In this document: piece by piece, positions 1 to 64,000 of the stretch
Numbering within the stretch: position 1 is the stretch's first letter
Layout: each line of letters opens with the position of its first letter
Origin: Olsenella sp. KH3B4
Lineage (GTDB): Bacteria > Actinomycetota > Coriobacteriia > Coriobacteriales > Atopobiaceae
Reading direction: 5' to 3'
Length of the DNA: 64,000 bases
Assembly: GCA_900111695.1 (NCBI GenBank)
Contig: FOHD01000006.1
Span: 121,471-185,470 of the forward strand
Notes under the pieces: model-generated
What the model was told of the DNA's origin: nothing
The model's database searches: none
The model's input: only the letters and a program-made list of their open reading frames with translations
Position numbers and translations under genes: made by a program

Positions 1-1961
1 TTCTTGGCCCCGTACGTGGGCGTGTCAGGAAAAGTACCACCCACGTTGGGGTTGCCGGAATCTGTAGAGTCAAGCTGGGCGAGAAGGTCATCCGAAGCGA
101 CCTTGGTCCAGGTATAGGGAACGGGGTTGCCGTTCTCGTCTGTGGCGTTGAGCTCGCCGCCCCAATCCGAGATGTCTCCCTGGTAAGGAGTGCCATCATG
201 CTTGGGGAATGTGCCCGTCCAGTCTGCACGGCTGAGATAGGTCACATCACCGCGGGCGTCATCAAACCTGTTGGTCACGCTCTGGCCGGTAAGTGAGTCC
301 GTCGCATAGGTCGTGGTGTCGACCTCGGTGTTCTCGGGCACGTATGTCGCTGCCATCGCGGCATTGCCGTCAACGTTTGCGCCCTTTGCTGCCAGTACGT
401 TATTCGTCGCGTCATGGGCGTTGCGTCCAGCGGTCACGTAGTAGGTGCCTGCATCAAAGATGTACGTCCCGGCGCCCCGCGAGTCATATGCGGCGAGTTG
501 CGAGCGGTCGAAGCTCACTTCGACCGTCTGGCTCTCGCCTGGCGCAAGAAGATCGGTCTTCGCAAAGCCCACCAGCTGGACGGATGCCTTCTCCACGCCA
601 TTTGCGCGGTCGTAATCGGTGTAGGGGCTCTGGGCGTAGACCTCAACAACATCCTTTCCGGCAACGTTACCCACGTTGGTCACGGTCACGTTTGCCGTGC
701 ACCGCTCTCCGTTCCAGTTGGTCGAGAAGTCCGACCAGTCGAATGTGGTGTAAGAGAGGCCATAGCCAAACGGATAGCAGACCTCGTCAGCGTAGTTGAA
801 GTCTCCGGCGTTGCCCTGGCCCAATATTGCATCCTCGTAGCGCGTCTCGTAGTACTTGTAGCCTACGTAGATGCCTTCCTCATAGCTCACGTAGTTGTAC
901 CTGGTGAGGTTCCCGTCCTTGTCAACATACTGGTAGTCGCCAAAGTTCTGCGCGGCGGGGCTGGCAAGCGCATCGGCGGCAAAGGTGTCCACCGTACGGC
1001 CGGACGGGTTCACACGACCGGAGAGAATACCCGCAAGGGAACTCATTCCGTCGGTTCCCGTAGATGGCACAACCAGGCACGCCTTGATGTTGGGGAACTG
1101 CTGGAGCCAGTCAAGCTCGACAGCGGAAGCGGTGCTCACAAGCACCAGACCATCGTCAAAGTTGTCGTTAATGTACTGAAGAATCTGCAGCTCGGTCGAG
1201 TCGGGCTCGAGGTAACTCTTCTCCTTGTCCTCCTCGCTTGCAGCGTGGTTGTACATCGAGCGCGGCATGTCGCGACCTTCGCCCGCGACGCGACGAAGCA
1301 CGAGGACCGGCGTGGTCCCCTTGGCGGAATCGAGCACGCCTGCATCCTGCATGACCGAGAGCGGGCACTCGTTGATGGCAAAGTTCTCCCCGTCGCCAAA
1401 GTTCACGGAGCCAGAGCCCATGTTGTAGTCTTTGCCCGCACCGTTGGCATAGAAGTCCTGCAGCGTCGTGTTGACCGAGAAGCCCTCAGCCTCAAGCGCG
1501 CTGTTCAGCGCATCACTAGTAGTCTTTGAGCCGGTAACCATGCTCATCATGGACTGGGAGGCACCCAGAAGCTTGGAGTTCTCGCCAAAGAACGAGAACG
1601 TCGTACCCGCCGCATAGGGGAGCGTGTCTCCATCGTTCTTGAGCATCACGACGCCCTCGGCGGCAATCTGCTGGTCAAGCGCCTTCTCTGCGTCACCGAT
1701 GCTGTCCTTGGTATAGTCGGCCTTGTTGTACTGATGATCAATGCCTTCGGTGCTCACCGAGTTGCTCCACGATTGGTCGATTCCAACCATGTTATTGAGC
1801 ATCCGGCTGTAACCCGGCAGCATCACGTTGACGGCGACCATAAGCACCGCCAGCACGACTACCAGGGCAGACTTGAGGATGGTCTTGATGACTCTCCCCA
1901 CCTTGCGGGCACGGCTCACGGTACGCACTCCGCCGGAACCCTTCTGGTTCTTCTTTCCCAT
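1..1961 (-). CDS. GH3 family glycosidase, permuted domain order, membrane-anchored (3' end outside window)
   Basis: The start is the ATG at 1961, behind a GGAGGGGAG ribosome site. Residues 1-20 are basic and followed by one hydrophobic segment (about 24-46), so the protein is probably an N-terminally anchored extracellular enzyme. It then shows the GH3 C-terminal alpha/beta domain (AAEGVVMLKND near residue 95) and a fibronectin III-like region near the window edge. The catalytic TIM barrel would lie beyond position 1. The same order (C-domain, FnIII, barrel) is seen in the complete paralogue at 8213-11161, and reversed-domain GH3 enzymes are known in Ruminococcus albus and Butyrivibrio. The expected role is hydrolysis of beta-linked glucosides outside the cell. 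The gene is divergent from a LytTR response regulator, which may control it. Substrate cannot be told. Confidence 0.85.
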   Translation of the reverse strand, partial: MGKKNQKGSGGVRTVSRARKVGRVIKTILKSALVVVLAVLMVAVNVMLPGYSRMLNNMVGIDQSWSNSVSTEGIDHQYNKADYTKDSIGDAEKALDQQIAAEGVVMLKNDGDTLPYAAGTTFSFFGENSKLLGASQSMMSMVTGSKTTSDALNSALEAEGFSVNTTLQDFYANGAGKDYNMGSGSVNFGDGENFAINECPLSVMQDAGVLDSAKGTTPVLVLRRVAGEGRDMPRSMYNHAASEEDKEKSYLEPDSTELQILQYINDNFDDGLVLVSTASAVELDWLQQFPNIKACLVVPSTGTDGMSSLAGILSGRVNPSGRTVDTFAADALASPAAQNFGDYQYVDKDGNLTRYNYVSYEEGIYVGYKYYETRYEDAILGQGNAGDFNYADEVCYPFGYGLSYTTFDWSDFSTNWNGERCTANVTVTNVGNVAGKDVVEVYAQSPYTDYDRANGVEKASVQLVGFAKTDLLAPGESQTVEVSFDRSQLAAYDSRGAGTYIFDAGTYYVTAGRNAHDATNNVLAAKGANVDGNAAMAATYVPENTEVDTTTYATDSLTGQSVTNRFDDARGDVTYLSRADWTGTFPKHDGTPYQGDISDWGGELNATDENGNPVPYTWTKVASDDLLAQLDSTDSGNPNVGGTFPDTPTYGAK

Positions 1962-2108
1962 CTTCTCCCCTCCGTTGCTTTCTCAGGCGGGACGCACACC
2001 CGCCCAAACTTCAAATCGAATGGAAAGGTAGTTCAGCTAAGCTTGGAAAAGGCAAGGGGTGACCAAATCCGTCACCGCCGGGACAGAATCGGAATCGAGG
2101 TGAACGGC

Positions 2109-2825
2109 GTGGACACCTACAAGGTGCTGATTGTCGAGGATGACGACCAGGCGGCAGGCACGCTCTCCGCGCACCTCGAGCGCTTTGCCGCGGAGCACGG
2201 AATCCGCTTCTTGGTGACCCGCCTTGCAACCGCCTTTGACCTCTCGTCCGCCGACGCAGTCGACCTCATCTTCATGGACATCGACCTGCCGGGCATCAAC
2301 GGCATGGAGGCGGCGCAGATGCTGCGCGAGGAGAACGCCACCACCCCGCTCATTTTCGTGACGAACCTCGCGCAGTACGCCGTGAAGGGCTACCAGGTTG
2401 ACGCGCTCGACTTCATGGTCAAGCCGGTTGGCTACGGCGACTTTGCTATGCGCATGGGGCGAGCTCTCCGCACGATGGAGAAGAACGCGACGCGCACCGT
2501 TGCCCTTCCCACCGCAGGCGGCACGCGTGTGGTCGACGTGCGCGACATCGCCTACGTCGAGCTCGTGAAGCACGACCTTCTCTACCACGTGACCGGCATC
2601 GACCATCCGCTCCGCCGACGCGGGAGCATAAGCGGCGCACGAGAAGAACTCCCGCAGGACCTCTTCATCACCGTGAGCCAAGGGTGTCTCGCCAACATGT
2701 CCCACGTGAGTGCGGTGCTTGGCGACTCCATTCAGCTGGATGACGGAACCTCGCTCTTCTTTAGCCGCTCGCGCAAGAAGCCCTGTCTCGAGACGCTCGC
2801 GCGCTACTTCGGGGGCACCGTATGA
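2109..2825 (+). CDS. LytTR-family response regulator (AgrA/LytR type), copy 1
   Basis: Residues 1-125 form a receiver domain: VEDDD near the N terminus, the phospho-acceptor D57 in FMDIDLPG, and the conserved lysine in FMVKPVGYGDF. Residues about 135-238 form a LytTR DNA-binding domain. I chose the GTG at 2109 because GAGGTG lies six bases upstream; the open frame extends much further back but into the divergent promoter region and without regulator similarity. The stop overlaps the next start (ATGA), so kinase and regulator are translationally coupled. It is transcribed away from the GH3 gene at 1-1961. LytTR regulators usually bind paired 9-bp direct repeats. The GH3 gene as a target is inference from position. 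Confidence 0.9.
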   Translation: MDTYKVLIVEDDDQAAGTLSAHLERFAAEHGIRFLVTRLATAFDLSSADAVDLIFMDIDLPGINGMEAAQMLREENATTPLIFVTNLAQYAVKGYQVDALDFMVKPVGYGDFAMRMGRALRTMEKNATRTVALPTAGGTRVVDVRDIAYVELVKHDLLYHVTGIDHPLRRRGSISGAREELPQDLFITVSQGCLANMSHVSAVLGDSIQLDDGTSLFFSRSRKKPCLETLARYFGGTV

Positions 2826-4213
2826 GCGATTGGAGCCAGTGGCCTGCCCTGGGAATGATGTACGCCACGCGGGCAACCCTGCTGTTCGTCGAGGTCATGA
2901 TTGCAGCTTGCCTGTTCGCGCATGGGCAGCCGACAAGGCCGCACCCCTGGCGTCGCACCACGGCGATAACCGCAGTGGTCTTTGCGGCAGGCATGCTAGC
3001 CCCAGTTTTCATCACGCTTCTGCAAGTCCCCGACGTATCGAACTATCATCCGGGGGCACTCGAGTATGGGCTTGGCTACGCCCTCGTCCCCATGCTTGTC
3101 GCATGCTCCCTGTTCCTCCTCGTCACCATCCCATCACTTCTTGCCTGCTTCGAGATAAGCCCATGGGCTGCAATCTTCTGCGCGACGGCAGGCTACTCTC
3201 TTCAGAATCTTGCCAGCGGGCTTGGAGAGACCGCCGGACTTCTCCTCATCGCCGCAGACGTCCCTGGCATAGTGCCGGGCGAGAACGCGTGGCTCACCAC
3301 GATAAGCTGCGCCACAACCTATGCGGTGGCCTACCTGCTCTTCATTGGGCGCATCGACTCCAAGGGCCTGGAGGGTCAGAGAAACCCGGCGATGCTCGCC
3401 ATGATCGTCGTGGTGATGTTTGGCATCATCGGCTTTGACCTTATCCTCAAGTACGTTGTCACCGTGAGCCTGCTGCTGCCCATCGTCCTATGCCTGCGCT
3501 TGTTCCACGTGCTTATCTGCGTCTTTGTGATCATCGCCGAGGTGGAGCTTGTTGTGGTGCGCCAGCTCTCCTCCGAGAAGGCCGCCACCGAGCGCCTCCT
3601 CGCCGAGCAGGAGCGCCAATACCAGCTCTCGCGCGAGAACATCGAAGCCATCAACATCAAGTGCCACGACCTACGCCACCAGATTCGCTCGCTCGCAACG
3701 GGCGACAAGGCCGTCGACAAGGCGGTGCTCGAGAACGTCGCGCAAGAGATTGACGTGTACGACTCCAAGGTACGCACCGGCAACGACGCCCTTGACACCA
3801 TCCTTTCCGAGAAGAGCCTGCTCTGCGAGAGCCGCAAGATCACGCTCACCTGCGTGGCAGACGGCGCAGCACTGGACTTCATGGCGCCTGCCGACCTCTA
3901 CGCGCTCTTTGGCAACGCACTCGACAACGCCATCGAGGCCGTAGAACACATGGATGACAGGACGAGAAGGTCCATCTCGCTCATCGTTCGCCGACGTGCC
4001 GGCGTCGTGACCGTCCACGTTGAGAACTACTACAACCCCTCCGCCAGTGCCACGCGCTTCAAGGACGGCATGCCCACGAGCACCAAGGGCGACCCACTCA
4101 ACCATGGTTTTGGTACGCGTTCCATGAGGTCGATAGTCGAACGCTACGGGGGCACTGCGGCCTTCTCTGCAGATGGGACAACGTTCAGCGTGGACGCCGT
4201 GATACCCGAGTGA
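2822..4213 (+). CDS. GHKL sensor histidine kinase (AgrC type), copy 1
   Basis: The first 210 residues hold about six hydrophobic segments. A helical linker follows, then the phospho-acceptor motif KCHDLRHQ (H282), the N box GNALDNAIEA and the G box NHGFGTRSM. This is the HPK10/AgrC arrangement of a polytopic sensor without a periplasmic domain and with a GHKL ATPase. It overlaps the upstream regulator by four bases, so the two form one operon. The family often senses peptides or small hydrophobic signals at the membrane, but nothing here identifies the ligand. A close paralogue lies at 15200-16522 beside another GH3 gene. Confidence 0.9.
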   Translation: MSDWSQWPALGMMYATRATLLFVEVMIAACLFAHGQPTRPHPWRRTTAITAVVFAAGMLAPVFITLLQVPDVSNYHPGALEYGLGYALVPMLVACSLFLLVTIPSLLACFEISPWAAIFCATAGYSLQNLASGLGETAGLLLIAADVPGIVPGENAWLTTISCATTYAVAYLLFIGRIDSKGLEGQRNPAMLAMIVVVMFGIIGFDLILKYVVTVSLLLPIVLCLRLFHVLICVFVIIAEVELVVVRQLSSEKAATERLLAEQERQYQLSRENIEAINIKCHDLRHQIRSLATGDKAVDKAVLENVAQEIDVYDSKVRTGNDALDTILSEKSLLCESRKITLTCVADGAALDFMAPADLYALFGNALDNAIEAVEHMDDRTRRSISLIVRRRAGVVTVHVENYYNPSASATRFKDGMPTSTKGDPLNHGFGTRSMRSIVERYGGTAAFSADGTTFSVDAVIPE

Positions 4214-4249
4214 CGGCCGGACCACACCGGACGCATAGCGGATATCTGT

Positions 4250-4281
4250 AATAACGATAACTAGCCAACGTCAATAACGAT
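4250..4281. repeat. Two AATAACGAT direct repeats upstream of the metN promoter
   Basis: AATAACGAT occurs exactly at 4250-4258 and 4273-4281, 23 bases apart start to start. The second copy abuts the proposed -35 box. Spacing of about two helical turns next to a promoter suggests an operator for an activator or repressor. The protein is unknown. Confidence 0.4.
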
Positions 4282-4310
4282 TTGAGATTCAGCTACGCCG
4301 CGGCTACAGT
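4282..4310 (+). promoter_or_regulatory. Sigma70-like promoter for the met leader/metNIQ
   Basis: TTGAGA (4282-4287) and TACAGT (4305-4310) are separated by 17 bases. The predicted transcription start, about 7-9 bases downstream, falls on or just before the ATG at 4319, implying a leaderless or nearly leaderless transcript. This is seen directly by motif only. Confidence 0.5.
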
Positions 4311-4318
4311 GTTGGCCT

Positions 4319-4396
4319 ATGAACACGATGAGCAGCACATACACCTTTGCGCTCATGCGCCAGCAGATGCCCAAGCCCGGGCACCCTCGTCGCTAG
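4319..4396 (+). CDS. Candidate Met-rich leader peptide of metNIQ
   Basis: This is a 25-residue ORF, ATG at 4319 to TAG at 4394-4396. Met is at positions 1, 4, 13 and 17 (core TFALMRQQMPK), four of 25 residues and far above the usual frequency. It has no Shine-Dalgarno sequence, but the promoter at 4282-4310 would place the mRNA 5' end at or near the ATG; leaderless translation is common in actinobacteria. It precedes a hairpin with a T-run (4403-4465) and the methionine transporter genes, which is the layout of a translation-dependent attenuator. The frame differs from metN. It could still be a chance ORF. Confidence 0.5.
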   Translation: MNTMSSTYTFALMRQQMPKPGHPRR

Positions 4397-4402
4397 CAGC
4401 CT

Positions 4403-4465
4403 GCCGCGTCACCCGGCACGGTCCGCCAGCGCGGAGGGACCGGGCGTCTTATCAGCGCGGCTTTT
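4403..4465 (+). terminator. Candidate attenuator hairpin before metN
   Basis: GCCGCG (4403-4408) pairs with CGCGGC (4456-4461), followed by TTTT (4462-4465). Inside, GGTCC (4420-4424) pairs with GGACC (4437-4441). CCCGG (4412-4416) can pair either with CCGGG (4440-4444) or with CCGGG inside the leader ORF (4377-4381). That choice is the mutually exclusive pairing expected of attenuation. No folding program was run. Confidence 0.45.
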
Positions 4466-4515
4466 GCAAGAAGCTGCGCATTGGCCGGCAAGCGGAATCG
4501 AGCGGAGTACAGGTT

Positions 4516-5254
<739 letters not shown>

Positions 5255-5262
<8 letters not shown>

Positions 5263-5926
5263 CCTCACGCCTTTCCTCAACCAGTACGGTGCGCTTCTCG
5301 GCGAGGGGCTCGTCGACACGCTGGTCATGCTGTTCGCCTCGACGGCCATCTCGTACGTCATAGGCATCTTCCTGGGCGTTGTTCTCTGCGTCACCTCACC
5401 GCGGGGCCTTCGTCCCATGCGCACGCTGAACGCCGTGCTCGGCTGGGTGGTGAACATCGGGCGCTCCATCCCGTTCATCATCCTGCTGGTCTCGATGTTC
5501 CCGGTCACACGTGCGCTCGTGGGCACCACCACCGGCGTGCAGGGCGTGATTCCGCCCCTCGTGCTCTCCACCACGCCCTTCGTGGCGCGCATGGTCGAGC
5601 AGTCGCTGGCCGAGGTCCCGCGCGACGTCATCGAGGCAGCGGAGTCCTGCGGGGCGTCCATCCCGCGCATCGTGGTCTCCGCGCTGCTCCCCGAAGCGCT
5701 GCCCTCAATCGTCCGCGGCGTCTCGATCACGCTCATCGCCGTGCTTGGCTACACGGCCATCGCCGGCGCAGTGGGCGCAGGCGGGCTGGGCGACATTGCC
5801 ATTCGCTATGGCTACTACCGCTACCAGGACGAGGTCATGATCGCCACGCTCGTGCTGATCATCATCCTGGTGCAGGTAATCCAGAGCACCTGCGACTTCA
5901 TCGCAAAGAAGATTGACCACCGCTAG
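5255..5926 (+). CDS. metI: Methionine ABC transporter permease MetI
   Basis: A 223-residue permease of the MetI family with about five membrane segments and the EAA-type loop that contacts the ATPase (EAAESCGASIPRIV, near residue 130). It starts with ATG inside the 3' end of metN (eight-base overlap), so synthesis is coupled. Length and motif match MetI of the MetNIQ importer of D/L-methionine. The solute-binding lipoprotein follows 74 bases downstream. Confidence 0.92.
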
Positions 5927-6000
5927 CAGGAGCGCACTGCACTTCTCGACAGCACCCCTACCACCACTCTCATCATTTTTCTAACAGAAAGGAACCCGTC

Positions 6001-6858
6001 ATGCTCACCAGAAGGAACTTCATTGGCACCGGCCTTGCCGCACTTGCCGCAACCACCCTCGCCGCCTGCGGAAACTCTGGCTCCAGCTCGGCTTCGAGCA
6101 GCTCTGCCGCCAGCGACTCGGCGCAGAGCCAAACACTCACGGTTGCCGCGTCCCCCTCGCCCCACGCGGAGATTCTCAACAACTTTGCCGCACCCAAGCT
6201 CAAGGAGCAGGGCATCGACCTTCAGACCAAGGAGTACACCGACTACATCATCCCCAACCAGGTGACCACCTCCGGCGAGGTTGACGCCAACTACTTCCAG
6301 CACATCAACTACCTCAACAACTACAACGAGGAGAACGGCACCGACCTGGTGGGCGTGGCAGCCATTCACTACGAGCCGTTTGGCATCTACGCCGGCAAGT
6401 CCTCTGACCTGGCCAATATTGCCGACGGAGCGCAGATTGCCGTCCCCAACGACCCCACCAACGAGGGGCGTGCGCTCCTTCTCCTCCAGCAGGAGAACCT
6501 CATCACGCTCAAGGACCCCGACAACCTCGAGGCCACGCCGGTCGACATTGCCGAGAACCCCCACAACCTGCAGTTTGTTGAGGTCGAGGCAGCGGCCGTG
6601 CCGCGTCAGCTCCAGGACGTGGACTTTGCCGTCATCAACGGCAACTACGCCATCGAAGCCGGCTTCCACGTGAAGGACGCCGTTGCGGTGGAGTCCAAGG
6701 ACGGCAAGGCCGTTGAGCAGTACGCCAACTACATCGTGACCACGCCCGAGAAGAAGGACGACGACCGCGTGTCCGCGCTTGTCAGCGTCCTCACGAGCGA
6801 CGACTTCAAGCAGTACCTCTCTGACACGTACGACCAGGACGTTCTCCCCGCGTTCTAA
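6001..6858 (+). CDS. metQ: Methionine-binding lipoprotein MetQ (NlpA family)
   Basis: The signal begins with TRRNF and ends at a lipobox (LAAC, Cys23), so the mature protein is probably lipid-anchored outside the membrane; the paired arginines suggest Tat export. The rest has NlpA/MetQ features: QGIDLQTKEYTDYIIPN, YFQHINYLNNYN and AIHYEPFGIYAGK. It binds methionine and delivers it to MetI/MetN. A Ser/Ala-rich linker (residues 25-45) spaces the binding domain from the lipid. AGAAAGGA upstream is the ribosome site. A strong hairpin follows at 6882-6913. Confidence 0.93.
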   Translation: MLTRRNFIGTGLAALAATTLAACGNSGSSSASSSSAASDSAQSQTLTVAASPSPHAEILNNFAAPKLKEQGIDLQTKEYTDYIIPNQVTTSGEVDANYFQHINYLNNYNEENGTDLVGVAAIHYEPFGIYAGKSSDLANIADGAQIAVPNDPTNEGRALLLLQQENLITLKDPDNLEATPVDIAENPHNLQFVEVEAAAVPRQLQDVDFAVINGNYAIEAGFHVKDAVAVESKDGKAVEQYANYIVTTPEKKDDDRVSALVSVLTSDDFKQYLSDTYDQDVLPAF

Positions 6859-6881
6859 GGCGAGAAGACCAGAGCACGCGA

Positions 6882-6913
6882 GGCCCCCGGCGAATGCGTT
6901 TCCGCCGGGGGCC
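6882..6913 (+). terminator. Terminator after metQ
   Basis: Perfect 11-bp stem, GGCCCCCGGCG (6882-6892) with CGCCGGGGGCC (6903-6913), and a 10-base loop. There is no clear T-run on the plus strand, so termination may be partial. Confidence 0.7.
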
Positions 6914-6937
6914 AAACTACTATTACTCTTGAAGCTG

Positions 6938-7126
6938 TTAGTTCTTACTCAACTTGAAGTATATGACGATGCAGGCCGCTATTGCTGGAATAAGACACAT
7001 TACCCTTATTGCCCAGTTTCCAAGAGGTTCAAGCTCCGGAAATGCAGACATAAGAACCACGCTTAGAAGAGCATAAATTCCCACACCAGACAGAAATCCA
7101 ACCACCGCGCTGCGCCATTCGATCAC
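6938..7126 (-). CDS. Small two-helix membrane protein (possible immunity/partner protein)
   Basis: A 62-residue protein with two predicted membrane helices (about residues 8-27 and 38-57) and a short basic tail. I chose the GTG at 7126, with GGGGGG six bases upstream; an ATG at 7162 in the same frame would overlap the previous gene and lacks a ribosome site. It starts 12 bases after the stop of the 7138-7767 gene, so the two are co-transcribed. Both have visibly lower GC than their neighbours. Small two-helix proteins behind bacteriocin-like genes are often immunity proteins; that reading is speculative. Confidence 0.5.
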   Translation of the reverse strand: MIEWRSAVVGFLSGVGIYALLSVVLMSAFPELEPLGNWAIRVMCLIPAIAACIVIYFKLSKN

Positions 7127-7137
7127 ATCTAGCCCCC

Positions 7138-7767
7138 CTAGGACGTGATGCCAAAACGACAATGGATGTAATTATCCGTACCGGCATAAAGAATGCAGTC
7201 TATATATACTTTTAGACTTGCAGGAGGCGGCCTCCTAATGATTTTATTAACTGCTTGGGCAAACCAGTAAGCACTGGACTCCCCTGTAACTGCGATAACG
7301 ATTCCGTCAACAACCGTTCCGAAAACATATCCGAGCAGAACGCCACCGATAACACCTAATGCCGGACTTAATACGCGCCTACCAATGTCTTCATTAGTAT
7401 AATCGGGCACCAGAATACCCGCTTCATTAGACCACTGAGCTACGTTCTGCTCCGTTGCAAGCTCGAATGATTCTTCAATCGACCGGAAAGACTTGAGAGT
7501 GATAACATTGCCCTCTTCATCTATGGTACAAGTCTGCCATAGGTGTCCATCTGCTCCAATTGGAGTGCTTCTCGAACTCACAGCTTCGAGGTAGTCTTCC
7601 GGTGTCATTATTAGTTGGGCATCAGTTTGGCCATGATCAGCAAAGCCATCATCCACTGATTTCTCAGGTTCACTTGCTAGAGCTGTTTTTGGAAGAGCAA
7701 GCCCAGACGCTCCCGCCGCGATAGCCGTCAGCATTTCCCTACGAGACAGTGACAGTTTAGAATCCAT
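7138..7767 (-). CDS. Exported protein of unknown function, Tat-type signal, Gly-rich hydrophobic C-terminal region
   Basis: This 209-residue protein begins with a Tat-like signal (SRREM then a hydrophobic stretch ending ALA-SE near residue 32). The middle is acidic and soluble (TPEDYLEAVSSRSTP). Residues about 135-165 are a Gly-rich hydrophobic stretch (GVIGGVLLGYVFGTVVDG), and the tail has two Cys (YIDC and HCRF). AGGAGAAGG precedes the ATG. GC is lower than in flanking genes, which suggests transfer. An exported precursor with a GxxxG-rich helix plus a downstream small membrane protein could be a bacteriocin/immunity pair, but I recognise no family. Confidence 0.6.
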   Translation of the reverse strand: MDSKLSLSRREMLTAIAAGASGLALPKTALASEPEKSVDDGFADHGQTDAQLIMTPEDYLEAVSSRSTPIGADGHLWQTCTIDEEGNVITLKSFRSIEESFELATEQNVAQWSNEAGILVPDYTNEDIGRRVLSPALGVIGGVLLGYVFGTVVDGIVIAVTGESSAYWFAQAVNKIIRRPPPASLKVYIDCILYAGTDNYIHCRFGITS

Positions 7768-8156
7768 GCCTTCTCCTATTCATCGAATAACCTGCCGATA
7801 AACACAAAGAGAGTATGTTTTAACGTCACCTTGATTAATGAAAGAACTGCAGCGTTGGCCAGCCGTTGAAGTTATGTTTCTCGATACGCTAGCCAGTTTT
7901 CCTCACCTCCTTCATGCATTAGAATTACCTTGTTATTCAATAGTTTTTCACATACCCCTTAAGTGCGCCGGTGAACGGGAAGCGTTTCTCGGCACGCGGT
8001 AAATTTTGGCACAGCCCACAAGGGGAATGGACCATCACTGACGGTCCACGGTCCGTCGGTTCGTGTACACCTTTTCGTCTCAAAGTGTCGCTTGGAATGT
8101 TTCCCAGGAACTTAGATTGAACGTGACTCGCTGCGTCTCCGCCGCGACACACAAAA
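7768..8156. other. Intergenic region, AT-richer, no supported gene
   Basis: This holds the promoter region of the minus-strand gene at 7138-7767. There is an isolated ribosome-site-like AAGGAGGTGAGG on the minus strand (about 7899-7912) that leads only into an eight-codon ORF, perhaps a remnant. A small inverted repeat GACGG...CCGTC lies near 8039-8056. Nothing else is recognisable. Confidence 0.4.
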
Positions 8157-8186
8157 GCGGCCCGCCCCCAACCGGGGACGGGCCGC
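8157..8186 (-). terminator. Terminator of the GH3 gene at 8213-11161
   Basis: GCGGCCCGCCCC (8157-8168) pairs with GGGGACGGGCCGC (8174-8186), with one bulged base. On the minus strand the stem is followed by TTTTGTG, a typical intrinsic terminator. Confidence 0.85.
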
Positions 8187-8212
8187 CGCGTCACGTGGGC
8201 AGAACCGCCACG

Positions 8213-11161
8213 CTACTTCTCGTCAGACGCCTTCTTGTCGCCCTTCTTAACCTCGGGGACGTCGGCAGTGCCGTCCTCGTCCTCGGCACCCATGAGCTTG
8301 TGGTTCTTCACGGCCTTGTAGCCAAAGAACGCCGCCAGCGCGACGAGCGCCGCAGAGCCGCCCCACACGCCGTACTGCCACGGGGCCACGCCGTAGGTGA
8401 TTTTGGAGCCCGGCACCATGTTGTTCATGGCGTTGGAGTTGGCAACGGTGTAGAGCACGCGGTGCATGGACTCGCGCATCTCGGAGACGACGGTTGCCGT
8501 GTTGGTGCCCTCGTACTCGCCGCTCATTGCCGAGTAGGTGAGCTGGAGGTCGGTACCGGCGTAGATGGCCTGGTTCTTATTCATGTAGTCATAGAGCTCG
8601 AAGTCCGTGATGACCATGCCCTTGAAGCCCCACTCGTCACGCAGAACGCCGGTGCACAGGCTCTTGCGGCCGCCGGCCCACTCGGCGCCAACGTAGTTGA
8701 AGGAGCTCATCACGCCGGTGCAGCCCGGCATGGTCTTCGTCGAGACGGTGCCCTTGTCGTCCGAGATGTACTTCATCTCGTACGTGGCCTCCTTGACGGT
8801 GGTCTCGAACGGACGCAGGTAGATTTCGCGCGCGACCTGCTCGGTGGCCCAGGTGCAGACGTGCTGCACGCGGTAGGACTCCTGGTCGTTCATCGCGAAG
8901 TGCTTGATCATGGCATAGCAGCCGTTCTCGGCAGCACCGCTCACCACGGCAGCGCCAATCTTGCCGGCAAGCAGTGGATCCTCGGAGTAGTACTCGAAGT
9001 TGCGGCCAGCGAAGGGCGAGCGGTGCGTGTTCATGGCCGGCGCGTACCAGCCGTTGTACGCGGAGGCCAGCGCCTCCTGGCCAACCATCTGGCCCATGCG
9101 ATGCATGAGCTCCACGTTCCAGGTCTGGGCCATGACGACCTCAGAGCAGTAGGAGCAGTTGCCGGTGGGGCCAGTGAGCGAGGTGAAGCCGGCGGGGCCG
9201 TCGGGCTCGACCGTAGCGGGCTTGCCCACGGACTCGACCTCGGGAGTGTTGTAGGCGTCGTCGTTCAGGCAGGTCGCCATCTCCTCGACGGAGAGCTGGT
9301 CGAGGATGTCGTTCCAGGCCTCGGAGTCAAAGTCCTGTCCGCGCATGTCGATGAGCTGCAGGCCGTTGTCCGCGCCGGTGGTGGGCATGGTGGCGTTGGG
9401 ATCCTCGTGGTCCTCGAGCTTCCACTCTACAAGCTCCACGCCGCAGTCCGCCGCGCTCTTGTCGGCAGCAGCCTCGGGGAAGGTCCCCTTGAGGTCCTTG
9501 CGGGACATGGTCTTGACGTTCTTCTCCATGTACTCGGTCATGTCGTCGAACTTGTTGGAGATCTGCGCGTCGGTGGCAGAGTCGGTCGTGTACTTCTTGG
9601 CCCCCAGCGTCACGGTCTTCTGGTCCACGACGGTGTGCGAGTCGGTGCGCAGGCTAATGACGTAGTCGCCTGCGTCAAGCACGTATGCCTGCTCGTCGGA
9701 GCTGTAGGAGGCCATGTCGCGCACGGGGAACTCGATGGTGACCTGCTGGCTCGCGCCGGGGTCGAGCGCGTCGGTCTTGGCGAAGCCGCCCAGCACAACG
9801 GCGGCCTTCTCGAGCCCGCCTGCGGTGTAGGGGGCGGAGTAGTACACCTCGACGACGTCCTTGCCTGCCACGGAGCCCGTGTTGGCAACCGTGACCTCGA
9901 CCTTGACCTTCTCGTCATCCGCATTCACGGAGTCAAGCGTCTGCGAGAACGTGGTGTACGAGAGGCCAAAGCCAAACGGGAAGACAACGGCCTTGTCGTA
10001 GTCGAAGCCGTCGTAGTTGCCAGCCTCGGCCTCGGCGGCTGCGGTCTCGTAGTAGCGGTAGCCATAGTAGAGGCCCTCGGCGTACTCGACGAAGTACGCG
10101 TTGCCCGTGGACTTCTGGGGGTAGTAGTTCTCGACGTCGGTGTAGCGCTTGCCGCCGAAGTTCTTGAAGGTGGGGTCTGCGGTGAAGTCCGCTGCCCAGA
10201 TGTCGGTGGTCTTGCCGGAGGGGTTCACGGTTCCAGCCAGCACCTGGCCAAGCGCTGCCGCGCCGGTAGCGCCAATGGAGCCCACCTCGAGAATCGCGTC
10301 GACCTCGTAGTCGCCGGAGACCAGCGGGCCAAGCTCCATGGTCGTAGAGAGGTTGAGCACCGCGATGACCTTGGTGCACGACGCCTTGGCAGCCGCAATG
10401 ACGCTCTTCTCCTCGACGGTGAGCTCGAGCTCGTGCTGGCCGTCCTCGTAGTTGGCCGTCTCGCTGTTGGCGGTGAAGTTCTCAGAGACGCCGGACTCGA
10501 CATCGCCCTTGAGGTCGCGGGAGAGGTCGCCGCCCTCGCCACCGCCGCGGCCAATAAAGACCAGGCCAACGGTGCCGTTGATGGACGCCTGAGCGTCGGA
10601 GCTGTAGTCCGACCAGGGAATCTCGCCAATGTAGTAGGAGGCCGTGGACGGGTTGTCCATGGTGATGGCGGCCTTGGCGTAGTTGGAGAAGTTGCTGTTA
10701 ATCCAGTCGTAGGCGGTGTCATTGATGGTGAAGCCCGCCTGGCTGATGCCCTGGTAGAAGTTGATGCAGGAGTTGGCGTCGACGGTACCAGAGCCCGCGC
10801 CGCCGTAAACCGGGTCGGCGGCATAGCGGCCGAGCATGCTCACGGTCTCGGAGGTGGAGAGCGGCAGTGCGGCGTTGTCGTTCTTCATGAGGACGATGCC
10901 TTCGCCCTCGATCTCGGTGACCAGCTCGTTTGCCGCCTCGGTTGCCTGGTTGCGACCGCGATAGTCCGCGGTGTAGTACTCCGCGTCCCAGCCCTCGGAG
11001 CCCTCGACCTTCTCGACCGTCGCAGGACGTCCGCCCACGTAGTGGTCGAGCAGCGAGCTGAACTTGTTCGCCGCGACGTTGGCCGCTGCGGTGACGCCCA
11101 GCAGGCCCACCGATGCGATGGTGGAGCCGATGAACTTCCTTCTCGTAGTGTTCTTAGCCAT
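8213..11161 (-). CDS. GH3 family beta-glucosidase-like enzyme, permuted domains, Tat signal and C-terminal membrane anchor
   Basis: A 982-residue enzyme. The start is ATG 11161 with AGGGGAG upstream; an upstream in-frame ATG adds 34 unlikely residues. N-terminal TTRRKFIG plus a hydrophobic stretch is a Tat-type signal. The order is GH3 C-domain (GEGIVLMKND), FnIII-like (GKDVVEVYYSAPYT), then the catalytic barrel with the putative nucleophile D853 in MVITDFELYD. Before it are the conserved KHFAMNDQE and NTHRSPFAGRNFEYYSEDP segments. A membrane helix near the C terminus and a charged tail anchor it to the cell. It should hydrolyse glycosides at the surface. It is the only one of the three GH3 genes without an adjacent divergent regulator. 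Confidence 0.92.
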   Translation of the reverse strand: MAKNTTRRKFIGSTIASVGLLGVTAAANVAANKFSSLLDHYVGGRPATVEKVEGSEGWDAEYYTADYRGRNQATEAANELVTEIEGEGIVLMKNDNAALPLSTSETVSMLGRYAADPVYGGAGSGTVDANSCINFYQGISQAGFTINDTAYDWINSNFSNYAKAAITMDNPSTASYYIGEIPWSDYSSDAQASINGTVGLVFIGRGGGEGGDLSRDLKGDVESGVSENFTANSETANYEDGQHELELTVEEKSVIAAAKASCTKVIAVLNLSTTMELGPLVSGDYEVDAILEVGSIGATGAAALGQVLAGTVNPSGKTTDIWAADFTADPTFKNFGGKRYTDVENYYPQKSTGNAYFVEYAEGLYYGYRYYETAAAEAEAGNYDGFDYDKAVVFPFGFGLSYTTFSQTLDSVNADDEKVKVEVTVANTGSVAGKDVVEVYYSAPYTAGGLEKAAVVLGGFAKTDALDPGASQQVTIEFPVRDMASYSSDEQAYVLDAGDYVISLRTDSHTVVDQKTVTLGAKKYTTDSATDAQISNKFDDMTEYMEKNVKTMSRKDLKGTFPEAAADKSAADCGVELVEWKLEDHEDPNATMPTTGADNGLQLIDMRGQDFDSEAWNDILDQLSVEEMATCLNDDAYNTPEVESVGKPATVEPDGPAGFTSLTGPTGNCSYCSEVVMAQTWNVELMHRMGQMVGQEALASAYNGWYAPAMNTHRSPFAGRNFEYYSEDPLLAGKIGAAVVSGAAENGCYAMIKHFAMNDQESYRVQHVCTWATEQVAREIYLRPFETTVKEATYEMKYISDDKGTVSTKTMPGCTGVMSSFNYVGAEWAGGRKSLCTGVLRDEWGFKGMVITDFELYDYMNKNQAIYAGTDLQLTYSAMSGEYEGTNTATVVSEMRESMHRVLYTVANSNAMNNMVPGSKITYGVAPWQYGVWGGSAALVALAAFFGYKAVKNHKLMGAEDEDGTADVPEVKKGDKKASDEK

Positions 11162-11699
11162 TCCCCACTCCCCTAACGTTCCCTCCGGCCCGAGGGCCGC
11201 TTGTTCGACGATAAGGGTAGGCAGCAGGCGGGTGCAGCACAAAAGAGGGTCGCATCCGGTCAATAACGCGTCGCAAACTGCAGTTGCTGCCCAGCAGCGG
11301 CACAGCGCGACGCACGACCCTCGCGCAAGAAGAAAGCGGGCCCCGGTACGCGGCCGAGGTCCCGCTCAATCAGACGCGTCCGGGCCGTAAACGGGAGGAA
11401 GAGTCCCGGACGTTGGTGCAAGACGGCATAGGGAGGTTGTCGTCGAGAAACACAGTAGGGCCTTGGACCCATGGCACCTCGCATTTGACGCAAGTGGTCG
11501 TTCAGGTGACACCATCGGCGAGAAATACCCTCTAAGTGTGCGGGAGACACCCCCCGGCTGCGCGGGAGATGCCACCGGGTGTTGCTGTTGAGAACGAATT
11601 CGACATTTTGGGCCCGCGATACGTCGTTATGTGTCGAATTTCTTCTCAGCAGTACCCGCGCGCGGTCCCCGCCGCGCAGCCAGGTGAGCGCCACGGCAA
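11162..11699. other. Intergenic region between two GH3 genes
   Basis: About 540 bases holding the promoter region of the minus-strand GH3 gene at 8213-11161 and the inverted repeat at 11597-11640. Open frames here show no family features and unlikely composition. I see no gene. Confidence 0.5.
11597..11640. repeat. Inverted repeat AATTCGACA / TGTCGAATT
   Basis: Perfect 9-bp arms at 11597-11605 and 11632-11640 with a 26-base GC-rich spacer that contains GGGCCC. It lies about 440 bases upstream of the GH3 start at 11161. It may be a regulator site or part of the 5' leader; no partner is known. Confidence 0.35.
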
Positions 11700-11732
11700 G
11701 GGGGCCCGCAACCACGACGGCTGCGGGCCCCC
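11700..11732 (-). terminator. Terminator of the GH3 lipoprotein gene
   Basis: GGGGGCCCGCA (11700-11710) and TGCGGGCCCCC (11722-11732) form a perfect 11-bp stem. On the minus strand it lies 24 bases after the gene's stop codon. Confidence 0.75.
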
Positions 11733-11756
11733 TGTCACGGGCGATGCCGGCAGGAG

Positions 11757-14225
11757 CTACGCCTTATCGGGCCTGACCTCGGTCTCGGGCTCGGTGAGCG
11801 GAGCGACTTTGTAAGTCTTGGTGCGGTCATCGTCAATCACGCCAGACCAGTTGAGGCCAAAGCAGAAGTCGTAGGTGTTGCCCTCGGAGTCGGTGTAGCA
11901 GTCCATGTCGCGAGGCACGTCCACGAGCTGCGCCTCGACGGTGTCCATGTCCTTGGGCATCTGATACTGGAGCAGGCCGTATGGCTCGACCTTTCCAGAA
12001 ATTACGCGCAGGAAGGAGTCGTCGGGTATCTCGTTCCAGTCCATGAGAATGGTGTCAGCGTAGGGTTCGATCTCGCTCATCACCATGGGGTGGCTTGCGT
12101 CAATAATGAGAATGAGCTTGGCGGTCTTGGGGAGCCTTTCCCTTACGGAAATCACGAAATCAAGGTCGCTCTCGTTGGTGGCATACGTACTGGCGCCAAA
12201 GTGGGCTCGATTCTCCTTGGAGCCGTCCTCAAGGATATCGCCCGCGACACTGACCTTCTTGACGCTCGGACCATCGGCAGTGTAGGGACGATACTGCAGC
12301 GAGACGGGACGCCAGACAATGGGGCCACCGGTAGCGCGATCGAAGACGGGCTCGTCATTGCCGGAGTACCCGTCGAAAGCATCCTGCGGGTTCTTTACCC
12401 TAACGATAGCGTACTCAACGTCAGAGAGGTCATCCGAGCCGAGAACCGCGATGTCACTCTCCTGGAGCTGCGGGGCACCGCTCTCGTCTGCCTCGCCGGT
12501 GGGGTCGCCAACCGAATCGGTGACCACATCGAAGTACTCCGAGGCAAGGGTCTCGTCAATGCAGGCGTCCGCATGCGCCGGAACGGCTGGGGCCAACGAA
12601 GACCCACCAGCACTCGCTGGAGTGAACCTTCTGGGGATGTAAACCTTGGGCTTTGACGCCATGCCGTCCTTGGCAATCGCACCACCGGCATTCTTGAGCA
12701 TGATGATGCACTTGTCTGCGATTTCCCGGGCGCCCTCCTTGGTCTCCTCCGACTCGAAGAACTCCTTGGCGACCGTCCTATCGCAATAGGGTTGATCAAA
12801 CAGCTGGACGTTCATCATAAGCTTCAAAATACGACGGGCAGACTCGTGAACCATCTTAGAGGCTTCGTCGAGGCCACGTTCCTCGGCTATCATGTCGAAG
12901 GCAGGCTTACCATGAGACTCAGGATAGAATTTGCCTCCGTACTGGTCCACGCCGGCCTCAAACATCACCTTGAGGCGCTCCTGCTCAGTGAGGTTATCGA
13001 GACCCCGCTGCGTGGGGCCGATGATGTTCCAGTCGCTGCAGATCATGCCGTCCCAGCCAGCATTTCGCAGGATGGAAAGCTGCTTGCCGTTGAAGCCACC
13101 GCCCACCAGGGGACCGTACTCCTCGTCCTCGCTGTAGGCCACGCCGTAGTTGGGCATAACGGAGGCCATCTCTCCAGTGGTCGAGTCGAGATTCATGCCG
13201 CCATCGAGGAACGGAATGAGGTGAGCATCGTAGTTGTCGCCCTCGAAGACGTCGTACTTGCCGGGCTTGACGTGGTCGTTGCAACCAGTCTCGATGGCAC
13301 CGGCGCCCACGTAGTGCTTGAGCATGGTGGCAACGGACTCGCTGCCCCAACCAAGATCCTCAGTCGCCTCGTTATCGCCCCACGAGGACTGCATACCGGC
13401 GCAATAGGCGCGGACGAAGTCGCGGGTGAGCGCAGGATCCTCGGACTCGGCGCCGGCAAGGCGCTTGACCGTGGGATTGGTGTAGAGGTCAACCTGCGGT
13501 CCAAGCTCGACTGTCACACCCGTATAGCGCCACGCGCGACTCGTCCACATGCCCGCCTTGCGCCAGAGGTCCTTGTCCATGAGGGGAGCAAGACCGCAGC
13601 CGGTGGGGATTCCTACGGAGGAGTATGGGTCGGTCGAGTTCATGTACGGGATGCCAAGCGGGCGCTTCTCACAGCGGCCCTGCACCGTATTAATCCACTC
13701 GATGTCGCTTGCATATGAATCCCCGTCGGAGGCCAGGCGAGAAACGCCTGCCACAGAGCCCTTCTCGATAAGGCCAAAATCGGGGTCGGTGGCATCCTCT
13801 GACTTGTCAGCCACGCCACCGTGGAACATGAGCTTGATGCAATCGTCGTCAGACAGTCGGGAGGCGAGGTCTTTCGCGCGGTCATCGGCGGTCTGGCGCC
13901 AGTCCTCATAGAGGTCAAGCTTGCCGTTGCCATCAAGATCCTTAAACGCAAGACCATCCACCTGGATGATCTTATTCTTGTCCATGACGCCAATCACAGC
14001 GCCGTTGGGGTTGGTCACGCGGATCCAGCCATCGCGGGTCTCCTCCGAGGTCCAAAGCGCCTTGACATCATCGCCATCGACATCAATGGGGTAAGCGGAC
14101 GCATCGGGGGCAGCATTGCCGTCCTCTGAAGCAGTACCGTTGTTGTTGGCACACGCAGCAAGCGTTAAAGCGCCCGCACCTGCAGCCGCCCCGAAAAAGT
14201 TCCTTCTTGTCACATTGTTGCCCAA
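11757..14225 (-). CDS. GH3 family glycosidase lipoprotein, conventional domain order
   Basis: The signal has VTRRNFFG and a lipobox ending at Cys25 (TLAAC), so the enzyme is a Tat-type surface lipoprotein of about 822 residues. I chose the TTG at 14225 because GGGAG lies seven bases upstream; the GTG at 14213 is the alternative. Residues about 75-95 form an EF-hand-like loop (DLDGNGKLDLYEDW), a plausible calcium site. The barrel comes first here: LGPQVDLYTNPT, VATMLKHYVGAG and the nucleophile D398 in MICSDWN. The C-domain starts with CIIMLKNAGG. It is divergent from the second regulator/kinase pair (14412-16522) across 186 bases, matching the arrangement at the window's left edge. Substrate unknown. 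Confidence 0.9.
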   Translation of the reverse strand: MGNNVTRRNFFGAAAGAGALTLAACANNNGTASEDGNAAPDASAYPIDVDGDDVKALWTSEETRDGWIRVTNPNGAVIGVMDKNKIIQVDGLAFKDLDGNGKLDLYEDWRQTADDRAKDLASRLSDDDCIKLMFHGGVADKSEDATDPDFGLIEKGSVAGVSRLASDGDSYASDIEWINTVQGRCEKRPLGIPYMNSTDPYSSVGIPTGCGLAPLMDKDLWRKAGMWTSRAWRYTGVTVELGPQVDLYTNPTVKRLAGAESEDPALTRDFVRAYCAGMQSSWGDNEATEDLGWGSESVATMLKHYVGAGAIETGCNDHVKPGKYDVFEGDNYDAHLIPFLDGGMNLDSTTGEMASVMPNYGVAYSEDEEYGPLVGGGFNGKQLSILRNAGWDGMICSDWNIIGPTQRGLDNLTEQERLKVMFEAGVDQYGGKFYPESHGKPAFDMIAEERGLDEASKMVHESARRILKLMMNVQLFDQPYCDRTVAKEFFESEETKEGAREIADKCIIMLKNAGGAIAKDGMASKPKVYIPRRFTPASAGGSSLAPAVPAHADACIDETLASEYFDVVTDSVGDPTGEADESGAPQLQESDIAVLGSDDLSDVEYAIVRVKNPQDAFDGYSGNDEPVFDRATGGPIVWRPVSLQYRPYTADGPSVKKVSVAGDILEDGSKENRAHFGASTYATNESDLDFVISVRERLPKTAKLILIIDASHPMVMSEIEPYADTILMDWNEIPDDSFLRVISGKVEPYGLLQYQMPKDMDTVEAQLVDVPRDMDCYTDSEGNTYDFCFGLNWSGVIDDDRTKTYKVAPLTEPETEVRPDKA

Positions 14226-14411
14226 GGTCCTTCTCTCCCTTCGAAAACCTAACTGTGCTACCGTTGCAGTACTTGCCTCAGTGCGGGTTTCGCGGCTACG
14301 CAAAGAGGATGCCTGTTGTGGCTTGCATGTTCCGCTGCGCTTCGCTGCAGCGGAGTCCATTGGGGGAAACTGTCGAGATTGCGGCAAAACATGCTCGCTG
14401 GAGAAAGGCAA

Positions 14412-15203
14412 ATGAACATCAGTAATTCCGATACGACTCCGTTCGGTGGTAGCCAGAAAGACTCTCCGACGAGTTCGACATCCAAACTCATCCGCATCCT
14501 TATCGTGGAAGACGACGAGAAGGAGACAGGCGTGCTTGTCTCATGCCTGAGAAGATATGAGCAGCTTCACAATCAACCGTTCGTTATCTCGACCGAGCGC
14601 AGCGCCTTCAACATACTTGACCCCTTTCCCAACGTTGACCTTGTGTTCATGGATATTGGCCTTCCCGGGATCAGCGGTATCGAGGCTGCGGGGATTATGC
14701 GCATGAATGGGATTAGAACGCCCATTATCTTCATCACAAGTCTTGCTCAATACGGCGCCAGCAGCTATGAGGTCGACGCGCTCGATTTTATGGTAAAGCC
14801 AGTGAGCTATGGGAGCTTTGCCCTTCGCATGGACAGGGCATTAAGGATAATCCGACGCACGCTTGGCAGGAGTATTTTCGTCAAGACCAAGGAGGGTATG
14901 CGGGTTATGCCGGTGGCTGACGTGACCGCAATCACGGTAGACGGCCATTCAATTCTCTATCACCTTGCCGATGGCAGCACCTTTGAATCTCGTGGCTCGT
15001 TGGGCAAGGTGGCACAAGACCTCGCTGGGACGTCTTTTGTGAGGGTTACAAGTGGTGCGCTCGTGAACATGGACTACGTGCGCACCGTCGACACCTTGAA
15101 CGTCAAGCTCGCATCGGGTGAGGAGTATCCAATAAGTCGTCCCAAGCGCCGAGATGTCTTGCGAGCCATCGCAAGCTACTACGGAGGAAGCAAGAGATCA
15201 TGA
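14412..15203 (+). CDS. LytTR-family response regulator (AgrA/LytR type), copy 2
   Basis: A 263-residue regulator, start ATG 14412 behind GAGAAAGG. A Ser/Thr-rich tail of about 25 residues precedes the receiver domain (IVEDDEKE; phospho-acceptor Asp in FMDIGLPG; FMVKPVSYGSF). A LytTR domain follows (from about residue 160). The receiver is strikingly similar to the copy at 2109-2825, e.g. shared LAQY and VDALDFMVKPV, so the two arose by duplication. It overlaps the downstream kinase by four bases and is divergent from the GH3 lipoprotein gene. Confidence 0.92.
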   Translation: MNISNSDTTPFGGSQKDSPTSSTSKLIRILIVEDDEKETGVLVSCLRRYEQLHNQPFVISTERSAFNILDPFPNVDLVFMDIGLPGISGIEAAGIMRMNGIRTPIIFITSLAQYGASSYEVDALDFMVKPVSYGSFALRMDRALRIIRRTLGRSIFVKTKEGMRVMPVADVTAITVDGHSILYHLADGSTFESRGSLGKVAQDLAGTSFVRVTSGALVNMDYVRTVDTLNVKLASGEEYPISRPKRRDVLRAIASYYGGSKRS

Positions 15204-16522
15204 TGGACGGGGCACTCGAACTCCCAAACCGCCTGGTTGCCCCCTTGAGCTACATGATTCCATTTCTCATGATCATGGGGGCTATGGGGAAAAGGGGCTA
15301 CTACCCTCTCAGGGCGCTTGGGTCGGTTGCGCTGTTTAGCGTTTGCTTCAAGATGCTCCGGATGCTGCAGCCAGGGCCTGCGGAGGTGTGGTCCTCGTCC
15401 ACAAGCCTGCTCCTGTTTCTGTTGGTCTACACATCAGTGCTGCCGCTCGTGGTCTTAATGACCCTGTTCTGCTGCAGCGCCTCATTCACGCAGGCGTTCT
15501 TTTGCGCCGGGGCGGTCTATACCATCCAAAACCTCTCATTCATCCTGGGCACTATCGCCAAGGAAAACTTGTTGTCTGGTTCTGCCCAGAACTTCGGTAG
15601 CTTCTTTTCATGGGTGTCGATTGCATTCGGGGCAATCCTGACCTATCTGCTGTTTGTTCGAAAGATTGGCGGAGAAGGGTTCGAAATCGTAACCAGCAAA
15701 GGCGCGGTCATAGCCATCTCCGCTGCCCTCTTTTTCAACATCGTCTTCAGCGAGGTCTGCAATGGCATTACCGCGTACGGCATCCGCCCCATGCAGCAAC
15801 TCGCCCTCAGAACGTCGCAGGCAGGGCTGTGCGTTCTTATCCTCTATATGGAATACGAGCTACTGCTCAACAGGCGCTTCCAGATAGAAGCCGCCGCCAC
15901 CAACCAGCTGATTCGCGATAAGGAACGACAATACGAGACGAGCCGCGAGGCGATTGATGCAATCAATCTCAAATGCCACGACATTCGCCACCAAATCCGA
16001 CGGCTCGGCGATGCCAGGCTTGTGGATCCCACCACGCTCGACGAGATAGCGCTCGCAGTCAACATTTACGATGCCCAAATCGATTCTGGTAACAAGTCAC
16101 TCGACACCATACTCACCGAGAAAAGCCTCCTCTGCGACAGCCTTGGCATTGAGTTCACCTGCTCCGCAGATGGTTCGAGGTTATCGTTCTTCTCCGATGC
16201 CGAACTGTTTTCGCTCTTTGGAAACATGCTCGACAACGCCATTGAAGCAACTCGTGATTTGGAAGACGAGACGAGAAGGGTAATAACCTTAGGAGTCCAC
16301 CTGAATGCGGGGCTTGTCACCATACATGAGGAGAACTACTTTGCCGGGGAGATAACCCTAGTCGACGGGATGCCACAGTCCACCAAGCATGACCCGCTTA
16401 ATCATGGGTATGGCTTCCGCTCGATGCGTACAATTGTCGAGAAGCACGATGGTGTCATCGGGTGCACGGCAGACGATGGCGTATTCTGCCTTGATATCGC
16501 GATTCCCCTCCTGCAGGCGTGA
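15200..16522 (+). CDS. GHKL sensor histidine kinase (AgrC type), copy 2
   Basis: A 440-residue kinase with about six N-terminal membrane segments, the phospho-acceptor box KCHDIRHQIRRL, the N box GNMLDNAIEAT and the G box NHGYGFRSM. Blocks such as DTILTEKSLLCDS are shared with the kinase at 2822-4213. The start ATG lies within the regulator's stop (ATGATG). The membrane part is less conserved than the catalytic part, so the two kinases may sense different signals. The ligand is unknown. Confidence 0.92.
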   Translation: MMDGALELPNRLVAPLSYMIPFLMIMGAMGKRGYYPLRALGSVALFSVCFKMLRMLQPGPAEVWSSSTSLLLFLLVYTSVLPLVVLMTLFCCSASFTQAFFCAGAVYTIQNLSFILGTIAKENLLSGSAQNFGSFFSWVSIAFGAILTYLLFVRKIGGEGFEIVTSKGAVIAISAALFFNIVFSEVCNGITAYGIRPMQQLALRTSQAGLCVLILYMEYELLLNRRFQIEAAATNQLIRDKERQYETSREAIDAINLKCHDIRHQIRRLGDARLVDPTTLDEIALAVNIYDAQIDSGNKSLDTILTEKSLLCDSLGIEFTCSADGSRLSFFSDAELFSLFGNMLDNAIEATRDLEDETRRVITLGVHLNAGLVTIHEENYFAGEITLVDGMPQSTKHDPLNHGYGFRSMRTIVEKHDGVIGCTADDGVFCLDIAIPLLQA

Positions 16523-17059
16523 GCCGTCATTCCCAGATAGCAAGTTCCCCACAGGGGCGGAAGGAAAGCCCTGCACGACCTGCAATGACGCATACAGGCG
16601 CCCCAGAGCTTCTAGGAAGGCGCCACTGTTGCGCTGCTAAGGAGACTTCAGACATATAACGATGTTTTCTATGGTTAAAACGTCAGAAAGGTTCTCAACA
16701 AAGTCATCAGCTACCCTGCCACATGCCTTCTTGGATGCAACATGGCCCTTGCCAAGAAGAAAATGGGGCCCAGCGGCAAGGCCAGGCCCCTCGCGGGATG
16801 CATCCGGAGGGATTGGGAGGAGACAGCCGGATGCCGCGGCGGCGCCTGTGAGATGTGGGAGAGGTGCCGCACAGCCTGAGAATAGAACCGGTCGGCCCGC
16901 CAAGCATGTCCTCGTCACAAGATGCACTTCAAAAGGCACAAACTGCACCACAAGGGCGCCGACCGGCAGCACGGGCGTCGCACGAAGCTCCGGCGCTGGA
17001 GGCGGCATTCGAGGGGCGGCGAGGCCGGTGCGGACGCCGGTGCCGGGTGTCGGCGCACC
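16523..17059. other. Intergenic region without a supported gene
   Basis: About 540 bases. Open frames exist on both strands but lack family features and a ribosome site. CCTTGCC...GGCAAGG near 16747-16782 is an imperfect inverted repeat that could terminate the kinase operon. Confidence 0.4.
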
Positions 17060-17140
17060 CGCTTGGCCGCGGATTCCGAACGTTTAGGACTTTTCCGAAC
17101 GTTTAACCCCACCTAAACGGTGAGATCCCGCGGCCAAGCG
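17060..17140. repeat. 81-bp interrupted inverted repeat enclosing AACGTTTA direct repeats
   Basis: The outer arms CGCTTGGCCGCGG (17060-17072) and CCGCGGCCAAGCG (17128-17140) are perfect. The inner arms CGTTTAGG (17081-17088) and CCTAAACG (17112-17119) also pair. TTCCGAACGTTTA occurs twice, 19 bases apart; the second copy is in the loop. The element lies about 50 bases beyond the DedA stop, so it may be its transcript end. The AACGTTTAG boxes also match the LytTR half-site consensus. Confidence 0.55.
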
Positions 17141-17191
17141 AGGCGAGCCGGGCGCGCAGCTCTCCCGCAGTCCGCCTCCTTGGCAGCCGCG

Positions 17192-17851
17192 CTACTCCGC
17201 GTCGGCCGCCTTCCTCGCGTTCATATGCGCGCGAATCGCCCCGACGACGGCCGGAATCACGGACACCAGGATGATTCCCACAACTACCAGCTCAAAGTGC
17301 TCCTGCACAGCGGGGATGCCGCCAAAGAAGTACCCCAGCAGCGTGAACAGCGTGGACCACGTGATGCCGCCCAGCACGTTGAAGATCACGAAGTTGCGCC
17401 AGTGCATGCCGCCCATACCCGCAATGAACGGCACGAACGTGCGGATAAACGGAAAGAAGCGCCCCAGGAAGATGGCCACGTGACCCCACTTCTCCAGGAA
17501 CTTCTCGCTCTTCTCCATACGCTCGGGCGTCATGGCCTTAACCTTGCCCGAAGCCACGATCTTGGTCCCAAAGAAGTGCCCGATCATGAAGTTGCACTGG
17601 TCGCCCAGGATGGCTGCGGCCCAGGCCACACCAAGAAGCGCAAAGATGTTGAACCCGCCGCCCTGCGCAAAGAACCCGGAGGCAAACAGCAACGAGTCGC
17701 CCGGCAGAAACGGGAAGAACACCACACCCGTCTCGATGAAGATGACGAGAAACACAAAGCCGTACGCGGTGACCGGGCCAGCCGCAATCCAGCCGGCAAT
17801 GGCAGCCCGCGGATCGCGGAGCAGGTTGGCAATGAAGTCGACAAATCCCAT
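17192..17851 (-). CDS. DedA family membrane protein
   Basis: A 219-residue polytopic protein; the ATG at 17851 has GGGAG five bases upstream and the longer frame runs into the SRP RNA, so the short start is right. Family signatures are FPFLPGDSLLFASG (residues about 45-60) and the G-hairpin FLGRFFPFIRTFVPFIAGMG. DedA/SNARE-associated proteins are needed for membrane homeostasis, and several flip undecaprenyl phosphate or other lipids. Four to five membrane segments are visible, with a short basic C terminus. It could be co-transcribed with the SRP RNA just upstream. Confidence 0.93.
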   Translation of the reverse strand: MGFVDFIANLLRDPRAAIAGWIAAGPVTAYGFVFLVIFIETGVVFFPFLPGDSLLFASGFFAQGGGFNIFALLGVAWAAAILGDQCNFMIGHFFGTKIVASGKVKAMTPERMEKSEKFLEKWGHVAIFLGRFFPFIRTFVPFIAGMGGMHWRNFVIFNVLGGITWSTLFTLLGYFFGGIPAVQEHFELVVVGIILVSVIPAVVGAIRAHMNARKAADAE

Positions 17852-17959
17852 GAAGGCTCCCAGTTCAGGCGAGAACATCAGACAGCAGGCTACAAAAAAG
17901 CCCCAGCCGGCCGTGACGAGCGCGACCCGTGGGGCAAAAATCAAAACAGCGCGCTCGAT

Positions 17960-18048
17960 GGGAACGGGTGCCCGCCAGAGGCCCCTTATGGCTGCTGCCT
18001 CCCGGCCCTGACCAGGTTCGAGGTGTTGCGTCACCCGCACCCATCCAA
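17960..18048 (-). ncRNA. ffs: Signal recognition particle RNA (4.5S type)
   Basis: On the minus strand the hallmark tip is present: GGTCAGGGCCGGGAGGC followed by AGCAGCCA, the asymmetric loop and tetraloop helix bound by Ffh. Flanking GGGTGC and GGGCACCC pair as the closing stem. Downstream, GCGCGCTGTTTTGATTTTTG is T-rich, as for an intrinsic terminator. Ends are estimated from the closing stem. A possible -10 (TACAGT) lies about 20 bases upstream. Confidence 0.9.
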
Positions 18049-18449
18049 CGCGCTGGAGAACACTGTACCAAAGAAGGGGCCGCGTCACTCTCGCGCCACG
18101 AAAACGCGACAAAGCAGGCGAACCATCGGCGAAATGGACGAGGGCCCACGGATTGATCAGATCCGAAGGCCCCCACTTTTGGCAGCTGCCAAGCTGTTTA
18201 AAGCTCACGCAGGTCGCAGCGCAAGACCTACGCCAGTCACGCCGCGCTCCTCTGCTCGACCTCTATCATTCCCCAATCGGCTTGCCACAAACCATGCCAC
18301 AGACGCGAACGGTTCATTTCATCGGAGAAGCACAGCCAGCCGACAATTACCCCACAACCCTGACCTCGCGGCACCTCACGCGTCGGCAGCCCCACGACGC
18401 CCCGATGCGCTACCATGCTGCACGTATGCGATGGCAGCAAGGAGGACCC
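18049..18449. other. Intergenic region with divergent promoters
   Basis: About 400 bases between the SRP RNA (minus) and the 18450 gene (plus). A minus-strand TACAGT near 18060 is a plausible ffs -10. On the plus strand the region just before 18450 carries AAGGAGG. No gene or structured RNA is recognised in the middle. Confidence 0.4.
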
Positions 18450-19043
18450 ATGGCTAAGAAGCCCAGCGCAAAGGCTCGCAAGGCGGCCGAGGAGGCCGTT
18501 CGTCAGTCAAAGCTCGACGAGAAGTACGGCAAGCCGCTCTTCTCTCTCACCTACGACATGAACGAGTACGAGCTCGCCCGCGCCGCAAACCTCTACGGAC
18601 CGGACCGCATGAAGGACCTCTTCAACGGCGCCGCGATCCTCTCGCTTGCTCTGCTCATCTTTGTCCTGGTGACCATGGGCGACAAGGTTGCGCTCACCAT
18701 AATCCTGCTGGTAGTTGCCGTTATCACCTCTACCATCACCACCAACTGGAGCCGCTTCGCCACCTTCCTCGCACGCAAGAGCACGCTGGGGCTTGTGGGC
18801 GAGAACAACCGTCACCACATCGTGGTGACCGAGGACAAGCTGGTTGAGGAAGGCCCCGATGACCGCGTGGTAGAGTACCCGCTCTCCGAGCTCAGGCACT
18901 CCCGTTCCAGCGACGAGGCAACCGTTGTCGACTTTGGCAACAAGCGCTGCGTCTACATTCCTCGCGCGCCCATGAGCGAGGGCCGCTACCAGGCGCTCGT
19001 TCGTTTCCTTCTCGACCACGAGCCCAAGAAGGACAAGCGCTAG
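18450..19043 (+). CDS. Membrane protein of unknown function, possible YcxB-like domain
   Basis: A 197-residue protein; ATG 18450 with AAGGAGG five bases upstream. Residues 1-30 are Lys/Ala-rich and helical, two membrane helices follow (about 58-76 and 80-96), and the last 90 residues are soluble. The pattern of LVEEGPDDRVVEYPLSEL then a hydrophobic strand (RCVYIPRAPM) resembles the YcxB-like C-terminal fold, a family without known function. I am not certain of this. It stands alone between the SRP RNA and the Memo-AMMECR1 gene. Confidence 0.7.
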   Translation: MAKKPSAKARKAAEEAVRQSKLDEKYGKPLFSLTYDMNEYELARAANLYGPDRMKDLFNGAAILSLALLIFVLVTMGDKVALTIILLVVAVITSTITTNWSRFATFLARKSTLGLVGENNRHHIVVTEDKLVEEGPDDRVVEYPLSELRHSRSSDEATVVDFGNKRCVYIPRAPMSEGRYQALVRFLLDHEPKKDKR

Positions 19044-19162
19044 GCGGGAGCGCTCCCGCATTCGAACACGCGTGACGGCAGGCGACCCCCGAACGCCGAA
19101 ACCGGTGATCGTCCCCCGCTCCAACGGGTATTGACTCTGGTAGCGACCAAGGAGGTCCTGCC

Positions 19163-20566
19163 ATGAGCATTGTTGCTGCATTCGCCGTACCGCATCCACC
19201 CCTCATCATCCCCGGCGTGGGTTCCGGCAAGGAAAAGATTGCCTCCACCATCGCCGCATACGACGAGGTGGGGCGCCGCGTTGCCGAGCTTGCGCCAGAC
19301 ACCGTGGTAATCTCGAGTCCACACGCCGTGATGTACGCGGACTACATCCACGTCTCCCCCGGACGCTGCGCCCAGGGCGGCTTCTCCATGTTTGGGGCGC
19401 CGCAGGCCCGCTACGAGGCCGTCTATGACCAGGAGTTTGTTCGCGCGCTCGCACACGCGTGCGCGCAGGAGGGCCTCTCCGCCGGCTGCGAGGGCGAGCG
19501 CGACCCCACGCTCGACCACGGGACCATGATTCCGCTTCACTTCATCCAGCGCCACACCAAGGACTTCCAGGTGGTGCGCATGGGGATCTCGGGCCTCTCG
19601 CCAGAGGACCACTACCGCATGGGCATCCTGGTCCAGCGCGTCGCCCGCGAGCTTGGCAGGCGCGTGGCCTACGTGGCGTCCGGCGACCTTTCCCACAAGC
19701 TGCTCAAGAGCGGTCCTTACGGCTTTGCGCCCGAGGGGCCACAGTTTGACGAGAAGGTCACGCATGCCTTCTCGACCGGCGACCTCCTGCCCCTGCTCAC
19801 GATGGACCGCGGCTTTGCCGAGCGCGCCGCTGAATGCGGGCTGCGCAGCTTCCAGATCATGGCGGGCGCTCTTGACCGCACCGCCATCAAGCCCGAGCTC
19901 CTCTCTTACGAGGGGCCCTTTGGCGTGGGCTATGGCGTGGCAGCATTCACGCCCGTGGGCGAGGAGGGCGCGGACGAGAGCCGCGCGCTTCTCGAGCAGT
20001 ACGAGGCATTCCATAAGGCAGACCTCGCGCGCCGAAGGGCGTCGGAGGACCCGTACGTCTCTTTGGCACGCCTCTCGCTCGAGACCTATGTGCGCGAGCG
20101 CCGGCGCATTACGCCGGACGAGAAGCCCGGTCTGCCCGCCGAGTTGCTCTCGATCCGCGCCGGCGCGTTTGTCTCGCTCAAGAAGGACGGCGAGCTGCGC
20201 GGCTGCATTGGCACCATTGCGCCCACGCAGGACAACCTTGCCGAGGAGATCTGCGCGAACGCCATCTCCGCCGGTCGACACGACCCACGCTTCCCGCCGG
20301 TCACGGCAGGCGAGATGGACGAGCTCGTCTACGACGTGGACGTGCTTGGCGCGCCGGAGGCCGTGAAGTCCGCTGACCAGCTGGACCCCGAGCGCTATGG
20401 CGTCATCGTGAGCTGTGCGGATGGCCGGCGCGGGCTTCTCCTGCCAGACCTGGACGGCGTGGACACCGTTGCCGAGCAGCTGCGCATTGCGGCGGCCAAG
20501 GGACACATCGACCTGAAGCGCGATGACTGCTTGCTTGAGCGCTTCGAGGTCGTGAGGCACACGTGA
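19163..20566 (+). CDS. AmmeMemoRadiSam system: Memo/LigB-like and AMMECR1 domains fused
   Basis: A 467-residue protein, ATG 19163 behind AAGGAGG. Residues 1-270 are a class III extradiol dioxygenase-like (LigB/Memo) domain with FAVPHPPLI at the N terminus, DHGTMIPL, and ASGDLSHKL containing the conserved Asp and His. Residues about 285-465 are an AMMECR1 domain (LKKDGELRGCIGTI, then HDPRFPPV). In many genomes Memo, AMMECR1 and a radical SAM protein are encoded together. Here the first two are one polypeptide and the third overlaps it by four bases. The family's biochemical function is not settled to my knowledge. Confidence 0.92.
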   Translation: MSIVAAFAVPHPPLIIPGVGSGKEKIASTIAAYDEVGRRVAELAPDTVVISSPHAVMYADYIHVSPGRCAQGGFSMFGAPQARYEAVYDQEFVRALAHACAQEGLSAGCEGERDPTLDHGTMIPLHFIQRHTKDFQVVRMGISGLSPEDHYRMGILVQRVARELGRRVAYVASGDLSHKLLKSGPYGFAPEGPQFDEKVTHAFSTGDLLPLLTMDRGFAERAAECGLRSFQIMAGALDRTAIKPELLSYEGPFGVGYGVAAFTPVGEEGADESRALLEQYEAFHKADLARRRASEDPYVSLARLSLETYVRERRRITPDEKPGLPAELLSIRAGAFVSLKKDGELRGCIGTIAPTQDNLAEEICANAISAGRHDPRFPPVTAGEMDELVYDVDVLGAPEAVKSADQLDPERYGVIVSCADGRRGLLLPDLDGVDTVAEQLRIAAAKGHIDLKRDDCLLERFEVVRHT

Positions 20567-21408
20567 GCAGCAACGCAACATGCGACGTCTGCTGGCGCCA
20601 CTGCGCGATCCCAGAGGGAGGCGCGGGGTTCTGTCGGGCTCGCACCTGCCGCGAGGGACGCGTCGTGGCGGAGAACTACGGCAGGCTCACTTCGGTGGCG
20701 ATAGACCCTGTCGAGAAGAAGCCGCTGGCAGAGTGGCATCCCGGCGCACGCGTGCTCTCGGTTGGGAGCTATGGGTGCAACATGCGCTGCCCGTTCTGCC
20801 AGAACCACGAGATATCGCAGGCGGGCGCAGGCGGCGTGCCCTGGCGTGAAGTCTTGCCACAGGAGCTGGTGGACCTCGCGCTTGAGTGCGCCGAGCGCGA
20901 CCCGGGCGTCATAGGCATTGCACATACGTACAACGAGCCGCTGGTTGGCTGGGAGTACGTGCGCGACTGCTCAATGCTGGCGCACGAGGCGGGGCTCGCC
21001 AACGTGCTGGTGTCCAATGGCTGCGCCAGCGCTCGCGTGATCGAGGCGCTGGCGCCGTTCGTGGATGCCGCCAACATCGACCTCAAGTGCTTCTCGGCCG
21101 ATGACTACCGTGAGCTGGGCGGCAGCCTTGAGGACGTGCGGCATGCCATCGAGGTGCTGGGGACGAGCAAGACGTGCCACCTCGAGGTGACCACCCTCGT
21201 GGTGCCCGGGTTGAGTGACTCCGAGGCTGCCATGCGCAAGGAGGCCGCTTGGCTTGCCAGCGTGGACGAGAGCATCGTGCTGCACGTCACGCGATTCTTC
21301 CCGCGCTGGCACATGGCGGACGCCCAACCCACGCCGGTGGCAACCGTGATGCGCCTCGCCGACGTTGCACGAGAGTACCTGCCGCACGTCCACGTGGGAA
21401 ACTGCTAG
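20563..21408 (+). CDS. AmmeMemoRadiSam system radical SAM enzyme
   Basis: A 281-residue radical SAM protein; the GTG at 20563 overlaps the upstream stop. An N-terminal cysteine group (CDVCWRHC, FCRARTC) precedes the radical SAM cluster CNMRCPFC, which binds the 4Fe-4S cluster that cleaves S-adenosylmethionine. ANIDLKCF and HLEVTTLVVPG are further family blocks. It is similar to pyruvate formate-lyase activases but belongs to the AmmeMemoRadiSam group (TIGR04337 type). It forms one operon with the Memo-AMMECR1 fusion; the substrate is unknown. Confidence 0.93.
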   Translation: MSSNATCDVCWRHCAIPEGGAGFCRARTCREGRVVAENYGRLTSVAIDPVEKKPLAEWHPGARVLSVGSYGCNMRCPFCQNHEISQAGAGGVPWREVLPQELVDLALECAERDPGVIGIAHTYNEPLVGWEYVRDCSMLAHEAGLANVLVSNGCASARVIEALAPFVDAANIDLKCFSADDYRELGGSLEDVRHAIEVLGTSKTCHLEVTTLVVPGLSDSEAAMRKEAAWLASVDESIVLHVTRFFPRWHMADAQPTPVATVMRLADVAREYLPHVHVGNC

Positions 21409-21436
21409 AGGCGGGGGCTGACCGATAGTTGCCCTA

Positions 21437-22795
21437 TTACTCAATCGCGAATGCAGCGTAGAGGGGTAGCGCTCTAAGCTCGATTCCCTCCTCACTGGTG
21501 TTGCGCGAAAAGTTCTGCTCAGAGAGCCTTATGGCATATGGCGAGCCGCCAGAAGCCATAAGGTGTTTCAGACTTCTCGCGTGTACGTTGCGTGCCGACT
21601 TCACCTCAATGGGCACTACCTCTGCGCGGTCATTCTGGAAGATGAAATCGACTTCGCCTCGTGAAGAGTCTTCGTCGGGCATCCAGTAGAACGTCTTGAT
21701 GCTGTTCGCCCGCAGAGACTGCATCACGAAGTTCTCAGCCAGCGCGCCACGAAAATCCGACGAGAGCTGCGCGACAAGCGCCGTGTCCAGGAAGAGAGAC
21801 GGGGCGATGCCAAACTTCTTAAACATGACCCCCGTATCCGCAACATACACCTTGAAGTAGCTGCCCTCCTCGTCGTTATATGGACTCAGCGGAGCGCGCG
21901 TGTCCTTGGTGAGCTCGTTGCGTGTCACAATTCCGGCAGCCTCAAGCCACTCCAAGGGCTCCAACAGGCGGGAGCGCCTGCCACCACGCACCACATCGGC
22001 ATACTTGAACTTCTTGGTAGAAGCACGCAGGAGCTGCTTGGGCAGGCTGTCCCAGATGCGTTTGGCGGATATGCCGCTGATGCCATTCTCGGGGTCGGTC
22101 ATATCTGCCGTGTAGGTAGCATCAATCTCCGCAAGCTCGTCCATGACCACATCAAGCGAGCCGGTTTCAAGCCACTCGCGGAGCGGTTTGGGCATACCTC
22201 CCACCACGAGAAAACGGTGATACAAATCAAGCGCGCGTTCATGAAGCACATATGGCTCACAGCTCTGGGCGTGCTCGCGAATGGCATTTGCCATGGGCTT
22301 CTCGCCTGACGCCCAGAGGAACTCCTCGAAGTCCATAGGGTGCATCTCGAGCTGGCGGACGCCCGAGGGAAACGGAAGTCGACGGTTTTTTGTGGTTACA
22401 CCTAGGAGGCTCCCGCTCGCAATGACCCGCCATGGTGAGTCGGCGAAGAACCGCAGAGAGTTTAACGCCTTCTCGGACAGCTGCACCTCGTCAAAGAAGA
22501 GCAGCGCGTGCTCTGGATCCAGAGCGAGGCGCTTGTATTCAGCGATTCTCGACGTAATGCGATTGAGATCATCCGTAGGGCCATCGAAGATTCGCTCGAT
22601 GGTCTCAAGATCGGTCTGGAAGTCGAGCTTGACGAGCCCCCTTCCAGCAAGTTCTTGGCCCACGTGCTCTATGACGCTTGTCTTGCCTGTACGACGGGCT
22701 CCACTAATGAGCAGCGGGTGCATATCCCCACGCTTAAACCAGGCGCGAATAGCGTCCTCGATCTTTCTCTCCATGTAGATGGAACCCTGTGGCAT
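21437..22795 (-). CDS. AAA_14/DUF4143 family ATPase
   Basis: A 452-residue protein; ATG 22795 has GGAG seven bases upstream (an ATG 24 bases further out lacks one). Walker A is GARRTGKTS near the N terminus, Walker B LLFFDEVQ. Residues about 190-350 are a DUF4143 domain and the C-terminal 60 residues resemble the PD-(D/E)xK-type end of the family (RGEVDFIF...VVPIEVKSARN). Such ATPases are widespread, often in several copies, and their role is unknown; a nuclease-like C terminus suggests a DNA-related or defence function. The promoter region contains 33-bp tandem palindromes (22851-22932), probably an operator. Confidence 0.88.
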   Translation of the reverse strand: MPQGSIYMERKIEDAIRAWFKRGDMHPLLISGARRTGKTSVIEHVGQELAGRGLVKLDFQTDLETIERIFDGPTDDLNRITSRIAEYKRLALDPEHALLFFDEVQLSEKALNSLRFFADSPWRVIASGSLLGVTTKNRRLPFPSGVRQLEMHPMDFEEFLWASGEKPMANAIREHAQSCEPYVLHERALDLYHRFLVVGGMPKPLREWLETGSLDVVMDELAEIDATYTADMTDPENGISGISAKRIWDSLPKQLLRASTKKFKYADVVRGGRRSRLLEPLEWLEAAGIVTRNELTKDTRAPLSPYNDEEGSYFKVYVADTGVMFKKFGIAPSLFLDTALVAQLSSDFRGALAENFVMQSLRANSIKTFYWMPDEDSSRGEVDFIFQNDRAEVVPIEVKSARNVHARSLKHLMASGGSPYAIRLSEQNFSRNTSEEGIELRALPLYAAFAIE

Positions 22796-22850
22796 GAGTT
22801 TCTCCGTCCCCAGGTGCATTTGTCACGATAATAGAACTGTTTGCCCAGGA

Positions 22851-22932
22851 TGTACACGTTTTTATGTAATTTCGTGTACACGCTGTACACGTTTTTACGT
22901 AATTTCGTGTACACGCTGTACACGAAATTACG
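22851..22932. repeat. 33-bp tandem repeats with nested palindromes upstream of the DUF4143 ATPase
   Basis: Two 33-base units (22851-22883 and 22884-22916) differ by one base, and a third partial unit follows. Each has TGTACAC and its complement GTGTACA. At 22898-22932 the arms CGTAATTTCGTGTACA and TGTACACGAAATTACG form a perfect 16-bp palindrome around a 3-base centre. The block ends 56 bases before the ATPase start on the minus strand, placing it in the promoter. It looks like a multi-dimer operator. Confidence 0.75.
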
Positions 22933-23003
22933 CACTGCGAGGAGGCTGTTGCGATACTGGGCCGCGTGATTCCACCGCAGCGGCGATTTCCTGCGGTTGA
23001 TAA

Positions 23004-23281
23004 TGCCCCTTCGGCGAGAAATGCGCTCCGGAGAGGGGACTTCGTACGGGATTCCGTACGAGATGAGTCCTCCGGAGAGAAATGGACGCCAGAGGGAAGA
23101 CTACGTACAACATCGCTGCGATAAAGAGCCCTCCGGCGAGAAATGGACGCCAGAGGGCGCGTTTCGTGCGCAAGTGCTGCAAAAGGGGCCTCTCGTGTGC
23201 AAAAAAGACGCACGAAAGGCCCCTTTGTACGTGATTGCTGCTAAAACACCTGCTCCGGCGCCAAAAAGACGCCGGAGGTGA
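23004..23281. repeat. Hairpin-array repeat, copy A
   Basis: Six stem-loops follow one another. Clear ones are CGTACGG/CCGTACG (23043-23060), GCCCTCCGGCG/CGCCAGAGGGC (23128-23158), AAAGGGGCC/GGCCCCTTT (about 23182-23226) and CTCCGGCG/CGCCGGAG (23253-23278). Loops are purine-rich (AGAAATGGA, CCAAAAAGA). The linker TTTGTACGTGATTGCTGCT recurs in copy B at 26988-27266. The last hairpin is followed by a T-run on the minus strand, so it can terminate pgi transcription. Long open frames across it are artefacts of the repeats. Confidence 0.75.
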
Positions 23282-23297
23282 GGTTCTGGTCGCAGCC

Positions 23298-23320
23298 CGC
23301 ACGGCCGGACGGCCGTGCGG
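23298..23320 (-). terminator. GC-rich hairpin just after pgi
   Basis: CCGCACGGCC (23298-23307) pairs with GGCCGTGCGG (23311-23320), a perfect 10-bp stem eight bases after the pgi stop. It lacks its own T-run on the minus strand. Confidence 0.6.
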
Positions 23321-23328
23321 CAATCGCC

Positions 23329-25023
23329 TTACTCCCGGTGCGCACGATAGAACGCGATGAGCGCCTTGGTCGACGCATCCTGCTGCGAGAGCGCCACGTC
23401 GTCGTGGAACGCAGGTGTGATCTGCTTGGCAAGCTGCTTGCCCAGCTCGACGCCCCACTGGTCGAAGGAATCAAGCCCCCACACCGTGCCCTCGACAAAG
23501 ACGATGTGCTCGTAGAGCGCGATGAGCTCGCCGAGCGCGTGCGCGTTCAGCTCGATGCCAAAGATGGACGTGGTCGGACGGTTGCCGGCAAAGCAGCGCG
23601 CGGGCACCATCCACTCGGCAGTCCCCTCCGCTCGAACCTCGTCGGCAGTCTTTCCAAAGGCGAGAGCCTTGGTCTGCGCGAGGAAGTTGGAAAGGAACAG
23701 CTCGTGCACGTCCTGCTCGCCGTCCTTGGTGGGATGAGGCGTGTTCACGAAGGCGATGAAATCCGCCGGGATGAGGTGCGTGCCCTGGTGAATGAGCTGG
23801 TAGAACGAGTGCTGGCCGTTCGTGCCGGCCTCGCCCCAGAAGATCTCGCCAGTTGTGGAGGTAACCGCCGTGCCGTCCCAACGCGTGGGCTTGCCGTTGG
23901 ACTCCATCGTAAGCTGCTGCAGGTACGCGGGGAAGCGGTGCAGGTACTGGTTGTACGGGAGCACCGCATGGCTCTCGGCGCCAAAGAAGTTCGTGTACCA
24001 CACGTTGATGAGGCCCATCAGAGCCACGACGTTCTTCTCGAGTGGGGTCTCGCAGAAGTAGCGGTCAACGTCATGGAAGCCGGCGAGAAACTCCTCGAAG
24101 ACCTTGGGCCCAAAGGCGATGATGAGCGAGAGGCCCACCGCGGAGTCCACGGAATAGCGCCCGCCGACCCAGCTCCAGAACCCAAACGCGTTCTGTGGGT
24201 CGATGCCAAACTCCTCGACCAGCTTGAGGTTGGTGGAGACGGCAACAAAGTGGTGCTTCACGGCGTCCGCGACCGAGGCGTCCGAGCCGTCAATGGCACC
24301 AGATGCCTTGAGCCCGTCGAGCAGCCACGCCTTGGCCTCGCGTGCGTTGGTCATGGTCTCGAGCGTGGTGAACGTCTTGGAGACGATGACCACCAGCGTG
24401 GTCTCGGGGTCAAGGCCCTTGACCTTCTCGGCCATGTCGTTGGGGTCGATGTTCGAGACATAGCGCACGTTGATGCCCGCGTCAGCGTAGGGCTTGAGCG
24501 CCTCGTACACCATGACCGGGCCGAGGTCGGAGCCACCGATGCCAATGGAGACAACGTCCTTGATTGCCTTGCCGGTAACGCCCTTCCACTCGCCAGAGCG
24601 CACGCGCTCTGCAAAGGCGTACATGCGGTCGAGAACCTCGTGCACGTCGGCCACGCAGTCCTGTCCGTCCACCATGAGCTTGCCCGCGTCTGCGGCGGGG
24701 CGACGCAGCGCAGTGTGCAGGACGGCGCGATCCTCGGTGGTGTTGATGCGAGTGCCCTCGAACATGGCCGTACGACGATCCTCCACGCCCGTCTCGCGCG
24801 CGAGGTCACATAGAAGCTTGATGGTGCCCTCAGTCACGAGGTTCTTGGAGAGGTCGAAGTGCAGGTCGTTGAGGTCATAGGAGAACTTGCTCACGCGGTC
24901 TGCGTCCTCGGCAAACCACTTCTTGAGGCTAATGCCATCTGCAACCAGCTTGTCGTGGTGGTTCTGAAGCGCCTTCCAAGCGGGAGTCTTGGTGGCGTCG
25001 ACGGGTGCGGGAATGTTGGGCAT
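23329..25023 (-). CDS. pgi: Glucose-6-phosphate isomerase
   Basis: A 564-residue enzyme converting glucose-6-phosphate to fructose-6-phosphate in glycolysis. ATG 25023 has AAGGAG seven bases upstream; the longer frame upstream is not family-like. Signatures: [14 protein letters not shown] (phosphate binding), [31 protein letters not shown], catalytic Glu in [10 protein letters not shown], and the C-terminal lysine block near DASTKALI. Length agrees with bacterial long-form Pgi. It is followed by hairpin-array copy A. Confidence 0.97.
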
Positions 25024-25090
25024 GGGGCGCTCCTTGTCGTAATCGACAACAGACGGTTCAAGGATACCGCGTATGCAGGTCAGCTGAACA

Positions 25091-25648
25091 CTAGAAGGGC
25101 TCTCCAAGAGGAGGTATCTGCTTGAGCCATGCCCACATGACCTGCTTCTGGCGCTGATCTCCCAGAGCTGCCGCAAAACCTCCAAGCGCCAGAACGCGGA
25201 CTCCCCGCACATAGACCACATAACCAGGCTCCAGCATGGCCTCTGGCAGGCTCTGGAGGGAAGCCAGGTTGTCTGCAAAGGCGTCGCGAACGGCCTGCGC
25301 CGCCGCATCGTCGCAGCACACAAGGGTTGCTGGGTCCAGCGCCGCCAGCGTCTCGCGTACGGCGGAGGCGTCCAGGGCGCCAGCGCTTCCCGGCGCCGGA
25401 AGAAAGAGCGTGCACCAGTCCTCCGGCTCGTAGCCCAGCCTGGACAGCGACTTTCTCAGCGCCACGCCATCCGATCCAGAGAGCAGCTCGGCGCCGTTGC
25501 GCTCCTCTGGTGAGAGTTCGCCTTTTGCGAGAACCACGGCCGAGAACGCGTTGCCGCCCATGCGCACGCCGCGCGCCGCGAGCGAGGAGAGCTCAGCCCG
25601 AGCCTTTCCCACGTACGCCTCGCGGCGCCTATCCCGCTCCGTTGCCAT
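25091..25648 (-). CDS. Protein of unknown function, possibly uracil-DNA-glycosylase-fold
   Basis: A 185-residue soluble protein. The ATG at 25648 is preceded by GGAGG five bases away; an in-frame ATG 24 codons upstream has none. The segment [21 protein letters not shown] has the look of the helix in uracil-DNA glycosylase-superfamily proteins, and [14 protein letters not shown] resembles a later family block, but catalytic motifs are not evident. I leave it unassigned. It is 67 bases upstream of pgi on the same strand and divergent from thioredoxin. Confidence 0.7.
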
Positions 25649-25807
25649 TGCGTCCTCCCCCACACCGCTCGCCAGAGCCAGCGGCCGCTCACATGTGATA
25701 ATGGAGATAGCATTTTGCACCCCATGTCACACCCAGTGTAAATCGGGTATAAGCCGTTTCGACACGAAACCGCGGGCGAAGGCGTCCGCATCCGCTGGGA
25801 GGCAGAC

Positions 25808-26128
25808 ATGGCTACAACCCCTATCACTATCGACAAGTTCGACTCCATCGTATCCGGCTCCGCAAAGCCGGTCCTTGTTGACTTCTGGGCGTCCTGGTGC
25901 GGTCCCTGCCGCGCCCTTGGCCCCGTTGTCGAGGAGATTTCCGGCGAGCTGAGCGACAAGCTCGACGTCTACAAGTGCAACGTGGACGAGGAGGCGGACC
26001 TCGCAACGAGATTCCGCATCGTCTCCATCCCCACGCTCATCCTTTTCAAGGACGGCAAGCCCGCGCACACCATGGTGGGCAACATGCCCAAGGCCGAGCT
26101 CAAGAAGGAGCTGGAGGCGTACCTGTAA
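25808..26128 (+). CDS. trxA: Thioredoxin
   Basis: A 106-residue thioredoxin with active site WCGPC (residues about 33-37), the cis-Pro segment SIPTLILFKDG and the typical five-strand length. It reduces protein disulfides in the cytoplasm using thioredoxin reductase. The start ATG has GGGAGG upstream. No reductase gene is nearby. A terminator follows at 26182-26210. Confidence 0.96.
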   Translation: MATTPITIDKFDSIVSGSAKPVLVDFWASWCGPCRALGPVVEEISGELSDKLDVYKCNVDEEADLATRFRIVSIPTLILFKDGKPAHTMVGNMPKAELKKELEAYL

Positions 26129-26181
26129 GGGGCAGCGCGGGGCACGCGCTACGCAGCATGCCCTAGACTTGTGCTTAACGC

Positions 26182-26210
26182 GGGGCGGATGCCTTCTCGG
26201 CGTCCGCCCC
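26182..26210 (+). terminator. Terminator after trxA
   Basis: GGGGCGGATGCC (26182-26193) pairs with GGCGTCCGCCCC (26199-26210); a perfect stem with loop TTCTC, followed by TTCT. Confidence 0.8.
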
Positions 26211-26244
26211 TTCTGGTATCACGCGAACTGGAAAGGACTCCCGC

Positions 26245-26922
26245 ATGGCCGAACATCTTGCAGAGAAGGGCCACACGTTTCGAAGGCTCCTGCGAGAGAA
26301 CCTGCGCCTTGTCCTTGCGGCAGCTGCGGCCTGCATCTTTATCTGGCTTCTTGAGGAGGTTGGCGAGGGCGAGCTCACCAAGCTCGATTCCGGTGCCTAC
26401 CTGCTCTTTGTTCAGACTCTACGCCAACCGTGGCTCACACCGTACATGGAGTCCATCTCCGAGCTTGCGCAACCGGTGGTGCTTCTCGTCATGCTGCTGG
26501 CAGTGGAGGCGTTTGCCCCGGGCCGCAGGCCGGGCACCTGCGCTGCCGTAAACCTAGTGTGCTCCGTTGCGTTGAATGTCCTGCTCAAGCAGTTCGTTCA
26601 GCGGCCAAGGCCAGACGGGTTCCGCCTCATTGCCGAGACGGGCTATAGCTTCCCCTCCGGGCACTCCATGGTGGCGATGGCATTCTACGGGCTTCTTGCC
26701 TGGATGGTATGGCACTACGAGCGCGACCGACTCGTGCGCTGGCTGTGCGTGATCGGCTTTGGCCTGGTGATTGTCCTTATCGGCATCAGTCGCATCTACC
26801 TGGGCGTCCACTACGCTTCTGACGTGCTTGCCGGCTTCTGCGTGTCTCTCATCTGGCTCGCGCTCTACACCAAGCTCGTGGTGCCCTTGCTCATGGACGA
26901 GAAGGTCACCGAGCACGAATGA
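26245..26922 (+). CDS. PAP2 family membrane phosphatase
   Basis: A 225-residue polytopic protein with the three lipid-phosphatase motifs: KQFVQRPRP, PSGHS and SRIYLGVHYASD. These give the phosphate-binding Lys/Arg and the catalytic His pair. PAP2 membrane enzymes dephosphorylate phosphatidate, phosphatidylglycerophosphate or undecaprenyl pyrophosphate; the substrate cannot be told here. About five or six membrane segments are visible. GGAAAGGA precedes the ATG. Confidence 0.92.
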   Translation: MAEHLAEKGHTFRRLLRENLRLVLAAAAACIFIWLLEEVGEGELTKLDSGAYLLFVQTLRQPWLTPYMESISELAQPVVLLVMLLAVEAFAPGRRPGTCAAVNLVCSVALNVLLKQFVQRPRPDGFRLIAETGYSFPSGHSMVAMAFYGLLAWMVWHYERDRLVRWLCVIGFGLVIVLIGISRIYLGVHYASDVLAGFCVSLIWLALYTKLVVPLLMDEKVTEHE

Positions 26923-26987
26923 GGAAGTCATCGCGCACGAATACAATGACGCCAACGCAAGGGTTTCCTGCGCAGAGGCTGCAAGGA

Positions 26988-27266
26988 TGCGCCCTCCGGC
27001 GAGAAAATGACGCTGGAGCTGGGGTTTCCGACGGGATTCCGTACGAAATGCGCCCTCCGGCGCCGAAAAGACGCCAGAGACGAGGTTCCGTTCTTCTCCG
27101 CTGCGGAAATGCTCCTCTCGGCGAGAACATGACGCCGGGAGGAGCCTTTTGTACACGATTGCTGCTGTAACACGCCCTCCGGCGAGATTGCAACGCCGGA
27201 GCTGGGGTTTCCAACGGGATTCCGTACGAAATGCGCCCTCCGGCGCCGAAAAGACGCCAGAGGGCA
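26988..27266. repeat. Hairpin-array repeat, copy B
   Basis: Five related stem-loops built on CTCCGGCG...CGCC(A/G)GAG, starting near 26990, 27051, 27111, 27174 and 27234. The linker CCGACGGGATTCCGTACGAA at about 27029 recurs with one change at about 27212. TTTTGTACACGATTGCTGCT (about 27148) matches copy A. It lies between the convergent PAP2 and pilus genes. Frames across it encode repeated peptide blocks and are not genes. Confidence 0.75.
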
Positions 27267-27301
27267 CAGCAGATTAGTATTTTTGTCGAAAAGAAGACCT
27301 C

Positions 27302-27327
27302 GGGCGTCGCACAAGCGCCGGACGCCC
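27302..27327 (-). terminator. Probable terminator of the pilus operon
   Basis: GGGCGTC (27302-27308) pairs with GACGCCC (27321-27327) just after the last pilus gene. On the minus strand it is followed by GAGGTCTTCTTTTCG. Confidence 0.55.
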
Positions 27328-27337
27328 AACACCGCGC

Positions 27338-28078
27338 TTACGACCTCGCCGCACGCTCCTTCTTCTTGCGACGAATGGCCATGACAACTAGCACGGCGCC
27401 ACCAATGCAGATAGCAGTGCTCAGCTGGATGAGCCCCCACGTAGAGTCACCAGCCACAGGAAGCTTGACGCCCAGAATCTCGACGGGCTTCTCGGGCTCA
27501 GGCACAGGCTCGGGTTGTCCCTCAAAGCTGTGCGAGAACGACGCGGCGTCCGGCTTATAGCCATCGGACTCACGCCTGATCACCACATGCGATACTGCAA
27601 GGCTGTCGTCAGCATTGTTGACCTCGATCTCGACGTCGTAGACGGTATCGTCCACGGTGAGCCCTTCAGTCCCCGAGGGGTCCGTGACGCAACGCAGCTG
27701 ATAGGAGAAGACGCCCGCATGCGAGAAGGTCAGTGCATCCGCCGCAGCAGTGTTCCCCAGCGTCAGCGAAATGTCCTTGCTCGTATCGCCATCCAGGGTA
27801 AACGTGTAGGTGTCGCCCTCCGCATTAGCTGGCAGCGGCGCCACGCCGTCCCTTCCCTCAACACGCGTGAGCTGGTAGGTGAAGGTGCTGCTCAGCTCCT
27901 CGGGGACCATGCCGGTCTTCGAGAACTCCTGCCCCACGGTGAAGTGGTCGACAACGGCTGCAAGCGCACGCGAAGGCGCGGCGAGCAGGGCAACCGCAAT
28001 GGCCATCGCAAGCATGCAGACGGCAGCGAGGGCATGCGCCCGCGCCCGTGCGTACAGCCTATCCTCTATCGCGCCCAT
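27338..28078 (-). CDS. FctA/Spy0128-type minor pilin with LPVAG sorting signal
   Basis: A 246-residue surface protein: signal peptide (cleavage near ALA-AV, residue 40), one FctA-like domain (FTVGQEFSKTG..., TFSHAGVFSYQLRC, VYDVEIEVNN), a Pro/Glu spacer (PEPVPEPEKPVE), then LPVAG, a hydrophobic helix and RRKKK. The sorting signal departs from LPXTG. The backbone pilin at 29001-30095 has a different signal (TPTGL), so this subunit may be the basal pilin attached to the wall. It overlaps the sortase gene by 20 bases and is the last gene of the operon. Confidence 0.85.
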   Translation of the reverse strand: MGAIEDRLYARARAHALAAVCMLAMAIAVALLAAPSRALAAVVDHFTVGQEFSKTGMVPEELSSTFTYQLTRVEGRDGVAPLPANAEGDTYTFTLDGDTSKDISLTLGNTAAADALTFSHAGVFSYQLRCVTDPSGTEGLTVDDTVYDVEIEVNNADDSLAVSHVVIRRESDGYKPDAASFSHSFEGQPEPVPEPEKPVEILGVKLPVAGDSTWGLIQLSTAICIGGAVLVVMAIRRKKKERAARS

Positions 28079-29000
28079 CTATCCTTCTCCTCCTGTTGTT
28101 CCCGCTGCGTTTCCGCGAGGGTGCGCCAACCACCCACGCAATGAGCAGGAACACGAGCAACCCAATACCAATCTTTGCCCACAGCGCCAAACCCTTGTCG
28201 GCGGTGCCGGAAAGCGTCCTGGAGACGCTCTCGTCGGTGAAGGTGTTCTCGTACGTCTCGTCCGTGATGCGAGCCACCACAATGTGGCGGTCATTGGTCC
28301 CGGACCCGCACGTCGAGAACACCAGCACGTGATCGTTCTCGCCGATCGCACCATCTCGCCAGAACTTGGCGTGAGCCTTTAGATAGGCTAGGAACTCAGC
28401 CATAGATGGAGAGCTCCCAACCGTCGTGCTATAGACAACTTCGTCGTACGCATCGGCAAGAAGGTAGGCGCATATCTCAACGCCGTGGTTCTTGCCGCCG
28501 TAGTAGATGTTGCCGTACCTGTGCTGCCAGAAGAATTCCTCGTCACCAAACTTGTCCAGGTCGCCAAACATGAGGGAGTTCTCCATGTGGTGGCCAAAGA
28601 TCACCGTGCTTGGGTCTGTGAAGTCCCGCGCATTGCGGTAATCCAGGAAAAGCGAGCCGGAAAGGGCAAACTCGCCCTTTGCGTTGGTGTTGAGGTACTT
28701 CTCGTTGTCTGGCCCCTGAACCAGCGGGTAGTCAACGCCTGTTCCGTAGAGCGTGAGCCAACCAACCACGTCTGAGTTGGATGCCGCAAGCTCTTCGAAG
28801 CTTGGGTCGTTGTTCTCTGCCGGACGATACGAGGCAAAGTTCTCCTCGCTTGCCTGGCCCTCCACCCGGTTGTTGTCGAGCACCGAGTAAGCGGTGAAGA
28901 GAACGACGAGCAGCAACACAGAGAGAACTATCCCGTCGACCAGCCAATTAGCGAGTCGTAGGGCCCCACGGGCCAGCCGACGGGATAGCGAATGGGGCAT
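28059..29000 (-). CDS. Class B sortase (pilus sortase)
   Basis: A 313-residue transpeptidase. There is an N-terminal membrane helix (about 21-43), then the class B fold with VGWLTLYGTGVDYPLVQG, catalytic His in IFGHHM, catalytic Cys in VFSTCG and Arg in RHIVVARI. A second C-terminal helix (about 285-302) with a basic tail is also present. In Streptococcus pyogenes a class B sortase (SrtC1) polymerises the Spy0128/FctA backbone pilin, and here the enzyme sits between two FctA-type pilins. It probably builds this pilus. It is adjacent without gap to the backbone pilin gene. Confidence 0.93.
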   Translation of the reverse strand: MPHSLSRRLARGALRLANWLVDGIVLSVLLLVVLFTAYSVLDNNRVEGQASEENFASYRPAENNDPSFEELAASNSDVVGWLTLYGTGVDYPLVQGPDNEKYLNTNAKGEFALSGSLFLDYRNARDFTDPSTVIFGHHMENSLMFGDLDKFGDEEFFWQHRYGNIYYGGKNHGVEICAYLLADAYDEVVYSTTVGSSPSMAEFLAYLKAHAKFWRDGAIGENDHVLVFSTCGSGTNDRHIVVARITDETYENTFTDESVSRTLSGTADKGLALWAKIGIGLLVFLLIAWVVGAPSRKRSGNNRRRRIDGRDRG

Positions 29001-30095
29001 TTACTTCTCGAGCTTCCTCTTAGCAGCACCGTAGGCAACAACGCCGGCGACGGCAACGCAGCCCAGCATGATGAAGGGCAGGTTGTTGATGACGAGGCCC
29101 GTGGGGGTCACGTCCTCGTGGGTGTTGGTCATGGTGCCGTTGTTGGCGTTCTCACCAATGAGCAGGTTCGCCTGAGAGGTGCTCTCGGTGCCGTTGGCAG
29201 TAGCCTTCCAGGACGGGGCGTAGCCATCAACCGCAGTCTCCTGAACAGAATAGGTCGTACCAACGAGGACGTTGGAGAAGGTCACGTCCTGGGCATCAGC
29301 AGCCGTGAAGGTGATGGTGCGGGTAGTAGCGCCGTCAGCAGCGTTGTCGATCTTAACAACGGTAGCACCGTTAGCGGTCGCAGTGATAGCGTTCAGGACA
29401 TCTGCAGCAGTCTTGCCTTCAGGGAGCACAGTAGGAGCAGTGAAGGTCACCGTGAACTCGAACTGCTTGCTCTTGTCACCCTGCTCTCCCTCAACTGCCT
29501 TGGTGATCGTGAGGTTAGTGTTGTTCTCGCTAGTGGTCTCGGTGTACTTGTTATCGAACTTAAGCGCGTCAGCCTTGGATGTGTTGGTTACGCTCGTGGC
29601 CTCACCCTTCACAATCACGAAAGAGCTGAACTCAAGACCATTGTCGCCGTTAACAACGGTGGCAATGAGGGTGTAGACCTTCGGGTCATCCTGGAAGGTG
29701 CCAAGGCCGGTGTTCTGCGTGGTGTTCTCCTTGATGGTCCAGGCATAGACGCCGGCGTGCGTGAAGGCGCTGGCGTCAGACTTGCCACCAAAGGTGATGG
29801 CACCATTGCCAGTGTTGTTTGCAGAGCTGGACGCATCAGTCAGCGTGATGTCAGCAATCGCGGCAGTAGGGCCATCGGTGTAGGTCTTCTCGTTGCCGGT
29901 GCCAGTGGAGAGCTCCTTGGGCGTAATGCTATACGTGAAGGTCGCCGACACCGTGGAACCCGGGTTGAGGCCAAGCTGCTTCTGGACCTGCGGTACAGTC
30001 GCAGTCGCTGCCAGCGCGGTGCTTACGCCGCCAAACAGCGCCGCGGCAAGCGCAATTGCGGACGCAAGTGCGACAAACCCTCTGTTCTTTCTCAT
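29001..30095 (-). CDS. FctA/Spy0128-type backbone pilin
   Basis: A 364-residue protein; ATG 30095 behind AAAGGAAG. A signal peptide ending ALAAT is followed by two FctA-like domains: one at about 30-165 (FTHAGVYAWTIKENT, KVYTLIATVVN) and a second Cna_B-like block at about 185-325 (LTITKAVEGEQGDKSKQFEF, YSVQETAVDGY). Both are of the kind that form Lys-Asn isopeptide bonds. The sorting signal is TPTGLVINNLPF plus a helix and RKLEK, like the EVPTG-type signal of streptococcal FctA. It should be the major shaft subunit polymerised by the adjacent sortase. Confidence 0.9.
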   Translation of the reverse strand: MRKNRGFVALASAIALAAALFGGVSTALAATATVPQVQKQLGLNPGSTVSATFTYSITPKELSTGTGNEKTYTDGPTAAIADITLTDASSSANNTGNGAITFGGKSDASAFTHAGVYAWTIKENTTQNTGLGTFQDDPKVYTLIATVVNGDNGLEFSSFVIVKGEATSVTNTSKADALKFDNKYTETTSENNTNLTITKAVEGEQGDKSKQFEFTVTFTAPTVLPEGKTAADVLNAITATANGATVVKIDNAADGATTRTITFTAADAQDVTFSNVLVGTTYSVQETAVDGYAPSWKATANGTESTSQANLLIGENANNGTMTNTHEDVTPTGLVINNLPFIMLGCVAVAGVVAYGAAKRKLEK

Positions 30096-30156
30096 CTCAT
30101 CTTCCTTTCGACGTGCGCCCCAGGGGACGCGACTTGCCTTGTCTATCACACGGCTC

Positions 30157-30711
30157 TCAGAAGTTCCTTCTTCTAATCACCGTCATGACCTTTCCTTCCG
30201 TGCTCGTGTCGATGTCCACCGGACCGTAAAGCCTGCTGTCCTTCGACTCTGGACGGTTGTCGCCCATCACGAACACCTGACCTTCGCCAACCGTCACTGG
30301 ATACGTGATGCCTTCCGTAAACGGCAGCGTCTCGGTGTAAATCTTGTCTTCGCTCTGCAGGTAGCCGTTGATTACCAGCCCGTCTGAGGAGAACTCCACC
30401 GTGTCGCCCGCAACCGCAACAACCCTGCGGAGCTCCTTGGAGTCGCCATCGTCGACCACAATCACGTCACCGGCGGCATAGCTCTTCTCCAGGCGGTAGT
30501 ACACGACCAGGTCCCCCTCTCTGAGCGCTGGCGACATGCTCTCGTCAGGCGCTTGGAACAGACCAAAGACGAAGAGGAACACCATTGCGACAAAGCCCAG
30601 AACAAACGCGATCTTGAGGACGAGAAGTAGAAGCTCCGCCGCAAGCGACGGCTCCGAACCCTCGTCCGTGGGCTCTGCGCTCCCCGACGTAGGGGCAAAG
30701 TGGCTGGGCAT
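30157..30711 (-). CDS. Signal peptidase I-like protein of the pilus locus (SipA type)
   Basis: A 184-residue protein with one membrane helix (about 27-52) and the S26 fold. ESMSPAL carries the Ser nucleophile (S58), and GDVIVV, RRVVAVAGDTVEF and VFVMGDNRPESKDSRLYG are later boxes. At the position of the general-base Lys (K in KRVVGLPGD of standard enzymes) there is Arg (R95). Pilus-locus SipA proteins of streptococci are also degenerate and act in assembly rather than cleavage, so this may be a chaperone-like member. The ATG at 30711 overlaps the tip-pilin stop (TGATG). An upstream in-frame start is unlikely. Confidence 0.88.
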   Translation of the reverse strand: MPSHFAPTSGSAEPTDEGSEPSLAAELLLLVLKIAFVLGFVAMVFLFVFGLFQAPDESMSPALREGDLVVYYRLEKSYAAGDVIVVDDGDSKELRRVVAVAGDTVEFSSDGLVINGYLQSEDKIYTETLPFTEGITYPVTVGEGQVFVMGDNRPESKDSRLYGPVDIDTSTEGKVMTVIRRRNF

Positions 30712-33191
30712 CACTCCCCTCGCACGCCGTGACGCCGGGTTGTGGCAACGCACAGGACGGCGGTGATGGTACCCACACCCAACACTGCGGGCAGGATGGG
30801 AATCCCCTCATTGCCGTCGAGGCCAGTGATAGGAACCGGTGGCTTGGAGTTCGTGAAGCTCACCGTGGTGTCACCGGAGAGGCTGAAGCTTGCCTCAGAG
30901 CCGTTCTGCTCGGATGCGTCCCCAACCTTGTATGTGGTGGTGTAGCCATCGCCGTTGGCCTCGGTTATGGTGACCTGGTCGCCGGGGAGCAGGGCACCGC
31001 TATCTGGCGCAATGGTCTTGCTGTCGCCATCCTTGAGCGTGTACGTCTTGTTGTCAATGACGGTCTGGTCCCCGCGCTTCACGGTGACGTTGAACGTGAA
31101 CTCCTTGGTCTTGTCGGCCAGGCCACCTGTTACCGTCTTCGAAAGCGTGAGCGTAGGCTGCTCGCGGTTGGTGACAACAATGTTCTTGTCATCGTCTCCA
31201 TAATTGACGGTGAACGTGTTGGTGACATCATCACCCACTTTCACCTCGGTGGTGTAGTCATCCTTGCTCTTGCCATCGGGGTAACCGGTCTCTGTGGCGG
31301 TATAGGTATCCTCCCAACGCAGGTTGGTTAGGACCTTCCTGTCGCCAGGCTTGAGGGTATAGGTCTGATCGTAGGCCTCTCTGCTCTTGGCATCTCCCTT
31401 TACGTTGACAGAGAACGTCTGGTCGCTGTTCGTGACTTCGTTATTGTTCTTGTCGTAGAGCTTCTTCTGTACCACGAGCAGGACGGGGTCGACGGTAGGC
31501 GAGACAAACTCCCCCGTTTGGTCAGCACCAGTGGCGTCCTTGTAATTGATGACCGTCTCGCCATTGGTCTTGTACGACTTGCCGTCTGGCTCTGGCGTTG
31601 CAGTGAGGATGGTGTCATCGATCTCGATGCGGTAGGTAAGCTGCGCGTACCTCACCGTGGAGTCGCCGTCGATGGTGTTGGAAAGCGTTCCAATCTCCCA
31701 GTTGATGGTCTTATTGCCAGCATTGTACGTTGCGGTTCCCTGGCTTGCCGTAATGTTGCTCACACTGCCAGCGGGAATTGTGAAGCCGGCACCCATGGGG
31801 TCGCTAACCTTGGCGTCCTGTACGGCCGCCTTGATGTTGCCGGCAATCTCGGTGAAGATCTTCGCGAGCTCCGTCGGGTCTTCTGTCGACTTTGCATGGG
31901 TGTCATCGGTCGCACACTGGGACAGGACGCTCTTGCCCGTATCTCCGGCGTTCACCGCAACGGTCCACATGGTGTAGCCAGCGTTCTTCGCGATGGTCGA
32001 CTCGGCGATGGTGCTGTTGCCGTGGTTGTAGTACCAGTATCTCCCGTTGTAACGACCGCCGAAGGTGAACATGTTTGTGCCGCCCCCAGCGTGAGATCTA
32101 TAGTTAAACGCGCTTTGAGGGATATTCGTGCTTGTCTCGTAATAACCATTTTCGGTAAGAGCGAGATGGCTCTCGGCGTTGGTGATGTCATAGCTATACG
32201 TAGGCTCACCATCGGACAGGATCACGATGTTCTTAACATCTGCGTTCGAGTTCGCCAGAATCGCCTCTGCCTGCTTTATCCCTGCCTGGGTGAAGGTGCC
32301 ACCTTTAGCTTGAAGATTCTCAATGGCGTTATTGAGGCTGCTCACATTGTGTGTAAGAGATTGGTTTGTTGTCACGTCGCTCGCGAACGAGACGATGGCG
32401 ATGCGCGTGTTCCCATCGTTCCCATCAGGCAGAAGCGTGCTCACAAACTTCTTTGCAGCCTCCTTAGCCCGCACCATTCGGTTGTTGTCTTTCATACTGC
32501 CCGAGCGGTCAATAACGAGCACGACGTCACTAGTTTTGGTGGTGTCCTTGCCCTCAACGCGCACCGAGACATCCCACGTGTTGACCATCCCGTCAACAGG
32601 GGTCGCCGTCTTTGAGAGGACAACCTGACCGGGCTCGGTGGGATGGGTAGATGCCGTAGGCAGCGCCATGAGTCTCATACCAAGAAGACGGCTCGGCGAC
32701 ACGGAGGAGCCAAAGTCCACCTCGGGATAGACGCTCTCGTCGATGGTTCCGTCAGCCTGCTCGGGACCAGTGAGGTGATCGGGGTTTGAATCAAGGTCAA
32801 CCTCACCTGCGTTTGCAGAAGCGGAATCGTTGGAATCCGCAGCCTTGAAGCTGGCAACGTAGGTGGCCGTCTCCTTGGCGGGCGCGAAGGTTGCGCTGGT
32901 GCTCACCTCGACGCCATCGCGTTTCCAGTCGACAAAGACATAGCCATCGGAAGGCGTTGCCGTAACAGCAGCAACCTCGCCCTTGTCGTTAGACGAGAAG
33001 GTCTGGACCAGATTCTCCTCGGGACCAACAGTACCGCCGTCACCCGCTTGGAATGTAACCTTGATTGGAGAGCCCTCTCCGCTTTCTGTGGCGTACGCCT
33101 GCCTTCCGGCAAGGCCAAGGCCAGCCATCATAAGCGCACTGACAAGCACCGCCAGGGCAAAGAGCGATTGCCTCGCGAGCTTCCTACTCAT
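30711..33191 (-). CDS. Large VWA-domain pilus tip adhesin
   Basis: An 826-residue surface protein. It has a signal peptide (to about residue 35), an InlB-repeat-like segment (VTFQAGDGGTV...GYVFVDWKRDG) and a von Willebrand A domain (about 215-450) with intact MIDAS DRSGSM, which can bind a metal and ligand. Two Cna_B/DUF7601-like stalk domains follow (LTLSKTVTGG, TYTLKDGDSKT). The sorting signal is VPITG-LDGNEG, a helix and RRHGVRG. The layout matches tip adhesins such as RrgA or Cpa-like proteins. It is the first gene of the operon, and the host ligand is unknown. Confidence 0.9.
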   Translation of the reverse strand: MSRKLARQSLFALAVLVSALMMAGLGLAGRQAYATESGEGSPIKVTFQAGDGGTVGPEENLVQTFSSNDKGEVAAVTATPSDGYVFVDWKRDGVEVSTSATFAPAKETATYVASFKAADSNDSASANAGEVDLDSNPDHLTGPEQADGTIDESVYPEVDFGSSVSPSRLLGMRLMALPTASTHPTEPGQVVLSKTATPVDGMVNTWDVSVRVEGKDTTKTSDVVLVIDRSGSMKDNNRMVRAKEAAKKFVSTLLPDGNDGNTRIAIVSFASDVTTNQSLTHNVSSLNNAIENLQAKGGTFTQAGIKQAEAILANSNADVKNIVILSDGEPTYSYDITNAESHLALTENGYYETSTNIPQSAFNYRSHAGGGTNMFTFGGRYNGRYWYYNHGNSTIAESTIAKNAGYTMWTVAVNAGDTGKSVLSQCATDDTHAKSTEDPTELAKIFTEIAGNIKAAVQDAKVSDPMGAGFTIPAGSVSNITASQGTATYNAGNKTINWEIGTLSNTIDGDSTVRYAQLTYRIEIDDTILTATPEPDGKSYKTNGETVINYKDATGADQTGEFVSPTVDPVLLVVQKKLYDKNNNEVTNSDQTFSVNVKGDAKSREAYDQTYTLKPGDRKVLTNLRWEDTYTATETGYPDGKSKDDYTTEVKVGDDVTNTFTVNYGDDDKNIVVTNREQPTLTLSKTVTGGLADKTKEFTFNVTVKRGDQTVIDNKTYTLKDGDSKTIAPDSGALLPGDQVTITEANGDGYTTTYKVGDASEQNGSEASFSLSGDTTVSFTNSKPPVPITGLDGNEGIPILPAVLGVGTITAVLCVATTRRHGVRGE

Positions 33192-33661
33192 GTGACCAAC
33201 CCCTTACTCGTAGTACGAATATCGTTCATTTTGTTCGGGTCTAACCGGTTGCAGGACTCGCCAAGATAAGTGCGGCATCTCGGCCTCTGCAGAGTAGACC
33301 CCAGGGCCGGTTGGCCAATATTGCGACCTAGTCATTTCCCCTTGTATCCTTTTATCAGAATATCCGGTTAGCTCTTTCCTTTTGGTCCCAATGACCGGAA
33401 ATCACGAGCGGAATACCCTTCTATGCTGAATTCTCTTTTGCAACTACAAAGCATTTTAGGGCAACAATAGCTGCGCGATGCTTTGCCTCAAGCTCGCTAT
33501 GTTCAAGTCCAATGCACGGTTAGCGAGTCTTAGGCCACCGTTCATTCTCTTCTCACGTGAAACCACTTTCCGTATACTGAAGGGACGCATTCTCGGTAGT
33601 AACCTACAAGCGTTTATGCAGTTCGCATATTGTCTTGCGCTTGGGGAGAGGTGAGCCCGTC
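33192..33661. other. Divergent promoter region of the pilus operon and its LytTR regulator
   Basis: About 470 AT-richer bases. A TATACT (33572-33577) is a plausible -10 for the regulator. ACCGTTCAT (33537-33545) fits the LytTR half-site consensus, and a related ATCGTTCAT lies near 33221, close to the pilus start. GGTTAGC occurs near 33365 and 33519. These may be operators, but no strict pair with 12-13 base spacing is visible. No gene is present. Confidence 0.4.
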
Positions 33662-34462
33662 ATGGCAGTCCACAGCGTGCTTGACTTGAGTACCTTAGTT
33701 CTGGTCTCTTGTGCGCAGGGCATCCCTGAGCAGTGTGCCCGCTTTCTTTCGGAAAGCCTTACCTTTGTTGGGCCATTTGGGATAACCACTGTAGCCGGCG
33801 CGCACGCGTTCATGGAGTACTTCGCTAAGATGGCGCCGCTATTCACAAAGCTGGACCTAACCTTTGGTTGTCCGACAATAGTCTTTCAGAGCAACGAAAA
33901 CTCTGTAGTGTTCATAGGCAGCTGCTCAGGAGGACGGCGCCCCGCCGTATCCTTACGCGCCACGCTCGTCTGGTATACCGGCGTGCCCGAAAGGCCTCAG
34001 CTCGTCCACCTGCACATCTCAATTCCTCCCGTCGAGAAGCGGCGCGATGCGCCTGCCCCCATTGTGACGTCCCTTGATATGCCAGACACCAAGGGATATG
34101 AGCAGGACTCGCTTCTCTACGTCCATGACACCGAGGGTGTATCGCATGCCGTACGCCCCAGTGCCATCGTGTACCTCGCAGCCGCCCATCAGTACGTGGA
34201 TATTCATCTCTTAAGGGAGACGTTTCGCACGAGGTGCTCGCTATCATCGATGCTCGAAAGGCTCCCGGCCACCTTCGTGCGCGTACACCGCAGCTACGCA
34301 GTAAATGCAAGGTTCGTCACATCAATGTCGACCACCAAGGTCCTGCTGTCTAACGGAGAGCAAGTCATCGTTCCAGCAAAGCGCCGCACGGCCGTACGAA
34401 AACAGCTCCGAGAGGCCCTGGAACTCAATTCCTATGACAAAGGCCCCTCACCTAACTGCTAG
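33662..34462 (+). CDS. One-component LytTR transcription regulator with N-terminal SnoaL/NTF2-like domain
   Basis: A 266-residue protein; ATG 33662, with GGGGAGAGGTGAG about ten bases upstream. Residues about 10-120 look like an NTF2/SnoaL-like alpha+beta sensor (SLTFVGPFGITTVAGAHAF, then a strand-rich part), not a receiver, and there is no phospho-acceptor Asp. Residues about 150-255 are a LytTR DNA-binding domain (VYLAAAHQYVDIHL, FVRVHRSYAVNARF). It is divergent from the pilus operon and so is its likely regulator. How it is switched is unknown; a small ligand in the N-terminal pocket is possible. Confidence 0.8.
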   Translation: MAVHSVLDLSTLVLVSCAQGIPEQCARFLSESLTFVGPFGITTVAGAHAFMEYFAKMAPLFTKLDLTFGCPTIVFQSNENSVVFIGSCSGGRRPAVSLRATLVWYTGVPERPQLVHLHISIPPVEKRRDAPAPIVTSLDMPDTKGYEQDSLLYVHDTEGVSHAVRPSAIVYLAAAHQYVDIHLLRETFRTRCSLSSMLERLPATFVRVHRSYAVNARFVTSMSTTKVLLSNGEQVIVPAKRRTAVRKQLREALELNSYDKGPSPNC

Positions 34463-34501
34463 TCACACCCGCAGCGATGTCAACGATCCGGGGTCTGAGG
34501 T

Positions 34502-34972
34502 TTACCGCACCTCGTCGAGCGGGATAATGCGCGCCGAGACGACCTTGCCCTCCTCGCAGATGATGCGCCCCATGCTGGGGCCACCGGAACGCGGGTAGGT
34601 AGGGCTGCCGGGGTTCATTAACAGCACGCCTGTTGCACGATCCCTCTCGACAAACGGGCGGTGCGTGTGGCCGCAGATGGCAATGTCGCAGAGCTTGAGA
34701 TCAAGCCGCTCGCGATGGTGGCAGACCTCCCAGCGCAACCCGCTCGAGAAGAAGATCTTGACACGCTTGACCTCGGGGCCAAAGTCGTATGACCAGTCGT
34801 TGTTACCCAGGCATAGCTGTACCGGAGCAATCTGGCCGAGCGCGCGGTAGTCGGACGCGGAGCAGATGTCCCCCGCGTGGACTATGGTGTCTGCACCCTG
34901 AAGCTCGTCGAGCAGCCTCTTCGAGAGATACCCATGCGTATCCGAAATGATGTCAAACCGCATCCTGGCCAT
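34502..34972 (-). CDS. YfcE-type metallophosphoesterase
   Basis: A 156-residue calcineurin-like phosphoesterase with the metal-binding motifs SDTHG, VHAGDI, GNND, CHHRE and CGHTHRP. Relatives (YfcE/MJ0936) hydrolyse phosphodiesters in vitro; the natural substrate is unknown. Two ATGs three codons apart are possible, and the ribosome site GAGAAGG suits the second slightly better. It lies 29 bases downstream of lytR-like 35002-35721 and may be in its operon. Confidence 0.9.
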   Translation of the reverse strand: MARMRFDIISDTHGYLSKRLLDELQGADTIVHAGDICSASDYRALGQIAPVQLCLGNNDWSYDFGPEVKRVKIFFSSGLRWEVCHHRERLDLKLCDIAICGHTHRPFVERDRATGVLLMNPGSPTYPRSGGPSMGRIICEEGKVVSARIIPLDEVR

Positions 34973-35001
34973 GCCTTCTCGTCTAGCGCCCCACTAAGCA
35001 C

Positions 35002-35721
35002 CTAGAGACCAAGGGCCCGCTTGAGGGCGACCACGCGACGGCGCGAGACCGAGATCTTCTTGCCCTCGATGCCGTTGATCCCGAGCTGGAGGATGCCGCT
35101 GGAGACCACCTCGACGTCCTCGACGTACTCGAGGTTCACGATGTAGCCGCGGTGCACGCGGAAGAAACCGTGCGGCGCGAGCTTCTGCTCGAGCTTGGCA
35201 AGCGAAATCGTGGAGAGGTAGCGGTCGTCATCCGTGTAGATGCAGGAGTAGTCGTCCTTTGCCTCGATGTAGCGGATCTGGTCGATGGGCACGAGCACCT
35301 TGCGGCCGCTCTTCACCACGGGGATGCGCTCCACAGAGGAGTGGGACTGGGGCTGCGGCTTCACGCGGGACTGCACCTTGTCCAGCGCCTGGTTGAGACG
35401 GTCGGTCTCCACCGGCTTCATGAGGTAGTCGATAGCATCGACGTCAAAGGCCTCGAGTGCATACTCGCTGTAGGCGGTCACAAAGACTACCGCAGGCGGG
35501 TTCTTGAGCTTGTGGAGCGCCTCTGCGAGCTGCATGCCGTTGGTCTTGGGCATCGAGACGTCAAGGAAGATGACGTCCGCACGCGCCTCCATGAGTCGCT
35601 CGACCGCCTCGCGTGCGCTCGACGCCTCGGTGATGGCATCCACGCGCCCGGTCTCCTCGAGGAGGTAACGCAGCTCGGAACGGGCGGGAGCCTCGTCATC
35701 GACAATCATCGCACGCAGCAT
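35002..35721 (-). CDS. LytTR-family response regulator (LytR type)
   Basis: A 239-residue regulator: receiver domain with VDDEAPAR, phospho-acceptor Asp in FLDVSMPKTNG and YLMKPV, then a LytTR domain (IRYIEAKDDYSCIYT, FFRVHRGYIVNLEYV). It follows the LytS-like kinase gene by 86 bases. The spacer holds two overlapping ACCGTT boxes (ACCGTTTAC at 35789-35797 and ACCGTTAGT at 35796-35804) that fit the LytTR half-site, so autoregulation is possible. It is more distant from the two AgrA-like regulators than they are from each other. Confidence 0.94.
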   Translation of the reverse strand: MLRAMIVDDEAPARSELRYLLEETGRVDAITEASSAREAVERLMEARADVIFLDVSMPKTNGMQLAEALHKLKNPPAVVFVTAYSEYALEAFDVDAIDYLMKPVETDRLNQALDKVQSRVKPQPQSHSSVERIPVVKSGRKVLVPIDQIRYIEAKDDYSCIYTDDDRYLSTISLAKLEQKLAPHGFFRVHRGYIVNLEYVEDVEVVSSGILQLGINGIEGKKISVSRRRVVALKRALGL

Positions 35722-35807
35722 TGCAACAACCTACCTTCCGACTGCGACTCACGTCCCGCCGCAGACACGCAAAGAAGCATCTTTGCCTACCGTTTACCGT
35801 TAGTATG

Positions 35808-37151
35808 CTACCCCTTGGACCCGTTATGCAACGTCAGGGCCGCCTCGCCCAGTCGCAGGGTCACGCAGGTTCCCTCTCCTGGCTTGGAGATGATCTCCAC
35901 ACCGGAACCCGTGCCATAGAAGCGCTCCACGCGCTCGGCAACGTTCTTGAGGGCAATGCCGGTGCCCTTCTCCTCGCCAGAGGGCTTTGAGGCCGCGGCC
36001 AAGAGCCTGTCGGCCGTCTTCTGGTCCATGCCAAGGCCGTCGTCTGCCACTGCCACCAGCACGTCGTTGCCGTCCACGGCAACGTGGATGTCTATGTGGA
36101 GCGCGCCCTCCTCGCGCATGGCGTGGCGCACGGAGTTCTCAACAATGGGCTGCACCAGGAACGAGGGCACGGGGAGGCTCTCGCAGCCGGACTCCACGAA
36201 CTCCTCCTCCAGAATGCGGTCCTCGCCAAAGCGGGCCTTCTCGATCTTGAGGTAGCGCCGCGTCTGCTCGAGCTCGCGCGAGAGTGGGATGAGCTGGTCG
36301 GACCCCTCTAGCGTACGCCTGTAGAAAATCGAGAACTCCCTCAGGAGGTCACGCGCCTTTGTTGGGTCAGTGCGGGTAAGTGAGGCGATGGTGTTGAGCG
36401 TGTTGAAGAGGAAGTGGGGGTTGATCTGCGCCTGGAGCGCCTTGACCTCGGCACGTGCAAGAAGCTCTGCCTGGCGGTCAAGCTCGTAGGAGGAGAGCTG
36501 CGTCGAAAGCAGCTCCCCAAAGCCCTTCGCGATGGCCAGCTGGGTCCGGTCGATGTCCGTCCCGCTGTGATAGTAGAGCTTGATGGTTCCCATGGGCTCA
36601 TCCTGCACGAGGAGAGGCACGATGATGCCAAAGGTTTGTCCCGAGCGGTTCTGGACCAGACTGAAGCGGCTTGTCGTCTGGTCCCCGTCATCCATGGAGA
36701 CGAAGGTCTCCATTCGTTTGCTCTCGAGGACCTCGAGGGTGGGCACGGTATTCTCGCTTCCAACCGGCGTGCCCACGCCGTGTTTGCCTTCGTAGGCGAG
36801 AACCTTCTTGGTGTTGGTGACGGCTATGCCCACCGCCGCCGTCTCGGGCAGGAGGAGACGGCAGATGCGGGCGGCGTTGTCGGGCGTAAGACCGTGGTTG
36901 CAGCTGCGCAGCGTCTCTGAGGCAATGGCCAGAGTCCTCTCGGTTGCCTCGGCGCGCATGGTGTCCGGCACCAGGTTGATGGTACCAAATGCCACGATGA
37001 CCACGGCAAGCCCCGCACCCGCAAGCATGGAGGCCGTGACGTTACCCTCCGCGACGCCCCACGCTACAAGAAGCAGCAGGAATGCCGTCACGGCACTAAG
37101 GGCGATGTTTATGACGCTTGGCGAGAGCGAGGCCGAGTTGTCATCACTCAT
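35808..37151 (-). CDS. LytS-family sensor histidine kinase with GAF-like domain
   Basis: A 447-residue kinase. It has only two N-terminal membrane segments (about 12-33 and 41-60), not the five or six of classic LytS. A GAF-like sensor follows (about 70-215, ETAAVGIAVTNTKKVLAYEGKHG), then the His_kinase box QINPHFLFNTLNTIASL (phospho-acceptor His) and a GHKL ATPase (VENSVRHAM, DDGLGM). It overlaps the glycosyltransferase stop by eight bases and precedes the cognate LytR. Signals of the family include pyruvate (BtsS, YpdA), but the membrane part here differs, so no ligand can be claimed. Confidence 0.93.
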   Translation of the reverse strand: MSDDNSASLSPSVINIALSAVTAFLLLLVAWGVAEGNVTASMLAGAGLAVVIVAFGTINLVPDTMRAEATERTLAIASETLRSCNHGLTPDNAARICRLLLPETAAVGIAVTNTKKVLAYEGKHGVGTPVGSENTVPTLEVLESKRMETFVSMDDGDQTTSRFSLVQNRSGQTFGIIVPLLVQDEPMGTIKLYYHSGTDIDRTQLAIAKGFGELLSTQLSSYELDRQAELLARAEVKALQAQINPHFLFNTLNTIASLTRTDPTKARDLLREFSIFYRRTLEGSDQLIPLSRELEQTRRYLKIEKARFGEDRILEEEFVESGCESLPVPSFLVQPIVENSVRHAMREEGALHIDIHVAVDGNDVLVAVADDGLGMDQKTADRLLAAASKPSGEEKGTGIALKNVAERVERFYGTGSGVEIISKPGEGTCVTLRLGEAALTLHNGSKG

Positions 37152-38367
37152 GGGAGCTTCCTTTCGCGGGCGAGCCTGTACTCAGGAGCTCGCGCTGAAG
37201 GTAGCGGCTGTTCCAGACAGACGATGCGATGCTTGGCCAGATAGTTGCAAACGAGAGGTAGCACGTGGTTGCTACCTGCGCGTATCGATCCGCCTCACGG
37301 CAGCCGGTGCGCAGGATACGCAGGTAGTCTGCACGGTCGCGCCCCACAAGGGCCCGTCGGGTGGCCGTGCCCCTCACGCGCGAGCGCACCTGTGGGGTAA
37401 GCCATGGTCCCGGGTACGGCATGAGCGACTCGGGGGTGACGGTGCGCAGGTCTCGGCGCCCGTTCATGGCCTCGAGCTTGCGGTACTCGTAGAACCACCT
37501 ATAGACGTCCTGCATGAAGATGGATGGCGTAGACGCCATCTCCTCCGGAGGCTGCATGCGCACGTGCCATGTGTTGTCAAACCACACGTCGATGCCATTG
37601 GCACGCAGGTCAAGAAGGTAGTCGAGGTCTTCTCCGCGCGTTATGTAGGGGTCGAAGGGCACCCGCGTGAACGCGGAGGCGTGGATGGAGCAGCACCCGC
37701 CGCAAAGGTAGCTTGAGCGGAGAATGCGCGTTGGCGAGGTGAGGTAGCGCTTCATCATCTCGTTGAAGCCAACGTGCTTGGACCACAGCCGCTCGCACCA
37801 CTCCGTCTGGACGGGCGCGTAGGGGGAACTGCGCACGTCTACGTAGCAGCCGCTCTTTGCAAGGATGGGCAGGTCCTGGCGGGTGAGAGAGTCAAGGCCG
37901 TAGACGGCGTCGATGAGGTAGTCCTCGTTGAGCGCCACCTCGTCGTCATCAAGGAAGACCACGGCGTCGTGGCCAAAGGCCGAGGCAACCGCCAGGCCCA
38001 TGTTGCGAATGGCACCGTAGCCCCGCAGCGCAATGGGGTCGCCCTGAAGCTTGGCACTCATACCAGCGCACTGCTCCTTGACGGCTGCCGCTTCCTCGTC
38101 GCCAATGACAATGGGGTTCAGGTCCATGTGGCTTCGGCAGATGGAGTCGACGCGAGCGCGTGCCGATGCAGCGCATGATGGAGCGGCGACGAGAAGGACG
38201 ATGACGCGGTCGACGCCGCGCACCTGCTCAAGCGACGAGAGGCATATCTCGAGCTCTGGCAGCGGCTTGGTAATGGGCGTGGAGTAGTCGTAGGAGCCGC
38301 GCTCCCCCAGGAGGCCGCGAGACTTGCTCTCGGCCCAGTATGAGGGGATTACGATGACGGGATTCAC
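37144..38367 (-). CDS. Glycosyltransferase, family 2-like
   Basis: A 407-residue protein; the GTG at 38367 has GGAGG five bases upstream and gives VNPVIVIPSYW, a GT-A start. The metal-binding motif is FLDDDE, preceded by GAIRNMGLAVASAFGHDAVV. ITRGEDLDYL is a later acidic block. No membrane segment is evident. It should transfer a sugar from a nucleotide donor. It is the first gene of the LytS-LytR operon, which is unusual and hints that the sensor pair and the sugar transfer serve one envelope response. The acceptor is unknown. Confidence 0.82.
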   Translation of the reverse strand: MNPVIVIPSYWAESKSRGLLGERGSYDYSTPITKPLPELEICLSSLEQVRGVDRVIVLLVAAPSCAASARARVDSICRSHMDLNPIVIGDEEAAAVKEQCAGMSAKLQGDPIALRGYGAIRNMGLAVASAFGHDAVVFLDDDEVALNEDYLIDAVYGLDSLTRQDLPILAKSGCYVDVRSSPYAPVQTEWCERLWSKHVGFNEMMKRYLTSPTRILRSSYLCGGCCSIHASAFTRVPFDPYITRGEDLDYLLDLRANGIDVWFDNTWHVRMQPPEEMASTPSIFMQDVYRWFYEYRKLEAMNGRRDLRTVTPESLMPYPGPWLTPQVRSRVRGTATRRALVGRDRADYLRILRTGCREADRYAQVATTCYLSFATIWPSIASSVWNSRYLQRELLSTGSPAKGSSHE

Positions 38368-38626
38368 GGCTGCCTCCGTTTGCACCAGCGTTGGCCACCG
38401 CTTCGCGTGGCGGCCCCTCCATGGTACCGCACGCAAGGCCTCTAACTGACCCGGCTCACCACCTGCCCCCAATCCCCGTCACCCGCCCCCCATTCTTTAT
38501 CGGTATCCGTTAATTCCGATGCTCGCCAACAGGGCGAACGCCAGGTCTTTTTCACACATGCCGATAGAGAACGGGAAGTGGGAGTGCGGGGGGGGCGGCG
38601 GAGGCGGCGCGGAGCCGCACATGAGA

Positions 38627-38657
38627 AGAGGCCCCCGACCTTGCGGCGGGGGCCTCT
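38627..38657 (-). terminator. Terminator of the PFOR gene
   Basis: AGAGGCCCCCG (38627-38637) pairs with CGGGGGCCTCT (38647-38657), a perfect 11-bp stem, 45 bases beyond the PFOR stop on the minus strand. Confidence 0.75.
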
Positions 38658-38701
38658 CGAGCTGCACGGACTAGCCGGCAGCAGGTCTTACCTTGCAGAC
38701 A

Positions 38702-41700
38702 CTACGCGTCGGCGTACATGTCCTTGAGCTTGAGAAGGTGTGCATAGCGAGCCATTGCAGCCTCCTCGTTCTCGGCGAAGAGCTCCTCGGCACGGCCAGG
38801 GAACTCGTTGACGAGACGAGCGTAACGAGCCTCGTTCATCAGGAAGTCCTGGTAGCCGCCCTTCGGCTCCTTGGAGTCGAGCGAGAACTTCTTGCCATCG
38901 GGCGCAGAAGGATCGAAGCGGAAGAGGTTCCAGTAGCCGCAATCGACGGCACGCTTCATCTCCTCCTGGCAGTGCGTCATGCCGCCCTTCTTGATGGAGT
39001 GCATCTCGCAGGGGCTGTAGCCGATGATCAGCGACGGGCCGTTGTAGGCCTCGGCCTCGCGGATTGCCTTCAGGGTCTGCATGGTGTTGGCACCCATGGC
39101 GACCTGGGCAACGTAGATGTAGCCATAGCTCATGGCAATCTCGGCGAGAGACTTCTTCTTGGTCGTCTTGCCGGCAGCAGCAAACTGAGCGACCTGGCCG
39201 AGGTTGGACGCCTTGGACGCCTGGCCACCCGTGTTGGAGTAGACCTCGGTATCGAAGACGAAGACGTTGACGTCACGGTTCTGGGCCAGGACGTGATCAA
39301 GGCCGCCGAAGCCGATGTCATACGCCCAACCGTCGCCGCCGAAGATCCAGAAGGACTTCTTGGTGAGGTAGGACTTCTCGGCCAGGAGCTTCTCTGCCTC
39401 GGGGGTACCAGCGGCCTCGAGGGCCTTGACGAAGGCGGCAGCCGTGGTCTTGGAGGCAGCGGCATCGTTGCGAGCCTCAAGCCAGTTGGTAGCAGCGGTC
39501 TTGAGCTCGTCGGAGGCGCCGGACTCGAGCAGAGCCTCGGTCATGGCAACGACGCGGTCGCGCTCGGCCTCGTAGCCAACCTCCATACCAAAGCCGTGCT
39601 CGGCGTTGTCCTCGAACAGCGAGTTGTTCCACGCGGGACCGTGGCCCTCGGCGTTCGTGGTGTACGGGCAGGTGGCAGCGGGGTTGCCCCAGATCGAGGA
39701 GCAGCCGGTGGCGTTGGAGATGAACATGCGGTCGCCAAAGAGCTGGGTCACGAGGCGAGCGTAGCTGGTCTCGGCGCAGCCGGCGCAGGAGCCAGAGAAC
39801 TCAAGCAGCGGCTTGTGGAACTGGGACGCCTTGACGTTGGAGTCGCCGGCGAGCTCGCTCTTCTCGGTGACCTTGTTGACGGCGTAATCCCAGACCTCGG
39901 CCTGATCGGCCTCGGACTCCTGAGGCACCATCGTGAGGGCGCCGCCCTCCTTGACGTCGCTCTTGGGGCACATGGCAACGCAGTTGTAGCAGCCCATGCA
40001 GTCCAGCGGAGAGACGGCGATGGTGAACTTGTAGCCGGTGCCCTTGGGGAGCTTGAGGTCGGTCGTACGCATTGCCTCGGGGGCGGCAGCGGCCTCCTCC
40101 TCGGTCATGGCAACCGGACGGATGGTGGCGTGCGGGCACACATAGGAGCAGGTGTTGCACTGGATGCACTTCGTGGGATCCCAGCGAGGCACCATGACGG
40201 CGACGCCGCGCTTCTCGTATGCGGAGGCACCAAGCTCCCACTGGCCGTCGGCGTGATCTTCGAAGGCGGAGACGGGCAGGCTGTCGCCGTCCATCATGTC
40301 GATCGGGGTGAGCAGCTCCTTGACCTGCTTCACGATGGCCTCGCGGCCCTCAAGGGTGAGGGTGGAGGGCTCATCGGTGGCGTTGGCCCAGTCGGCAGGC
40401 ACGTCGAACTTGCGGTAGGCGGTAGCGCCAGCCTCGATGGCCTTGTGGTTGGCGTCGACGATGGCCTGGCCCTTCTTCATGTAGGACTTGGTCGCGGCGT
40501 CCTTCATGTACTTGATGGCGTCTTCGGGAGGAAGCACCTTGGCCAGCGAGAAGAACGCGGACTGAAGCACCGTGTTGGTGCGCTTGCCCATGCCGACCTT
40601 GGCGGCAAGGTCGATGGCGTCAATCAGGTAGACGTTGATGTTGTTCTGCGCGATGTAACGCTTGCCGGCGGCAGGCATCTTCTCGGCGAACTCAGCGTCA
40701 TCCCACTGGCAGTTCACGAGGAACGTGCCGCCAGGCTTGACGTCGCGGACCATCTTGAAGCCCTTGACGATGTAGCTGGGGTTGTGGCAAGCGACAAAGT
40801 CGGCCTTTGTGACGTAGTACGGCGAGCGGATGGGCGAATCGCCAAAGCGCAGGTGGCTGATGGTGACGCCGCCGGTCTTCTTGGAGTCGTACTGGAAGTA
40901 GGCCTGGACGTACTTGTCGGTGTGGTCGCCGATGATCTTGATGGAGTTCTTGTTGGCGCCAACGGTACCGTCGCCGCCGAGACCCCAGAACTTGCACTCG
41001 ATGGTGCCAGGGGCAGCAGTGTTGGGGGCGTCGGGATCCATGGGCAGCGACAGGTTGGTGACGTCGTCCACGATGCCGATGGTGAACTCCTGCTTGGGAG
41101 CATCCTTCTTGAGCTCGTCGTACACGGCGAAGGCTGCCGCGGGAGGCTCGTCCTTGGAGCCGAGGCCGTAGCGGCCGCCGATGACGGCGATGTTGGAGAG
41201 GCCGGCCTCGTAGAGAGCGGAGACGACGTCCTCGTAGAGGGGCTCGCCCACGGAGCCGGGCTCCTTGGTGCGGTCGAGGACGGCGATCTTCTTGGTGGTC
41301 TCGGGCAGGACCGCTACGAGGTGCTTGATGGAGAACGGACGATAGAGGTGAACCTCGACCAGGCCGACCTTCTCGCCCTTGGCAACCAGGTAGTCGATGA
41401 CCTCCTTGAGCGTGTCGCAGAAGGAGCCCATGCAGACCACAACGCGGTCGGCGTCGGGAGCGCCGTAGTAGTTGAACGGCTTGTAGTCCGTGCCGATGCG
41501 CTTGTTGATCTCGTCCATGTAGGCCTCAACGACGTCGGGGAGCTCGTCGTAGAGGGTGTTGCAGGCCTCGCGGTTCTGGAAGAACGTGTCGCCGTTCTCG
41601 TGGGAGCCACGGGCGTGCGGGTGCTCGGGGTTGAGCGCGTGGTCACGGAAGGCCTGGACGGCACCCATGTCGAGCATCTCGCCAAGCTCGTCGAAGTCCC

Positions 41701-42256
41701 ACGTAGCGACCTTCTGGATCTCGTGAGAGGTACGGAAGCCGTCGAAGAAGTTAACGAACGGGGTCTTGCCCTTGAGGGCAGCGAGGTGCGCGACAGGGGA
41801 AAGGTCCATGACCTGCTGAACGTTGCTCTCGCAGAGCATGGCAAAGCCGGTCTGACGGCAGGCCATGACATCGGAGTGATCGCCAAAGATGTTCAGCGAC
41901 TGCGTGGCAACGGTACGGGCGCTCACGTGGAAGACCGTGGGGAGCTGCTCGGCAGCAATCTTGTACATGTTGGGGATCATGAGGAGCAGGCCCTGAGATG
42001 CGGTATAGGTGCTCGTGAGGGCGCCTGCGCCAAGGGAGCCGTGAACGGTGCCTGCGGCGCCGGCCTCGGACTCCATCTCAACGACCTTGACCGGAGTACC
42101 AAAGACATTCTTCATGCCCTTGGCCGCCCACTGGTCGACATGGTCGGCCATGGGGCTAGACGGCGTGATCGGGTAGATGCCCGCCACCTCCGTGTAGGCA
42201 TACGACACCCAAGCCGCAGCCTCGTTGCCGTCCATCGACTTGAATTTTCTCGCCAT
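38702..42256 (-). CDS. nifJ: Pyruvate:ferredoxin (flavodoxin) oxidoreductase
   Basis: A single-chain 1184-residue enzyme that decarboxylates pyruvate to acetyl-CoA and reduces ferredoxin. The order is the pyruvate-binding N domain (NEAAAWVSYAYTEVAGIYPI), CoA/transketolase C-like domain, gamma domain, and a ferredoxin domain with CIQCNTCSYVCPHA and CMGCYNCVAMCPKS. The TPP domain follows with CAGCAETSYARL, GDGWAYDIGFGG and YSNTGGQASKA. Complete and of typical length. It indicates anaerobic fermentation. The ATG at 42256 has GAGAAGGAGA upstream. Two LytTR-like direct-repeat pairs lie in its 5' region (42383-42415 and 42569-42598). Confidence 0.97.
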   Translation of the reverse strand: MARKFKSMDGNEAAAWVSYAYTEVAGIYPITPSSPMADHVDQWAAKGMKNVFGTPVKVVEMESEAGAAGTVHGSLGAGALTSTYTASQGLLLMIPNMYKIAAEQLPTVFHVSARTVATQSLNIFGDHSDVMACRQTGFAMLCESNVQQVMDLSPVAHLAALKGKTPFVNFFDGFRTSHEIQKVATWDFDELGEMLDMGAVQAFRDHALNPEHPHARGSHENGDTFFQNREACNTLYDELPDVVEAYMDEINKRIGTDYKPFNYYGAPDADRVVVCMGSFCDTLKEVIDYLVAKGEKVGLVEVHLYRPFSIKHLVAVLPETTKKIAVLDRTKEPGSVGEPLYEDVVSALYEAGLSNIAVIGGRYGLGSKDEPPAAAFAVYDELKKDAPKQEFTIGIVDDVTNLSLPMDPDAPNTAAPGTIECKFWGLGGDGTVGANKNSIKIIGDHTDKYVQAYFQYDSKKTGGVTISHLRFGDSPIRSPYYVTKADFVACHNPSYIVKGFKMVRDVKPGGTFLVNCQWDDAEFAEKMPAAGKRYIAQNNINVYLIDAIDLAAKVGMGKRTNTVLQSAFFSLAKVLPPEDAIKYMKDAATKSYMKKGQAIVDANHKAIEAGATAYRKFDVPADWANATDEPSTLTLEGREAIVKQVKELLTPIDMMDGDSLPVSAFEDHADGQWELGASAYEKRGVAVMVPRWDPTKCIQCNTCSYVCPHATIRPVAMTEEEAAAAPEAMRTTDLKLPKGTGYKFTIAVSPLDCMGCYNCVAMCPKSDVKEGGALTMVPQESEADQAEVWDYAVNKVTEKSELAGDSNVKASQFHKPLLEFSGSCAGCAETSYARLVTQLFGDRMFISNATGCSSIWGNPAATCPYTTNAEGHGPAWNNSLFEDNAEHGFGMEVGYEAERDRVVAMTEALLESGASDELKTAATNWLEARNDAAASKTTAAAFVKALEAAGTPEAEKLLAEKSYLTKKSFWIFGGDGWAYDIGFGGLDHVLAQNRDVNVFVFDTEVYSNTGGQASKASNLGQVAQFAAAGKTTKKKSLAEIAMSYGYIYVAQVAMGANTMQTLKAIREAEAYNGPSLIIGYSPCEMHSIKKGGMTHCQEEMKRAVDCGYWNLFRFDPSAPDGKKFSLDSKEPKGGYQDFLMNEARYARLVNEFPGRAEELFAENEEAAMARYAHLLKLKDMYADA

Positions 42257-42382
42257 ATCCTCTCCTTCTCAGCAATACCGCCGTTATGGCGGAAGTTGCC
42301 AAACTTAGCGACTCGGGGACTGGCTGGCCCCGAGGCTTCTGCCTTGAAACTGCAGAGAGCAGTTACCCAGACGGTTTTTATG

Positions 42383-42415
42383 ATACCGCAACGCATCCGG
42401 CTTAATACCGCAACG
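42383..42415. promoter_or_regulatory. Direct repeats upstream of PFOR, LytTR-type geometry (pair 1)
   Basis: ATACCGCAACG occurs exactly at 42383-42393 and 42405-42415, 22 bases apart. The 9-mer ACCGCAACG is therefore separated by 13 bases, the usual geometry for LytTR regulators. A minus-strand TATCAT (-10-like) lies at its downstream edge. A partial third copy is at 42460-42470. Confidence 0.5.
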
Positions 42416-42568
42416 AGGATGTCACGAAGGACCGATTGGCGCAGTGCCCATACGGTTAAATACCCCAATCTAGCTAGGGATTCTTTGAACTGGGGCGATG
42501 CCATCCGTTGCGTAGTGCACGCCCGGCCACGGGCGCCGTCGCGTATCAGGAATTAGTCAACGCCTTTT

Positions 42569-42598
42569 ACCGTTTGCAGCAAAAATAGTACCGTCTGC
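42569..42598. promoter_or_regulatory. Direct repeats upstream of PFOR, LytTR-type geometry (pair 2)
   Basis: ACCGTTTGC (42569-42577) and ACCGTCTGC (42590-42598) are separated by 12 bases and sit just after the 3' end of the 42616 gene. The first nearly fits the LytTR half-site. The rest of the 42257-42615 gap shows no gene. Confidence 0.4.
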
Positions 42599-42615
42599 GG
42601 CATTGTGAGAGATAT

Positions 42616-43275
42616 CTACCGTTTCTTCTTTTGGGCTGCGAGAAGCCGTGCATATCCCTCTGCAAGCTTCGTACCACGTGGCCCCGTGGCATCCGAGGCG
42701 CACACGATGCCATGCTCATCGGATACGAGAAATGCTTCCTCATACTCAAGCGTACCGGCGAGAAGGGCTTGGGCTATCCCCTCCTCGCAGGCAACGGTGA
42801 TGCCCACCGTGCTGGCAAGATCGCGCACGAGCGTGACGGCACCCGAAGCCCCGTCCGAGGCGTCCATGCCGCAGACCAGGGTATCGCCACGGGTCACCCA
42901 CAACGTCTCGGGCGCAATCCCGGTCTGCTCCGCCTCTCGAGACGCCTCGAGGGCGCGGTTGGCGAGGGCCGATGCGGTGGAAGACTCCAGAGGTGCGTAC
43001 GGCCCCACCGTCATCGCCGCCTGGCCCTTGTCGTCCAGCACGAGCATAAGCACGCCATCTGGGTTGAGGGCAGAGCCGTCTTGCAGCGTCCACTCGATGT
43101 GCTGCTTTGCCCAAGCAACCAACTGGGTGGAAACCGTGCGACCGTTCACCACACGCTTTGCGAGTGCTCTTAGGTGGCGATTCTCCATGGGGAGCTTGCC
43201 AGAGGCAAGCCTCCACCGGCATACCAGGACAGGACGTCCCAGGGTAAAATCCTGCTCTGACGCGTTGTCGCTCAT
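42616..43275 (-). CDS. Aminotransferase class IV-like protein, probably degenerate or divergent
   Basis: A 219-residue protein; ATG 43275 is preceded by AAGGGTGG. The order of blocks (VTRGDTLVCGMDASDGASGAVTLV, then a helix, GITVACEEGIAQALL, EEAFLVSDEHGIV) resembles the C-terminal half of fold-type IV PLP enzymes such as aminodeoxychorismate lyase. The usual PLP Lys region (SY.K.LNY) is not visible and the protein is shorter than the 270-300 residues expected. Function is therefore unassigned. It lies upstream of PFOR on the same strand, 359 bases away, and divergent from the acetyltransferase gene. Confidence 0.65.
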   Translation of the reverse strand: MSDNASEQDFTLGRPVLVCRWRLASGKLPMENRHLRALAKRVVNGRTVSTQLVAWAKQHIEWTLQDGSALNPDGVLMLVLDDKGQAAMTVGPYAPLESSTASALANRALEASREAEQTGIAPETLWVTRGDTLVCGMDASDGASGAVTLVRDLASTVGITVACEEGIAQALLAGTLEYEEAFLVSDEHGIVCASDATGPRGTKLAEGYARLLAAQKKKR

Positions 43276-43462
43276 CGTTGCCACCCTTCCGGCGCGCATT
43301 TCTCGCACCGTGTATACCAACACCAGCCTTTCGCCGGGAGCGCCGAGAAAGAGCGCCGCGGTCTCGCAACGAGCATGGTACCCAATGCATCGTTACCAGT
43401 ACTGTGAGAAGATATGACGCCATATGCAAGAAGCTCCAAGATTCATGAGAGGGTGCAGTTAC

Positions 43463-44215
43463 ATGGCACGGCGCGAGGAACGCACGTGTGACGAGACAGG
43501 CCACCAGGCCCCCAAGCTAACGCTCGAGCAGCCAACAGACGCGACGCTGGACGAGGCTACAGAGCTGATAGGAAAGACCTGGTATCCCGACGAACCGGCC
43601 AAATGGGGTGGCGCTTGCGAGCAGATCGAGCTTGCCCACCACCTCGAGCACGCAACATATGTGCGTGTGGCCATGCTCTGCAATCGCTTTACCGGCATCG
43701 TCGCCGTTGGTCCCACGAGAGGGGCCAATGGGGCTTTGCTCGTCAGCGCAAGCGCCCTGTGGTATCGCAACCACTTGCAATCCGTCGCCCCATGGGCAGC
43801 AGGAACCCAGGACGAGGTGGCAATTGGCGTTGCCCTGGCCCCCATCACCGCTGAGATGGTCCTCACCCAGGAGCTCATCGAGCGTGGCGACGCGCGCTCT
43901 GCCTGGGAAGTCACGCTTTTGGCGGTTGACCCCGCGTGCCACGGCCACGGCATTGGGCGGGCGCTGTTTACGGATGCCCAGAACTACCTTCGTGCCCAAG
44001 GCGCGGCAGGATTCTTCCTGGCAACGGACGATGGCTGCGACTTTGGCTTTTACGATCACCTGGGGCTCGAGCGCATCGCCTCGAGGGAGGCGGCCTCTTG
44101 CCCCGGAGTACCCCAAGAAGAAGGCAGCGCGTCTTACGGCAGCACCAACAAAAAGAAGCCCTTCCGCGTGTATCTCTACGGCGCATGGCTTGGTGACCAA
44201 GACGATGTGTGCTAG
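43463..44215 (+). CDS. GNAT family N-acetyltransferase
   Basis: About 250 residues. I chose the ATG at 43463 (GAGAGGG about nine bases upstream); two in-frame ATGs lie further out. Residues about 115-180 hold the acetyl-CoA-binding signature VTLLAVDPACHGHGIGRALF, followed by FFLATDDGCDFGFYDHLG, the typical GNAT C-terminal strand and loop. The N-terminal part (about 1-110) is divergent. Substrate unknown. It overlaps the GluQRS start by 11 bases, so the two are translated together. Confidence 0.82.
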   Translation: MARREERTCDETGHQAPKLTLEQPTDATLDEATELIGKTWYPDEPAKWGGACEQIELAHHLEHATYVRVAMLCNRFTGIVAVGPTRGANGALLVSASALWYRNHLQSVAPWAAGTQDEVAIGVALAPITAEMVLTQELIERGDARSAWEVTLLAVDPACHGHGIGRALFTDAQNYLRAQGAAGFFLATDDGCDFGFYDHLGLERIASREAASCPGVPQEEGSASYGSTNKKKPFRVYLYGAWLGDQDDVC

Positions 44216-45263
44216 CACGACAAACCCCCGCACCGCAAACACTGCAGCCCCGCTTGGCTCTAACGCCGGTCGGGCAAACGACCAGGTGATAGGGCGCTTT
44301 GCGCCCACGCCGTCTGGTCGCATGCATCTGGGCAATGTCTTCTCGGCACTTATGGCATGGCTCGCCGCGAGAAGCGCCGGCGGACGCATGATCCTGAGGA
44401 TAGAGGACCTTGACCCCAGGGCACAGGACCGCACGGTTGCCAACCTTCTGATGAATGACCTTGCCTGGCTTGGGCTCAACTGGGACGAGGGTCCCTACTT
44501 CCAAAGCGAGCGCGGGGACCTTTACGCCGAGGCCATTGAGCGCCTTGGTTCGCAGGGCCTCACCTACCCGTGCTTCTGCACGCGCTCCGAGTTGCATGCC
44601 GCAACCGCGCCGCATGCCTCCGACGGCACCTATGTGTACCAGGGTACTTGCAGGAATCTCTCCCCAGAGGAGGTTGCTCGCAAATCCAAGCTTCGACCAC
44701 CCGCCACCAGGCTGCGCGTTCCAGGTGAAGGGGACCCCATGGGCACCATCTCTTTTTACGATATGGTCTATGGACCCTGCAGCGAGATACTTGCGCGAGA
44801 GTGTGGGGACTTTCTGGTTCGCAGAAGCGATGGCGTGGTAGCCTACCAGCTCGCTGTTGTTGTCGATGACGCACTCATGGGGGTGACTCAGGTGGTGCGC
44901 GGCCATGACCTCCTTGGCTCCGTGCCCCGCCAGATGTATCTCCAGCGTCAGCTGGGGCTTAGAACCCCCTCCTACGCGCATGTCCCCCTTCTTATAGACC
45001 CGGATGGGAGGCGCCTCTCCAAGCGGGATCATGACCTTGACCTGGGGATTATTCGTGATGAAGGCCGCACGGCCCGCCAGGTGATCGGTTTTCTCGCCTC
45101 GCTTGTTGGGCTTGCGGAGAAAGGCGAGGAGGTCTCGGCAGACGAGTTGGTGCCACGCTTCTCTTGGGACATGCTTCGCGAGCACCGCAGCGATATTGTG
45201 ATGGATCATGGAGCGTTCCCTCCCTCCACGAATGCTTTGCGTGAGGAGATGGGGAACGGCTGA
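44205..45263 (+). CDS. gluQ: Glutamyl-queuosine tRNA(Asp) synthetase
   Basis: A 352-residue class I synthetase-like enzyme that attaches glutamate to queuosine at position 34 of tRNA-Asp. FAPTPSGRMHLGN contains the HIGH-type motif and LSKRDHDL the KMSKS-type motif. The zinc site is CFCTRSEL...YQGTC. The anticodon-binding domain of GluRS is absent, as in GluQRS. I chose the ATG at 44205 (MCAS...), overlapping the acetyltransferase stop; an approximately 25-residue Ala/Asn-rich extension precedes the conserved core, so a later start is possible. Confidence 0.9.
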   Translation: MCASTTNPRTANTAAPLGSNAGRANDQVIGRFAPTPSGRMHLGNVFSALMAWLAARSAGGRMILRIEDLDPRAQDRTVANLLMNDLAWLGLNWDEGPYFQSERGDLYAEAIERLGSQGLTYPCFCTRSELHAATAPHASDGTYVYQGTCRNLSPEEVARKSKLRPPATRLRVPGEGDPMGTISFYDMVYGPCSEILARECGDFLVRRSDGVVAYQLAVVVDDALMGVTQVVRGHDLLGSVPRQMYLQRQLGLRTPSYAHVPLLIDPDGRRLSKRDHDLDLGIIRDEGRTARQVIGFLASLVGLAEKGEEVSADELVPRFSWDMLREHRSDIVMDHGAFPPSTNALREEMGNG

Positions 45264-45336
45264 GGAACTCTCCATCTCGTAAAACTGGGTTGTAGCGACC
45301 TGGCTTTGTGGGGTATCATGCTTGGGCACAACGTTC

Positions 45337-45427
45337 GGAGAGCTGACCGAGAGGCCGAAGGTGCTCGCCTGCTAAGCGAGTATTCCCTCCAAGGGAATCT
45401 GGGGTTCGAATCCCCAGCTCTCCGCCA
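45337..45427 (+). tRNA. tRNA-Ser(GCU)
   Basis: Acceptor GGAGAGC (45337-45343) pairs with GCTCTCC (45417-45423), then G-CCA (45424-45427). The anticodon GCT is at 45371-45373. A long variable arm (TTCCCTCCAAGGGAA) and GGTTCGAATCC T-loop make it a class II serine tRNA. CCA is encoded. Confidence 0.97.
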
Positions 45428-45487
45428 GATTATTGACGTACGAGCTTGGTCCACCAGCACGGATCATAAGTTTCGACGTGAGCATAG

Positions 45488-45523
45488 GAGACCGGAGGCA
45501 CTGCGCCTTCGGTCTCTTTTTTT
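45488..45523 (+). terminator. Terminator after tRNA-Ser
   Basis: GAGACCGGAGGC (45488-45499) pairs with GCCTTCGGTCTC (45505-45516) (one mismatch), followed by seven T. Confidence 0.9.
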
Positions 45524-45649
45524 CAAGCAGCCCCAAGCGATGCGGGACCCCCCGTTACCCATCCGTGCGTGGTGTCTTTGCGACGAGAATGTGTGCAGGA
45601 AAAAGTTCTTGACGCCCGCACGCATTCGTGTCATATTATCTAACCGCAC

Positions 45650-45726
45650 GCGCCGTTACCTCAGCTGGATAGAGGACCTGACTACGAATCAGGGCGTCAT
45701 AGGTTCGAATCCTATACGGCGCACCA
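45650..45726 (+). tRNA. tRNA-Arg(ACG)
   Basis: Acceptor GCGCCGT (45650-45656) pairs with ACGGCGC (45716-45722), then A-CCA. Anticodon ACG at 45684-45686 in loop CTACGAA; D-loop AGCTGGATAGA and T-arm GGTTCGAATCC are typical. A34 is presumably converted to inosine by TadA. Confidence 0.97.
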
Positions 45727-45737
45727 CGAACGCGCAG

Positions 45738-45768
45738 GCCAGACGAGAAGTTCTCGTCTGGCTTTTTT
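45738..45768 (+). terminator. Terminator after tRNA-Arg
   Basis: GCCAGACGAGAA (45738-45749) and TTCTCGTCTGGC (45751-45762) form a perfect 12-bp stem with a one-base formal loop, followed by six T. Confidence 0.92.
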
Positions 45769-45781
45769 GTTAGCGGCCGAC

Positions 45782-46180
45782 CTAGAGCCTTTCTGCCGCA
45801 GGCCTATACGTCACCCCCGTGGCAGACCCAAGCGCCTGATACGAGTACGACACGCCCCTCTCGTCGCACAGATCCATAAGGTCAATAAGTGCATGTTCGC
45901 CATCCTGGAAGTATGAGCGGAGATGGTTGACAATCTCCTCGGCCCCTGCGCCTTCCCCCAAGAGAGAGGCGAGCGCGCCCACGACCTCCGGCTGAAACAT
46001 GACGCGCACCCTGTGCGACGGTTCTCCATACGCCACGCTGGACGATGGGCCGCTCACGTTCTCGCTTACCATTAGTGACCCGTCCTCGGCATAGCCAGAC
46101 TCAACTACCGTAACGTCCCCGGACTGCTCTTCACGTGCAATGACCTGCATCTTATTGCCTGGTCTCTCCCACTTGGCCAT
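45782..46180 (-). CDS. Hypothetical protein
   Basis: A 132-residue acidic soluble protein starting MAKWERPGNKM at ATG 46180 (GAAGGGG upstream). The C-terminal half (VVGALASLLGEGAGAEEIVNHL, ALIDLMDLCDERGV) is predicted helical. No signal, membrane segment or motif that I recognise. It is convergent with the tRNA-Arg terminator and divergent from the patatin gene. Confidence 0.7.
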   Translation of the reverse strand: MAKWERPGNKMQVIAREEQSGDVTVVESGYAEDGSLMVSENVSGPSSSVAYGEPSHRVRVMFQPEVVGALASLLGEGAGAEEIVNHLRSYFQDGEHALIDLMDLCDERGVSYSYQALGSATGVTYRPAAERL

Positions 46181-46368
46181 GTTTGCCCCTTCCTCTGCTG
46201 GATTGTTCTTTACTAGACAGTCTACCTCATTGGCTAACGCAATGCGAACATTTGTTCTTGTTTTTCATTCGCCGACGATTCTCTTCGGCGAGCGGCATAG
46301 GTAAAAGTAACGGAGTGGGACTTCTCCGGGTACCTTAGAACGTAGTTGTCGCGAGGACGGAGGAATGC

Positions 46369-47313
46369 ATGGGCAAGGTCGACGGAGTGGGCGTTGCGTT
46401 CTGCGGTGGCGGCTTTCGCTCGTACGCCGAGGTCGCGGTTGTCGAGGACCTCGCTCGAGCGGGGATCACCATCGGCGCCGTTGCGGGCACCTCGATGGGA
46501 TCGCTCGTCGCTGCCCTTGTGGGCGCGGGCCTCTCTCCACAGCGCGTCGCCGAGCTTCTCGTTGAACTTGACCGCCGAGTTGTCGAGACGGGCACCCTTA
46601 AGAACCTGCGCCTGCGGGTGATAAACATGGTGACCTCGAACGGCATCGTGGAATCCGAGAAGATGCAGGAGCTTGCTCGTGGCGTTCTGGGTGAGGCGGG
46701 AATCCACACCTTTGGGGACTTCATCATGCCCGTGGCCATGCCGGCGGTGGACATTGTCTCGGGCGAACTCACGGTGTTCACGAACGATCCCGAGCTTTTC
46801 AGGAGCACGGGCGCCGGTTGGAACTGCATCTCGGGCGAGGATTTGGACGTGGCGAGCTGCGCGTGTGCCTCGGCCTCATATCCCTTGGTCATTGCCCCAA
46901 CCACGTACAGGGGCCACGTCTACATGGACGGTGGCTGCCGCATGAATCTCCCAACGCCACTCTTTGACCGCAGCTCGGTCGACGCCGTGGTGGGCGTGGG
47001 AATGATTCGCAAGCTTGAGCCCCTCAACGACCTCAAGCCGCTCGCTATTGCCCAGAGGACCATGTCGTGTGGGGCCAACCAGCTTGACCGCCTTCATGCA
47101 CAGGCGGCTGACATCTACGTCAACCTGCCCGTGTCGGGCGCAGACGCATTCCAGGCGGGGACCGGCCAGCTAGTCATTGACGAGGCGCGTGAGATGCTTC
47201 GCACCAATCCCGTGGACTGGAGCCCCGCGCGACCCAGCGCCTTCTCGGCCATGAGGCGCGCGGCCGTCGATGCCATCGCCAACATGGTCCGCGGCTGGCA
47301 GAGCTCGCAGTAG
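46369..47313 (+). CDS. Patatin-like phospholipase family protein
   Basis: A 314-residue protein with the full patatin set: oxyanion glycine motif FCGGGFRS near residue 12, nucleophile elbow GTSMG (about residue 42) and catalytic Asp in DGG (about residue 192). It is cytoplasmic by sequence, as there is no signal. Such proteins are acyl hydrolases that may act on phospholipids or act as esterases. GAGGAATGC precedes the ATG. No partner gene is evident; it converges with serS. Confidence 0.92.
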   Translation: MGKVDGVGVAFCGGGFRSYAEVAVVEDLARAGITIGAVAGTSMGSLVAALVGAGLSPQRVAELLVELDRRVVETGTLKNLRLRVINMVTSNGIVESEKMQELARGVLGEAGIHTFGDFIMPVAMPAVDIVSGELTVFTNDPELFRSTGAGWNCISGEDLDVASCACASASYPLVIAPTTYRGHVYMDGGCRMNLPTPLFDRSSVDAVVGVGMIRKLEPLNDLKPLAIAQRTMSCGANQLDRLHAQAADIYVNLPVSGADAFQAGTGQLVIDEAREMLRTNPVDWSPARPSAFSAMRRAAVDAIANMVRGWQSSQ

Positions 47314-47365
47314 AACTCCTAGCGTACAAGAGAGGGTGGTGCCGCCACCAGGCGACACCACCCCA

Positions 47366-47394
47366 TGAGACAAAGGGACTGTCCCTTTGTCTCA
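47366..47394. repeat. 29-bp perfect palindrome overlapping the serS stop codon
   Basis: TGAGACAAAGGGAC (47366-47379) and GTCCCTTTGTCTCA (47381-47394) are perfect 14-bp arms around one base. The serS stop TGA (47392-47394, minus) is the first triplet of the palindrome. I recall this sequence as widely dispersed in Coriobacteriia-type genomes, but that could not be checked here. It can act as a transcript-end hairpin between convergent genes. Confidence 0.7.
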
Positions 47395-48678
47395 CGCAAG
47401 CGGCTTGATGACCTCCATGTCGCGCATGTACGGGCGCAGGACCTCAGGCACCGTAATGGAGCCGTCAGCGTTCTGGTAGTTCTCCATGATTGCCGCCATG
47501 GTACGACCCACGGCAAGGCCGGAGCCGTTGAGGGTGTGGACAAGGCGCGTGCCCTTGAACTCAGCGGGGTCCTTGTAACGGATGTTCGCACGACGCGCCT
47601 GGAAGTCCCAGCAGTTGGAGCAGGAGGAGATCTCCTTGTAATTGTTGTAGCTGGGCAGCCAAACCTCGAGGTCATAGCACTTGGTGGCCGAGAAGCCAAT
47701 GTCACCGGTGCAAAGCGTGACCACGTGGTAGGGCAGGCCAAGGAGCTGCAGGCACCTCTCGGCCTCGGCAACCATGCTCTCGAGCTGGTTCATCGAGTCT
47801 TCGGGCTTGGCAAACTTGACCATCTCGACCTTGTCGAACTCGTGCACGCGGATGATGCCACGGGTGTCACGGCCTGCGGAGCCAGCCTCCTCGCGGAAGC
47901 ATGGCGTGAAGGCGGTGTACCAGAGCGGCAGCTTGTCGCCGTCGAGAATCTCGTCCCTGTGGATGTTGGTGAGCATGACCTCGGCCGTGGGGATGAGGTA
48001 CATGCCACCGCTCACGTGGTAGAGGTCCTCGTCGAACTTGGGCAGCTGACCGGTGCCAAAGAGGGAGTCATAGTTGGTGATCACGGGCGGCCACCACTCG
48101 GTGAAGCCCGCCTTCACGTGGGTGTCGATGAAGAAGTTGATGAGCGCACGCTCCATGAGGGCGCCCGCGCCGCCAAGCAGGTAGAAGCGAGTGCCGGCAA
48201 GCTTGATGCCGCGCTCGAAATCGATCATGCCGGTAGAGGGGCCAAGGTCCCAGTGCGCCTTGGGCTCGAAGTCAAACTGCGTGGGCTCGCCCCAGCGACG
48301 CACCTCAGGGTTGTCGGAGTCGTCGACGCCATACGGCACGGACTCGTGCGGGATGTTGGGGATGGCGGCAACCAGGTCAAAGAGGTCCTTCTCGACCTTG
48401 GTGCGCTTCTCGTTAAGCTCGGCGATGCGGTCCTTGCTGGCTGCCACCTTTGCCTTGGCGGCTTCGGCTTCGTCCTTCTTGCCGTCGCGCATGAGCTGGC
48501 CAACCTGCTTGGAGATGGCGTTACGGTCTGCCTGCAGCTGCTCCACCTCGGCGATGACCGAGCGGCGCTCCTCGTCAAGCTCGGAGAAACGCTCGCGATC
48601 CCAATGCGCGTTCTGGCGAGAAGCACAGGACTTATCGACGAGGTCTGGATTCTCTCGCACGAACTTAATGTCGAGCAT
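47392..48678 (-). CDS. serS: Seryl-tRNA synthetase
   Basis: A 428-residue class II synthetase. The ATG at 48678 has GGGAG seven bases upstream; a longer frame is not family-like. The N-terminal coiled-coil arm (about 30-100, Glu/Lys-rich) binds the long variable arm of tRNA-Ser. Motif 2 is [21 protein letters not shown] and motif 3 is [16 protein letters not shown]. Its stop lies inside the 29-bp palindrome. There is no T-box in the short upstream region. Confidence 0.97.
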
Positions 48679-48825
48679 GTGTAAACTCCCTTGCGTATGT
48701 GCGACGATGTGCCGCAGCGATGTTCGGCGCGCCAAAGCCGCAGCTGCAGCCCGACGGCGCTCCAAGTATATACTTGTGCGGTATCCGCTGGCCCCTTGCG
48801 GGCCCAAAGCCCGGGAGGCTTACGC

Positions 48826-49026
48826 ATGGAGGAATTCTTCAACTGGCTCTTTACCGACAGGACGGGCGTGATTTGCCTCGTTGTTGGCGGCATGCTGGTA
48901 TGCCTGCTCATCTCGTTCATCCTCGAGCGCCGCACGCGCAAGCAGTACTACAACCACGAGAAGTCCGACGATGACTGGGACCTCTTTGGCGACGACGACG
49001 AAGAGGACGAGGACGCCGACAAATAG
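48826..49026 (+). CDS. Small single-helix membrane protein with acidic tail
   Basis: A 66-residue protein starting MEEFFNWLF at ATG 48826, with GGGAGG seven bases upstream. One membrane helix (about 15-34) is followed by RRTRKQ and a strongly acidic tail (DDDWDLFGDDDEEDEDAD). A possible -10 (TATATA) lies near 48767. Clear coding potential and ribosome site, but no known family. It is divergent from serS. Confidence 0.8.
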   Translation: MEEFFNWLFTDRTGVICLVVGGMLVCLLISFILERRTRKQYYNHEKSDDDWDLFGDDDEEDEDADK

Positions 49027-49050
49027 GGTATATCGCTGAGAATGACGAGG

Positions 49051-49079
49051 CGGCGCCAGCGCGATTTGCGTTGGCGCCG
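49051..49079 (+). terminator. Terminator after the small membrane protein
   Basis: CGGCGCCAGCGC (49051-49062) pairs with GCGTTGGCGCCG (49068-49079), allowing one G-T pair. It is followed by CTTGTCTATT. Confidence 0.7.
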
Positions 49080-49208
49080 CTTGTCTATTCGACCCGCAAG
49101 CACACCAAAGAGCAAAAAAGAGCGCCTGATTTGCGCCTAGAAACAGGAAAAGGACGTTCCCGCTTGTGGCCTTGAGCCATCTACCTGCGGAAACGCCCTT
49201 AAATATCA

Positions 49209-49295
49209 TGGTGCGGGCGAAAGGACTTGAACCTTCATGAGATTGCTCTCATACGGACCTGAACCGTACGCGTCTGCCAATTCCGCCACGCCCGC
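49209..49295 (-). tRNA. tRNA-Leu(CAG)
   Basis: On the minus strand: acceptor GCGGGCG, D-arm TGGCGGAATTGGCAGACGCG, anticodon stem-loop TACGGTTCAGGTCCGTA with anticodon CAG, a variable arm, GGTTCAAGTCC and CGCCCGC-A-CCA. Class II leucine tRNA with encoded CCA. Confidence 0.97.
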
Positions 49296-49490
49296 GTGCT
49301 GGGATATCTTACAGCATCCAGCCGAAATTGCCAACAGAAGTTTGGCAAAAGTCAGAGCCAAAATGGACACTTGGGACCAGCAAAGGTCCGCATTGGTGCT
49401 CGCCCGATACCCCTGCCATCCCATTTAGGTAGAATGTGCTTCATCACGGCTAGCAGAAACCAAACCACAAACGCACAACAGGGAGTCGCC

Positions 49491-51278
49491 GTGGGCAGCA
49501 CCAACCCCACACAGAGTGCCGTTCGGCCGGTTAGGCCTGGCACGCGCGCCATTCCCGAGGAGACGCTCCTTGGGCGCTACCGCGTGCTCGCGCGACGGGG
49601 AGTCGGCGGCTTCGGCACCGTATGCACCTGCTGGGACACGCGCCTACAGCGCCGGGTGGCAATCAAGCGCATACCTCTCCTGGCCAGCGAGGATGTGGGC
49701 AGCATCTCCGCCTCCACAGCCGAGGAAGCATTGGCAGAGGCACGAACGGCCTGCCTACTCGCCCACCCCAACATCGTGACGGTCTACGACTTCGAATCCG
49801 ACGGCACGTATGCGTATCTGGTCATGGAGTATGTCGACGGCCTCAACCTGGCGGAGCTGCTTGCCCGCGTGGAGGACGGCGTCCTCACGCACGAAGAATG
49901 CGCCCACGTGCTGCGCTCGGTTGCGGCGGCGCTCACCTACGCCCACGAAAACGGTGTGCTCCACCTGGACATTAAGCCCACGAACATCATGATTGACCGT
50001 CAGGGCACCGTGAAGCTTGCCGACTTTGGCATGGCCACGCTCGCCTCGGCAGCAGGCTATGGCGGTGCGCGCGGGGGCACCGTGGGCTATATGCCGCCAG
50101 AGCAAATCCAGGGACTTCTCGTCGACGAACGAACCGACGTCTTCTCGCTTGCCGTCGTGACCTGGCAGGCGCTCACGGCGAGAAGCCCCTTTGCCTCCGC
50201 AACGCCCAAGGGCTCGCTCGACGCCATCTTCCGTGGCCCCAAGCCGCCAATTTCAAAGCTCGACCCCGATCTTGCGCCGGAGGCCGAGTCCGCGCTGCTT
50301 CGCGCTCTGTCACCCACGGCATCCGAGCGGACCTCGTCCGTGAAAGAGTTCGCGCGGGGCATCCTTCCTACATTGGGCGATGGGACTGAGGGCGCGGAGT
50401 CGCTCCGTGAGCTGGTTGACCAGTCCGAAAACGACGATCCCTCGGTGGCTGCCGAGCCCTCTGACCTGCCGGCGCACGTGCGTCTGCCCTGGCTTGCCCC
50501 CGCGCTAGAGCGAGCCGTCTCCACAGTGTGCACGTTTTTCTCGATGTACGCCGTCCTGCCTGCCCTTCCGGGCACGACATCTGCGTTTTCGCTGGTAGGA
50601 TCCCTCGTCTCGGCTGCGGCATGCGCCGCATGGCCACCCATCGGCTCCGCCATTTCCGGCATTGCTCTGGTTGTTGCCCTTGCCACGGCAAACGTCACCT
50701 CGGCATCGTTTCCGCTCGCCCTCGCCGTTGCGGTGTGTTTTGCAACTTGGTGGGTTACCTGCGGCCATACCGATCACGTCTCCACCGCAGCCGTGCTTGC
50801 CCCCGCCTGTCTCAACTCGCCTGCAGCAGGCGTCGCGTTGGCAGGCTACGGCATGGATCCGCTGCCGGCAGCCGCAACGGGCGCCGCCGGGGCGCTTTTC
50901 TCGCTTCTGTCAGGTGCCGCCTCGACAAGCGGCTTCTCGGCCCAAACCACCATCGCGGCTTTGGCTCCCCTGCTTGAAAGCCCTGCTACCTGGATCATCG
51001 TGGCAGGTTGTGGGGTCTCGGCGCTTCTCGCGTCTGCCATCGCCATGAGGGGAAGCGTTGCCTCGGGCGTCCTTGGGCAGGTATTGGGAGTCGTCTCCAT
51101 TACCTTGTTTTGGCTTCTCGCCTGCAGGATGGAATCTAGCGGGTATTGGTTCAGCCACATAGTGGAGGGCTGTGGCCTTGCTATATTCTTGAGCGTGTTT
51201 GTGTGTGTAGAAACCGTCCTGAGAGGTCCTCTAGCTGGGGACCAGGAAGGCGAGGACTTAGATGAGCTTTCTCAGTGA
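49491..51278 (+). CDS. Membrane Ser/Thr protein kinase with multi-pass C-terminal region
   Basis: A 595-residue protein; GTG 49491 has AGGGAG five bases upstream. The kinase domain (about 25-290) has a P-loop GVGGFGTVCTC, VAIKRI, catalytic loop HLDIKPTNIM, ADFGMA and YMPPEQ. The loop reads HLD rather than HRD, so it is a non-RD kinase and its regulation may not need activation-loop phosphorylation. Instead of PASTA repeats the C-terminal half has six or more hydrophobic segments (from about 355). It begins a tightly packed operon with FhaA, FhaB, PP2C, RodA-PBP and PknB, in the place where PknA-like kinases act, but the membrane tail is unusual. Confidence 0.88.
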   Translation: MGSTNPTQSAVRPVRPGTRAIPEETLLGRYRVLARRGVGGFGTVCTCWDTRLQRRVAIKRIPLLASEDVGSISASTAEEALAEARTACLLAHPNIVTVYDFESDGTYAYLVMEYVDGLNLAELLARVEDGVLTHEECAHVLRSVAAALTYAHENGVLHLDIKPTNIMIDRQGTVKLADFGMATLASAAGYGGARGGTVGYMPPEQIQGLLVDERTDVFSLAVVTWQALTARSPFASATPKGSLDAIFRGPKPPISKLDPDLAPEAESALLRALSPTASERTSSVKEFARGILPTLGDGTEGAESLRELVDQSENDDPSVAAEPSDLPAHVRLPWLAPALERAVSTVCTFFSMYAVLPALPGTTSAFSLVGSLVSAAACAAWPPIGSAISGIALVVALATANVTSASFPLALAVAVCFATWWVTCGHTDHVSTAAVLAPACLNSPAAGVALAGYGMDPLPAAATGAAGALFSLLSGAASTSGFSAQTTIAALAPLLESPATWIIVAGCGVSALLASAIAMRGSVASGVLGQVLGVVSITLFWLLACRMESSGYWFSHIVEGCGLAIFLSVFVCVETVLRGPLAGDQEGEDLDELSQ

Positions 51279-52464
51279 TTTTGAGGGCCGGATAAGCTCG
51301 GTCTTCGAGTCTGCCCCGCAGGGCTACGCAGAGCCGTTCTCGTTCAAGAAGCTCGCGAAGCATGCCGCTCGCAAGATGGAGAGCGAGACGTACCGCATCG
51401 ACGGCGTGGACACTGCGCCCGCACTCTATACGGTGCTGGTCTCTGCCGAGGACGACTCGCTCATGCGCCCGCTCTACGAGCGCATTGACTACGAACTTGG
51501 CGAGTTCATCACCGAGTCCGCTAACAAGAAGGGCTATGCCCTTGTGGGCAGGCCGCTCGTGCGCTTCATGGTCGACGAGTCCCTGAAGTCCGGCAAGTTC
51601 TACGTCGACGCGGAGAACGTCAACGAGCAGACGCTTGCCCGCCTTCGCGAGGAGGAGCGCGCGTTTCTCGGCGGCAACTCCAGCGTGGGCGGTGCGGCCG
51701 CCATCGGCAGGCCCCGCCGCTCGTCCGCTGGCCACCTCAACCCCATCCCCCAGCCCGCAGCGCCCGCGGTGGCTCCACAGCCCTCGCCCGGTGGAACGGA
51801 CGCTGGCCTGGACGTCATGCCCATGGACTACATCGAGCCTGCCGGCGGTGTGATTCCCGCGATGGCCTCGCCCTCCTCGTCCACGCCCATGCCCGTCCCC
51901 TACATCGACGCCAGCCCCTCGCAGGTCGTGGCGCCCGTGGCCGTGCCGGTTGCAACGCCCGTAGGAGCCGGTGTGCCGCCGGTGGTTAAGCCCATCTCCC
52001 CGGCAGTCCAGCAGCAGGCTCAGGCCGTGATGGAGGCCACCCCACAGCCGGCTAACTTCCCCACGCCCGCACCGCAGCCGCAGCCCGTACGCCAGGCCCC
52101 ACAAGCAGTGCCCGACACCCGTCGGCGCAACGCGCCCGCGGCAGCAGCTCAGCCGGTCGCCGCACACCCCACGCGTCCCGCAGCATGCATGCTCATCGAC
52201 CGACAGAGCGGTCGCACCTACGCCGCCCAGGCGCCCTCGTGCCTCATTGGCCGCGAGCGCTCGCAGTGTGGCATCTACCTGCGTGACCCCAACGTCTCGC
52301 GCCGCCACGCCGAACTCTCGTACGACGGCAGCAACTGGCATATTGTGGACCTCAACTCCACCAACGGCACGCTCGTGAACGATGTCGACGTGGATGAGTG
52401 CATCCTGCGCGACGGCGACCTTATCACCGTTGGCCTCGTGAACCTCGAGTTCAGGGAGAGCTAG
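51262..52464 (+). CDS. fhaA: FhaA-like protein: DUF3662 plus FHA domain
   Basis: A 400-residue protein. Residues 1-125 are the DUF3662 domain of actinobacterial FhaA (MSFLSDFEGRISSVFESAP). A Pro/Ala/Val-rich linker follows (about 150-305). The FHA domain (about 310-400) has the phosphothreonine pocket residues in LIGRERSQCGI, VSRRHAEL and STNGTLVND. FhaA reads kinase-phosphorylated partners in cell-wall synthesis. The ATG overlaps the kinase gene by 17 bases and fhaB begins four bases after the stop. Confidence 0.93.
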   Translation: MSFLSDFEGRISSVFESAPQGYAEPFSFKKLAKHAARKMESETYRIDGVDTAPALYTVLVSAEDDSLMRPLYERIDYELGEFITESANKKGYALVGRPLVRFMVDESLKSGKFYVDAENVNEQTLARLREEERAFLGGNSSVGGAAAIGRPRRSSAGHLNPIPQPAAPAVAPQPSPGGTDAGLDVMPMDYIEPAGGVIPAMASPSSSTPMPVPYIDASPSQVVAPVAVPVATPVGAGVPPVVKPISPAVQQQAQAVMEATPQPANFPTPAPQPQPVRQAPQAVPDTRRRNAPAAAAQPVAAHPTRPAACMLIDRQSGRTYAAQAPSCLIGRERSQCGIYLRDPNVSRRHAELSYDGSNWHIVDLNSTNGTLVNDVDVDECILRDGDLITVGLVNLEFRES

Positions 52465-52467
52465 GCC

Positions 52468-52881
52468 ATGATTGACCTAATCCTCTTCGCCGGGCGAATC
52501 ATCCTGGTGGTCCTTCTCTACGTGTTCCTGTTTGCCGCCATGCGCGCAGGCGTGGGCCTGGTGCGCGGTCAGCGCAGGGACACCGCCATCTGGTGCGTGG
52601 ATGTCGAGAAGGGCTCGCGTGCCATGCGCGGCCTGCACGTAGACGTGCTGGGCCCCGTGGTCGTTGGCCGCTCCCCATCGTCTGACATCGTAATCGACGA
52701 GCCATACGTCTCGGCAACGCATGCGCGCTTCACCATCCAGGGGCCGGCGCTTGTCCTCGAGGACCTTGGCTCCACCAACGGGACCATGGTCAACGGACAC
52801 ACCATCGACCAGCCCGTGACCCTGCGAGACGGTGACGAGGTGCAGGTTGGCGACACCGTCATGCGAGTGAGTCGCCAATAA
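52468..52881 (+). CDS. fhaB: FhaB-like protein: membrane helix plus FHA domain
   Basis: A 137-residue protein with an N-terminal helix (about 4-25) and an FHA domain (about 60-135; VVGRSPSSDIVI, VSATHARF, GSTNGTMVNG). In other actinobacteria FhaB/FipA binds division proteins phosphorylated by PknA. The stop overlaps the phosphatase start by one base (TAATG). Confidence 0.93.
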   Translation: MIDLILFAGRIILVVLLYVFLFAAMRAGVGLVRGQRRDTAIWCVDVEKGSRAMRGLHVDVLGPVVVGRSPSSDIVIDEPYVSATHARFTIQGPALVLEDLGSTNGTMVNGHTIDQPVTLRDGDEVQVGDTVMRVSRQ

Positions 52882-54404
52882 TGGCCGCCGAAGACCCACA
52901 GAACACGCTTAAGGGCACGCCTGTCGACACAACAGTGCCCGACATTCCCACCGCGGCTCCGGTGGGCAAGCACGCCGCTGTTGAGCAGCCCGTTCACGCC
53001 GCCGTCGATCAGCCCGCTCCAAGCGCGTCTCTCTCGAACGAGGCCCCTCACGAGGAAAACGCGCCGGCGTCCCCGGACACCACCCAGCCGCAGGAGCCCG
53101 TAAACGCGCCGGGACGCGCGACCATCCCCGTGGAGGGCCGCGCCGGGGCAGACGCCACCTGCGGCAAGAACGCCTTCATCTCATGGGGTGCCCGCTCTGA
53201 CGTTGGCCTGGTGCGAAGCCACAACGAGGACTCGTTCCTCATCCGTACGCCCTGCTTTGCCGTATGCGATGGCATGGGTGGACACGCCGCAGGAGAAGTG
53301 GCGAGCTCCATCGCAGTCGAGACCATTGGCGAGAAGGCCCCCGCTACGGCGGACGACACCCTCCTGGGTGCCGCAATCGAGGCGGCCAACCTGGCCGTCA
53401 TTAAGGGCGCCGAGGAAGGCCGCGGCAAGCCCGGCATGGGGTGCACGGCGTCGGCGGCGCTCATCGAAGGCAACCGCATGGCCATCGCCCACGTTGGCGA
53501 TTCTCGCATCTACCTCCTTCACGCAGGTACGCTGGTGCGCGTGACGCGCGACCATTCCTACGTCGAGGAACTTGTCGATGCCGGGCAGATAACCGCCGAC
53601 GAGGCACGGGTGCACCCCTCGCGCTCGATCATCACGCGCGCTCTGGGTTCCGATCCAGACATGTACGCCGATCACTTCTCAATCGAGGTCGCCAACGGCG
53701 ATCGCGTCATCATTTGCTCCGACGGCCTCTCCAGCATGATTCCCGACAGCGAGATAGAGTCGCTGGCAGTCTCAAGCGCAACTCCGCAGCAGGCCGCAGA
53801 CAACCTGGTCTCGGCAGCGCTTACCGCAGGTGGCGCCGACAACGTGACCGTCATCGTGGTGGACATCTTGAACGACGGCGTAGCCGCTGCGGCACGCAAG
53901 CACTCGGTGGGCTTTGCCCTCCGCGTGTTGGCAGCCATGGTACTGGTGGCCATCGTGGTTTTCGGCGGCATCTTTGCCTTTGCGAAAAACGAGTGGTACC
54001 TGGGGATCGACGGCGACACCGTGGGCATCTACCAGGGAATCGACGGCGAGATACTTGGCGTCTCGCTCTCGGACCTGGTGCAGACCACGGCAGTCGAGGT
54101 GAGTGACCTGCCAACAAACGTGGCAACGCAGCTCGAAAACGGCGGCATCCACGTCAACAGCGAACAGGAGGCCCTCTCCACCGTCGAGTCGTACCGGTCT
54201 CAGATTGATGCCGAGAAGACCAAGGCCGCCGAGAAAGCCGCCGAGGTCACGGCCGAGGGCAACCCCACGGGCGAGGCGACGCCGGAGGATAGCACCCAGG
54301 CGAGCGAGCCTGGCGCCGATTCCACCGCGGACCAGAATGGCGAGGACACCGCGACAAGCACCGACGCAGCTGGGGACGAAACGCAGACAAACGGGGGTGA
54401 GTGA
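52881..54404 (+). CDS. pstP: PP2C-family Ser/Thr phosphatase (PstP type)
   Basis: A 507-residue protein. A Pro/Ala-rich leader of about 95 residues precedes the PP2C domain (about 98-330) with [31 protein letters not shown] and GDSRIYLL; the Asp residues bind two metal ions. A membrane helix follows (about 350-370), then an extracellular domain and an acidic Ser/Thr-rich tail. It should reverse the kinases encoded in this operon. The long N-terminal leader is unusual, as PstP normally starts near the catalytic domain. Confidence 0.94.
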
Positions 54405-54406
54405 GC

Positions 54407-57277
54407 ATGGCCAACGAGAAAACCCACGGTGGTAACCGCAGGAACATGGAGCTTCTCTTCCTCTGCCTGGCAGCCGTGCCGGTGGTCCTGCTCTACGCCC
54501 TCTACATCGTGAACGACAACGTGGCCCTCTCCCTGGGGACACTCGCCGTTCCCGTGGGGCTCTTCGTGGCGTTTGCCGCGGCCCATGTGGCCGTGCGCGT
54601 CCTTGCGCCCGACGCAGACCCCGTGATCTTGCCCGTGGTATTTCTCCTCTCGGGCATAGGCATCGCCTTTGTCACGCGGCTTGCACCAGACCTAGCCGAG
54701 AACCAGGTCCTTTGGCTCTTTGTCTCGGTTGCGGCCATGATTGCGACGCTCTTCTTTGTGCGCAACCTCGACAGTCTGGCGGACTACAAGTACACGCTGG
54801 GCCTTGTGGGCGTGATCTTGCTCATCCTGCCCATGATCATTGGTACCGAGAAGAACGGCAGCAAGCTCTGGCTCACGTTTGGCAGCTTCTCGTTCCAGCC
54901 GGGCGAGCTCGCAAAGATCCTCATCGTCCTCTTCTTGGCCTTCTACCTTGCCTCCAACCGAGAGGCTCTCTCTGTCACCGCACACCGCGTGGGGCCCTTC
55001 CGCATCCCGCGCTTCCGCATGCTGCTCCCCCTCTTCATCATGTGGGGCATCAGCCTCCTCATCGTCATCTTCGAGCGCGACCTCGGCAGCGCCCTGCTCT
55101 TCTTCATGTACTTCGTGGTCATGCTCTATGTGGCCACGGGTCGATGGAGCTACGTGTTTATCGCCATAGGTCTTCTCGTCATTGGCTTCTTCCTCTGCTA
55201 CCACTTCTTCTCGCACGTCAAGATCCGCGTGGACATCTGGCTTGATCCGTGGACCGACGCGCAGAACAGCGGCTACCAGATCGTGCAGTCGCTCTACTCC
55301 ATCGCCGACGGCGACCTGGTGGGCACGGGCATTGGCAAGGGCCTCCCCACGCTCATCCCCTTTGTTGAGAGCGACTTTCTCTTCTCGGCCATCGCCGAGG
55401 AGATGGGCCTTTTGGGCGCCAGCGCCGTCATCATCCTCTACATGCTCTTCTGCGTACGCGGGTTTGCCACGGCGGCGCGCGCCAAGTCCGATTCCTCCGC
55501 CTTCGCGGCAGTGGGTCTTACCACGGTCATCGGCTTCCAGGCGTTCCTCATCATTGCCGGCGTCACCAAGCTCCTGCCCCTCACGGGTGTGACGCTCCCC
55601 TTCATGAGCCAGGGCGGCAGCTCGCTGCTCTCGAGCTTCATCATTGTGGGCCTGCTCCTGCGCGCAGGTGACGAGGGCACGGGCCGTGAGGCCCAGCTTG
55701 TGGCCAGCACCCCCCAAGGCGGAAACGGCCGCGTGTCTCTGCTGGGCGCCCAGGCGTCCGCCTTTGTCCACGGCTCACATGCGCGTGCCCGCTTTGAGGT
55801 TCAGGGCGAGGAGTCCGGCGTCCTTGGTCGCGTGGCCCTGGGCAAGCGCCTCACCGCCCTCATCACCGCCTTCGCGGTGCTCTTTGCAGCACTCATCGCG
55901 AACCTCACCTACCTGCAGGTGATCAACGCGAGCACCATCCAGCACATGTCGTCCAACAACCACACCATTGCCAAGAGCGCCTACGTGCAGCGCGGCGCCA
56001 TCATCACCTCCGACGGTGTGACGTTGGCCGAGAGTGTGCGCCAGGAGGACGGCACCTACCTGCGCTCCTATCCGCAGGGCTCGCTTGCGTCGCACACGGT
56101 TGGCTACATCTCGACGCGCTACGGCTCCTCCGGCATCGAGTCGACGATGAACGACACGCTCACGGGCAGCTCGAACTACTCTGACTGGAGGAGCGCGCTC
56201 TACTCGCTGGCTGGAGTCCAGGAGCCCGGCAACACCGTGGCCCTCACGATCAACTCCCAGATGCAGCGCGCAGCAGAGTCTGCGCTCGAGGGCTACACGG
56301 GCGCCGTGGTGGTACTCGACCCCTCCACGGGAGCCGTTCTCGCCAAGGCCAGCGCGCCCACGTACTCCTACGACCAGCTGGACAGCATCATGGGCTCGGG
56401 TGGCTCAGGCTCCCAGCTGCTCGACCGCACCACGCAGGCGCTCTACTCGCCTGGCTCCACCTTCAAGGCCGTCACGCTCTCTGCGGCACTTGATACCGGC
56501 ACCACCACGCTCGACACGGTCTACGACGCCGAGCCCGCTCTGACCATTGGCGGCGCAGAGGTGAGCAACTACGGCTATAACGACTACGGCACCCCCACTC
56601 TGAAGGAGGCCTTCGCCCTCTCGTCCAACACGGTCTTTGGCCAGGTGGGCGTGCAGGTTGGCGCTTCTAACCTCGTGAAGTACGCCGACGCCTTTGGCTA
56701 TGGGGCCAACGTGGGCCAGGACTTCAACACGCTGGCCTCGCTCATGCCCGAACCCTCCGAGATGACCGAGTGGGAGACGGCCTGGGCCGCCTGCGGCCAG
56801 CCCGTTGGCCAGCACCCCAGCCCCGCCGGTCCACAGGTGACGGTCATGCAGAACGCCATGGTGGCCCAGGCCGTCGCTAACGGAGGCGTGGTCATGAACC
56901 CCTACGTGGTAGATCACGTGCTCTCTCCCGAGGGCGCCGTCATCTCCACCACGCAGCCCAAGTCCCTGGGGCAGGCCATCTCGGCAGACACGGCGTCCAA
57001 GGTCAAGGAGGCCATGCTCGGCGTCGTAGACCACGGCACCGGCAGAAGGGCCAAGGTCCAGGGCGTCCAGGTGGCCGGTAAAACCGGTACCGCCCAGATC
57101 GAGGACGGAAAGATCAACTCGTTCTTCATCGGCTTCGCGCCGTACGACAACCCCACGCTCGTCATCTCCGTTGTAATCGAAGGGGCAGACGGCACTGACG
57201 TCGAGGGGTACGCCGCCGGCGTGGCGGGGCAGGTCCTTGCGAGCTGCCTCAACATTCAGGCGCTTGGCGCAAGCTGA
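54407..57277 (+). CDS. RodA/FtsW-type SEDS glycosyltransferase fused to a class B penicillin-binding protein
   Basis: A 956-residue polypeptide; ATG 54407 with GGTGAG six bases upstream (a GTG two codons earlier is possible). Residues 1-415 are a SEDS protein with about ten membrane segments, [20 protein letters not shown] and [14 protein letters not shown] (catalytic Asp loop). After a linker and another helix (about 478-500) comes a class B PBP with SPGSTFKA (S684, K687), SSN (739-741) and KTGT (K892). In mycobacteria rodA and pbpA are separate neighbouring genes in this operon. Here polymerase and transpeptidase are joined in one frame, giving a fixed 1:1 complex for elongation or division peptidoglycan. 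Confidence 0.95.
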
Positions 57278-57392
57278 TGAGAAACGCACGACCACTGCAC
57301 GGTACGAGCTAGCTGTTATAAACGCGAACCGCAGAGCACTTCAAACGTAGATACAAGACGCGGTGTTGCCGCTTGGGTGATAGGAGAGGTAG

Positions 57393-59411
57393 ATGGCAGA
57401 CAGGGTCCTTGGTGGAAGGTACCAGGTCCTCGACAAGGTGGGCACGGGAGGTATGGCCACGGTATACCGTGGCATGGACCAGGTTCTGGGGAGGACCGTC
57501 GCCATCAAGACGATGCTGCCCCAGTACGCAACCGACCCCTCGTTCGCCGCACGCTTCAAGCAGGAGGCGCAGGCAGCGGCAGCCCTCAACAGCCCGTACA
57601 TTGTCTCGGTCTACGACTGGGGCAAGGACGGGGACACCTACTACATCATCATGGAGTACCTGCGCGGCACCGACCTCAAGAGCGGCATCCGCAAGCACGG
57701 TGCGCTCGACTGCAAGAAGGTCGCGCAGATTGGCTCGCAGATTGCCCAGGCGCTCTCTGTTGCCCACAACCACGACATCATCCACCGCGACATCAAGCCG
57801 CAGAACATCATGGTGCAGCCCGACGGCAACATCAAGGTGATGGACTTTGGCATCGCGCGTGCAAAGAACAGTCACCTCACCACCGACAACTCCGTGCTTG
57901 GCACGGCGCACTACGTCTCGCCCGAGCAGACCCAGGGCAAGCCCCTTGGCCCCACCACTGACCTCTACTCCCTGGGCATTGTGATGTACGAGGCCGCAAC
58001 CGGCCGCGTGCCGTTTGATGGCGACAACGCCGTGACCGTTGCCATGAAGCAGGTCACCGAGCGGCCCGTACCGCCAAGCCAGATCAACCCCAACGTAGAC
58101 CCGCAGCTTGAGGCCATCATTCTCAAGTGCATGCAGAAGGACCCCAAGGACCGCTTCCAGACGGCCGACGAGCTCTATCACACGCTCCACGACTACCTTG
58201 CCGGTCGCATGCAAGCGGTCAACAACGCCACGGCCATGCTGCCGGTGGCAGCGGCAACCACTCCCCTCGCCGGGCGTGGGAGCAACTCCACTCAGAGCAT
58301 GCCCCGGATGCAGAGCACCGGCAGGATGCGCCCCCAGTCAGCCACCGAGCAGGCGGCGCAGGAAGAGGAGGAGCGCCAGAAGAAGCAGAAGCGCAACCGC
58401 GTGCTTGCGATTGTCGGCGCCATTGTAGGAATCGTGGTTGTGGCGCTTATCGTGGTGAGCGTACTGGGGTCTGGCTCGAAGGCCTACTCGGTGCCCAATC
58501 TCCTTGGCCTCACACAGGACGAGGCGCAGGCCCAGCTCGACGCCGACGGGCATGGCTTCAAGATTGGTAACGTGTCCGAGCAGTATTCCTCCTCTGTTGA
58601 GGAAGGCAAGATCATTGAGCAGACCCCGGGTGCCGGACGGACGGCAACCGAGGGGTCGAGCATTGACATCGTGGTGTCGAAGGGCGAGGAGCCTGCGGCA
58701 TCGGTCACCGTGCCAGACCTCACCAACTGCACGCCGTCCGAGGCGCAGGACCTGCTCAACAAATATGGGCTCAAGGGACAAGCGGGAGACTCCGTCTACA
58801 ATGCCGACGTCGAGGTTGGTCACGTTGCCGAGCAGGAACCCGCAGCCGGCTCCTCCGCCAAGGCCGGTGACACCATCACCTATCACCTCTCCCAGGGCGC
58901 TGAGCAGGTCTCTGTTCCCAACGTGGTGGGCGATTCCCAGTCCAGCGCAACGAGCACGCTCCAGAACGCGGGCTTCGAGGTGAGCGTCACGCAGTCCTCC
59001 TCGTCCAGCGTTGAGAAGGGCAACGTCATTAGCACCAACCCGTCCGCCGGCACGAGTGCCGACAAGGGCAGCACCGTGACCATCACGGTCTCCACTGGCC
59101 CCTCCTCGGTCTCGGTGCCCAATGTCGTGGGATACGACGAGGCCTCCGCCGAGGCAGCGCTCAAGAACGCCGGATTCGGCGTCTCGGTTACCACCGAGCA
59201 GAGCAGCAGCGTTGCAAAGGGCAGGGTCATCTCCCAGTCTGCCAGCACTGCCGCGGCTGGGTCGACCATCACTATCGTGGTGTCGAGCGGATCTGGCAGC
59301 ACCAACTCGAGCGGTTCGAACACCAGTAACGGCAACTCCTCGACAAACAATGGCGAGACAGGCACGAATAACGGCGGTCAAACCAACACCGGTACATCGG
59401 GCGGTGCATAG
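57393..59411 (+). CDS. pknB: Ser/Thr protein kinase PknB with four PASTA domains
   Basis: A 672-residue kinase; ATG 57393 behind GGAGAGGTAG. The kinase domain (1-275) has GTGGMATVY, VAIKTML, HRDIKPQN and DFGIA, an RD kinase with a GTAHYVSPEQ activation segment. A juxtamembrane Arg/Gln/Ser-rich part and one helix (about 338-360) lead to four PASTA repeats (about 365-630), which bind muropeptide/lipid II outside the cell. A Ser/Thr/Asn/Gly-rich tail ends the protein. It closes the operon, 115 bases after the RodA-PBP gene, and probably controls peptidoglycan synthesis. Confidence 0.96.
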   Translation: MADRVLGGRYQVLDKVGTGGMATVYRGMDQVLGRTVAIKTMLPQYATDPSFAARFKQEAQAAAALNSPYIVSVYDWGKDGDTYYIIMEYLRGTDLKSGIRKHGALDCKKVAQIGSQIAQALSVAHNHDIIHRDIKPQNIMVQPDGNIKVMDFGIARAKNSHLTTDNSVLGTAHYVSPEQTQGKPLGPTTDLYSLGIVMYEAATGRVPFDGDNAVTVAMKQVTERPVPPSQINPNVDPQLEAIILKCMQKDPKDRFQTADELYHTLHDYLAGRMQAVNNATAMLPVAAATTPLAGRGSNSTQSMPRMQSTGRMRPQSATEQAAQEEEERQKKQKRNRVLAIVGAIVGIVVVALIVVSVLGSGSKAYSVPNLLGLTQDEAQAQLDADGHGFKIGNVSEQYSSSVEEGKIIEQTPGAGRTATEGSSIDIVVSKGEEPAASVTVPDLTNCTPSEAQDLLNKYGLKGQAGDSVYNADVEVGHVAEQEPAAGSSAKAGDTITYHLSQGAEQVSVPNVVGDSQSSATSTLQNAGFEVSVTQSSSSSVEKGNVISTNPSAGTSADKGSTVTITVSTGPSSVSVPNVVGYDEASAEAALKNAGFGVSVTTEQSSSVAKGRVISQSASTAAAGSTITIVVSSGSGSTNSSGSNTSNGNSSTNNGETGTNNGGQTNTGTSGGA

Positions 59412-59431
59412 GGAAGACCGCTCGAATCTTG

Positions 59432-59465
59432 AAGCCCCCGGTCGCGTCAATGCGACCGGGGGCTT
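59432..59465 (+). terminator. Terminator of the pknB operon
   Basis: AAGCCCCCGGTCGC (59432-59445) pairs with GCGACCGGGGGCTT (59452-59465), a perfect 14-bp stem, then TGTCGTG. Confidence 0.9.
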
Positions 59466-59572
59466 TGTCGTGCAGGGCGAGACGTCATCTCGGATAAAAC
59501 TCCAGCTCTAGCTGTATGCTGAATTGGTTGCGTCGGTAACTATCCGTTTGGCTTCGCGTGCCGGAGGCAATT

Positions 59573-60934
59573 GTGGACAAGAACAAACTTCCTTATAACC
59601 CAACTAAGATCGAGTCGATAGTTGAGTATGCGGGAAACCTTGTCGGCCACACACTTCGCGAGAAGACACGTGCGCCAGAACTTCAAAGTCCAAAACAACG
59701 GCGGGGGTCTTTTGGAAACGCGCTTGAGGAGTACTACTTTCGCTACAGCCTGAATAGTGAATCCGCACCAGACTTTCCGAAAGTTGGACTTGAGCTCAAA
59801 TCGACCCCAGTGAAGCAGGCCAGAAACGGTGAGTTGGTCGCAAAAGAGCGTCTCGTTCTCATGCAAATCAACTACATGACCGTAGTTCACGAGACTTTTG
59901 AGTCCAGCCATCTTCTCAAGAAGGCCCGGAAGATTCTTCTCGTCTCCTATGTGTGGGAGAAGGGCGCCGACCCGCTTGATTACAAAATCGAGATGGCCGA
60001 GCTGTGGGGTCTTCCCGAGGAAGACATGCCGCAATTCAAGATTGACTGGGAGACGGTTGTAGATAAAATTCGTGCGGGACACGCGGAAGATATCTCGAGC
60101 TCGGATACCCTCTATCTTGAGGCCTGCACCAAGGCTGCAAATGGTTCGAGGAGAACCCAACAGCCATATTCCGACGTAAAAGTGAAGCCCCGTGCGTGGG
60201 CACTTAAGGCTTCCTACATGACCGCCGCAGAAAGTAAGTTACGTAATAAGCGACAGGCAATTAAGCGCACGGAGGGCGAGAAAGACCTTGGTCTGCTTGA
60301 TCTCGTTCGCAAGCGTTTTGAACCCTATTTCGGGACAACGCAAGAAGACCTGTGCAGGCTGTTTGACATTGGAAAGCCCGGAGGGAAGCTCCCTAAGAAT
60401 TCCTGCGCTTTGGTTACGAAAGCAATCCTTGGTATTTCCAAAGATGCCGAGGTAGATGAATTTGCCAAGGCAGGAATTAAAGCGAAGACCATACGCTTAA
60501 TGAAAAGTGGCCGCCCAAAGGAAGACATCTCCTTTCCCCCATTTGACTACTATGCCCTTGAGAAGACGCCCTTCCAGGATTCCGACTTCCTTCAATACCT
60601 CCAGCAGAAGTGGCTCCTCGTTATTTACCGTGACGAGTCCGATGGAATTTTCAGACTCTCCGATGTGGCGTTCTGGCAGATGCCCGAGAAAGACATTCCA
60701 GAAGCGCGGCGCTGCTATGAGCAGATGCAGGCAAATGTACGCCATGGACACGCAGAGATTTCAGTCAAGGCAAGCGAAAACCGTTGCTGTCATGTACGCC
60801 CACATGCGCGCAACAGGCAAAACACACTCCCCCAACCCCATGGCGCTCCAACTGTAAAGAAGTCTTTCTGGCTCAATGCCTCATATATGAAAGATGAAAT
60901 CGAGAGGGTGCTGAGCGCACATAGCGGCGATTAA
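59573..60934 (+). CDS. Type II restriction endonuclease, Sau3AI/MutH family
   Basis: A 453-residue enzyme; the GTG at 59573 has GGAGG five bases upstream (a GTG five codons earlier lacks one). Residues about 45-130 carry the MutH-type core: RRGSFGNALEEYYF, PDFPKVGLELKSTP (Asp...Glu-X-Lys metal site) and LVLMQINYM. As in Sau3AI a second MutH-like half follows (FEPYFGTTQEDLCRLF). Sau3AI itself cuts GATC, so GATC is the likely target. GC is lower than in the upstream operon. The cognate C5-methyltransferase is 63 bases downstream. Confidence 0.9.
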   Translation: MDKNKLPYNPTKIESIVEYAGNLVGHTLREKTRAPELQSPKQRRGSFGNALEEYYFRYSLNSESAPDFPKVGLELKSTPVKQARNGELVAKERLVLMQINYMTVVHETFESSHLLKKARKILLVSYVWEKGADPLDYKIEMAELWGLPEEDMPQFKIDWETVVDKIRAGHAEDISSSDTLYLEACTKAANGSRRTQQPYSDVKVKPRAWALKASYMTAAESKLRNKRQAIKRTEGEKDLGLLDLVRKRFEPYFGTTQEDLCRLFDIGKPGGKLPKNSCALVTKAILGISKDAEVDEFAKAGIKAKTIRLMKSGRPKEDISFPPFDYYALEKTPFQDSDFLQYLQQKWLLVIYRDESDGIFRLSDVAFWQMPEKDIPEARRCYEQMQANVRHGHAEISVKASENRCCHVRPHARNRQNTLPQPHGAPTVKKSFWLNASYMKDEIERVLSAHSGD

Positions 60935-60997
60935 TGTCACGAGGATCGGCTATTATGATCGCCTAGGAACTAGTCCACAGACAGCGAACGGAGAAAC

Positions 60998-62287
60998 GTG
61001 GACCAACAGATTACGGTTGCCGAGCTCTTTGCAGGAGTCGGCGGGTTTAGGCTTGGCCTTGAGGGTTATTGCAATGATGCCAGGGGCTGGAACATGCCTT
61101 CGGCTGGACCTTACAAAACCATATGGGCTAACCAGTGGGAGCCAGGGTCCGACAGAAGGCAATTTGCCGCACGCTGCTATGAGAAGCGTTTTGGAGAAGG
61201 GTCTGTGGTCAACGAGGACATCGCCACCGTGCTTGATGAATACGACGCTGGCCAACGAGCAATTCCCGATGTCGACATGGTAGTTGGAGGATTCCCGTGT
61301 CAAGACTACTCGGTAGCTCGACCGCTATCGCAGGCCAATGGTATCGAAGGCAAGAAGGGCGTTCTCTGGTGGTCTATTTACCGCTTTCTTCAACTGCAGC
61401 TAGCGAAGTCATCTAAGAACGCTCGCTGGTGCATGTTCGAAAACGTCGACCGACTTCTCAAAAGCCCTGCGCAGCAACGAGGAAGAGACTTTGCAATCAT
61501 CCTCTCCTGTCTTGCCTCGCTTGGATACTCGGTGGAGTGGAGAGTCGTCAACAGCGCAGAATACGGTTTCCCTCAGCGGAGGAAGCGAGTCTATATCCTT
61601 GCCGAACGTGGGGTACGGTGGGACCTCAAAGAGAGGCTTCTCCACGGAATAATGGCGAGCGCATTCCCCATGGAGGCGCCAGCGGAAATAAACTATGTCG
61701 ATATCCCTGCAGACCCCTATGACGCCTCCCAATCTTTCAATGTGGGAGGAAAGATTTCGCCCTTTTCTGACGCAGGCGTTATGGTCGGGAACAGGGCACT
61801 TACCTGTAAGGTTTTGGAGGCATATGACGGTCCTCAACAGACCCTGGGTGACGTTCTCGTCCCTGAAAACGAAATTCCTGAAGAATACTTCGTTCCTGAG
61901 TCGCAGCGAGAGAAGTGGGAGTATCTAAAGGGCTCGAAGAAGGAGAAGCGCACCAACAAGACAACTGGCTTCGAATACAGCTACTCAGAGGGTGCCATGT
62001 CCTTCCCAGACGCAACGGATAAGCCCTCTCGCACCATCCTTACGGGCGAGGGTGGTCGAGGGGCCTCACGCTTCAAGCACGTTGTGAAGTGCGAAGACGG
62101 TCGGCTTCGTCGCTTGGTCCCCGACGAGCTCGATCAGCTCCAGTGCTTCCCCAAAGGGTGGACAGATACCGGAATGACTGACGGGCAGCGCGCCTTCTGT
62201 ATGGGCAATGCACTTGTCGTTGGCATTCCGCACCGCATTGGCATCGAGGTTGCAAAAGAGCTCAAGGGCCAAACGGCAAGACAATAG
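60998..62287 (+). CDS. DNA (cytosine-5) methyltransferase of the restriction-modification system
   Basis: A 429-residue C5-methyltransferase. Motif I is TVAELFAGVGGFRLGL, motif IV VVGGFPCQDYS with the catalytic Cys, motif VI ENVDRL, motif VIII QRRKRVYI and motif X GNALVVGIP. The target-recognition domain lies at about 230-370. It protects the host at the site cut by the partner enzyme. The GTG at 60998 has GGAG four bases upstream. Its frame is of lower GC than the housekeeping genes, consistent with acquisition as a unit. Confidence 0.95.
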   Translation: MDQQITVAELFAGVGGFRLGLEGYCNDARGWNMPSAGPYKTIWANQWEPGSDRRQFAARCYEKRFGEGSVVNEDIATVLDEYDAGQRAIPDVDMVVGGFPCQDYSVARPLSQANGIEGKKGVLWWSIYRFLQLQLAKSSKNARWCMFENVDRLLKSPAQQRGRDFAIILSCLASLGYSVEWRVVNSAEYGFPQRRKRVYILAERGVRWDLKERLLHGIMASAFPMEAPAEINYVDIPADPYDASQSFNVGGKISPFSDAGVMVGNRALTCKVLEAYDGPQQTLGDVLVPENEIPEEYFVPESQREKWEYLKGSKKEKRTNKTTGFEYSYSEGAMSFPDATDKPSRTILTGEGGRGASRFKHVVKCEDGRLRRLVPDELDQLQCFPKGWTDTGMTDGQRAFCMGNALVVGIPHRIGIEVAKELKGQTARQ

Positions 62288-62309
62288 TCGGCCATACGAG
62301 TCCCGCTGC

Positions 62310-62336
62310 CCGCGCACGGCGGCGGCCGTGTGCGGC
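62310..62336. terminator. GC-rich hairpin between convergent genes
   Basis: CCGCGCACGGC (about 62310-62320) pairs with GCCGTGTGCGG (about 62326-62336), allowing one G-T pair. It separates the methyltransferase and AlbA_2 genes and can serve both. Confidence 0.55.
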
Positions 62337-62346
62337 CCGCACCCAC

Positions 62347-63609
62347 TTACTTCTCGCCACTTGTGCTAAGCAGCACGTTCACCAGCTCCACGTCATCGGG
62401 ATCGGGCGAACCGAGCGGCAGCCCGCACGCCTCAAAGAAGTGGCTTCCCGCAAACTGGCGCGCACGGAACGTGTCGTGCGCCCCATCGTCGAGGTAGCGA
62501 ACGCGCGAGATGCAATCGGTTGTTGCGCAATACAGCACGCCATGGCGCGCGGCGTAGCTAAGGTACGTCTCGTTCTCCGACCAGAGCGTGACCCCAGCCA
62601 TGTGCTCGAGCTCGTACGCCACGGCGTACTCCCGCCAGGAAAGGCCGCGCAGCCGCACGTAGCGGTCGAGAAGCGACGCCATTCTCGTTACGCGACGCAG
62701 TGTGGCGGTGGCATCCATGAGCCGAGCGTCTGAACGCGGAGAGAAGAGCGTGCGCTCGGTGAGCGTGCGGAGGGCACACTCGCACTCGTCTCCCGTGACC
62801 ATTACCGCAGGTACCGAAAGCTTCATCGACTCGTTGGGAAAGAGCTCAATAGCCGAGTGCGCCACGACCGTCTCATCCCTCTGTGACGTCCGAAACACCA
62901 GGCTGTCATGTGCATGCTGGGTGCGGCAGCCAATTCCGTAGCACTCGAAGGCTGCGCGCATCGCGGCAGCGCCCTCGTTGATGCTCGCACGCGAGTTTGC
63001 CTCGTCTTCCTCGGGGCCAAGCCTAAACAGATAGAGGTCGAAAAGGGCAACGGGGTCCGCGGCGTCATCCGCCATGGGATAGTAGACCGTTCGACGGCAG
63101 AACCTACGCACGTCCAGCCGGCGACTGGTCGCACGGTCATAGAGGTCTACCAGCGCCGTTCCGTCCGCCGGCCCCGAGGTGGAGCCCTCGCGAATCTCAA
63201 CTATGCCATCGGCCACATAGGGAGGGAAGTCTCCCTCGTCGACGCGCACCAGGATGACGCCTCGGCTGTCATCTTTCGGGTCCGCGAGAAAACGGACCTC
63301 GAAGTGGGGCGCAGGCGAGACGTGCCGGCGACAGAGCTCGCCTATCACCTGGCTGACGTCCGCCGTGCCCCGCGGAACCGGCACGACCTCGCGAGAGTCA
63401 TCCGCAATGCCAATGACAAGCCAGCCCCCGCGGGAGTTCGAAAAAGATGCAACGATTTTTGGGATCTTCCGACGCACACTTGGCCCAAAGGTCTGCTTGA
63501 ACTCAAGGGCAAAGCCCTCCTCGAGGTCCTGGAGCTGGGACAGGTCCTCCCAGACCACGTCACCCAATGCCTTAGGCCTGCCTTGATCGTCGCGAAACGG
63601 GCTGAACAT
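62347..63609 (-). CDS. AlbA_2/Schlafen-type ATP-binding domain protein
   Basis: A 420-residue protein; ATG 63609 has AGGGGG four bases upstream. Residues about 25-150 form an AlbA_2 domain (FALEFKQTF, IVASFSNSRGGWLVIGIADD), found in Schlafen-like proteins and many regulators of mobile islands. The rest (about 160-420) has no motif I recognise; two Cys-rich spots occur (VRRFCRRT, CYGIGCRT). The role is unknown; it sits beside a restriction system and an IS3 element, so a defence or island-regulatory function is possible. Confidence 0.82.
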   Translation of the reverse strand: MFSPFRDDQGRPKALGDVVWEDLSQLQDLEEGFALEFKQTFGPSVRRKIPKIVASFSNSRGGWLVIGIADDSREVVPVPRGTADVSQVIGELCRRHVSPAPHFEVRFLADPKDDSRGVILVRVDEGDFPPYVADGIVEIREGSTSGPADGTALVDLYDRATSRRLDVRRFCRRTVYYPMADDAADPVALFDLYLFRLGPEEDEANSRASINEGAAAMRAAFECYGIGCRTQHAHDSLVFRTSQRDETVVAHSAIELFPNESMKLSVPAVMVTGDECECALRTLTERTLFSPRSDARLMDATATLRRVTRMASLLDRYVRLRGLSWREYAVAYELEHMAGVTLWSENETYLSYAARHGVLYCATTDCISRVRYLDDGAHDTFRARQFAGSHFFEACGLPLGSPDPDDVELVNVLLSTSGEK

Positions 63610-63759
63610 GAGTCCCCCTCGCCTGCAGTTGCGTGTGACTGCGCGGTGCGATGCTTTGAGTGTAACGCCCCGCCCGTGCGCCCCGTGCAAGCAATATGTG
63701 CGCAATTTTGCAGCGCTCGGGACCTTTCAAGGGACCCCGGACGTTCCTCTGGACCGCCG

Positions 63760-64000
63760 CTACGCCGCGTAACCCAGCGCCGCACGGTGCTCCCTTATCG
63801 TCCTCCATCCTAGCGCCTTCTTCGGCTTCCCGCCCCTGTACCACTCGATGTAGGAGCCCAGCCTCTCGCTGAACTCCGCGAACGTCACGCCCCGCCAGTC
63901 GGTCCCGTGGAAGAAGTCGCTCTTGAGAGTGCCGAAGAACCCCTCGCACCTCGCGTTGTCCGGGCTCCTGGCCTTGCGCGACATCGAGCGCGTCACGTGG
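63760..64000 (-). CDS. IS3-family transposase OrfB, C-terminal end (5' part outside window)
   Basis: The frame runs off the right edge. DNARCEGFFGTLKSDFF includes the last catalytic Glu region of the integrase core, and YIEWYRGGKPKKALGWRT is the typical C-terminal block of IS3/IS150-group transposases. The stop is at 63760-63762. The element end should lie within the next 60 bases leftwards (63700-63759), but I could not fix an inverted terminal repeat because the other end is missing. Confidence 0.9.
   Translation of the reverse strand, partial: HVTRSMSRKARSPDNARCEGFFGTLKSDFFHGTDWRGVTFAEFSERLGSYIEWYRGGKPKKALGWRTIREHRAALGYAA

Follow-up and report, generated by a model that had tools for sequence, protein, structure and literature searches.

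Genes and features at the locus

The window, which is the whole stretch of 64,000 nucleotides that was analysed, contains a short Met-rich ORF (the leader ORF) upstream of three genes arranged in the order metN-metI-metQ (Table 1). MetN aligns to positions 1-240 of the 343-position TIGR02314 model, and no C-terminal sensing domain is reported in the domain search of the window protein. A previous reading of this DNA, made from the letters without database searches (hereafter the sequence-only reading), had described metN as lacking the C-terminal methionine-sensing domain, and the end of the match at model position 240 agrees with this description. The gene located upstream of the leader (2822-4213) encodes a GHKL-domain sensor kinase (HATPase_c_5; a weak AgrC match is below the cut-off). 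In several Collinsella-type loci (L031, L032, L033, L035, L100, L101, L114, L119 and L120), the MetN tblastn match begins at approximately residue 16-19, or approximately 190 nt farther from the leader than usual, which suggests an insertion near the N-terminus of MetN. Very long perfect or near-perfect inverted repeats, with a total length of approximately 90-100 nt, are located immediately 3' of metQ in L021 and L078.

Table 1. Features of the metNIQ leader region and operon in the window.
Feature	Position	Strand	Remarks
Promoter	4282..4310	+	-35 box TTGAGA, 4282-4287; 17-nt spacer; -10 box TACAGT, 4305-4310
Leader ORF	4319..4396	+	25 codons and TAG (4394-4396); Met at codons 1, 4, 13 and 17
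Helix L, leader strand	4342..4365	+	Spans M13; duplex with 4487-4514, -19.3 kcal/mol
Kept internal Met codons	4355..4369	+	M13, 4355-4357; M17, 4367-4369; AUGCCC, 4367-4372 (segment 1)
Mini-hairpin P1	4368..4383	+	4368-4372 (UGCCC) with 4379-4383 (GGGCA); excludes hairpin A
Hairpin A	4375..4445	+	4375-4380 (GCCCGG, leader codons) with 4440-4445 (CCGGGC); variable upper stem
Hairpin C	4455..4479	+	4455-4465 with 4469-4479; occupies the place of hairpin B of Collinsella-type loci
metN ribosome-binding region (RBS strand of helix L)	4487..4514	+	GAGCGGAG at 4500-4507
metN	4516..5262	+	Importer ATPase, 248 aa, TTG start; TIGR02314, 304.5 bits (cut-off 499.7)
metI	5255..5926	+	Permease; best NCBIfam match NF008049 MetI, 204.3 bits (cut-off 212)
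metQ	6001..6858	+	Substrate-binding lipoprotein; PF03180 above cut-off

The leader ORF is translated as MNTMSSTYTFALMRQQMPKPGHPRR. The sequence-only reading had proposed an ORF of 25 codons with four Met codons, and such an ORF is confirmed at this position. When the intergenic region 4214-4515 is dinucleotide-shuffled 2000 times and searched for an ATG ORF of 15-45 codons with at least four ATG codons, a short Met-rich ORF of this kind arises in 13 of the 2000 shuffles. It arises together with a TAnnnT box 7-8 nt upstream in none of them (0/2000).

The leader ATG at 4319 is located 8 nt past the -10 box, a distance that predicts a transcription start at this ATG or adjacent to it. The promoter itself is present as the sequence-only reading had given it, with TTGAGA, a 17-nt spacer and TACAGT just upstream of the ATG. 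Among 44 loci, TAnnnT is found 7-8 nt 5' of the leader ATG in 38, as compared to 3.1% of shuffled upstream stretches, and TTG is found 16-18 nt 5' of TAnnnT in 36, as compared to 0.3%, although this contrast is somewhat inflated in favour of the real loci because the ATG was picked partly by its -10 box. The promoter spacing in 38 of the 44 loci predicts that the leader mRNA is leaderless, and this prediction agrees with the earlier description of the ORF as apparently leaderless.

Distribution of the leader in the class

The window assembly and all seven other genomes of the genus (7/7) match the leader region. The DNA match of one genome (G006) is confined to 4337-4397, which corresponds to the leader ORF. 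A Met-rich ORF located 5' of metN, with an arm resembling GCCCGG after its last Met, is found in 47 of 80 metI loci (GTDB). Judging from their names, we take 69 of these 80 loci to be those of Coriobacteriia, 47 of them positive, and the remaining 11 presumably come from Bifidobacterium, Gardnerella or another actinomycete, with none positive. The upstream DNA is missing from one of the negative loci of Coriobacteriia (L045). The covariance model R1 gives no convincing match in the 33 negative metI loci, the nearest being two matches with E values of approximately 0.9.

The R1 model matches 46 of 197 genomes sampled across this class of gut-associated actinobacteria, once per genome and in three families (E ≤ 0.001). 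It also matches 19 of 138 genomes of one further family and 50 of 140 genomes of the window's own family (E ≤ 0.01 for both). All 30 class matches that were fetched, out of the 46, precede metN and contain a Met-rich ORF; 20 of them are new sequences. The two family searches provided 41 later loci, some of which repeat species already sampled. The ORF precedes metN in 39 of them; of the other two, one locus stops short of metN and the other lacks a recognised start. A second, weak R1 match in the window genome (E = 0.17) is located at the start of an apparently unrelated coding sequence. The first relatives were gathered with the motif M[PL].[PL][GE] or a close version of it, so that this first set favours the last Met codon, and L052 was added to it by hand. 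Examples of the leaders of relatives are MFTTAAHITMMMVMEMPSPGHF..., MKSAVAHITMMMVMEMPKPGHS... and MSFEFVHTMTNMMMHMLKPGLVG....

Conservation of the methionine codons

The leader core ALMRQQMPKPGHP is kept across the genus, with slight variation of the first residues. M13 and M17 are conserved in the window and in 7/7 other genomes of the genus. In contrast, codon 4 is a Thr codon in all seven, and M4 is therefore unique to the window within the genus. Thus, of the internal Met codons of the window leader, M13 and M17, at which the sequence-only reading had placed stalling, hold in the genus and M4 does not.

Among 50 representative loci, the leader contains on average 4.4 internal Met codons (range 1-7) and 31.4 codons in total. 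Codon counts were restricted to 24 distinct leaders, in which the last Met is codon 16. In these leaders, Met is found at codons 10, 11, 12 and 14 in 22, 21, 19 and 20 cases respectively. Most non-Met positions drift, while Ala-His at codons 6-7, at the GCACAU motif, is also kept. Codon changes are non-synonymous in 317 cases and synonymous in 113 cases, and no excess of differences is observed at the third codon position (227, 150 and 192 differences at positions 1, 2 and 3 respectively). The retention of Met beside drifting codons and the excess of non-synonymous changes indicate that codon identity is conserved, rather than the whole peptide. The length of the Met run varies by whole codons among the aligned leaders.

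The motif GCACAUA (4335-4341 in the window), located approximately 15 nt past the leader ATG, is conserved in differing reading frames among relatives. It is located in a bulge of the helix L described below in Collinsella-type loci, and similar letters are found inside this helix in some Eggerthellaceae. An Atopobium leader (L052:3007-3077) contains an in-frame UAG one codon past the last Met, with all arms of mini-hairpin P1 and hairpin A retained.

Local hairpins

Hairpin A is formed by the codons immediately following the last Met, and it encloses the leader stop codon in the genus of the window. Before pairs were counted, near-duplicates (L016, L017, L032 and L087) and genus copies (L008-L013) were removed. 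All 264 cells of hairpin A are paired over the remaining 44 distinct rows, a percentage that is biased because the 3' ends of the rows were cut by the motif search, and three of its six pairs are changed on both sides. The helix is also picked by RNAalifold, and hairpin A appears in many, not all, of 47 single-sequence folds. The arm is weak against shuffles in single sequences, with ≤10 of 200 shuffles being as good in only 9 of 44 loci. The case for this predicted hairpin is based on covariation, not on single-sequence strength. For P1, 96.8% of 220 cells are paired over the 44 distinct rows, and two of its five pairs are changed on both sides. One later locus (L150) contains P1 again, with GCUC paired to GAGC. 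Hairpin A and P1 share one arm, and are therefore mutually exclusive, and both contain changes on both sides.

In Collinsella/Olsenella-type loci, the leader stop is followed by hairpin B, in which 96.8% of 340 cells are paired over 34 distinct rows and nine of ten pairs are changed on both sides. In hairpin C of the window, the base is GCAC/GUGC in four sister sequences instead of GCGC/GCGC. The second hairpin between the leader stop and metN of four Eggerthellaceae loci (L039, L073, L132 and L133) contains a TATAAT-like loop (GTCTATAATA), which could be a second promoter or a chance resemblance.

The sequence-only reading had placed an attenuator at GCCGCG/CGCGGC followed by TTTT, and had proposed that CCCGG pairs alternatively with CCGGG in the leader ORF or with CCGGG downstream. 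All of these letters are present in the window (GCCGCG, 4403-4408; CGCGGC, 4456-4461; TTTT, 4462-4465; CCCGG, 4412-4416; CCGGG, 4377-4381 and 4440-4444). However, the 5' side of the terminator is GCCGCA in six of the seven other genomes of the genus and different in the seventh, without compensation on the 3' side, and the window fold assigns TTTT to hairpin C, as part of its 5' arm. Likewise, the CCCGG switch is not kept, as CCCGG is missing at that place in a relative of the same genus (L014). Among Coriobacteriia, the ORF and its Met codons are conserved; this terminator and this switch are not kept in the genus of the window.

Hairpin A was also considered as a terminator, and was rejected. 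Its tails (GUCUU, GUUUU, GCCUUC, GUUAUU or UAGCUUCC) contain no long U-tracts, and hairpin A would remain free with a ribosome located at the early Met codons, so that termination would occur in starvation. Pairing of the upper 3' side of hairpin A with hairpin B (pairing X) was likewise rejected, because it is near zero (0.0-0.7 pairs on average).

Predicted pairing of the leader with the metN ribosome-binding site

The 5' part of the leader is predicted to pair with the ribosome-binding site (RBS) of metN and to form a long-range helix, L. The leader-RBS duplex is equalled by ≤5% of leader shuffles in 33 of 61 distinct loci. When each leader of the 50 representatives, obtained by thinning 87 loci by shared 8-mers, is combined with its own RBS or with those of other loci, the own pairs give -17.97 kcal/mol and the swapped pairs -14.67 kcal/mol on average, and none of 20000 permutations is as low. 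The own RBS is in the top tenth for just 13 of the 50 loci, and 14 of them give no own-pair advantage over the swapped mean (L020, L023, L029, L039, L046, L049, L050, L051, L052, L073, L077, L139, L167 and L168).

The own-pair advantage is detected separately in the Collinsella/Olsenella-type set (n = 29; 0/3000 permutations) and in Eggerthellaceae (n = 14; p = 0.009, and p = 0.001 for metN positions -45..-16), with the caution that p-values near 0.01 require in a region-by-region set of 28 tests. The flanking regions are flat in the Collinsella/Olsenella-type set (p = 0.35 for metN -60..-31 and p = 0.47 for 0..+29), while over all 50 loci they lean slightly to own pairs (p = 0.023 for -60..-31, p = 0.052 for -15..+14 and p = 0.051 for 0..+29). 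The region of hairpin A gives no such advantage against the RBS over all 50 loci (p = 0.455). The co-variation of Eggerthellaceae is located in leader nt 13-30. Among the individual duplexes, UUCCGCU and CGAUGAUG-(A)-UGGUU of the L079 leader pair with the continuous GACCACAUCAUCGAGCGGAG, which includes the Shine-Dalgarno sequence, and CGUUUCGUAC pairs with GUACGAAACG in L149.

Helix L was also examined in an alignment (A3) of 49 rows. The genus of the window, Eggerthellaceae, loci lacking the RBS motif, L022, L028, L034 and L162 were not used for A3, and 49 of 53 references were aligned, with L032, L078, L167 and L169 omitted. In A3, 91.9% of 568 cells of helix L are paired, as compared to approximately 27-52% when the strands are slid (26.9-45.2% for shifts of ≤3 columns). 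Since there is little variation in most columns, pairing remains at 90.9% when the partners are shuffled. Changes on both sides are confined to one of its 12 pairs and are seen in 13 of the 49 rows, and the half of helix L that contains the Met codons exhibits no covariation beyond shuffles.

In the window, the L duplex (-19.3 kcal/mol) is more stable than the mean obtained with the RBSs of other loci (-13.0 kcal/mol), and ranks 4th of 50. In contrast, helix L accounts for just 1.8 pairs in the ensemble of the window, as compared to 18.1, 18.5 and 15.3 pairs in its sisters L015, L019 and L014 respectively. The species of the window may use another fold, its element may be in decay, or GC-rich RNA may be poorly handled by the energy model.

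Folding with a modelled ribosome

Fifty loci were folded with a ribosome footprint extending from -18 to +12 of the A-site. The mean number of leader:RBS pairs is 11.8 without a ribosome and falls to 1.45 when the footprint is placed on the first Met of the run. It is 4.6 for the last Met and 10.5 for the stop codon. Thus, a modelled ribosome at the first Met strips helix L, which indicates that the Met run is located where a stalled ribosome would cover the leader strand of helix L, whereas a ribosome at the stop codon barely disturbs it. The mean exposure of the Shine-Dalgarno sequence upon modelled stalling increases from 0.286 to 0.375, a gain that is modest because of competing folds. The change in exposure of the RBS exceeds 0.05 upward in 23 and downward in 8 of the 50 loci. 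An earlier accessibility test with a cruder definition of the RBS, from which near-duplicates and L031, L032, L033 and L035 (metN start far off) were omitted, gave little difference between the states.

Proposed mechanism and alternatives

Comparison among relatives shows that the ORF, its Met codons, the promoter spacing and the predicted hairpins A, P1 and B are conserved, and that the leader co-varies with the RBS. We consider that the element is probably a Met-responsive leader-peptide attenuator of metNIQ, which acts mainly on translation. According to this mechanism, the transcript would begin at the leader ATG, as judged from the promoter, and the RNA would fold into the long-range helix L and two hairpins, A and either B or C. 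In helix L, the metN RBS would be hidden by pairing with the 5' portion of the leader, which usually includes the Met codons. When Met-tRNA is ample, ribosomes would traverse the leader and leave, helix L would close, and metN would be poorly translated. When Met-tRNA is short, a ribosome would wait on a Met codon of the run, and its footprint would cover the leader strand of helix L, so that the RBS becomes accessible and the importer is produced. Ribosome stalling, release of the RBS and a response to methionine are the steps that we infer. The sequence-only reading had likewise proposed ribosome-mediated control by methionine. The conserved Met-rich ORF and the mutually exclusive pairings are consistent with this general idea, but its particular terminator, its CCCGG switch and M4 are not supported by the comparison. 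The output with the best support is occlusion of the metN RBS, rather than termination.

According to one reading, towards which we lean only slightly, the element is a translational attenuator for methionine whose Met codons are placed in the strand antisense to the metN RBS. One stalled ribosome would then both sense the shortage and open the RBS, and this logic would have been kept across three families of the class while the pairing sequences were replaced. Two further points stand against the translational account. Hairpin A, the most universal element, is given a mere spacer role in it, and severe methionine shortage should lower initiation at the leader as well, which would let helix L close.

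Transcription attenuation, in which the leader ribosome selects between an antiterminator and a terminator, is the main alternative, or an additional layer in Collinsella-type loci, and we regard it as rather unlikely. In its Collinsella-type version, the competitor of hairpin B is a hairpin T (GGCGGG...CCCGCC with the pyrimidine tail UUCUU), and a ribosome at the stop codon covers hairpin B, so that hairpin T forms and transcription is terminated. The strong support for hairpin B, with changes on both sides in nine of its ten pairs, favours this version, as does the position of the stop codon just before hairpin B, 8 nt past hairpin A in 32 of 40 loci and 5 nt past it in 2 of 40. Forty of 42 loci were scored in the folding and stability tests of hairpins B and T (L019 and L078 were skipped), and 38 were aligned for the covariation counts (L034 and L075 were additionally skipped). 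A modelled ribosome at the stop codon exchanges hairpin B (from 6.1 to 1.1 pairs on average) for hairpin T (from 2.0 to 4.6 pairs), but hairpin B is covered by construction in this test. Hairpin T itself exhibits no covariation (0/6 pairs changed on both sides, no measure above shuffles) and barely exceeds shuffles in stability (mean z = -0.45; 2 of 40 loci with p ≤ 0.05). Some hairpins located after metQ in these genomes have tails like that of hairpin T, and an Atopobium locus (L023) contains a second hairpin with a U-rich tail. However, inspection by eye finds no clear U-tract 3' of hairpin C of the window, and such a tract is rare among the T-like hairpins found in Eggerthellaceae and Olsenella-type loci. 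Transcription attenuation also leaves the co-variation of the leader and the RBS unexplained.

It is improbable that the element is a ligand- or protein-binding RNA, S-box-like or other, in which the Met codons are incidental. The strong structure (hairpins A and B) and the conservation of nucleotides such as GCACAUA in differing frames speak for such an RNA, but Met codons are kept beside drifting codons and the length of the Met run shifts by whole codons. In addition, no Rfam family matches the element, either in the window or in 12 relatives that were searched in full. The S-box (RF00162) has no match in the window or in the genome, and the T-box (RF00230) has none in the window at the gathering score; elsewhere in the genome (G000), three weak T-box matches fall short of the curated threshold (C15:73304-73508, C13:192510-192754 and C14:109084-109152). 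The sequence-only reading had set its proposal against the usual S-box and T-box RNAs, and neither of them is found at the locus. Still less probable is an element that does not sense methionine, in which the ORF either encodes a functional small protein or arises as a side effect of an AUG-rich RNA helix. The partners of the AUG repeats are CAU repeats adjacent to the RBS, so that AUG could be kept for pairing, and the ORF has its own predicted leaderless start. However, most non-Met residues are poorly conserved, and the later leaders of Eggerthellaceae still hold 3-6 Met codons although co-variation in this family is found in leader nt 13-30. The element also precedes metN in 30/30 class loci and in 40/41 later loci, the remaining one of which ends before metN.

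Comparison with known systems

Methionine is usually sensed via S-box or T-box RNAs or repressors, and amino-acid attenuators are classically those for Trp, His, Phe, Thr, Leu and Ile/Val. In the classical trp/his/leu and ermC-type attenuators, the position of the leader ribosome selects the RNA fold, and the ermC type frees an RBS. The metN leader would resemble them in that the position of the ribosome on a leader ORF decides between alternative folds. It would differ from them in its signal, methionine, of which starvation also touches initiation, in its long-range helix that closes a multiloop, and in that it is not induced by an antibiotic. The sequence-only reading had remarked that this mechanism was not known as described. 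In agreement with this remark, no published Met-codon leader upstream of metN, and no published Met-codon attenuator, was found in the literature searched, which missed most subscription papers. As proposed, the metN leader would be a variant of ribosome-mediated attenuation that uses Met codons. Since methionine shortage also touches initiation, a Met-codon attenuator gives a testable prediction of how shortage at initiation and shortage at elongation are kept apart. If the proposal is true, it provides a regulator of methionine uptake for Coriobacteriia such as Collinsella, Olsenella and Slackia. The co-variation of the leader-RBS helix offers a ready design for compensatory mutations.

Three published systems are related to this proposal. 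In the passages that describe them, the leaderless poly-cysteine uORFs of mycobacteria are reported to be amino-acid-responsive attenuators (PMC4633059, PMC9031893). They are the nearest system for the leaderless start, and resemble the metN leader in that a short ORF without a 5' leader contains codons for the operon's own amino acid, but contain contiguous Cys codons and are located upstream of other genes, as far as they are described in PMC4633059. The ilvB-II motif of Corynebacterium, as outlined in PMC10272879, is similarly a structured RNA with an embedded uORF rich in the amino acids of its operon, but it is assigned there to transcription attenuation and to branched-chain amino acids. 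The nearest published idea that we found is the LEU element predicted for actinobacterial leuA, in which a run of leucine codons pairs with the Shine-Dalgarno box (PMC1262725). The authors of this prediction, in their account of the element, doubted classical attenuation and favoured a regulatory protein, and they report having seen no conserved RNA structure 5' of methionine operons (PMC1262725). As portrayed in that account, the LEU element and the metN leader both consist of a short ORF with a run of codons for the relevant amino acid, which would pair with the RBS of the first gene. They differ in that the former involves leucine, leuA and a predicted pseudoknot (PMC1262725), whereas the latter involves methionine and metN.
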